Origin: a virus | IMG/VR virus record: IMGVR_UViG_3300031566_000282 | Location: 1 to 28,660 of that record | Strand: one strand, 5' to 3' | Length of the DNA stretch: 28,660 bases | Shown: positions 1 to 28,660 of the stretch, piece after piece | How positions within the stretch are numbered: position 1 is the stretch's first letter | How the letters are laid out: each line of letters opens with the position of its first letter | Translations under genes and position numbers: made by a program | The notes under the pieces: model-generated | The model's database searches: none | Told to the model about the DNA's origin: nothing | The model's input: the letters and a program-made list of their open reading frames with translations, nothing else

Positions 1-867
1 GCATAGGTGGCCACTTATCGGATCTGTGCCGTGGTGGCTATAGGCAAATTTGTCGTCGTAGGTTATAAGCCCTCCGGCGGTTGATCCTTTTGTATAGGTG
101 TATCGGTTTTCGTCAACTTTTAAGTATTGGTCGCTTAGGAATTTTTCAATAACTTCATGGATGTTATAAGACCTGCAAAAGGCACCAATTAGCCCGCGTT
201 TTTCTTCCGGATCTTGTTGCTTTCCTACTTTAGATTTTATTTCTTCAAATTCTTGTTTATTTGACGGCCAAAGGCTCGAATCCGTCCAGTCCGCGTAACG
301 ATTAAGAAATTCGTCAGCATCAATTGGTAGGCCGGTTTGCGTTCTATAATAGTACTCCTGATCCTTTGGTGTGGACGGCCAAAACATCAACCTGTTTATT
401 TCGAAAGTTGTATTATCGAAGTACTCGATGCCAAGATCGTCGGCCAAAAGGCGACTAATTGCCTGGTATTCGTCGCCAGTTACTTCTCTGGACAAAGGCA
501 AAACCAGCCTGAAACGCGGGTTTTCGTCGCTGTGTTTGTGGGTTGCGTGCACTATTGCCGCGTTATCAAAAATAAGAGTGTACAGATCCCAGAAATCCAG
601 AGGGGCAAAATCAAGGTCTAAAGTTATTAATTGCCTGTGTACCACGTTTTTAGGGTTTCTTCGCCCGTTTCTTAAATAGCCTCCCACATAGCCCCCGACG
701 TCTTTTATTTTTAATTGATCCTCTTTGGACGCGCTTAAAAATTCCTTTAAGGTTTCCTGTGTATGTGTGGTTTTGGAAAGCTTATCACAAAGATTTTCCC
801 ATGTGATCTGCTTATTTTTCCAAATCGTAGATTTTACACCGTGTCCGGTTGCTATGTCAATTTGCAT
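1..867 (-). CDS. VapE-type phage primase-helicase, N-terminal part (cut by window edge)
   Basis: The reading frame is open from the ATG at 867 to the left edge, giving 289 residues without a stop. It has the N-terminal region seen in virulence-associated protein E (VapE) phage proteins of Bacteroidota: GGYLRNGRR at about residues 61-69, then RQLITLDLDFA with the acidic DxD pair, RFRLVLPLSR, and NRLMFWP. This order resembles an archaeo-eukaryotic primase-polymerase-like domain; a superfamily-3-type helicase domain would lie beyond the window. By family knowledge such proteins prime and unwind DNA at phage replication forks. An in-frame TAA lies upstream with no other ATG between, which supports this start. 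The gene follows dam on the same strand and has its own promoter-like sequence at 988-1018, giving a leader of about 115 bases. The family call is firm; the division of activities is inferred. Confidence 0.85.
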   Translation of the reverse strand, partial: MQIDIATGHGVKSTIWKNKQITWENLCDKLSKTTHTQETLKEFLSASKEDQLKIKDVGGYVGGYLRNGRRNPKNVVHRQLITLDLDFAPLDFWDLYTLIFDNAAIVHATHKHSDENPRFRLVLPLSREVTGDEYQAISRLLADDLGIEYFDNTTFEINRLMFWPSTPKDQEYYYRTQTGLPIDADEFLNRYADWTDSSLWPSNKQEFEEIKSKVGKQQDPEEKRGLIGAFCRSYNIHEVIEKFLSDQYLKVDENRYTYTKGSTAGGLITYDDKFAYSHHGTDPISGHLC

Positions 868-987
868 GCTGCTATGTTTTAAATTAAAAATCGGAACTGT
901 CCAAAGCCCACTAAGGCACCGCCAAGCGCCCTTTTTTCTTTGAAAGTCCCGATCTTAAATTTCTTTCAGGCGGTTTTTAGCGAATAG

Positions 988-1018
988 CAAAGATAATAAA
1001 ACTTTGCATTTATCCTAA
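988..1018 (-). promoter_or_regulatory. Promoter for the primase-helicase gene
   Basis: Read on the minus strand, a TATCTTTG -7 box (988-995) lies 19 bases from a TTAG -33 box (1015-1018). The Bacteroidota consensus is TTTG, 19 bases, TAnnTTTG, so only one -33 base differs. It overlaps the 3' end of dam. Confidence 0.55.
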
Positions 1019-1696
1019 TAATGTATATAACTTTTCTACTGCTTTTTTTAAATGTCCTCCGCTGTTTAATTCTTTGTGCCACACACACACAAAATCCTCC
1101 GGGGCGGTATACCCACTTATAAAAATTTCGTGACCCTCTTTCTTTTTATCTCTACACCACTGCCAAAAATGATTATGATCTATGTTATGTTTATAGCCTG
1201 TTGTATTTTGGTATGGTGGATCACAATACACTATACTATTTTCAGGCATTTGCATTTCGTAATAGTGCCCACACGTAAATATGATGCCTTTTAAATTTGG
1301 GGCCTGCTTAGTCGTATTCCTGAAAGCCTCTGAAACGTGGCTACGTGTTGTCTTCTTTGATCTGCAATAGCCTCCGAAAAATTTAGCCCCGAAACTCAGG
1401 TTAAAACCAATGTACCCTATATACCAGTTTTCATATAACTGTGGAAAGTGCTGCACGGCTTTGTATTCCAGTTCGTCAACTTCTGTCGGCGGGTTAAAAT
1501 GATCGCTTTGCATTTCTTTTAAAAGCTCTATTAAATAATGATTTATGTCATTACCTATTCTTTTACCAGCCACTTTGTCGATCAGGTTTGCACCACCGAC
1601 AAAAGGCTCTACGTACCACTGATCAAGTTTTCTATCGGCCAATATTATAGGTAAGATGTGTTTGGCTATTCTGTTTTTCGATCCTAAATATCTCAT
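1010..1696 (-). CDS. dam: Orphan DNA adenine methyltransferase (Dam/D12 class)
   Basis: This 228-residue protein has the D12 class N6-adenine methyltransferase pattern: RYLGSKNRIA at the N-terminus, the AdoMet-binding FVGGAN at residues 32-37, and the catalytic DPPY at 159-162 followed by QNTTGY. It should transfer a methyl group from AdoMet to adenine; GATC is the usual Dam target, but specificity is not provable here. No restriction endonuclease is beside it, so it is an orphan enzyme, probably protecting phage DNA from host restriction or marking replication timing. It is somewhat shorter than E. coli Dam (about 278 residues). A strong hairpin ends about 18 bases before the start codon, between polymerase and dam, so expression may depend on readthrough or a promoter I could not identify. 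Confidence 0.9.
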   Translation of the reverse strand: MRYLGSKNRIAKHILPIILADRKLDQWYVEPFVGGANLIDKVAGKRIGNDINHYLIELLKEMQSDHFNPPTEVDELEYKAVQHFPQLYENWYIGYIGFNLSFGAKFFGGYCRSKKTTRSHVSEAFRNTTKQAPNLKGIIFTCGHYYEMQMPENSIVYCDPPYQNTTGYKHNIDHNHFWQWCRDKKKEGHEIFISGYTAPEDFVCVWHKELNSGGHLKKAVEKLYTLLG

Positions 1697-1713
1697 TTAT
1701 CCTATTTTTTTTT

Positions 1714-1736
1714 TAAAAAGCCCGTCTTTCCGGGCT
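1714..1736 (-). terminator. Hairpin terminator or attenuator just upstream of dam
   Basis: On the minus strand AGCCCG (1736-1731) pairs with CGGGCT (1724-1719) across a 6-base loop and runs into five T. It ends about 18 bases before the dam start codon, so it would end polymerase transcripts or limit dam expression. A run of A follows the T tract; on the plus strand that run is a poly-T lying before the hairpin, so plus-strand function is unlikely. Confidence 0.65.
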
Positions 1737-1943
1737 GTCAACCGCTTAGAAAATTTTAAATCTAACTGGGGCGGTTTACAACCAAACTTTTAAATGCCTT
1801 AAAGTACCTAAAATGTAATTAAAACTACATTTTTAAAGCAAAGAAATTAAGTTGTAACTGTTTTATATAACTCCGAACCGCTTAGTTTTACCAATGGAGC
1901 GTTTTAGATACTGAAACGCCCTAAACGTCGTCGAGTTGTAAAC

Positions 1944-1969
1944 AAGCCGGGAGTCGAACCCGTGCCCGC
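1944..1969 (-). other. tRNA T-arm-like fragment directly after the polymerase stop codon
   Basis: On the minus strand this stretch reads CGGG, TTCGACT, CCCG: a 4-bp stem with a canonical T-loop sequence, followed by what could be a short acceptor strand. No matching D-arm, anticodon arm or 5' acceptor strand lies in the preceding 80 bases, which are polymerase coding sequence, so this is not a complete tRNA. Such pieces occur as attP cores of phages that integrate into tRNA genes, or as remnants. No integrase is visible in the window. Confidence 0.4.
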
Positions 1970-3931
1970 TTATTTTCTGTAATACTTACTTACAAACCCA
2001 TCCGCGCCTAAAGGCAAACCTAAAGCCCAAAGCGGCGGGGTTGACATTATTTCTATTAATTTGTTCAATTCATATTTAGCCGTTTTATCAGGCACTTCCG
2101 CCACTATTTCATCATGCACGTGTATAGCCATTTTAGAGCCGAACCGACTGTATTCGAGCATTGCGGCGGCTAACAAGTCCCTTGCAATAGCCTGGGTAAC
2201 GTTCTCCGCTAATTTGCCACCATAAGTTTCAATCCAAGTCCATTGTTTTGAGGTTTGATCCTGACCTTTATATTTCAAGCTTTGCTGTCCAAAACGGTTC
2301 GTAGTGAATGAAGGTTCTTTATAGAAAAGTTCGCGGCCTGAAGGAAGCCCGATCCTTATATAGTCGCCGTCGTAAATGAATTTTATAACGCCCGCCTTAA
2401 AACCTGTCCCTTTGTTCCTTAATGCCGCTTTTGCGTTGTTTTCTAAAGCCCTCCAAAATTGCACGATCCGAGGGTTCGCCGCCCTCCAAGCTTGCACGAT
2501 CTGATCCATTTCGTCAAAACTTAACCCCATTTTTTCACCGCCCATCAGGGTTAATGCCCCGGTCGATCCCCCATACCCTAAAGCAAGCTCCGCGATCTTA
2601 CCCTTTTGCCGTAAGGGTGAATCTTTACTAATATTTTCTATAGGCACGTTAAACATGGCAGCCGCCGAAGCTTCATAAATTTTACCGTGGGTTTTAAAAA
2701 TTTCAAGCCTCCATGTTTCGCCAGCCAGCCATGAAAGTACCCGCGCCTCAATTGAAGAAAAGTCAGCAACTGCGAAAGTGTAATTTTCAGGCGCTATAAA
2801 AGCCGTTCTGATTAGCTGAGACATAATAGAAGGGAGATCGTCGTAAATTAACTGCAAGGTTTCATAGTCACAATTTTTAAAATAGTCGCGTGTTTGATCT
2901 AAATCTGGTAAATGGTTTTGTGGTAGGTTTTGCAACTGTACCAACCTTCCAGACCAGCGCCCAGTCCTACCCGCGCCGTAAAACTGAAACAAACCATGTG
3001 ATCTGTTTGATTCTAAAACGCTGTTAACCATTGCATTATATTTCTTTATACTGGTTTTGCCCAGCTCTTTACGGAGGTTTAGGACGTCCGAAACAACTCC
3101 GGCACCTTGCTTGTCTATTAGTGGCTGTATTGTTTCTTTTGAAAGACTTTGTATATTTTCGCCTGTTTCAATGAATAACCAGTTTTTAAGCCGCGCCAGG
3201 CTGTTCGGATTATCCAAACCTGTTAATTTTTTTGATCCTGCTATTAGTTTTCTGGTGTGTTGTGTGTTTATGTCAATTATATTATCAACCATTTCGATGT
3301 CTATTAAAACACCACGATCATTAATTTCCTGATCCATTTGATAGTACTGCCTTTCTTCAGTAGGCAGTGGGTACACTGATAAAAGCCGATCAATTTCGCT
3401 CTCCGCTTTTACGTCGTTTATGCAATATTCTTTGAACAGTTGCCACTTGTCAGTGTCATGTTCGGGTAAGTTTCGCAGCCGTCCACCGTTTGTTTTGGTA
3501 GGTTTGCAAGGCTTTGCAAAGTAGTTTATTAAAATTGTCCCGGTGTCCAGTTTTGCGTTTTCTCCTAAATCCAAAACTTTGGAAATGTCTTCGAGTTTCA
3601 AAGGTAAACCACAATAGGCCGCCTTAATCATCGAACAGTGCCAGCGGTCGATCGTTGTGAAAAGTCCCACCCTATTAAAGGCAAGCCTCTCAAAATTTGC
3701 GTTGTGGGCGTGTAGCTCGTAGTCCGGGTTTTTAAAAATTTCTAAAAAGCGGAGGTAATTTTCGTTCACTATAGTTGGATCAGAAAGGTCTACGATTTGA
3801 ACGGGTTGATCGTCTATTGCGAAAGCAATTAACATAATTTCAAAGCTATCGTCTTTTATGTATCTGTAGGCACCCGCTTTTCTTATGTCTACTTCGCTGT
3901 AAGTTTCTATGTCTATATGTAATTTTGGCAT
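1970..3931 (-). CDS. Family A DNA polymerase with 3'-5' exonuclease domain
   Basis: This 653-residue phage-type DNA polymerase I homologue should copy the phage genome. The proofreading domain shows Exo I DIET (D7, E9), Exo II around HNANFE (residues 76-81) and Exo III YCINDVKAE (D173). The polymerase domain shows motif A DFSSIEAR (390-397), motif B RQKGKIAELALGYGG (441-455) and motif C HDE (606-608), all intact. The length suits phage enzymes that lack the 5' nuclease domain of bacterial Pol I. It follows the DUF2815 gene by 53 bases in the same leftward operon as DUF2800 and the XRE gene, a replication module common in temperate phages. The stop codon abuts the tRNA-like fragment. The start ATG gives the exonuclease motif at the very N-terminus, as in relatives. 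Confidence 0.95.
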   Translation of the reverse strand: MPKLHIDIETYSEVDIRKAGAYRYIKDDSFEIMLIAFAIDDQPVQIVDLSDPTIVNENYLRFLEIFKNPDYELHAHNANFERLAFNRVGLFTTIDRWHCSMIKAAYCGLPLKLEDISKVLDLGENAKLDTGTILINYFAKPCKPTKTNGGRLRNLPEHDTDKWQLFKEYCINDVKAESEIDRLLSVYPLPTEERQYYQMDQEINDRGVLIDIEMVDNIIDINTQHTRKLIAGSKKLTGLDNPNSLARLKNWLFIETGENIQSLSKETIQPLIDKQGAGVVSDVLNLRKELGKTSIKKYNAMVNSVLESNRSHGLFQFYGAGRTGRWSGRLVQLQNLPQNHLPDLDQTRDYFKNCDYETLQLIYDDLPSIMSQLIRTAFIAPENYTFAVADFSSIEARVLSWLAGETWRLEIFKTHGKIYEASAAAMFNVPIENISKDSPLRQKGKIAELALGYGGSTGALTLMGGEKMGLSFDEMDQIVQAWRAANPRIVQFWRALENNAKAALRNKGTGFKAGVIKFIYDGDYIRIGLPSGRELFYKEPSFTTNRFGQQSLKYKGQDQTSKQWTWIETYGGKLAENVTQAIARDLLAAAMLEYSRFGSKMAIHVHDEIVAEVPDKTAKYELNKLIEIMSTPPLWALGLPLGADGFVSKYYRK

Positions 3932-3984
3932 GTTTTAAGTGGGTTTTAAGAGTAGGCCGCAATTATACGGCCTACTGAATTAAT

Positions 3985-4521
3985 TTATAATAAGTCGTCT
4001 ACTTCCACACCGAAGTCTTCAGCCGCACTTGCCCCGCCGCCTAACTTTTCGCCGTCCTCCACTTTCAGGATGTTGCCTAAACCAGCTGCAACGCCTTTCG
4101 ATCCTTTTGAATAAGGATAAAGTGTGAATGAAACGCAACCATAACAGCCGCTATAAAATTCCTCGGGGCCTAATCTAATGCCTTCTGTATCAATCACTTG
4201 TGGCTGCATCTTACTTTTTGCATTTAAATAATAATGCCCCTCGTAAGCTGGATCGTCCGGGCGTTCTATGTCACCATCTCTTAACAACTCGTGTGTAAAA
4301 GTTGCGGGGATCTTACCTCCCCAGCTTGCTTTGCCTGCCTCTTTTGCCAGTTGTAATTTTGCCTTAATGTCAGCCAAGGTTTTCTTTGCTGTTTTAGGGA
4401 TCAAAATTGAAACTGAGTACTTTTTATCTTCACTGCCCTCCATTGAGTCCGGCTCAAAAACATGTGAATAAGAAAATCGTACAAGTTCGCCCCTGTTCGT
4501 AATTACTTTCAAATCGTCCAT
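3985..4521 (-). CDS. DUF2815 family single-stranded DNA-binding protein
   Basis: This 178-residue protein matches the DUF2815 pattern, an OB-fold-like ssDNA-binding family found beside DUF2800 and family A polymerase in phages. Recognisable parts are the N-terminal GELVRFSYSHVFEPDSM, the SILIPKTAKKTLADI strand-helix, PAYEGHYYLNAKS and the GCYGCVSFTLYPYS strand. The C-terminus is acidic and hydrophobic (FGVEVDDLL), like the protein-interaction tail of SSB proteins. It likely coats unwound DNA and contacts the polymerase or helicase. It starts 4 bases after the DUF2800 stop, indicating co-translation. The family call is strong; the biochemical role comes from family knowledge. Confidence 0.85.
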   Translation of the reverse strand: MDDLKVITNRGELVRFSYSHVFEPDSMEGSEDKKYSVSILIPKTAKKTLADIKAKLQLAKEAGKASWGGKIPATFTHELLRDGDIERPDDPAYEGHYYLNAKSKMQPQVIDTEGIRLGPEEFYSGCYGCVSFTLYPYSKGSKGVAAGLGNILKVEDGEKLGGGASAAEDFGVEVDDLL

Positions 4522-4525
4522 AACG

Positions 4526-5683
4526 TTATATATTAAATTCGTTTTTAGCGTTGTCTAAACCGCCCAACGCTTGGCGGGGATCGCTGTTCTCCACAAGTGT
4601 GGGTTTACCAGCGGGTTTTATTATAAAGTTAGACAAAATTTTGTCAAAATCCTTCTGTAGGAGTTTCTCAATGTCGCCTATACCCTTTAATTTTATGTTC
4701 AAAATTTGTTCATCCGTAAAGCCCTGTTCTTTGAGTACTTTAATAGCGTCGTCTTCAAAATTCCACTTTCGCATACTTCGACCCTCGACCAATTTAAAAC
4801 CGGGCCAATTTTTACCTGCCAAAGCTTCTTTTAAGATGTGATCGGCAACGGCTTTGATCCAGTCTGCGATCCTTGCCGTTTGCCTGTAAACATCTATTAT
4901 TTGCCCATCTGTAAGCAGGTGGGGGCTTTTAAATTCGTGCTGTGCAACTTTAAGGTTAACAGAGGCGAGTGTTGAACATACGGCTTTTACCGGGCAAAAT
5001 TTACACCAGTCGCCTGCCTTTTGCAGGCCTTTGCCCTCGAAAGCCTCCAGAGCTTTGGGTACCAAAATTTTGTCCGCCCAAAGTTTAAGATCATCCACGG
5101 GTGTTTTCCACATTGAAAAATGGTTTAGCCTTGGTTGAATTATACAAAGCTCCACGGTGTGTACATCGTAGGCAAACTCAAAAGCGTCCAAGGCACCCAG
5201 CGCGTAAAGTTTCAATTGATCATTATCTTTAGAGTCAACTGTCACACCCTTACCGTACTTCAGGTCAATTACTTTCATAGTGCCGTCTGCTATAATTATA
5301 GCATCGCAGCTACCAAAACCCTCTTTTATGTATTTGGTAAGATCAACTTTTTCTTCCAATATAAGAACAGCCCCGGGATCTTGCACTTTAGCGGCTGCAA
5401 ATTCTTCAAGTATAAAGGACATGTACTTTTCGACCTCCGCGGGCATTTCAGACGAGTACAAGGGATCGGCTTGTATAGCTTTTAAATGTTTGGTATAAGT
5501 CGCTTTTGTCATCCTGTTAAGCGACCAGCTCAAAACAAGCTCTGCAAGTTGGTGGGCCAAGGTGCCCTCCCGCGCGTAATCCGATCCGGCATCTTCTACC
5601 TGTTCGGCCAAACGTGCAGAAGGTGTACAGTTGATCCACCTGTGGGCGCTTGACGCGCTTAATATAGCGTGTGCCCTGCCCAT
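4526..5683 (-). CDS. DUF2800 family, PD-(D/E)XK nuclease-like protein with cysteine cluster
   Basis: This 385-residue protein belongs to DUF2800, related to RecB/AddB-type and Cas4-like exonucleases. It has REGTLAHQLAE (H44), FGSCDAI (D127), the DLK core of the PD-(D/E)XK motif at residues 140-142, QLKLYALGAL, and a C-terminal CKFCPVKAVC cluster (C227, C230, C236) that may, with a fourth ligand, hold an iron-sulfur cluster. By family knowledge it processes DNA ends during phage recombination or replication. It overlaps the stop of the repeat-protein gene by one base and is followed closely by DUF2815, so the genes form one transcription unit. Catalytic acid and lysine are both present, so activity is plausible. 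The start, MGRAHAILSAS, is typical of the family. Confidence 0.85.
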   Translation of the reverse strand: MGRAHAILSASSAHRWINCTPSARLAEQVEDAGSDYAREGTLAHQLAELVLSWSLNRMTKATYTKHLKAIQADPLYSSEMPAEVEKYMSFILEEFAAAKVQDPGAVLILEEKVDLTKYIKEGFGSCDAIIIADGTMKVIDLKYGKGVTVDSKDNDQLKLYALGALDAFEFAYDVHTVELCIIQPRLNHFSMWKTPVDDLKLWADKILVPKALEAFEGKGLQKAGDWCKFCPVKAVCSTLASVNLKVAQHEFKSPHLLTDGQIIDVYRQTARIADWIKAVADHILKEALAGKNWPGFKLVEGRSMRKWNFEDDAIKVLKEQGFTDEQILNIKLKGIGDIEKLLQKDFDKILSNFIIKPAGKPTLVENSDPRQALGGLDNAKNEFNI

Positions 5684-6180
5684 TATAATTCAATTACAAA
5701 GTTATAAAACCCTTCGTATTTGGCCGGATCTAATTTGCTGACATTTTCAGCGCCTAGCCTGTCCAGTTCTGCTTTCATTTTATCCCGTTTATTTTGATCC
5801 CCGGCGCGGGCTTTAACTTGCGTTTTTAGTTCTTCAAGTGTTACTCCCGCGTCGGTCTCCGCCTTCTGGGTTTCTACCTTTGGGGTTTCTACCTTCTGGG
5901 TTTCTACCTTTGGGGTTTCTACCTTCTGGGTTTCATCCTTCTGGGTTTCATCCTTCTGGGTTTCATCCTTCTGGGGCCACGCCTTCTGGGTCCCCGCCTT
6001 CTGGGTTTCTACCTTCTGGGTTTCATCCTTCTGGGTCCCCGCCTTCTGGGTTTCTACCTTTGGGGTCTTCATTCTTTTTGCAGTTTCGCAAGTTTCGCCT
6101 GCCAAAGTTTCAGCGAAGGCAGACAAAGCACGCATGTGCTTTTCATTGTCCAGGTCTAAATTTAATTTAATTTCTATCAT
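5683..6180 (-). CDS. Phage protein with 5-residue repeat linker and C-terminal helical domain
   Basis: The protein is 165 residues from the ATG at 6180, chosen because it overlaps the XRE stop by 14 bases and begins MIEIKLNLDLDNEKHMRAL; an upstream in-frame ATG would lie deep inside the XRE gene. Residues 1-38 form an N-terminal module, 39-108 are fourteen copies of a TQKxE-like pentamer, and 109-165 (LEELKTQVKAR to LDPAKYEGFYNFVIEL) look like the small C-terminal domain of phage proteins often mislabelled rRNA biogenesis protein rrp5. Those usually sit beside DUF2800/DUF2815, as here. The repeat is highly charged and probably a flexible spacer. The function is unknown; a replication accessory or adaptor role is inferred from position. 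Confidence 0.75.
   Translation of the reverse strand: MIEIKLNLDLDNEKHMRALSAFAETLAGETCETAKRMKTPKVETQKAGTQKDETQKVETQKAGTQKAWPQKDETQKDETQKDETQKVETPKVETQKVETPKVETQKAETDAGVTLEELKTQVKARAGDQNKRDKMKAELDRLGAENVSKLDPAKYEGFYNFVIEL
5857..6066 (-). repeat. Tandem repeat, 15-bp unit, about 14 copies, in frame
   Basis: Fourteen consecutive 15-bp units encode variants of TQKxE (TQKDE, TQKVE, TPKVE, TQKAG and others). The units differ by a few bases, mainly at the fourth and fifth codons. Copy number could change by slippage without breaking the frame, because each unit is five codons. Confidence 0.95.
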
Positions 6181-6385
6181 TATATTTAATTTTAAAGATT
6201 TCATGTATACTGCACTCAAAGGCCTCCGCCAATTTTAAGGCGGTAGAAGTTTTCAAGTCCGCACCGTTTTCAATTTTGCCGATGGTTACCCTCGAAATCC
6301 CGAGGACTTTGGCCAATTTCTGCTGGGTAATGTCCAGCCGCCCCCGGTGTTCTTTAATCCTGTTATCCAATTTAATTGTTTTCAT
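6167..6385 (-). CDS. XRE-family HTH regulator
   Basis: This 72-residue single-domain protein has the Cro/C1-type helix-turn-helix at about residues 16-41 (LDITQQKLAKVLGISRVTIG, then KIENG), followed by SIHEIFKIK at the end. Such proteins bind operator DNA as dimers. It is the first gene of the leftward replication operon, with a perfect Bacteroidota promoter at 6403-6433, so it probably controls its own operon. Its small size, lack of a cleavage/dimerisation domain and position ahead of replication genes fit a Cro-like or copy-control regulator better than a full CI-type repressor. Confidence 0.85.
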   Translation of the reverse strand: MKTIKLDNRIKEHRGRLDITQQKLAKVLGISRVTIGKIENGADLKTSTALKLAEAFECSIHEIFKIKYNDRN

Positions 6386-6402
6386 TTCTTTACATTTTGA
6401 TG

Positions 6403-6433
6403 CAAAGTTAATACATTTTGCTAATAAAGCAAA
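6403..6433 (-). promoter_or_regulatory. Promoter of the replication operon
   Basis: On the minus strand TTTG (6433-6430), exactly 19 bases, then TAACTTTG (6410-6403) match the Bacteroidota consensus perfectly. It lies at the 3' end of the cytosine methyltransferase gene and its start site would fall about 13 bases before the XRE ATG at 6385. Confidence 0.8.
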
Positions 6434-7386
6434 TCATTTATTAACATTTGATCAAAAATGTGTTTTATAACGTCAATAGTCCAACCGTTACCAAGCATTT
6501 TATACCGTTGCGTATTACTTACATAATTTGTATAGTTATCTGGTACTGTTTGGAGACGTTCACATTCTACAGGGGTTAATTTTCTGTATCCGTTTTTATA
6601 AATAAATTTCGGGGCGTGCGACGCAGTAATAGCATAAGTCTTTTTAGCTTCTTTAAAAAGCGGTCTCCCTAATTCAGAAACACCAAATTTTATAAAATCT
6701 CCTTGGTAGGGCCTGATCCCGTCTTCATTAATTGTAATGCCTTTCACTCTTTTGTTTATCTTATTTAATTCAAATGCTAATTGCCTCCTGTGTTTTTCAA
6801 AGTAGCTTTTTAAATTACCTCCCTTCCAGTAACCCGCATCAATACAAAAACTCTTGTCTCTATCCACAATACCTTCTTCGATAATATCCGCCAAATGTAT
6901 TTTTTTATCTTCAGGGTGTTCGATCTCTTTTATGTTTGTCCAATAAAGACGATTCCTGTTTTGCGCTGAAACCAGGGCACTGTTTATTTCGATTGGTTCA
7001 ACCCCTAAATACTGGCTAATTATGTTTTGATACTCTTTTTTCATTTTCACATTTTCGAGTAGAAAGTATTTAGCTTCACACTCCTTTAGTAATCGAACAA
7101 ATTCAAAAAATAGTTTGCTCCGGGGATCTTCAAAATTTAATTGTTTACCGGCAAAGCTGAAACCCTGACACGGGCTGCCTCCTATAAGCAGGTGGATTTT
7201 TGGTAAGTCCCGGCCTTTTACTTTTGTCACATCTCCTAACTGCTTAGTATTAGGATAATTGGCCTGCGTAACAGTGACCGCGTGTTTATCGATCTCACTT
7301 GCAAAATAATTATCATACCTTGCGCCGGACTTATTCAAAGCTATTTGCCCGCAACTCATGCCGTCGAATAGACTTAGTACATTCAT
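6421..7386 (-). CDS. Orphan DNA cytosine-5 methyltransferase
   Basis: This 321-residue C5-cytosine methyltransferase shows motif I LFDGMSCGQIAL (residues 6-17), motif IV GSPCQGFS with catalytic C73, motif VI ENV (111-113), motif VIII QNRNRLYW (142-149), a variable target-recognition region, motif IX LTPVECERLQ and motif X YKMLGNGWTIDVI. All core motifs are intact. It methylates cytosine in an unknown recognition sequence; no cognate restriction enzyme is nearby, so protection of phage DNA or gene control are the likely roles. It overlaps the preceding HTH gene by ATGA, indicating translational coupling, a layout that recalls controller-methyltransferase pairs of restriction-modification systems. 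The replication promoter overlaps its end. Confidence 0.93.
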   Translation of the reverse strand: MNVLSLFDGMSCGQIALNKSGARYDNYFASEIDKHAVTVTQANYPNTKQLGDVTKVKGRDLPKIHLLIGGSPCQGFSFAGKQLNFEDPRSKLFFEFVRLLKECEAKYFLLENVKMKKEYQNIISQYLGVEPIEINSALVSAQNRNRLYWTNIKEIEHPEDKKIHLADIIEEGIVDRDKSFCIDAGYWKGGNLKSYFEKHRRQLAFELNKINKRVKGITINEDGIRPYQGDFIKFGVSELGRPLFKEAKKTYAITASHAPKFIYKNGYRKLTPVECERLQTVPDNYTNYVSNTQRYKMLGNGWTIDVIKHIFDQMLINDLLY

Positions 7387-7634
7387 TCGTACATTAATTT
7401 ATAGGTCTCAAAGACATTCGTACTAATGCTAAGGTTTAACCCGTTCGCTTCGACGAAGCGTGTGAGCGTGCCAATCGTGTAATCGGTTTTACCATTTACG
7501 ATATTGCCCGCCTGTTGCGGGGTGATCCCTGCAAGTTTCGCGGCCTCGTCCTGAGTCCTGAACTTAGCCCGCAATTGTTCTTTACACTGCAAGCCTATTG
7601 ACTTCCTATATGTTATTTCTTTTCCTTTATTCAT
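7383..7634 (-). CDS. Small HTH protein coupled to the cytosine methyltransferase
   Basis: This 83-residue protein has a helix-turn-helix of XRE type at about residues 27-50 (TQDEAAKLAGITPQQAGNIV, NGKTDY), followed by TIGTLTRFVEANGLNLSIS, the fourth and fifth helices of that fold. Its TGA overlaps the methyltransferase ATG (ATGA). In restriction-modification systems a small controller protein often precedes the methyltransferase and regulates it, so an autoregulatory role is a reasonable inference. A bidirectional hairpin lies about 13 bases upstream of its ATG. No consensus promoter was found directly upstream. Confidence 0.8.
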   Translation of the reverse strand: MNKGKEITYRKSIGLQCKEQLRAKFRTQDEAAKLAGITPQQAGNIVNGKTDYTIGTLTRFVEANGLNLSISTNVFETYKLMYE

Positions 7635-7646
7635 GTTTATAATTTT

Positions 7647-7666
7647 AAGCCCCCGGAGGGGCTTTT
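7647..7666. terminator. Bidirectional hairpin terminator before the HTH-methyltransferase pair
   Basis: AAGCCCC and GGGGCTT pair across a CGGA loop. T-rich tracts flank both sides, TTTT on the plus strand and TTAAAATT on the minus strand. It separates the tiny-ORF cluster from the HTH gene and would restrict or attenuate transcription into the HTH gene. Confidence 0.7.
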
Positions 7667-7668
7667 GG

Positions 7669-7734
7669 TTAAACCCTGTTTTTCTTTTTGAAGTTGTGAA
7701 CTTCGATCATGTGTAACTTTCTTTTTTCTCTCAT
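7669..7734 (-). CDS. Possible 21-residue basic peptide
   Basis: The ORF reads MREKRKLHMIEVHNFKKKNRV. It begins at an ATGA overlap with the ORF before it and is preceded by TAAGGAGGAT, an unusually good Shine-Dalgarno site for this group, 9 bases before the ATG. The peptide is strongly basic. The SD site and the overlap favour translation; the small size leaves doubt. It stops 3 bases before the terminator hairpin. Confidence 0.35.
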   Translation of the reverse strand: MREKRKLHMIEVHNFKKKNRV

Positions 7735-7829
7735 TTCTTTATCCTCCTTACATTGTGTTTGTGTATCCGCCTTTTATCCCTTTTGGGCAGGCTAAACATT
7801 CTTAAAATTAATAAATGTATTGCTTTCAT
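7731..7829 (-). CDS. Possible 32-residue basic peptide
   Basis: The ORF starts at an ATGA overlap with the 49-residue membrane protein and ends at an ATGA overlap with the next ORF. It has a short hydrophobic start (AIHLLILRMF) followed by a Lys/Arg/His-rich tail ending RRIKK. It resembles no family I know. The chained overlaps on both sides are the main support. Confidence 0.4.
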   Translation of the reverse strand: MKAIHLLILRMFSLPKRDKRRIHKHNVRRIKK

Positions 7830-7975
7830 TTTGATACGTTTTTGATGAAAATTGCAATTATGATTGTGACACATATAAATCCTATTAACCTACTATCTGA
7901 AAAGATCGCACCTGCTAAAAATAGCAGTAGCAAAGTCATCAGCACTATCGTAAGAAGTATGTCTATAAGTTTCAT
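7826..7975 (-). CDS. Small two-helix membrane protein, 49 residues
   Basis: The protein starts MKLIDILLTI and has two hydrophobic segments, about residues 3-25 and 31-44, separated by FSDSRL, so it should form a hairpin in the inner membrane. It is the first gene of a mini-operon of three chained ORFs and has its own late-type promoter at 7979-8011. The -7 box ends 3 bases before the ATG, predicting a leaderless transcript. A holin or a small membrane modulator could look like this, but there is no lysis gene nearby and I do not assign a function. Confidence 0.65.
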   Translation of the reverse strand: MKLIDILLTIVLMTLLLLFLAGAIFSDSRLIGFICVTIIIAIFIKNVSK

Positions 7976-7978
7976 GTC

Positions 7979-8011
7979 GTAAAATTATAACAAATATTTA
8001 TCACTACCAAA
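7979..8011 (-). promoter_or_regulatory. Second-class promoter (20-base spacer, TAnnTTTAC) for the tiny-ORF operon
   Basis: On the minus strand TTTG (8011-8008), exactly 20 bases, then TAATTTTAC (7987-7979), followed by GAC and the ATG. Just upstream, 8015-8040 carries closely spaced TAACATT/TTTAAC repeats like those at 15260-15290 and 16947-16977. The start site should fall at or next to the ATG. Confidence 0.65.
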
Positions 8012-8035
8012 TTCATAACATTATTTTAACATTTT

Positions 8036-9034
8036 TTAACGTTTCCAAAATGATTCCCGGCATTCGTCCGAACAGAAAACGTGATGTGGCCCCCGCTTCT
8101 CAAAAGGCTGGCCGCAGTGTTTGCAGCCTTGCGGGTCTTTTAAAACTAAAGGTGGTTTCTTTTCTTCAAAGGCATTAAAATAGTTATGTATTACCTGTGC
8201 AAATTTTCGGTCAAGTAAAGTCACGGCCTTCAATTCTATTTCACTTGTCAATAATTCAAACTGATTTGTTTTTTCTTCATAAATTTTCGAAAAGAAGTAC
8301 ATTAGCAGCCCGTTAACTGACAAAATTACAAACATTACGACGGCGACTATATTATAATACCTGTCCGCCTCCGATGCCACCTCCACATTGTTGTTTTTCA
8401 ACTTGGCAAGGTGATCCCCCCTTATCTCTGCTTTGGCCTTTTTATAACCATCTGTTAAGCTTTTAATGTCTGCATAGTAGTCATCTATTGTTTTCAGTTG
8501 ATCGGCTGTCAGGTGTGATCTTCTATTGCCCTGCCATGCTTGCGGGTTTATTATGATAGTGTTGATCCTGCCCTGTATATAGTCGCGGTCAGTCTTAAAA
8601 TTGAGTTCTAAATCTTTTGAAAGCTCCGTGTAATTGTCCGCAATTTCTTTTCGTACGTCGACCTTTTCACTTTGTCGCATTGCCAGACCGTTCGTGGATG
8701 AAATGAACGATACGCTAAACAAACCGACTGCAAGGAACAAAGCAAAGATCGCCGTTCGCAGCTTGCCCCGCAAAGCGAATTTAAAAAACTTCGACAATGC
8801 GATCGCGGTCAACACCTCTATTAACATAAGGTTGACTACTGAGAAAGTTATGGATAAGGCTTTATCATTCAACAAACTTGTAAACAGATCTAAGAAATAG
8901 AAATAGCCTGCGAAGACGCTGAATGTCATTGTCGCTATCTTTACAATTATGGTAATTAATATAAAAGCCCTCCATTCAACCAGAAAGCTTTGTTGGTTGT
9001 ATTGCCGCTTTGCAAAATTTTCAAGTGTTTTCAT
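8036..9034 (-). CDS. Four-helix membrane protein with C-terminal zinc finger, function unknown
   Basis: The protein has 332 residues. Hydrophobic segments lie at about 22-48, 60-82, 94-112 and 228-248. Between the third and fourth is a charged, probably helical stretch of some 115 residues. After the fourth helix comes another helix-rich segment, and the C-terminus carries CKHC (C304, C307) and CSDEC (C321, C325), a short zinc ribbon of the kind that ends FCSDECR. I know no family with this architecture. It lies alone between a mini-operon and divergent promoters, and its own promoter predicts a leaderless mRNA starting at this ATG. A membrane-anchored superinfection-exclusion or sensing role is possible but only inferred. 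The stop lies within an operator-like repeat. Confidence 0.8.
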   Translation of the reverse strand: MKTLENFAKRQYNQQSFLVEWRAFILITIIVKIATMTFSVFAGYFYFLDLFTSLLNDKALSITFSVVNLMLIEVLTAIALSKFFKFALRGKLRTAIFALFLAVGLFSVSFISSTNGLAMRQSEKVDVRKEIADNYTELSKDLELNFKTDRDYIQGRINTIIINPQAWQGNRRSHLTADQLKTIDDYYADIKSLTDGYKKAKAEIRGDHLAKLKNNNVEVASEADRYYNIVAVVMFVILSVNGLLMYFFSKIYEEKTNQFELLTSEIELKAVTLLDRKFAQVIHNYFNAFEEKKPPLVLKDPQGCKHCGQPFEKRGPHHVFCSDECRESFWKR

Positions 9035-9038
9035 GCCA

Positions 9039-9069
9039 CAAATGTATTAATTTTTTATCATTATGCAAA
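9039..9069 (-). promoter_or_regulatory. Promoter of the membrane zinc-finger gene
   Basis: On the minus strand TTTG (9069-9066), exactly 19 bases, then TACATTTG (9046-9039) match the Bacteroidota consensus perfectly. The -7 box ends 4 bases before the ATG at 9034, so transcription should start at or beside the start codon. Confidence 0.75.
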
Positions 9070-9074
9070 TTAAT

Positions 9075-9105
9075 TTTGTTATAATGCAAACTTTTGTTAT
9101 CTTTG
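9075..9105 (+). promoter_or_regulatory. Promoter of the rightward DUF7768/DnaQ operon
   Basis: TTTG (9075-9078), exactly 19 bases, then TATCTTTG (9098-9105) match the Bacteroidota consensus perfectly. It is arranged back to back with the promoter at 9039-9069, with only 5 bases between them. The leader is about 18 bases and A-rich, with no Shine-Dalgarno site. Confidence 0.85.
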
Positions 9106-9127
9106 TTGTGGATTAAAAATTAAAATT

Positions 9128-9673
9128 ATGTATAAAGAACTGAAAGAGATTGTGATCGCTGGTGGGCGATCTTTAAGGGACAAAAATTTGCCCGCACAAT
9201 TGGACGCGGCGGCCCTGCTGGGCGAACTTGAAGCCCCTGCGCCGTTTAATCTGGTCGGCGGCTATTTGTCTTACAAAGACGAAACAAGCGGGTATTCCCT
9301 ACCTGTCAGTTTCGCGGGTGAAATACTAAAAAGGTATGAAAAGAGATCTAAAAAGGCCGACTATCTAAAAAGCGAAAGGCATTTAAAATACGTTGTTTGG
9401 TTTGTCTTTATAAAGAAGCTCCTAAAAGAGGGGGGTACCATTAATACGAAGGCTTTAGGCGTTAAGTACGCGCCTTCGCCTTACGGTTCTTGTATAGGTG
9501 AGCCTGTTCGGATAGTGGAATTCATAAGAATGTCAAAGGATCAACTAGTGAAATTCATAGAAGGGTTGGAGGATCAACTACCGGAATTACTAAAAGGATC
9601 GCAGCGGGATTTAAAGGTAATGAGCTTCGAAATCAATTCATTTATTAACATGTATAATTCTGAAAAAAGATGA
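9128..9673 (+). CDS. Unknown 181-residue phage protein
   Basis: I do not recognise a family. The protein starts MYKELKEIVIAGGRSL, is soluble by appearance, and has two basic stretches (KRYEKRSKKADYLKSERHLKY at about residues 69-89 and others) and a helical C-terminal half. It is the first gene of a four-gene operon with a perfect promoter and an A-rich leader; its TGA overlaps the next ATG. The operon ends with a DnaQ-like exonuclease, so a nucleic-acid-related or early takeover role is plausible but not shown. Confidence 0.75.
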   Translation: MYKELKEIVIAGGRSLRDKNLPAQLDAAALLGELEAPAPFNLVGGYLSYKDETSGYSLPVSFAGEILKRYEKRSKKADYLKSERHLKYVVWFVFIKKLLKEGGTINTKALGVKYAPSPYGSCIGEPVRIVEFIRMSKDQLVKFIEGLEDQLPELLKGSQRDLKVMSFEINSFINMYNSEKR

Positions 9674-9822
9674 AAGTACTACTAATTATTTTATGCCTGG
9701 CTATCTTAATCATAGGTGGCCTAATCATCAAACTACGACGCAATTACCGTAAAGCGCGTAGAGTAGCGGATCAACCCTATATAGATTCAATAGAGAGGGA
9801 GGCTAATTACCATGAAAGCTAA
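9670..9822 (+). CDS. Small single-pass membrane protein, 50 residues
   Basis: The ORF begins at an ATGA overlap with the previous gene. Residues 2-20 (KVLLIILCLAILIIGGLII) form one membrane helix, followed by a basic segment (KLRRNYRKARR) and an acidic end, which puts the C-terminus in the cytoplasm by the positive-inside rule. It overlaps the next gene by 11 bases. The tight coupling on both sides supports a real gene. It looks like an N-anchored spanin subunit in size only; I do not assign a function. Confidence 0.65.
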   Translation: MKVLLIILCLAILIIGGLIIKLRRNYRKARRVADQPYIDSIEREANYHES

Positions 9823-10129
9823 GGTGGTCATAGAAAGCCCGTATGCGGGGTGCGTAGCGCAAAATGTTAATTATGCCCGGCGCTGTGTAAAAGATAGCTT
9901 ATTGCGCGGCGAGGCGCCGATCGCAAGCCATTTGTTATACACCCAGCCGGGGATTTTAGACGACTCTAACCCGGTAGAGAGAAAGCTGGGTATTGAGGTC
10001 GGCCTTGAATGGTTAAGCGTGGCGGACAAACATGTTTTTTATATAGACTATGGTTATACGGATGGTATGCTTATAGCTAAAGAAAGATCTGAAAATTTAG
10101 GAAAAATAATAGAAGAAAGGACTTTATGA
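9812..10129 (+). CDS. DUF7768 family protein (nucleoside deoxyribosyltransferase-like fold)
   Basis: The 105-residue protein carries the family signature: ESPYAG at residues 8-13, NVNYARRCVKDSLLRGEAP, ASHLLYTQPGILDD, ERKLGIEVGLEWL, and YIDYGYTDGM near the end. Members resemble nucleoside 2-deoxyribosyltransferase-like domains and are widespread in phages; a role in nucleotide metabolism is suspected but not established. It overlaps the membrane-protein gene at its start and the exonuclease gene by 4 bases (ATGA) at its end, so it is translated as part of the operon. Confidence 0.8.
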   Translation: MKAKVVIESPYAGCVAQNVNYARRCVKDSLLRGEAPIASHLLYTQPGILDDSNPVERKLGIEVGLEWLSVADKHVFYIDYGYTDGMLIAKERSENLGKIIEERTL

Positions 10130-10707
10130 TTAAAAAACTATTTTATGATTTAGAGACTACTGGGGTAGACGTGCGAAAGCACTCTATCCACCAGATCGCG
10201 GGGTTGATTGAGATTGGTGACGAGGTGGTGGAAACTTTCGACATTAAGACCAGACCACACCCCAAAGCGGAGATCACGCCGGAGGCTTTGACGGTTTGCG
10301 GTGTTAGCCAAGAAACTATTATGTCATACCAACCAATGGGATCGGCCTACAAAGACTTAATATCATTAATGGCTAAGTACGTGGATCGGTACGATAAAGC
10401 GGATAAGTTCTTTATGGTCGGTTTTAACAATTCGTACTTTGATGACACTTTCCTTCGTGCCTGGTTTGAACAGAACAATGACGCTTTCTTTGATGCTTGG
10501 TTCTTCAGGGGGTCATTAGATGTTATGGGCCTTGCGGCTGAGTACTTAATTGACAGGCGTGTACAGATGCCTAGTTTTAAATTAAGCAGGGTGTGTTTAG
10601 AGCTGGGGATCGATGTGGATAAAACCAAACTACACGACGGTGTGTATGATGTTGAATTAATGAGACAAGTTTACAGGATTGTGACTAAAAGAGAAGTTGA
10701 ATTATAA
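10126..10707 (+). CDS. DnaQ-like 3'-5' exonuclease (DEDDh)
   Basis: This 193-residue exonuclease resembles the epsilon subunit of DNA polymerase III. Exo I is YDLETTG with D8 and E10, Exo II is GFNNSYFDD with D106, and Exo III is LHDGVYDVEL with H170 and D175, so all DEDDh ligands are present. It should remove nucleotides from 3' ends of DNA or RNA. The phage polymerase already has a proofreading domain, so this enzyme more likely trims RNA or degrades nucleic acid in recycling or defence. It is the last gene of the rightward early operon; a terminator lies 120 bases downstream. Confidence 0.9.
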   Translation: MIKKLFYDLETTGVDVRKHSIHQIAGLIEIGDEVVETFDIKTRPHPKAEITPEALTVCGVSQETIMSYQPMGSAYKDLISLMAKYVDRYDKADKFFMVGFNNSYFDDTFLRAWFEQNNDAFFDAWFFRGSLDVMGLAAEYLIDRRVQMPSFKLSRVCLELGIDVDKTKLHDGVYDVELMRQVYRIVTKREVEL

Positions 10708-10826
10708 TAAAACTTTACAAAAATAGGAATAACAAATAAATATATGTTAAATTTTTTAACACTTCCAAAAACAAGTATTTGTTATAATTAAGTAATTATC
10801 TAAGAGTCATACATTTAGCACAAAAT

Positions 10827-10853
10827 ACCAGGTATTTGTTACCTGGTTTTTTT
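10827..10853 (+). terminator. Terminator after the DUF7768/DnaQ operon
   Basis: ACCAGGTA and TACCTGGT form an 8-bp stem with a 5-base loop and run directly into seven T, a strong intrinsic terminator on the plus strand. Confidence 0.85.
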
Positions 10854-10930
10854 ATGTAAAGTATTATAAACATTCTTAGGTTTTCCGGGCGGTCTACACA
10901 CCTATACGCTGGGCGTTCTATTGTTTCTTT

Positions 10931-11317
10931 GTTTACCTAATGTTTATAAGGTTTGTGGAAATTGCGTAAACAATGATGATTTATTGTTTACATTTATTGT
11001 TTCCCTTCAATCCTTACCCTACCTAAGATTACCTAATATGTAAACAAAGTAAACAATAGAAAGCACTGGTAGTTAAAAAGCTAAAATAAAAATATACCTA
11101 AATAACAAATATATATATGATATATACTTATTATTTACACATGTTTTTATATTTATTACATAGCCCTATATAGGGGATTTTGTGTTTACTTTGTTTACTT
11201 TGCAGGCCGTTATTAGTGTTTACTGGGTTTTGAATAGAAACAAAGGGTGAAATTATTGTTTACGTTATTGTTTACGATTAGGGTTGAACCTTAGTCTACC
11301 GACGTAAACAATAATTT
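10931..11317. repeat. Cluster of eleven GTTTAC/GTAAAC motifs
   Basis: Forward GTTTAC starts at 10931, 10986, 11184, 11193, 11218, 11258 and 11270; reverse GTAAAC starts at 10966, 11040, 11049 and 11304. Special arrangements are the 9-bp inverted pair GTAAACAAT/ATTGTTTAC (10966-10974, 10983-10991), a tandem repeat of TTATTGTTTACG (11253-11264, 11265-11276), and a perfect 15-bp inverted repeat (11250-11264, 11303-11317). Fewer than one copy would be expected by chance in this length. Confidence 0.9.
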
Positions 11318-11354
11318 CCTGGTATTATTTATAGGCTTTTTTGTTGGTATGGGT

Positions 11355-11385
11355 TTTGATAATTGATAACTTTAGTTTATATTTG
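11355..11385 (+). promoter_or_regulatory. Promoter of the terminase operon
   Basis: TTTG (11355-11358), exactly 19 bases, then TATATTTG (11378-11385) match the Bacteroidota consensus perfectly. The leader is about 70 bases and carries a possible CCGGG/CCCGG stem at 11413-11440. Confidence 0.8.
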
Positions 11386-11459
11386 TATCTCTAATTAATG
11401 ATTTTTGATAAGCCGGGGAAGTCTCAACCCACTGACCCGGTGTATTTTAACTAAATTTT

Positions 11460-11645
11460 ATGAAATTTACAGAGGTTATAACACTAGTGGACTTAATTTT
11501 GGATAAGGACTATGCTATAAAAGCGGGCAGCACTGTTATGATAACTAAAGGCTTGAAAAGTAAATACGCGCTTTGGCATAGTTCGGGTGTTTATGATTTA
11601 CCCGATCACGTTATTAGTGATTTGCCAGAAATAAATTTAAAATAA
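11460..11645 (+). CDS. Small unknown protein ahead of terminase, 61 residues
   Basis: The ORF starts MKFTEVITLV and has a mostly beta-rich composition (DYAIKAGSTVMITKG, ALWHSSGVYDLPDHVI). The KAGSTVMI-KG pattern suggests a small SH3-like barrel, as in some phage accessory proteins, but this is only a pattern impression. It is the first gene after the terminase promoter and lies 5 bases before the small terminase gene. A packaging-linked role is inferred from position. Confidence 0.65.
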   Translation: MKFTEVITLVDLILDKDYAIKAGSTVMITKGLKSKYALWHSSGVYDLPDHVISDLPEINLK

Positions 11646-11650
11646 AAACG

Positions 11651-12196
11651 ATGGGTGCACCTAAAGGAAACCAATTTTGGAAATTAAGAAGTAAGCACGG
11701 GCGGGACAAACTGTTTGCCACTCCTGAACTACTTTGGAGTGCCGCTTGTGAATATTTCCAGTGGTGCGACGAAAACCCGTGGCTAAAGATGGAACAGTCC
11801 CGTGGCACGCCTAAGCCTATTATAGACGATTTGACGGGCGAAAAGGTCTGGCCGGACAATATTACGGCCATTCCGGTTGAAAGGCCTTACACTGTACACG
11901 GACTATGCTTATACCTCGATTGTAATACTCAATATTTCAATGATTTTGCAAAAAATTTAAAGGAAAATGAAAAAGATTTTTCCATAGTCGTTACGCGTAT
12001 AATGGAAACCATATACAAGCAAAAGTTTGAGGGCGCGGCGGTCGGAACGTTCAATTCTAATATAATAGCCCGCGACTTAGGTTTGACCGATAAGAAAGAT
12101 CTTAATTTGGGGGGTAAGGTTGAAACTGATTTTAGTAAAATTTCCACGGACGAGCTCCTTAAACGGGCGGAGGCCATAAAAAAGCTAAGTGAATAG
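11651..12196 (+). CDS. Terminase small subunit
   Basis: The 181-residue protein has the pattern of small terminase/DNA-packaging proteins of Bacteroidota phages: MGAPKGNQFWKLRSKHGR at the start, LLWSAACEYFQWCDENPW, RPYTVHGLCLYLDCNTQYF with a helix-turn-helix-like segment, and QKFEGAAVGTFNSNIIARDLGLTDKK. It recognises the packaging site and hands DNA to the large subunit. Its stop overlaps the large-subunit start by 8 bases, as is usual for terminase pairs. Confidence 0.88.
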   Translation: MGAPKGNQFWKLRSKHGRDKLFATPELLWSAACEYFQWCDENPWLKMEQSRGTPKPIIDDLTGEKVWPDNITAIPVERPYTVHGLCLYLDCNTQYFNDFAKNLKENEKDFSIVVTRIMETIYKQKFEGAAVGTFNSNIIARDLGLTDKKDLNLGGKVETDFSKISTDELLKRAEAIKKLSE

Positions 12197-13595
12197 GCAC
12201 GAATTTGATATTTATCTTGAACTATATAAACGCGGGGAGTTTGGCCGTATACCGATTGGTAAGTACCCCGACGGCTCGTACTTCTACATGACTGATAAGC
12301 AGGTACAAACTTGTGAATTAATCGCGGACGATCAAACTTTAGAAGTAGGTTATGGTGGATCGGCACGGGGCGGTAAATCAATTGTAGAATGCACAATTAT
12401 AATTTTTGATTGTTTTGCCTATCCCGGCATAGCCTGGGGCTTGTGCCGAAAAAAGCTGGTGGTACTCAAAAAAACAGTTTTAAAGACACTTTACAATCAA
12501 TTTAACTTTTATGGCATAGCACTTGAAAAAGATTATAAGTTTGACGGGGAACTGCATATATTTACATTCAAAAATAAATCTGAGATATTCCTAATAGACA
12601 CAGCCTTTCAGCCCTCCGACCCACTTAACACGAGGTTCGGCGGTTTTGAACTTACCAGGGCAGCAATCGACGAAAGCAATGAGACGGACAAAGAGACAGT
12701 AAACAAAATTTTTGAGCGGACTGGGTGGCGACTTAACGACGTATATGGGTTGAAAAGAAAAGTTTTCGAGTGTTTTAATCCTGCTAAAAACCATATCTAT
12801 ACAAGGTACTATAAACCTTACCGGGATAAAAGGGAGAGTGTAAACAGAAGGTTCATTCCCGCCTTGCCTGGGGATAACCCCAATCCGGAGGTACAGAAAT
12901 GGGTGGAGGACATGATAAAGACAGCGGATGAAATCACAATACAAAGACAGATATACGGTAACTTTGATTACGACGACGATCCCAGCACGTTGGTTGATTA
13001 TGATGCTTTAACGGACATGTTCACAAACACCCACGTTATACCGGGCGACAAAAGGATCAGTGCTGATCTGGCTATGCAAGGCCGGGATCGTTTTCTGGCT
13101 GTGTATTGGCGGGGGCTTGTAGGTTCGTTTGAAATAGATAAAGAAAAATCAAGTGGTAAAAGCATTGAAACGGATTTAACCAGGCTCAAAACAGAGAAAG
13201 GTGTGGGGAATACGCGGATCATTGCGGACGCGGACGGGCTGGGCAATTACCTGGAAAGTTACATCAACAATATTTATGAGTTTAGAGGCGGGGCGCGTGC
13301 CTCTGATCCGGGTCTATACGATAACTTGAAAAGCGAACTTGCATGGCTATTGGCGGAGCGTATAAACAAACGTGAAATATACATAATTTGTACGGAGGAT
13401 CAACAGGAAAAGATAAAAGAAGAAATTTCAATATGCCTTAAAAGGCAAAATTTAGACGGGGACACGCAAAAGCGTAAACTGGTAAACAAAGAAATGATGA
13501 AACAATTAATAGGGCGTTCACCTGACTTCTTGGATGTGTTAATCATGGGCATGCACGCCGGGCGCCGGGTTAAAAAGGGAATGAAGGCATTATGA
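12189..13595 (+). CDS. Terminase large subunit (ATPase and nuclease)
   Basis: The 468-residue packaging motor has Walker A GGSARGGKS at residues 56-64, Walker B ending AAIDESNE with D161 and E162, and a C-terminal RNase H-like nuclease with D293 (ISADLAMQGRD), D347/D349 (IIADADG) and D446/D449 (SPDFLDVL). All motor and nuclease acids are present, so it should pump and cut phage DNA at the portal. Length is normal. The TGA overlaps the next ATG. The portal gene lies 13 kb downstream rather than next to it, which is unusual. Confidence 0.95.
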   Translation: MNRHEFDIYLELYKRGEFGRIPIGKYPDGSYFYMTDKQVQTCELIADDQTLEVGYGGSARGGKSIVECTIIIFDCFAYPGIAWGLCRKKLVVLKKTVLKTLYNQFNFYGIALEKDYKFDGELHIFTFKNKSEIFLIDTAFQPSDPLNTRFGGFELTRAAIDESNETDKETVNKIFERTGWRLNDVYGLKRKVFECFNPAKNHIYTRYYKPYRDKRESVNRRFIPALPGDNPNPEVQKWVEDMIKTADEITIQRQIYGNFDYDDDPSTLVDYDALTDMFTNTHVIPGDKRISADLAMQGRDRFLAVYWRGLVGSFEIDKEKSSGKSIETDLTRLKTEKGVGNTRIIADADGLGNYLESYINNIYEFRGGARASDPGLYDNLKSELAWLLAERINKREIYIICTEDQQEKIKEEISICLKRQNLDGDTQKRKLVNKEMMKQLIGRSPDFLDVLIMGMHAGRRVKKGMKAL

Positions 13596-14149
13596 AAGTA
13601 CAGGACATAACATTTAAACAGTATGTGGCCTTGCAAGATCGCACCCTGTATGACTACTATTTAGAATTTGGTAAGTTTGCAGCGGAGGACGTTTTTAAAG
13701 TGGGACCTTTTGTAGATTTGCCTTTTGGTTTTGTCAAAGACATTCAGTATCATATTGTTTATTCCAAAGACGGTTTGACATGGTATTTATTTTTTGAAGA
13801 AATTTCAAAGCTAAAACAGGTCAAATTGATTGATTTAGCAGATTATTCTATATTTTCTATACATAAGGCCGTTTTATACTTTCGTGACCAGGTGGGGGTA
13901 ATCAATGATATGGAAAGCAACTATTTAGGGCACGCCGCAACAGCTGAAGAAAGGCAGGCGGGTATTGATCGTTTTTCATCTTACGGCCCTTTTTTGCAAT
14001 ATGATAGGCTGGCAGGCGGCGACCTCCTTAAATTTGAAGAAATTAAAAAACTCCCTTATTCAGTTTGTTTCACAAAGTTAAAACTGGATGCCGACAACGC
14101 GGAATACCAACAAGCTTATAATGAGATACTTAAAAATAAAAACACATGA
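13592..14149 (+). CDS. Unknown late protein, 185 residues
   Basis: I do not recognise a named family. The protein starts MKVQDITFKQYVALQ, is rich in Tyr and Phe, has no membrane segment, and includes LPFGFVKDIQYHIVYSKDGLTWYLFFEEIS in its centre. It overlaps terminase by ATGA and the next gene by ATGA, so it belongs to the same operon. Similar-looking proteins occur next to terminase or tail genes in Bacteroidota phages. A virion assembly role is inferred from position only. Confidence 0.75.
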   Translation: MKVQDITFKQYVALQDRTLYDYYLEFGKFAAEDVFKVGPFVDLPFGFVKDIQYHIVYSKDGLTWYLFFEEISKLKQVKLIDLADYSIFSIHKAVLYFRDQVGVINDMESNYLGHAATAEERQAGIDRFSSYGPFLQYDRLAGGDLLKFEEIKKLPYSVCFTKLKLDADNAEYQQAYNEILKNKNT

Positions 14150-14412
14150 TAACAACACTATTTATATACGCGGGTTTATCGCTTTGCGTGCTGTTTTATC
14201 TGCTACGCCATAAGATGTCTATGCTATGGGTAACGCAATCTTTGACTTATTTTAAACAGGTGCGGAGGTTTAAAAGGAATTTGCAAACGATACCTAAAGA
14301 GGATCGCCGGGGAGCTTTGGTAAAACTTGTAATGACACCCCAGTGGTCGGATCGGTTCTGGTTTGGCAAAGCGTTTAAGAGGATGATCAGGCGTGAAATT
14401 TTGAAGCTATAA
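14146..14412 (+). CDS. Small N-anchored membrane protein, 88 residues
   Basis: Residues 2-20 (ITTLFIYAGLSLCVLFYLL) form one membrane helix; the rest is strongly basic (RRFKRNL, RRGALVKL, KRMIRREILKL). It is coupled to the gene before it by ATGA and is the last gene of the terminase operon before the first minus-strand island. No family recognised. Its topology would place a basic cytoplasmic domain at the inner membrane. Confidence 0.75.
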   Translation: MITTLFIYAGLSLCVLFYLLRHKMSMLWVTQSLTYFKQVRRFKRNLQTIPKEDRRGALVKLVMTPQWSDRFWFGKAFKRMIRREILKL

Positions 14413-14414
14413 GC

Positions 14415-14452
14415 AAAAAAAAGCCCAGGCCTTGTTTCAGAGCGGCAGGCCT
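14415..14452 (-). terminator. Terminator shared by the converging operons
   Basis: On the minus strand two AGGCCT copies (14452-14447 and 14432-14427) can pair across the loop, followed by GGGC and eight T. It closes the first minus-strand island. The centre carries the GGCCTTGTTTC sequence (plus-strand reading) shared with the repeats at 14709, 14950 and 16498. Confidence 0.65.
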
Positions 14453-14673
14453 TAAACATTGTCACCCATAGTCATATATGCGAAGTTGCCATCTCCGCAC
14501 GGGTATAAGACTGTGATAGTTTTCAAGCTATCGTCGGTAATTATGCTGTATTTTAATTTTTTATTTGTAAATACTCTTAGCCCGTTACCCTCCACATCTA
14601 ACTTATATTCGTCACCATTATAAAAATACTTGCCCCCACTCTCAATTAATTTAAAGTCACTACTTATTTTCAT
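14452..14673 (-). CDS. Small unknown cargo protein, 73 residues
   Basis: The protein starts MKISSDFKLIESGG and looks all-beta (KYFYNGDEYKLDVEGNGLRVF, YSIITDDSLKTITVLYPCG). No family recognised. It is the last gene of the first minus-strand island and has the same leader before its ATG (AAAAATTTGCAAAATG) as three other island genes, which supports translation from this start. Its opposite orientation to the surrounding structural genes suggests a moron: an accessory gene not needed for the virion. Confidence 0.7.
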   Translation of the reverse strand: MKISSDFKLIESGGKYFYNGDEYKLDVEGNGLRVFTNKKLKYSIITDDSLKTITVLYPCGDGNFAYMTMGDNV

Positions 14674-14708
14674 TTTGCAAATTTTTAAATCATTACTTCT
14701 TTTTACCT

Positions 14709-14739
14709 CGAAACCCCGGCCTTGTTTCAGAGCCGGGGC
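14709..14739 (-). repeat. 31-bp hairpin repeat, copy identical to 16498-16528
   Basis: Minus-strand reading gives CCCCGGC and GCCGGGG as a 7-bp stem around a loop containing TGAAAC, and GTTTCG follows. The loop TGAAAC can alternatively pair with GTTTC, so two exclusive folds exist. The same 31 bases occur at 16498-16528, and the flank AGTCCGCAAAG is also shared. It lies between two island genes. Confidence 0.85.
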
Positions 14740-14757
14740 GGAGTCCGCAAAGCATTT

Positions 14758-14922
14758 TTAAATATCGACGAAGTTATTAATTTCTGCTATACATTCTTCA
14801 CAATATTCTTCGGTTTCATACCAGATGACAGAATTCACTGATTCTTTTTTCATACCACAACCGGAGCATGTGAAGTAAGTTATATTTTTAGCTTTGTAAT
14901 TTTCGATCCCTAAGTCTTTCAT
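14758..14922 (-). CDS. Small zinc-ribbon protein, 54 residues
   Basis: Translating from the ATG at 14922 gives MKDLGIENYKAKNITYF followed by CSGC (C19, C22) and, after a 19-residue spacer, CEEC (C42, C45), a clear four-cysteine zinc ribbon. The rest is acidic. It should bind zinc and probably a protein or nucleic-acid partner. It lies between two hairpin repeats in the first minus-strand island, so it is co-transcribed with the 74- and 73-residue genes. No family is recognised. The paired CxxC motifs strongly support a real gene. Confidence 0.7.
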   Translation of the reverse strand: MKDLGIENYKAKNITYFTCSGCGMKKESVNSVIWYETEEYCEECIAEINNFVDI

Positions 14923-14949
14923 AATTTTGTGTTTTTAATTGTTCTACCA

Positions 14950-14970
14950 CGAAACCCCGGCCTTGTTTCG
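14950..14970 (-). repeat. Shortened copy of the hairpin repeat
   Basis: This copy keeps the 5' two-thirds of the repeat (plus-strand GAAACCCCGGCCTTGTTTC) but lacks the second GC arm. What remains can fold only by CGAAAC pairing with GTTTCG. It directly follows the stop codon of the 74-residue gene. Confidence 0.75.
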
Positions 14971-15195
14971 TTAATTTTCATTTAAATAACTTTCTAATCT
15001 TCTCATTTTATTTGAAAGAGTATTTTGACGATATTCTGGTTTTTCTAAAAAAAGATTATATGCTTTTGTATAATGCTCTTTCATTTCTTGTTTATTTCTT
15101 CCTTCTGTTTGACTTACTACTTTTTGGTCGGCATTTTCAATAACATTTTCCAGTAAGTTTAAGAACCCGTTTTTAATTTCTTCAATTGTTTTCAT
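14971..15195 (-). CDS. Small helical cargo protein, 74 residues
   Basis: The protein starts MKTIEEIKNGFLNLLENVIENAD and appears all-helical and highly charged (RNKQEMKEHYTKAYNLFLEKPEYRQ). No family recognised. It is the first gene of the first minus-strand island, with a promoter at 15225-15257 and the shared leader AAAAATTCGCAAAATG. Its first six codons (MKTIEE) closely match those of the first gene of the second island (MKTIEK at 16872), which suggests the two island heads share ancestry. Confidence 0.75.
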   Translation of the reverse strand: MKTIEEIKNGFLNLLENVIENADQKVVSQTEGRNKQEMKEHYTKAYNLFLEKPEYRQNTLSNKMRRLESYLNEN

Positions 15196-15224
15196 TTTGC
15201 GAATTTTTAGTTATTAATTATGAT

Positions 15225-15257
15225 GTAAAGATAAGCACAATTTTTATAAGTACCAAA
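15225..15257 (-). promoter_or_regulatory. Second-class promoter of the first minus-strand island
   Basis: On the minus strand TTTG (15257-15254), exactly 20 bases, then TATCTTTAC (15233-15225). It is back to back with the plus-strand promoter at 15290-15322, sharing the operator-like repeat between them. Confidence 0.65.
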
Positions 15258-15304
15258 TAAATGTTATTTATTTAACATTCTTTAACACTTTTGTTTATTA
15301 TAAA
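15256..15304. repeat. 49-bp operator-like sequence, copy 1
   Basis: These 49 bases match 16943-16991 with one difference. They include the perfect inverted repeat AATGTTA, 6 bases, TAACATT (15260-15279) and two TTTAACA copies ten bases apart. The element lies between divergent promoters, so a regulator bound here could control both directions. Confidence 0.9.
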
Positions 15305-15322
15305 ACAATTACATAACTTTAC
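15290..15322 (+). promoter_or_regulatory. Second-class late promoter before the 147-residue gene
   Basis: TTTG (15290-15293), exactly 20 bases, then TAACTTTAC (15314-15322), then AGC and the ATG at 15326. The three-base gap predicts a transcript starting at or next to the ATG, with no room for a ribosome-binding site. Confidence 0.7.
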
Positions 15323-15325
15323 AGC

Positions 15326-15769
15326 ATGGATCAATTCGATATTATAGGGGCCTTAGAGGCTTATGCAACAGCTAATAGCTGGCTATTCACTTACGGGGTC
15401 GATAATTATTATAAGTCGGCGCAAAGTATACAAGAGTATACAGTTGGCAAACATATTTTAATTGCAGATTTTCGCGCGACGCCGACAATAAAAAATGGGC
15501 GTATAATGTCCATTTCGTACACGTGCCTTTTAATGCTGGGCAGGAAATTCGATCCAACCGGGGGCACGTCCGCAAATTTAGACGAAACGAGCGATCAAAA
15601 ATATGACCGGAGGTTAAAAGAATTAATGCAATTACTGGCTGCCTGTATAGGCACAGTGGCGTGTGACAACGGTTTGGAAGTAACGGCGGGTGAAATGGTA
15701 GTAAACATAAACCAATACGCCGAAAATTTGGACTTTGCGGCGGCAACAAATGTGATTTTCATTCAGTAG
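15326..15769 (+). CDS. Putative tail-completion or virion protein, 147 residues
   Basis: The protein starts MDQFDIIGALEAYATANSWLFTYG and has a mixed alpha/beta composition with GLEVTAGEMVVNINQYAENLDFAAATNVIFIQ at the C-terminus. Length and pattern (N-terminal helix, strands, a helical segment, then closing strands) fit a tail terminator/tail-completion fold, but I do not recognise a family signature. It stands alone between the two minus-strand islands with its own late promoter and terminator, an unusual monocistronic setting for a structural gene. Confidence 0.7.
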   Translation: MDQFDIIGALEAYATANSWLFTYGVDNYYKSAQSIQEYTVGKHILIADFRATPTIKNGRIMSISYTCLLMLGRKFDPTGGTSANLDETSDQKYDRRLKELMQLLAACIGTVACDNGLEVTAGEMVVNINQYAENLDFAAATNVIFIQ

Positions 15770-15784
15770 GTTTATATTTAGTTT

Positions 15785-15817
15785 ACCCCGGCTCTTACAT
15801 GTGGCCGGGGTTTTTTT
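15785..15817 (+). terminator. Strong terminator after the 147-residue gene
   Basis: ACCCCGGC (15785-15792) pairs with GCCGGGGT (15804-15811) across an 11-base loop, followed by seven T. It separates the single-gene plus-strand unit from the converging second island. Confidence 0.85.
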
Positions 15818-15818
15818 C

Positions 15819-15905
15819 TCAGATTAGCCAAAGCGCAATTGTTATAAAAGTTAGCGCAATCAATATGCAGATTACCATCGACTCTATAAATGCTCTAATT
15901 TTCAT
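15819..15905 (-). CDS. Possible 28-residue membrane peptide
   Basis: The ORF starts MKIRAFIESM and continues VICILIALTFITIALWLI, one membrane helix reaching the C-terminus. It starts 2 bases after the stop of the ParB-like gene, consistent with coupled translation, and ends just before the terminator hairpin. Tiny hydrophobic peptides of this kind occur as toxins or membrane modulators, but nothing here proves a function or even translation. Confidence 0.4.
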   Translation of the reverse strand: MKIRAFIESMVICILIALTFITIALWLI

Positions 15906-15907
15906 AT

Positions 15908-16237
15908 CTATAAGTTTTTAAATTTAGACTCTCTATCTTTTAAATCCCCAGTGAGCGAGCCTTTAAGGATGATTCTTACTGGCACGTTTTCCAGGTTAGT
16001 GTTTAAGGCGGCTGCAACTCTATGGCAGCCTTCAGATAACAAGCCCTTACCGTTATATACGGTAAAATCAACAGGAGTCTCAATCCCCTTGCCAGTCATA
16101 ATGTCATTTTCAATTGATTGAATCGTAGAATCGCTGCTATACATCAGCGTATTCAATTTTTCATCTTCATCATTTCTATTATACTCCGCCATTTTGGACA
16201 GGTATTCTGTGTCGAACATTTTTTTTAAGATATTCAT
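15908..16237 (-). CDS. Small ParB/sulfiredoxin-fold-like protein
   Basis: The 109-residue protein has an N-terminal helical half and a C-terminal VDFTVYNGKGLLSEGCHRVAAAL followed by NLENVPVRIIL. The SEGCHRVAAA stretch (residues 68-77) matches the phosphate-binding NGHHR/GxHR turn of ParB/Srx-fold domains, with G70, H72 and R73 kept. Such stand-alone domains occur in phages and mobile elements; their activities vary (nucleotide hydrolysis, DNA binding, nuclease). It lies in the second minus-strand island and has the shared leader (AAAAATTTGCAAAATG), supporting this start. The fold assignment is moderate and the function unknown. Confidence 0.7.
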   Translation of the reverse strand: MNILKKMFDTEYLSKMAEYNRNDEDEKLNTLMYSSDSTIQSIENDIMTGKGIETPVDFTVYNGKGLLSEGCHRVAAALNTNLENVPVRIILKGSLTGDLKDRESKFKNL

Positions 16238-16285
16238 TTTGCAAATTTTTAGTTATTAATTACTTTATTAACTCAATCCATACAT

Positions 16286-16462
16286 CTATAAAGCCGCTTC
16301 TAATATTTTTGCGGCCTTATATAGCATTTCGGCCTTCTCCTTTTCCTTCTTCTCCCACTCTTCCTGAGTGAAGTTCGCAAGCCATTGCGTAGGCGCGGTT
16401 ACTCCTATCATTCTGGTAGTAAAGTAGGCTTCACTTCTTAACTTGTCTATAACCTGTTGCAT
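16286..16462 (-). CDS. Small helical protein, 58 residues
   Basis: Translating from the ATG at 16462 gives MQQVIDKLRSEAYFTTRMIGVTA followed by a charged helix (TQEEWEKKEKEKAEML) and AAKILEAAL. No family recognised. It lies between the 31-bp hairpin repeat and the ParB-like gene, on the same strand and with short spacing, which places it in the second island operon. Its leader is AT-rich like the others but lacks the exact TTTGCAAAATG sequence. A coding frame of this length with well-formed amphipathic helices is probably real. Confidence 0.55.
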   Translation of the reverse strand: MQQVIDKLRSEAYFTTRMIGVTAPTQWLANFTQEEWEKKEKEKAEMLYKAAKILEAAL

Positions 16463-16497
16463 GATTTTTAATTATTAATTATTAATTATTTTCGCCC

Positions 16498-16528
16498 CGA
16501 AACCCCGGCCTTGTTTCAGAGCCGGGGC
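16498..16528 (-). repeat. 31-bp hairpin repeat, second full copy
   Basis: This copy is identical over 31 bases to 14709-14739. It lies after the first gene of the second island and before the 58-residue gene. The flank AGTCCGCAAAG is shared as well. Confidence 0.85.
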
Positions 16529-16560
16529 AAGTCCGCAAAGAATTTGCGTAACTTTACGGA

Positions 16561-16872
16561 TTATTCGATTAGCGATTTTATATTATTAAAAGCAACTTTT
16601 GAAACTTTGATAAAATTTCCGGTTTGACCACCTCTTGGTGAATCGTTACCTTTTTCAAATTTATAACCTAAAAGCTTAATGATCCAATAAATATTATCAT
16701 TTTCAGCATTTTTTGTGAACTTACCGCTTCCACTCGTATAATGGGTGTAAAATTTACCGTCTCCATTACGATAGTCTTTTATCGCCTCAATAGACCTTTT
16801 CGTTAAACTACCATCTTTTTTTGTCACTAAATTGTTTTTGTCCGCTTTTTGTAATTTTTCGATTGTTTTCAT
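16561..16872 (-). CDS. Small unknown cargo protein heading the second island, 103 residues
   Basis: I chose the ATG at 16872 (MKTIEKLQKADKN) because it follows the shared leader (AAAAATTTGCAATATG); an ATG 45 bases upstream would extend the protein by 15 residues that overlap this leader. The protein is basic, with KKDGSLTKRSIEAIKDYRNGDGKFYTHYTSGSGKFTKNAE and a C-terminal NFIKVSKVAFNNIKSLIE. No family recognised; the positive charge suggests nucleic-acid binding. A TATCTTTAC -7 box lies at 16929-16921, without a clear -33 box at 20 bases. Confidence 0.72.
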   Translation of the reverse strand: MKTIEKLQKADKNNLVTKKDGSLTKRSIEAIKDYRNGDGKFYTHYTSGSGKFTKNAENDNIYWIIKLLGYKFEKGNDSPRGGQTGNFIKVSKVAFNNIKSLIE

Positions 16873-16942
16873 ATTGCAAATTTTTAAGTGAGTTATAATT
16901 TTTAAGTTTTTAATCATAGCGTAAAGATAAGTATAAATAACG

Positions 16943-16991
16943 AATAAATGTTATTTATTTAACATTATTTAACACTTTTGTTTATTATAAA
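16943..16991. repeat. 49-bp operator-like sequence, copy 2
   Basis: Copy 2 of the element at 15256-15304, one mismatch, with the AATGTTA/TAACATT inverted repeat at 16947-16966. It again lies between a minus-strand island head and a plus-strand structural gene. Confidence 0.9.
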
Positions 16992-17009
16992 TAAAATCTA
17001 TACCTTTAC
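16977..17009 (+). promoter_or_regulatory. Second-class late promoter of the tail operon
   Basis: TTTG (16977-16980), exactly 20 bases, then TACCTTTAC (17001-17009), then ACA and the ATG at 17013. It predicts a leaderless start for the tail operon's first gene, as at 15290-15322. Both genes even share the first codons, ATGGATCA. Confidence 0.7.
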
Positions 17010-17012
17010 ACA

Positions 17013-17483
17013 ATGGATCAGGTTTTATCTATATGGTTGGAGGACAAGCGTAAAGCGCTGATCGCTAATTACGATCGTTTAGGATTACGTGCGTCTGGAC
17101 AGTGGGCTGAGAGTCTGGAACCTTTTCAGGAAATTTCAGACCGTAAGATAAAAGCAGGAATGCTTGGGGAGGACTATACGTACTATCTTGAAAATGGACG
17201 TGGCCCCAACAAGGATCAAAGCGACGATGCAATTCAAGCATGGGTAGGCTGGGCTGGTTCAACCTTTCTGGCGAAATGGGTAGAAGACAAAGGGATAAAT
17301 GCCAGCCCCTACGCGATCGCATATAAGATTGCAAAGTCCGGTTGGAAAGTACCTAATGCGAACAATGCCGGAGGGCTTGTTAGCGACATAATTAACCCGG
17401 AGTCAATAGAAAAATTAAACCGTGAACTATTACAAAAGATAGTAACCAGTTTTCAAAGTGATATACTAAAAAACTTTAAGTAG
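17013..17483 (+). CDS. Putative gp10-like head-tail joining or tail-completion protein
   Basis: The 156-residue protein resembles HK97 gp10-like neck proteins of Bacteroidota phages: an N-terminal helix (MDQVLSIWLEDKRKAL), strands with LRASGQWAESLE, then DYTYYLENGRGPN, a helix AIQAWVGWAG and WVEDKGINASPYAIAYKIAKSGWKVPN. The YYLENGRGPN...WVEDKGI...AYKIAKSG order is the recognisable part. It likely sits at the head-tail interface. It overlaps the next gene by one base. It lies far from the portal and capsid genes, which is unusual. The family call is moderate. Confidence 0.65.
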   Translation: MDQVLSIWLEDKRKALIANYDRLGLRASGQWAESLEPFQEISDRKIKAGMLGEDYTYYLENGRGPNKDQSDDAIQAWVGWAGSTFLAKWVEDKGINASPYAIAYKIAKSGWKVPNANNAGGLVSDIINPESIEKLNRELLQKIVTSFQSDILKNFK

Positions 17484-18100
17484 TGGCAATAACAGCTGTA
17501 AACGTAGTACAAACTAACATAGTGGGATCGGCCAACTTACTAGCAGCCCATAGCCCGATCGCGTTTATCGCAACTGTGGATTATACGGGGGTTACCCCTA
17601 CCCGGTGTAACGTAGAAATAAGAGATAAAACGGGCACTTTGGTTGATACATACCGGGCGATTCCCTATTCAGATATTACGGCAACTCAAAGGCAGTTTGT
17701 ATTTTTTGCGGACGAACCGATCCGAAGCTTACTAGGGGACTTTGACGAGTTTGTCCAGACCGTAAACCAGTTGGTTTACGTAGATGGTTTAACCGGGGAA
17801 TACAACATTCGATTTGTTGACCCCGACAACGCCGCAACTTATGATGAAGTGTTAATTGACTTTGCCCACGCCTCCAGACAATTTGGCGCGGGCATTTGTA
17901 TGGAAGATCAATATGATAATGATCCGGACAATTACTACGCGCCTGAAGGCAATTTTGTGTATGTGTACTTTTATAATGCCGACGAAGCTAATTTAGTTTC
18001 GGCTGGGATTTCCGGGGGTATAGAAGGTTTTGCACAAGATTTTGATGATCAAATATTTACAGATTACGACGACGATAATTTTACTATATTAATAATTTAA
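17483..18100 (+). CDS. Putative tail protein, 205 residues, GTG start
   Basis: The GTG at 17483 overlaps the upstream TAG by one base (TAGTG), and no ATG lies nearby, so GTG initiation is likely. The protein looks beta-rich (AFIATVDYTGVTPTRCNVEIRDKTGTLVDTYRAI), is acidic, and ends in DDQIFTDYDDDNFTILII. No family recognised with certainty; composition and location among tail genes suggest a virion protein, perhaps an outer tail or fibre-linked component. Confidence 0.7.
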   Translation: MAITAVNVVQTNIVGSANLLAAHSPIAFIATVDYTGVTPTRCNVEIRDKTGTLVDTYRAIPYSDITATQRQFVFFADEPIRSLLGDFDEFVQTVNQLVYVDGLTGEYNIRFVDPDNAATYDEVLIDFAHASRQFGAGICMEDQYDNDPDNYYAPEGNFVYVYFYNADEANLVSAGISGGIEGFAQDFDDQIFTDYDDDNFTILII

Positions 18101-18104
18101 ATTT

Positions 18105-18692
18105 ATGCCAAGATTATTTGAACAAACAGAAGATAACAGCCCTCTCGAAAGTCTTAAAATAGCTTTTGGAAAGGCGGCGACGTCTACATATAACATGACA
18201 TTTGCCAACCTCTTCGCATACTTGCGATCAAAGTTGGTGCCATCTGAGACTGTGACGGGTCTAATAGAAATCGCGACACAGGCAGAGGCTTTGGCAGGTA
18301 CAGACGACGCCAGGGCAATCACACCTTTAAAACTTGCGCAAAAATTAGCCACTTTGGCGACCTCAGTCGTTAAGGTGGAGGTTGTGCCGTTTAGCTGGAA
18401 CATGGATGCATTAGACGGTATAAATGTACCCTGGGCTCTACCTGCAAGCCACAGCATCTTAGGAATCGAAGTGCAGGTGAACCTGGGTAGTTCGTGGTAC
18501 CCTTTGAACTATATAGACGTGCAGGGCGGATCATACGACTCTATATTGGTGGCAGGCGGGTTTTACTATTCAAACGGCACGCAATTCGTTTTAGAGCGCA
18601 ATTCTTTGGGCGTTTTTAACGATCCCCTTTTTAATGCAGCTAACGGTTTAGTGTTTGTGGAGTATATAGCGAATTCAGATATACCAACGTAA
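18105..18692 (+). CDS. Fibre-like protein with tail-fibre repeat motif, 195 residues
   Basis: It starts MPRLFEQTEDNSPLESLKIAFG and contains GLIEIATQAEALAGTDDARAITPLKL at about residues 52-77, the signature of phage tail-fibre repeats that pack into a triple-helical shaft. The C-terminal half (SWNMDALDGINVPWALP onward) is beta-rich and could be a receptor or knob domain. It is short for a fibre, so it may be a small decoration or accessory fibre. The N-terminal module with LFAYLRSKL resembles that of the protein starting at 28344. It overlaps the next gene by one base. Confidence 0.72.
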   Translation: MPRLFEQTEDNSPLESLKIAFGKAATSTYNMTFANLFAYLRSKLVPSETVTGLIEIATQAEALAGTDDARAITPLKLAQKLATLATSVVKVEVVPFSWNMDALDGINVPWALPASHSILGIEVQVNLGSSWYPLNYIDVQGGSYDSILVAGGFYYSNGTQFVLERNSLGVFNDPLFNAANGLVFVEYIANSDIPT

Positions 18693-19219
18693 TGAGCAGC
18701 GTAGGATTTTATAGGTTCAAATTAGCCGCCCCGGCAAGCGAAACGGATGTATACTTTGCCGTTAACGGGTCGGTTGTGGCCACAAAGACCGTGCTACCTT
18801 TGGAAGCTTGTACTAATGATTTGATATTGAAGTACATAGATGAAAATGGGCAGTATAGGTTTTATCCTTTTAGCAGGTTTTTTGAAACCTACGACACGCC
18901 GGACAAAATAGGAAGTACAGATAAGTTCCTAACTTCTATTTTAAGCGACCAGTCCGATAAAAGAAATATAGGTTATACGAATAGCAGGCAAATTGACGCG
19001 ACGACGGAGGCGGACGCGGATCAACTTGAAAAGCTAAAAGCTTTGTACACAAGCCCGCGCGTATATCTGTACATAGGATCGGGGCAGGATACCGCGACCG
19101 ACTGGTTAGAAGTTGAAGTCCGGGCAGGCAGGCCAATAGTTAAGAGGCGCAAAGCAAACGCGGGCAGTATTTCGATAACAATTGTATTACCTAAGCATTA
19201 TACAATTACAATGCTATGA
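18692..19219 (+). CDS. Putative tail protein, 175 residues
   Basis: The protein starts MSSVGFYRFKLAAPASETDVYFAVNG and appears beta-rich, with LILKYIDENGQYRFYPFSRFFE and a C-terminal basic stretch VKRRKANAG. I know no named family, though similar proteins occur before large tail proteins in Bacteroidota siphophages. Its start overlaps the previous stop by one base (TAATG) and it overlaps the next gene by 4 bases, so it is translated with its neighbours. A baseplate-proximal role is inferred from position. Confidence 0.7.
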   Translation: MSSVGFYRFKLAAPASETDVYFAVNGSVVATKTVLPLEACTNDLILKYIDENGQYRFYPFSRFFETYDTPDKIGSTDKFLTSILSDQSDKRNIGYTNSRQIDATTEADADQLEKLKALYTSPRVYLYIGSGQDTATDWLEVEVRAGRPIVKRRKANAGSISITIVLPKHYTITML

Positions 19220-20919
19220 GAAAGTTAATCGTTAACGACGTAGTTTTAGACATTGACGATCAGACGGCGATTGGCATAGATTACCAATCTTATGACATAA
19301 AACAATTGGCGGACACCTTTGTAAAAGTTTCAAATACTTTCACAGTCCCGGCAACAGTTAAAAATTTGGCCGTCTTTGGCCTACCTAATAACCCCCAGAG
19401 TACCAGTACTTTAGTTTATCAAGAAGCTACTTGTAATTATTGGGTGGACAATGATTTAATAATTGACGATGGGCGGATAAGGGTTGACGAAATCCAGGAC
19501 AGGATCGGTTTGTTTATTTTTGAAAAGGCAAATATCTGGGAAACATTAAAAACGGTATTCTTCGGGGCGGACTTTTGGAACGATTTTATAAACAATTTTT
19601 ATGGCCCCGTTAAGGGCGGATACACACCCGCCGGATCACATTTTGCGGGCACTTTTGCAGATTTTTGTCAGGAAATCGCAGACAGTACAGAGGGGATCAT
19701 CCTACCAATGACCTGGGGCAATTTAAAAGAGGCGACATATAAAAATATAGCTGAAGAAATAAAACCCTTAGAATTTGGGACGGCTCTATATTACATATGG
19801 ACGCGTTTGGAATATAAGGATATAGGTGGGGAAGACGTAGAGTCTTATGGCGGGCATTTTGCGGTTTATGCAAAAACCATTTTTGAGTACATCGAGTGGA
19901 AGTACGGTGTAAATTTCCTGACCTCCGGGGGCGTTTTAAACGGTAACATTTGGGACGATCCGATCGCACCACTGTTGTACATAGATGCAAAAGAAATAAC
20001 TATACGGGTGTTTGGAACTAGTCCTAATTTAGACATTTATTTTTACTACGCACCGAACGCACCACTAGCCACTAACTTCCTACCGCACAGCAGTATACAA
20101 GATAAAGCCGACAAAACTTTATACGACTTCGTTACGTCCTTCATACAGTGTACCAATGCGATTAAAGATGAATTTGATATAAACGGAGAAAAAATAATAC
20201 GACTTGCACGATTTGACGATCTTACATCTTTAGGTGACCTCGTGGAGTTTAGCGGGTTGACGGGTAAACCGAAATACAAACCTTTTGTAGAGGGTTTCGC
20301 CCAAATGAACTATATAACATTCGGCACCATCTTTGACGGCGGCGACAGCCTGTTAAATAGTAAAACTATAAATTTAGGAAATGCGAATGTAGATAAAAGT
20401 AAAACGCTTTTCGCGATAGATGCCCACGTGCCCGCAACAGTGGTAAACGGTGCAGACGCGATCCTTGACTTATCAAAAAAAGAGGCTTTTAAGACTTTCA
20501 CTTTCATGATAAGTGACGGTCTTTGCAGCGTGTCCACTTTGATCGGACATATAGCCGGATCAGTTGTAGCGGATGCAAATGTAGTTCTCCCGAAAGCTGC
20601 CCTATACGAGTTAGACAGCGAGTATGAATTGTTAAACACGGCATTGGCTTTCCCTGTTTGGTACGAAATCCAAAAATGGTTGACCCCCGCCGACTTAAAG
20701 GACTTTAAATTTTTCAAACAATACTATATACGGGAGCTGAACGGCTCTTATTTCGTAAATAAGATAAAAGGGTTTAATCCTGAAAAGTCAACCCAGCCCA
20801 CAACTTTAGAGGTGCTCAGGATAAGCGACGCAACACCTGTAACGCCTCCTGATCTTGATTTCTGGGTAGACGGAGTATTTGATCCATGGTTTGACGGTGT
20901 GAATGATTACTGGTATTAG
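19216..20919 (+). CDS. Large tail or baseplate-like protein, 567 residues
   Basis: The N-terminus carries DIDDQTAIGIDYQSYDIKQL...KVSNTFTVPATVKNLAVFGLPNNPQS, a pattern I associate with large tail proteins of Bacteroidota phages. The rest is beta-rich with long strands, as in baseplate hub or tail-associated proteins. The C-terminus is striking: after a PPD linker, WVDG, DPWFDG and DYW form an aromatic, Asp/Gly-rich tail that may bind glycan or another protein. It lies between small tail genes and the tape measure, while its usual place would be after the tape measure. The exact structural role is inferred. Confidence 0.7.
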   Translation: MRKLIVNDVVLDIDDQTAIGIDYQSYDIKQLADTFVKVSNTFTVPATVKNLAVFGLPNNPQSTSTLVYQEATCNYWVDNDLIIDDGRIRVDEIQDRIGLFIFEKANIWETLKTVFFGADFWNDFINNFYGPVKGGYTPAGSHFAGTFADFCQEIADSTEGIILPMTWGNLKEATYKNIAEEIKPLEFGTALYYIWTRLEYKDIGGEDVESYGGHFAVYAKTIFEYIEWKYGVNFLTSGGVLNGNIWDDPIAPLLYIDAKEITIRVFGTSPNLDIYFYYAPNAPLATNFLPHSSIQDKADKTLYDFVTSFIQCTNAIKDEFDINGEKIIRLARFDDLTSLGDLVEFSGLTGKPKYKPFVEGFAQMNYITFGTIFDGGDSLLNSKTINLGNANVDKSKTLFAIDAHVPATVVNGADAILDLSKKEAFKTFTFMISDGLCSVSTLIGHIAGSVVADANVVLPKAALYELDSEYELLNTALAFPVWYEIQKWLTPADLKDFKFFKQYYIRELNGSYFVNKIKGFNPEKSTQPTTLEVLRISDATPVTPPDLDFWVDGVFDPWFDGVNDYWY

Positions 20920-20924
20920 AAATT

Positions 20925-23117
20925 ATGGCTGAAATAGTAAAATTATTTGAATTTGAGATCGATTTGCAGAAAGCTACTGAGAGTGTACGCAGCACGAAGA
21001 TCGCGATCGAGCAGTTAAAACAAGAGTCTCAAAGTCTTAAAGAAAGTGAAGGCGAACTTTCGGACGCTTATCTTGAAAGCAAGGCGAGCTTAAAAACTTT
21101 GCAAACGGAGCTAAGGCAAAATGAGAAAATAACCCAAAACGTGATCGCGGCCAACGACGCAAACACCGGATCGATTGACCAAATGCGAAAGCAATTATCT
21201 GTTGTGTCGGTGCAGTGGGCGAAGCTATCGAAGGATGAACGCGAAAATACAGAGCAAGGCAAGCAATTGACTGCACAAAAAACTCAATTGACCAATGCCT
21301 TGAAGGGAGAGGAACGCGCGACGGGTGACGCTACGCGCAACGTAGGTAACTATAATGAGGTTTTGGGGCAGGGTGTTGGCATTTTAGGCCAATTTGTGCC
21401 GGGTTTAAACAGCGCGTCAAGTGCCGCGACTGGTTTAGGTAAGGCTTTTACGGTTGCATTAGGCCCGATCGGTCTAATTTTGGCCGTCGTAGCGCTGGTT
21501 GTAGCGGGCTTAAAAGCTTTTTTTACGTCTTCCGAAGAAGGACAGGACTCGTGGGCGGAATTCGGGGCGGCAGGTAGTCAGGTTTTGGCCAATTTAACAG
21601 ACGGATTAAGCACTTTCGGTAAAGCCTTAACAGGTGACAAAGGTGCGTTCACACAGATAAAGGAGTTCTTCAGTGACACTTTCGTAAAATCAATAAAGGG
21701 GGCCTGGGACACTTTAACAGGTGGTTTGAAACTATCCTTTAATAACATTAATTTGCAATTCCAAAGGCTTAAAAATGTGTTCACGGATAATGCCGAAGGC
21801 ATACAGGCGGCGCAAAGGGACATAGCTGAAAACCAAAAGCAAATAACAAAAGGCATACAGGACAGCATATCAGGTTTTACTAATTTGGTAGGCAAACTGT
21901 TTCAAGGTGTAGAGGCGGCGCAACTATTAGCTAATAGACAGGCGCTATTAAACAAAGTAACCCGCGACGCTTTAGTCGCCAATGCAAGGGACGCCGAAAA
22001 GGTTGCGAAGTTGCGTAACGAAGTCGCTAAAAAAGAAGAATTCACGGAGCTCGAAAGGTTAAAAAGATTAGAGCAAGCCATTAAATTGGAGCAGCAGATA
22101 CTTAACAGAAATTTGTTTATAGCCCAACAAAAATACCAAATACAGAAAGCACAAAACGCCCTTTCAAACTCTACAAGGGAGGATCTTGACAAAGAAGCCC
22201 AATTGTTAGCAGACGTATACAACGTCAGGAAAACAAACTTTGAGAAAACCAGAAAGTTAGAAACGGAGCGGGCGACGATTATAAAGCAAATACGACTCGA
22301 CGAAGAAAAGGCACAGGCGGAGCAAAATGCTAAAGAGCTTGCTGGTATAAATGAGATTTTAGCGGCTACTGAAGCTAACTTAAAGGCAGAGGTGGACGCT
22401 GTGCAAGCCGCTGAATTGTTAAAAGCACAGATAAGGGATCGGGAGGCGCAAGCTAGGACAATTGAGTTAGACGCTGAGTACGAAGCTAACAAAGCAAATA
22501 TTTTCAAGACTTTGGATCTTGAGGCCGAAAAGTTGCAATTGCAACGGGATCAGGAGGTCGCTTTTGCTGAGAAAATAGGGGCGGATACGACGAACATACT
22601 ACAGAAATACGCCAACGCCGAAATTGAAATTGAAAAGGCGAAAACGGATGCAAAGGCTGCCCTGTTGGAGAGTTTTGCAGGAAATTTAAAAGCAATTTTT
22701 GGAGAACAAACAGCAATAGGCAAGGCAGCAGCAATCGCAGAGACTACGATTAATACCTATAGAGGGGCAACGGCGGCATATAGCGCCTTGGCTGGTATAC
22801 CTGTAGTGGGCCCGGTTTTGGGGGCCGTGGCGGCGGCGGCGGCAGTTGCGGCAGGTTTGATAAATGTTAAGAAAATATTAGCGGTTAAAACTGGCTTACC
22901 GGGCGACACTTCAGCCGGATCAATACCAAGCGTCGGATCAAGTAATGTGTTCACCCCCGCCGCGACAAGTGCCCCCTCAGTTAACCAGGGGATCGTTTCG
23001 CGTGAAACAATTATACAAAACCAGGCTTCGGATCTACCAGCTTCGATCTTAGTGGTAGACGAAGTTACAGCCGCGCAAACAAAACAAAGCACCAATAAAA
23101 CAACGGGGGTTGTATAG
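20925..23117 (+). CDS. Tail tape-measure protein
   Basis: The 730-residue protein has the typical make-up of a tape measure: a long N-terminal coiled coil (residues about 10-130), a hydrophobic stretch around 174-200 (PIGLILAVVALVVAGLKAFF), a very long charged helical section (about 330-600) and a second hydrophobic Ala/Gly stretch near 620-650 (IPVVGPVLGAVAAAAAVAAG). It should set tail length and later pass into the host envelope. By the usual scaling of about 0.15 nm per residue the tail would be near 110 nm, pointing to a siphovirus. Long open frames on the opposite strand here are composition artefacts. Confidence 0.92.
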   Translation: MAEIVKLFEFEIDLQKATESVRSTKIAIEQLKQESQSLKESEGELSDAYLESKASLKTLQTELRQNEKITQNVIAANDANTGSIDQMRKQLSVVSVQWAKLSKDERENTEQGKQLTAQKTQLTNALKGEERATGDATRNVGNYNEVLGQGVGILGQFVPGLNSASSAATGLGKAFTVALGPIGLILAVVALVVAGLKAFFTSSEEGQDSWAEFGAAGSQVLANLTDGLSTFGKALTGDKGAFTQIKEFFSDTFVKSIKGAWDTLTGGLKLSFNNINLQFQRLKNVFTDNAEGIQAAQRDIAENQKQITKGIQDSISGFTNLVGKLFQGVEAAQLLANRQALLNKVTRDALVANARDAEKVAKLRNEVAKKEEFTELERLKRLEQAIKLEQQILNRNLFIAQQKYQIQKAQNALSNSTREDLDKEAQLLADVYNVRKTNFEKTRKLETERATIIKQIRLDEEKAQAEQNAKELAGINEILAATEANLKAEVDAVQAAELLKAQIRDREAQARTIELDAEYEANKANIFKTLDLEAEKLQLQRDQEVAFAEKIGADTTNILQKYANAEIEIEKAKTDAKAALLESFAGNLKAIFGEQTAIGKAAAIAETTINTYRGATAAYSALAGIPVVGPVLGAVAAAAAVAAGLINVKKILAVKTGLPGDTSAGSIPSVGSSNVFTPAATSAPSVNQGIVSRETIIQNQASDLPASILVVDEVTAAQTKQSTNKTTGVV

Positions 23118-23133
23118 CTAATATCTATATTAA

Positions 23134-23165
23134 TTTGCTTTTGATAAATATTAATTATAATTTTG
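23134..23165 (+). promoter_or_regulatory. Promoter of the capsid operon
   Basis: TTTG (23134-23137), 20 bases, then TAATTTTG (23158-23165), a mix of the two classes seen here (20-base spacer but G-ended -7 box). The ATG lies 6 bases after the box, so the leader would be very short. Confidence 0.6.
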
Positions 23166-23171
23166 TGAACA

Positions 23172-24368
23172 ATGGATAAATTTATAGCGCGATATGAACA
23201 AAACGGGATCAAAAGATCAATAGCTTTTGACAAGTCACGTTTTGACCAACCGAAAGCCGAAGTCTGGCTAAAAGAAAATGGGATCAAAAATTTCTTATTT
23301 GTCTTCGAACCCATACCACCAAAACCGATCGGCGAAAACAGCGTAATGTTAAGCGGAGAGGTGGGCTTTGATATAACTTTAAACGAAGTTTTATCTATTC
23401 TGGAAAGTGGCAAAGAGATAATATTGGACACTTTCGGCGGGGATGCTTGGGAGGCGCTTAAAATTCACGACGCAATTAAATTGTTAAACAACAATCCATC
23501 AATAGGGGTGATCGGATCATGTATGTCGGCGGGTATGCAGATATTATTAGCTACAGAAAACCGTTGGATGACCCCGAATAGTAGAGGTTTAATCCATAAC
23601 CCCTGGACATTTGAGGCGGGTGACGACGAAGCACTGCGAAATATGGCCAACCAATTGGAGCGTGAAAAAATGCAGATCGCAAACATTTATGCAGGCATCT
23701 CAGGAAAGCCAATTGACTATATATTAGACCTTATGAAAAAAGAAACGATTTTAAGCTCTGATCAAATGGTGGAACTTAATTTTGTAACGTCCTTACGTGG
23801 GGACAATTTAAACACAATAGTAACTAACAAAAACGAAAAAATGACAGTAGAAGACGAAAAAAGGTTAGGCACTATCGAAAATATGTTTAACAACATAAAA
23901 AAACTATTTTCACCCGTTAAAAACATTGTCCTACAAGACGTTAACGGAACGGAATTAGATTTCGGTAATGCTATTGAGACACCGGAGCAGATACAAGTCG
24001 GATCAACTGCGACCGTAGACGGATCACCCGCTCAGGGGGAGTACGTAATGGAAGACGGGACGGTGTACACATTTGAAGCCGGGGCGATCGTGGAGATACA
24101 GATCCCAGCCGAAGAAGATCCACTTATGCAGGAAAATGCGGAGCTAAAGGCTCAAATTTCAGAACTTGAGAGCCAACTATCCACCGCGCAAAACGCGGCG
24201 GATCAATTAGAAGTGGCAAACAACGCTATTAAAGACGAATTTTTGAAAGTACAAAACGCTTTTGTGGCTTTTAAAAATGAGTTTTCAAAAGAAAAACAAG
24301 AAATTACCGTGCCGTCGGAGGACGTAAACGGTGAACAAAAAACAAAATTCACATTTAAAAGAAAATAG
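23172..24368 (+). CDS. ClpP-like head maturation protease fused to scaffold domain
   Basis: The 398-residue protein combines three parts. Residues 1-55 include FDKSRFDQPKAEVWLKENG, an N-terminal region seen in XkdF-like proteases. Residues about 56-215 are ClpP/S14-like: DTFGGDAWEAL, the nucleophile loop GSCMSAGMQ with S119, and RGLIHNPW with H142. From about 225 the chain is acidic and ends in a coiled coil (NAELKAQISELESQL...), typical of a scaffold. It should guide capsid assembly and then cleave the scaffold and itself during head maturation. It is followed by the major capsid gene after 2 bases, as is normal. Confidence 0.9.
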   Translation: MDKFIARYEQNGIKRSIAFDKSRFDQPKAEVWLKENGIKNFLFVFEPIPPKPIGENSVMLSGEVGFDITLNEVLSILESGKEIILDTFGGDAWEALKIHDAIKLLNNNPSIGVIGSCMSAGMQILLATENRWMTPNSRGLIHNPWTFEAGDDEALRNMANQLEREKMQIANIYAGISGKPIDYILDLMKKETILSSDQMVELNFVTSLRGDNLNTIVTNKNEKMTVEDEKRLGTIENMFNNIKKLFSPVKNIVLQDVNGTELDFGNAIETPEQIQVGSTATVDGSPAQGEYVMEDGTVYTFEAGAIVEIQIPAEEDPLMQENAELKAQISELESQLSTAQNAADQLEVANNAIKDEFLKVQNAFVAFKNEFSKEKQEITVPSEDVNGEQKTKFTFKRK

Positions 24369-24370
24369 AC

Positions 24371-25459
24371 ATGGCAAGCGGAATAGATTTATCGGGGTTG
24401 ACACTTAACCCTATCGAAGTACAGGAAATCAAGGATTTCATTGTTGAAAGAGTTTTTGAAAGACCGGAATTCCAAGCGATCCACGGCACTTTTAAGACCG
24501 GGGTCAAAATGAAAGAACAAATAGTTTTTGCCTCACAATTCGGCAAAACTGGCTTACTAGGAGACGCGACTTGCACACGCAAAACAAGCGGCGCGAAAAG
24601 CACACTAACACAAAAGTATTGGACACCAGCGGGAATCGAAGACACTTTGATCCACTGCAACGCCGAACTAAACTCTTTGTTCAAAGCGTATTACACTAAA
24701 ATTCAAAATTATAGAGAGCGTTACGAAATACAAGGGACTGATCTTGAAATTTTCTACTCGATCCTTTTTGAAGAAGCAATGGTTGCCACTATCTGGCGGG
24801 CTGGCTGGTATGCTGATCTTAATGTAGCAGCCGCAGCGGCTGGTACTGCCGGGCTAGTTGCCGCGGGCGACATCCCTTACTATAATTACATTGACGGCCT
24901 TTGGGCGCAGATTTTTGACGCTGTTACAGCCACAACTGTAAAACGTTACACTATTGCGCTTAACGCGCAAGTAACTAAAGCAGCTCAATTAGCTTTAACG
25001 GCGGACATAGCAAAAGACACATATTTTGAAGGTATTTTAGCGCTTGCTGATGCACGTTTGAAAGCTGATCCGAACGCTAAACTGTTTGTAAGTGGTGAAA
25101 TCTGGGAGAATTACAGAAAATCATTACAGAAAGCAGGCGAAAATTTCACGATTGAGTACACAACTGAAGGGTTTAGGCAGTTAAATTGGAACAGGTATCC
25201 TGTCGTTAATATGGAAACTATCTGGGATCTGGACAGCCGCGAAGACTTTGTGGACAACACAACGAATAACGCTTATGACAATCCAAATAGGATCGTGTTT
25301 ACAGTGCCAGAAAACATACCTTTAGCTACGCTCAATGAGAATGATTTGAATGCTCTTGAAATGTTTTACGATCCGATTGCACGCAATAACTATTTAGGTT
25401 ATGGGTTTTCTTTCGACTCTAAATTGTTAGAAGGTTATATGATGGTAGTGGGTTATTAA
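24371..25459 (+). CDS. Major capsid protein
   Basis: The 362-residue protein lies directly after the protease-scaffold gene, the standard place for the major capsid protein. It has an N-terminal helix-strand segment, LFVSGEIWENYRKSLQKAG near residue 240, WNRYPVVNMETIWD, and PENIPLATLNENDLNALEMFYDPIARNNYLGYGFSFDSKLLEGYMMVVGY at the C-terminus, the order seen in capsid proteins of Bacteroidota phages. The fold is probably HK97-like. No long N-terminal scaffold is present, consistent with a separate scaffold in the previous gene. Confidence 0.85.
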   Translation: MASGIDLSGLTLNPIEVQEIKDFIVERVFERPEFQAIHGTFKTGVKMKEQIVFASQFGKTGLLGDATCTRKTSGAKSTLTQKYWTPAGIEDTLIHCNAELNSLFKAYYTKIQNYRERYEIQGTDLEIFYSILFEEAMVATIWRAGWYADLNVAAAAAGTAGLVAAGDIPYYNYIDGLWAQIFDAVTATTVKRYTIALNAQVTKAAQLALTADIAKDTYFEGILALADARLKADPNAKLFVSGEIWENYRKSLQKAGENFTIEYTTEGFRQLNWNRYPVVNMETIWDLDSREDFVDNTTNNAYDNPNRIVFTVPENIPLATLNENDLNALEMFYDPIARNNYLGYGFSFDSKLLEGYMMVVGY

Positions 25460-25478
25460 TCCTTAAAATTTAGAAATT

Positions 25479-26054
25479 ATGGGATGTATAGATGGGATTA
25501 CAAAAGACATAGCCTCCACATGTGAAGAACAACCGGTTGCAGGGGTTGAAGTACTAGCGTGGGCGGGTAATAGGAAGGATGCCACTTTCACTTACGACGC
25601 TGTAAATTTATCAAAGATAACTGATATACAGATGGCCGTAGGCGAGAAATTGTACCTTATGAAAGGCGTTAAGAAGTTACTTAACCCCGGCACTTCGTTA
25701 ATAGTTGCGGAGGATCGTGCCGATCGTTACCAGCACAAATTTAATTTCCAGGGCTTTGAGTTCACAGCGGAGGACGTCGAAAATATAGACTCTCTGGCCG
25801 ATCTGTTTGTGGTGGTCGAAATGATCGACAAAGTGGCAGGCGGCGATGGCACGTTTAGGGCTTTCGGAGTTCAAAACGGGATGTACAAAACGTCTTTAGA
25901 ATGGACAGCCAATGACATAGACGGGGCAATAGCGATAGAAATGGCAAGTCAGGACGGGGCAGCAGAAAAGTACCCCTGGTACACGGTTTTAGACACTGAT
26001 TATGCCACCACTTTGGCTATGATAGTGGCACAAGAAGCGGTACAGGTGCCTTAA
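25479..26054 (+). CDS. Putative major tail-tube or structural protein
   Basis: The 191-residue protein starts MGCIDGITKDIASTC, a start I associate with structural proteins of Bacteroidota siphophages. The rest is beta-rich: VLAWAGNRKDATFTYDA, a central KFNFQGFEFT, and a C-terminal FRAFGVQNGMYKTSLEW...GAIAIEMASQDG, the type of ending seen in tail-tube proteins. It follows the capsid gene by 19 bases. A tail-tube role fits size and composition, but a capsid decoration protein is an alternative, since no other tail genes stand between it and the portal. Confidence 0.6.
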   Translation: MGCIDGITKDIASTCEEQPVAGVEVLAWAGNRKDATFTYDAVNLSKITDIQMAVGEKLYLMKGVKKLLNPGTSLIVAEDRADRYQHKFNFQGFEFTAEDVENIDSLADLFVVVEMIDKVAGGDGTFRAFGVQNGMYKTSLEWTANDIDGAIAIEMASQDGAAEKYPWYTVLDTDYATTLAMIVAQEAVQVP

Positions 26055-26058
26055 AAGA

Positions 26059-26607
26059 ATGATTAGTGAGATTGATTTGATATTAAGTGAGAAAGTCGAA
26101 GACGTGATCGCGTCTTCACTTTCGTTAACTTTGCTAAAAGTTTACTCGAGGCTATATTTAAACGGCGGACAGCCTCGCACCTGTTCAAAATCACAAAGAG
26201 AATATTATTATAAACTCAAAAAAGATTACGATATAAATAAGGAACAATTAGAAAGGACATGTTTACCCGTATTTGACGGGCGAAGGTATGTACCCGGTGT
26301 TTTTAAAGACGGTGTTTTGGTGGCCGGGCACTTACATATAATGGGATCTTTGCTTACTGATAAGCAGGCTATTGATTACCTTAACAACGGAGTTTTAAAA
26401 GAAAAAGATTTTAAAATTTTACCGAAAAGCTACAAAGTTGAATTGGAAATTAAAAAGTACACAATCGCAGATGTTATAGACATACTGGATCGCGACAATT
26501 ACAATGAGCTAAAAAAAGCGGCTAAAGCTTTGGATCTTATCTCAGGCAGTCCGACAAAAGACGAAATAAAGGAGACTTTAGCAAATTTTACATCTGATCT
26601 TATATAA
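26059..26607 (+). CDS. Unknown virion-operon protein, 182 residues
   Basis: The protein has an N-terminal helix pair, then LYLNGGQPRTCSKSQREYYYKLKKD (residues about 33-57), a pattern I have seen in small proteins of Bacteroidota phages without known function. The middle is mixed; the C-terminal third (TIADVIDILDRDNYNELKKAAKALDLISGSPTKDEI) looks like a HeH/LEM-type helical domain that often binds DNA. It lies between the tail-tube-like gene and the portal, so a head-completion or DNA-contact role is plausible. No firm family. Confidence 0.7.
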   Translation: MISEIDLILSEKVEDVIASSLSLTLLKVYSRLYLNGGQPRTCSKSQREYYYKLKKDYDINKEQLERTCLPVFDGRRYVPGVFKDGVLVAGHLHIMGSLLTDKQAIDYLNNGVLKEKDFKILPKSYKVELEIKKYTIADVIDILDRDNYNELKKAAKALDLISGSPTKDEIKETLANFTSDLI

Positions 26608-26610
26608 ACC

Positions 26611-27834
26611 ATGTCGCAACGCCTCGTAAACAAAGAAATAGATGATCGGGTACATATAGTTCCAAATAAGACCATTAAGAAGGATACCAGCAACGGGATC
26701 AATGGCTTAATGCTCTTTGGAATTAACAACGATTATCCGCAGGTAATGGAAAAGCTAATTAACGGATCGGTGACGGCAAAAGCCGCCTCCCGTGTTTATG
26801 CTAAATTTTTGACAGGTGACGGCTTTGAGAATGAGGTGATCAATGATATTGTCGTGGGTAGGGACGCACGTGGCAAAAGCATAACAGTTAGAAAACTTTT
26901 ACGTGCCGTCGCAACTTCGATCAGTAAATTTCAAGGGGCTTTTATACATTGTAATTTTAACAGAGATGGCGCGATCGTCGACGTGCACACGAAACCATTT
27001 AAAAATTGTCGTTATGCTTTAGCCGACGACGTGGGTTATTCAGCTAAAATTTTAGTTTACGACAACTGGCAAAAAGATCGAAACCTACGATTTGATAAGG
27101 CCTTAATTAAAGATTTCAATGTTTTTAATGCAGAGCGAAATGTTTTTTTATCGCAGGTGAAAGCCGCTGAAGGAATAGAAAAGTACAAAGGTCAAATCTA
27201 TCCGCTTTTTACCGACGACGAATATTTTTACCCCTTATCGACTTTTGATGAAGCGTATTTAGATTGCGACACTGAAGCGCAACTAGCTTTATTCCGCAAT
27301 AGACAAACAAGAAACGGTTTTTTCAAAAAAACTATTCTACGCATTCAAGAAAGTTTGGACGAAGAAGCAAAAAAGGAACTGGCAGCCGACGCGCGGCGTT
27401 CTCTGGGGGTAGACGGTGATGGGCTTTGGATTATAGAAGACGAAGTTAACAAAAATGGCGAATTTTCAAGCACACAGGGCTTTGCAGTAGATCAACTGGA
27501 CAGCAATTTAGATGATGACAAGTTTAAAGATTGGAGTCCTGAAATTGCGAATAACATTCGTAAATCTGCAAAAGGTATACCCGCTGTTTTAATTGACTAT
27601 GAAGAAAATAAGCTAGGCACTACAAGCGGAGAAGCGATTATACAAGCCACTAACTATTATAATGCAATACTGTCAGACGAGCGCGACGAAATTTCAAGTT
27701 CTTTTCAAGAAATTTTCACTAAGTTTAACGATCCGCTTTTAGCAAATAATACCAATTGGAAGATCAAGCCCTTAAATCTATTAGAACAACAAAAAGATGG
27801 CGTTACTAACAATAGTGCAACAAAACCTGTATAA
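26611..27834 (+). CDS. Portal protein
   Basis: The 407-residue protein matches portal proteins of Bacteroidota phages: LMLFGINNDYPQVMEKLINGSVTAKAASRVYAKFLTGDGF at the N-terminus, a beta-rich wing with HCNFNRDGAIVDVHTKPFKNCRYA, and the helical stem-crown region ending PAVLIDYEENKLGTTSGEAIIQATNYYNAILSDERDEI. It forms the dodecameric ring for DNA entry and exit and docks the terminase. It lies after protease and capsid, the reverse of the usual terminase-portal-protease-capsid order. Its end overlaps the next gene by 38 bases. Confidence 0.85.
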   Translation: MSQRLVNKEIDDRVHIVPNKTIKKDTSNGINGLMLFGINNDYPQVMEKLINGSVTAKAASRVYAKFLTGDGFENEVINDIVVGRDARGKSITVRKLLRAVATSISKFQGAFIHCNFNRDGAIVDVHTKPFKNCRYALADDVGYSAKILVYDNWQKDRNLRFDKALIKDFNVFNAERNVFLSQVKAAEGIEKYKGQIYPLFTDDEYFYPLSTFDEAYLDCDTEAQLALFRNRQTRNGFFKKTILRIQESLDEEAKKELAADARRSLGVDGDGLWIIEDEVNKNGEFSSTQGFAVDQLDSNLDDDKFKDWSPEIANNIRKSAKGIPAVLIDYEENKLGTTSGEAIIQATNYYNAILSDERDEISSSFQEIFTKFNDPLLANNTNWKIKPLNLLEQQKDGVTNNSATKPV

Positions 27835-28342
27835 GCCTATTTCTCAAAATTGGGCCAATCATACTAAAATTTCAGGCGGGTATACGAATTTTGAACAGTT
27901 ACAAGCCGAAGTTGAAAACACTGATCTTAAGAAATTGATCGGGCCCGCTTTTTTGTACGCGATTCAGCAAACGCCTACCGACGTCAACTATGTAAAATTA
28001 TTAGATGGTATTGATTTCGAGGATTGCGACGGGAATACAATTGAGTTTAAAGGGATCAGGTATCAACTGGCCTTTATCAATTATTCGCGGTATGTTGGAA
28101 AGTCTGATCAGGCCGACACTTTTACGGGTATAGTAAGACAAAACAGGTCTGAAACATCGCCATTAAGTGAAGGGGCAATTAAAAGAGAAAGGCACGACGC
28201 TGAAAGTATTGCGATGCAGGATTTTGAGATAATGAAACAATATTTAAACGACAATACGGATGTGTATACTCTTTGGTGTGCCGAAAACACCAAAAAGATA
28301 TTTACGCCAAAACTAACTACAATACGTAAAACATACAATTGA
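27797..28342 (+). CDS. DUF6712-like head-tail connector
   Basis: The 181-residue protein resembles DUF6712, an abundant Bacteroidota phage family of gp6-like connectors: helices at the start (LLTIVQQNLYKPISQNW), NTDLKKLIGPAFLYAIQQ, GIRYQLAFINYSRYVG, and TDVYTLWCAENTKKIFTPKLTTIRKTYN. It follows the portal and likely forms the next ring in the neck. Its start lies inside the portal gene in another frame (38-base overlap), which is normal for tightly packed phage genes. Confidence 0.72.
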   Translation: MALLTIVQQNLYKPISQNWANHTKISGGYTNFEQLQAEVENTDLKKLIGPAFLYAIQQTPTDVNYVKLLDGIDFEDCDGNTIEFKGIRYQLAFINYSRYVGKSDQADTFTGIVRQNRSETSPLSEGAIKRERHDAESIAMQDFEIMKQYLNDNTDVYTLWCAENTKKIFTPKLTTIRKTYN

Positions 28343-28343
28343 T

Positions 28344-28660
28344 ATGCCAAAAGAACTTTTTAACCAGCCCCTTATCGAAACGCCGGATCAACCGGACGAC
28401 AACGATCGGATCGCGCTTAGCACACCAGGTGAAAGTGGTGGAAGAAATGTACTTTGGTCATATCTAAAGCAGCTTCTACAGGGGGTTTTCGATATATTAA
28501 CTTTTAATACAGCGCCGTCGGCGGGCGCTCTTCTGGAAGGCCAGGCACGTTGGAACGCAGACGAAAACACATTAGACATAAAGACGGGTTTCGGTACAAC
28601 CTTGCAAGTTGGACAGGAAATGCACGTGAAAGTCTACAATAATAGCGGGGTTACCATTAA
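28344..28660 (+). CDS. Fibre-like structural protein, N-terminal part (cut by window edge)
   Basis: The reading frame is open from the ATG at 28344 to the right edge, 105 residues. It starts MPKELFNQPLIETPDQPDDNDRIALSTPG, then VLWSYLKQLLQGVFD, and LLEGQARWNADENTLDIKTGFGTTLQVGQEMHVKVYNNSGVTI. This last stretch is a beta-sheet pattern found in tail-fibre or decoration proteins of siphophages (WNxxENTLD...LQVGQE...VYN). The N-terminal module resembles that of the protein at 18105. It starts 1 base after the connector stop. The remaining domains lie outside the window. Confidence 0.7.
   Translation, partial: MPKELFNQPLIETPDQPDDNDRIALSTPGESGGRNVLWSYLKQLLQGVFDILTFNTAPSAGALLEGQARWNADENTLDIKTGFGTTLQVGQEMHVKVYNNSGVTI

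Follow-up and report, generated by a model that had tools for sequence, protein, structure and literature searches.

A mirror-image iteron array beside the terminase genes of a VapE-encoding phage is a probable replication origin of the SaPI/PICI kind

The Rep protein of SaPIs binds iterons downstream of its own gene by its C-terminal domain (PMC7581432), and in PICI origins an AT-rich region always lies between two sets of iterons, an organisation that, according to a 2018 paper, no other known replicon shares (PMC6092414). These origins are served by Rep or Pri-Rep proteins, as in pri-rep-ori of EcCICFT073. The SCCmec protein Cch2 is likewise a self-loading helicase that binds direct repeats downstream of its own gene, and an A-family polymerase is co-encoded with it (PMC7581432, PMC10061031). 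Unlike the array described here, the Cch2 system belongs to a chromosomal cassette and has three iterons only, with no paired sets around an AT-rich core described. Origins of the lambda O type also combine iterons with an AT-rich region, but their initiator is unrelated and the iterons lie within its gene. This arrangement was observed in another phage (L035), where palindromic GTAAACTNNGTTTAC iterons with the hexamer GTAAAC (1661-1730) fall within the gene of a lambda-O-like initiator (minus strand, 1263-1997). The present array is intergenic and built of tandem, mirror-image sets, and a lambda-O-type origin with iterons inside the initiator gene was discarded for this locus.

The DNA analyzed (the window, 28,660 bp) is a fragment of a tailed phage whose terminase matches Bacteroidota phages. 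TerL, portal, protease and tail genes are all present, and the window was rejected as a PICI element itself, since a PICI is a satellite without capsid and tail genes of its own. The genes that matter for the comparison are the following.

1-867, minus strand: VapE-type primase-helicase gene truncated by the contig end, N-terminal third of the protein (about 289 aa), sharing 63% identity with VapE of G001, the nearest relative found
1010-1696, minus strand: D12 N6-adenine DNA methyltransferase, within the replication module
1970-3931, minus strand: family A DNA polymerase (PolA), replication module, Pfam PF00476
3985-4521, minus strand: single-stranded DNA-binding protein (SSB) of the Enc34 type, Pfam PF10991
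4526-5683, minus strand: DUF2800 nuclease, replication module, Pfam PF10926
6421-7386, strand not given: C5-cytosine DNA methyltransferase, within the replication module
10126-10707, plus strand: DnaQ-like exonuclease adjoining the array, a synteny marker in relatives, Pfam PF00929
11460-11645, plus strand: 61-aa ORF, the first after the array gap
11651-12196, plus strand: terminase small subunit (TerS), downstream of the array, Pfam PF16677

The plus strand reads in order DUF7768, exonuclease, array gap, 61-aa ORF, TerS, TerL and virion genes; the minus strand also encodes two small XRE proteins. A 178-aa ORF contains a 15-bp tandem repeat (5854-6076) that gives a repetitive protein of the TQKVETQKDE type. 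At 8036-9034 lies the gene for a 332-aa protein that contains hydrophobic segments and whose C-terminal end is zinc-ribbon-like (CxxC...CxxxC); a search for its relatives found none, and it was rejected as an initiator, as it resembles a membrane protein. An Rfam scan of the window gave no RNA family. GC skew was found to track the transcription strand in all genomes examined and is thus uninformative as an origin test.

The eleven GTTTAC/GTAAAC hexamers within 379 bp that a preliminary description had reported were recovered at 10931-11309, far above the level of shuffled sequence. Dinucleotide-preserving shuffles of the whole window (n=200) yielded at most five hexamers in any 379-bp stretch, and in shuffles of the 753-bp intergenic segment (n=2000) the mean was 1.1 and the maximum six. 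The array is located in the gap 10708-11459, between the ORFs 10126-10707 and 11460-11645, which is indeed the largest gene-free stretch of the window when ORFs of at least 60 aa are counted. It is composed as follows.

10931-11309: iteron array, eleven GTTTAC/GTAAAC hexamers (8-mer TGTAAACA/TGTTTACA-like), five to the left and six to the right of the AT-rich centre
11040-11055, plus strand: left inner tandem pair GTAAACAAAGTAAACA with 9-bp spacing, of the same geometry in relatives
11073-11156: AT-rich centre, 88% AT, the AT-richest 84 bp of the window, proposed unwinding element
11164-11175: palindrome CCCTATATAGGG, right border of the AT-rich core
11183-11198, minus strand: right inner tandem pair TGTTTACTTTGTTTAC, perfect inverse of the left pair
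11249-11265 and 11302-11318: outer right iterons in a perfect 17-bp inverted repeat, including a 12-bp tandem pair at 11253-11276
11355-11385, plus strand: promoter-like site for the terminase operon, TTTG ... TATATTTG (11378), obtained in a TANNTTTG scan and located beyond the last iteron

The AT-rich block with the palindrome in the middle and the 12-bp tandem pair had been noticed before, as had the perfect inverted repeat, which was given as 15 bp and extends over 17 bp. The main symmetry of the array had been missed: the perfect 16-bp inverted tandem pairs at 11040-11055 and 11183-11198 bracket the AT block, and the locus thus shows the two iteron sets flanking an AT-rich region that mark PICI and SaPI origins. 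By eye, TATAGGG or TAAGGG steps resembling the palindrome of the window occupy the same place in relatives. The TTTG ... TATATTTG site resembles promoters of the Bacteroidota type.

An initiator of the Rep type was said to be missing nearby, which is wrong because the VapE primase-helicase gene is cut off at the left end of the window. In a tblastn search with VapE of G001, positions 1-867 (minus strand) corresponded to its first 289 residues with 63% identity; the VapE helicase domain (PF05272) falls on the missing part, so that the family search of the window found nothing. A VapE profile made from relatives matched 7pds, a protein labeled 'Similar to D. nodosus vapE', with an E-value of 1.8e-108 over the helicase and C-terminal parts. 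This SaPI-type Pri-Rep helicase, PriRep1 of SaPI5, was solved with double-stranded DNA ('PriRep1 with dsDNA'). The last 100 residues of the G001 protein (L096:7377-7679) were modeled as a winged helix with a mean pLDDT of 90, and the best PDB match of this C-terminal model was the C-terminal part of 7pds (TM-score ~0.8). By homology, with both helicase and C-terminal fold in common, VapE would be a self-loading AAA+ initiator with a C-terminal DNA-binding domain like Rep and Pri-Rep, of which the window holds the N-terminal 289 aa alone; for its missing C-terminus a wing like STKNFGYYGKQKYY is predicted. VapE matches were obtained in 1012 annotated phage records. The winged-helix model of G001 also gave weak, non-significant structural matches to forkhead domains, which bind TGTTTAC as well, a likeness that is probably convergence or coincidence.

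We consider it probable that the array is the replication origin of the phage, of the SaPI/PICI kind and bound by VapE via its C-terminal winged helix, and that it has moved away from the initiator gene. An origin is favored by the two iteron sets around an AT-rich core, by conservation with the VapE module and by the co-variation of iterons and VapE wing described below; the symmetry of the array and, in distant relatives, its location behind vapE were likewise observed. Binding by VapE, melting and origin firing in the window phage are drawn by analogy from work on SaPIs and SCCmec (PMC7581432, PMC6092414). As a self-loading primase-helicase of the Rep kind, VapE would use its C-terminal winged helix to bind the TGTAAACA iterons, and its copies would assemble on both iteron sets to form two rings. 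The assembled protein would then melt the AT-rich DNA between the sets and load itself as replicative helicase of two forks, served by PolA and SSB of the phage. Unlike PICIs and SaPIs, the window stems from a tailed phage that is autonomous and encodes PolA and SSB itself, the iteron letters differ, the array is sometimes present twice, and it adjoins the terminase genes, about 10 kb from vapE. This separation from vapE throughout the window clade speaks against the origin reading. PICI and SaPI origins as a rule follow directly on the initiator gene; since the window clade breaks this rule, the array is not classed as a member of the PICI/SaPI type.

A search with the exonuclease alone found one relative, which turned out to be decisive. 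In relatives that share the DUF2800-SSB-PolA-VapE module, the array, with TGTAAACA units, was detected near the terminase genes, even where the terminase is a different one, or ahead of the early operon, or at both places. The array and its core, a tandem pair and an inverted tandem pair separated by an AT-rich spacer, are found together in G001, G008, G009, G011, G012, L100-L102, L104, L110 and others. Conservation, which had been named as a check of the idea, was seen along with the VapE module: the strict threshold was reached in 25 of 54 window-clade loci, most of them partial, and in about half of the partial loci no array was detected within the available stretch. G001 (36,926 bp) carries the same array at the contig start, followed by TerS, and the exonuclease at the contig end; both ends share 120 bp of tandem repeat, which is consistent with a circular genome without proving a circle. 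Exonuclease, array and TerL are together on one contig in L104, G009 and G011. In the cultured Croceibacter phage P2559Y, 12 GTAAAC/GTTTAC sites span the ends of the circular record (42701 through 43153 to 183), just ahead of terS at 240, and in the close VapE relative G007 a sparse version of the array was obtained. Window-clade relatives with a complete vapE showed no array 3' of this gene.

An array immediately ahead of terS, as found in the window and in many relatives, would also fit a cos or pac packaging site bound by TerS. However, more than three GTTTAC sites upstream were found in none of 72 terS-homologous loci, each with at least 500 bp of upstream DNA, compared with 12 in the window. 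Moreover, TerS and TerL of G001 have no detectable homology to those of the window, yet the array is kept beside them, and distant relatives carry it at vapE instead, which makes a packaging site highly improbable.

Several relatives with a terminase-side array additionally harbor, ahead of the early replication operon, a second, smaller GTAAAC array that also has an AT-rich core. Second arrays were located as follows.

L125, 1634-1818: second array upstream of the early operon
L123, 2062-2350: second array upstream of the early operon
L100, 707-994: second array upstream of the early operon
L106, 3392-3812: second array upstream of the early operon

Because both array positions are upstream of operons, the strongest alternative is an operator array, in which a phage regulator of the HTH/XRE type would bind a master operator and time the early and late operons. 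The arrays precede the terminase operon and, in several relatives, an early operon starting with an HTH-like gene, and in the window the promoter-like site follows 40-70 bp past the last iteron; a regulator could likewise account for the pairs of arrays in several relatives, of which one precedes the early operon, and these pairs count against an origin. On the other hand, in most of the distant relatives the replication operon itself contains arrays of this iteron family and core geometry, placed immediately behind vapE. The iteron-to-promoter distance varies, changes of the motif track the VapE wing, and an operator would not need an AT-rich core. The preliminary description had left open whether the array is an iteron origin or operators for a regulator, and had named the XRE proteins and host DnaA as binders; the comparative evidence sides with the origin, and neither binder is borne out. 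Homologs of the two window XRE genes were found only in G001 and G007 besides the window itself, most array-bearing relatives have no detectable one, and other HTH genes are present in relatives. All in all, we regard a master operator as unlikely.

As the second array lies upstream of the early operon in some relatives, an additional operator role of the origin is possible. Such a dual-purpose element, which overlaps with the origin reading, would be a VapE-bound origin whose occupancy also controls the early and late promoters. It would agree with the duplication of the array upstream of both operons in G009, G011, G012, L100 and L156 and with the promoters that the array adjoins. Regulation is a candidate function only, though, many relatives have a single array and the promoter distance varies, and we regard this extended role as rather doubtful.

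In VapE phages whose VapE shares at most ~49% identity with that of G001, the array lies mostly just 3' of vapE, as in PICIs and SaPIs. In distant phages with the same module it falls between vapE and the VRR-NUC and SNF2 genes; the letters vary, and the motifs are mostly of the form TG[T/G]NNACA. The pattern was checked on 76 further vapE loci, drawn from host genomes and not used in forming the idea. A locus was scored as positive if one hexamer occurred seven times or more in the 470 bp following vapE, on both strands and above all 60 shuffles. Arrays were detected in 48 of the 76 loci, in every case on both strands; of 212 control stretches taken within these loci, 2 contained seven hexamer copies. 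Among cultured phages, Enterococcus phage phiFL4A (GGATAC units, L207 4896-5215) and Staphylococcus phage phi2958PVL (GATGCAACA units, L208 4950-5215) carry arrays directly behind virE/vapE that the record annotation lacks. In Elizabethkingia phage TCUEAP1 (L206 7590-7865) a tandem pair, an AT-rich spacer and an inverted tandem pair of TGTCTCAA-type units were recognized by eye. With standard motifs no array was detected near VapE of Bacteroides phage BF486P2, which, like the window-clade loci without an array, speaks against the origin reading.

A relation between iterons and VapE is visible in three near-identical loci (L169, L172 and L173), whose VapE proteins are 98.5-100% identical except for the C-terminal wing. 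Between L169 and L173 all 741 aligned positions before the C-terminal domain are identical, compared with 56 of 65 within it; for L172 the counts are 730 of 741 and 53 or 55 of 65. The differences within this domain are confined to the last ~27 residues, which map to the wing as predicted by the model. The arrays of the trio are readily alignable, yet each of the nine iterons differs, reading TGTAGACA in L169, TGTTGACA in L172 and TGGTAACA in L173. Among 38 VapEs, motif distance tracked wing distance with a weak correlation (partial Mantel r 0.19, p 0.012) and was uncorrelated with helicase or N-terminal distance. The DNA encoding the wing adjoins the array in the trio and in most of these genomes, and local recombination could therefore link both without binding. 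That the motif varies from phage to phage along with a phage-encoded protein also argues against an origin dependent on host DnaA, or an array for another host protein, to which the AT-rich DNA adjoining the repeats would be suited; as the exact DnaA box TTWTNCACA is furthermore absent from 10700-11460, such a host-driven array is scarcely credible.

Taken together, these comparisons suggest that, contrary to the 2018 paper (PMC6092414), many phages share the PICI origin organisation, and the SaPI/PICI-type layout appears to be widespread in ordinary phages. In the paper library searched, no description of the origins of VapE phages was found. More tentatively, PICI-type origins may form a general class of autonomous VapE phages from Bacteroidota and Firmicutes, in which the wing would read the central letters of TG[T/G]NNACA and wing and array would switch together, giving rise to compatibility groups. 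In the window clade, the origin detached from the initiator gene and often doubled at the early and late operons may then link replication to transcription. VapE genes are still named after virulence, though the protein is a relative of replication initiators, and the arrays suggest a single origin system common to satellites and phages. Natural swaps of wing and iterons provide ready pairs for testing how the winged helix reads an iteron, and also whether the origin of one phage, prophage or satellite can be used or blocked by another in the same cell.

Two further elements were observed beside arrays. In G001, 58-bp tandem repeats, each with a short inverted repeat, lie beside the origin array (L084 6792-7477; L095 1-196 and 3990-4129), with about 15 copies across the contig ends and 2.4 more at 4 kb. 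In the distantly related arrays of L086, L092, L094 and L104, an ACGCGTA-rich element is located to the right of the AT-rich core and is possibly a second conserved origin element.
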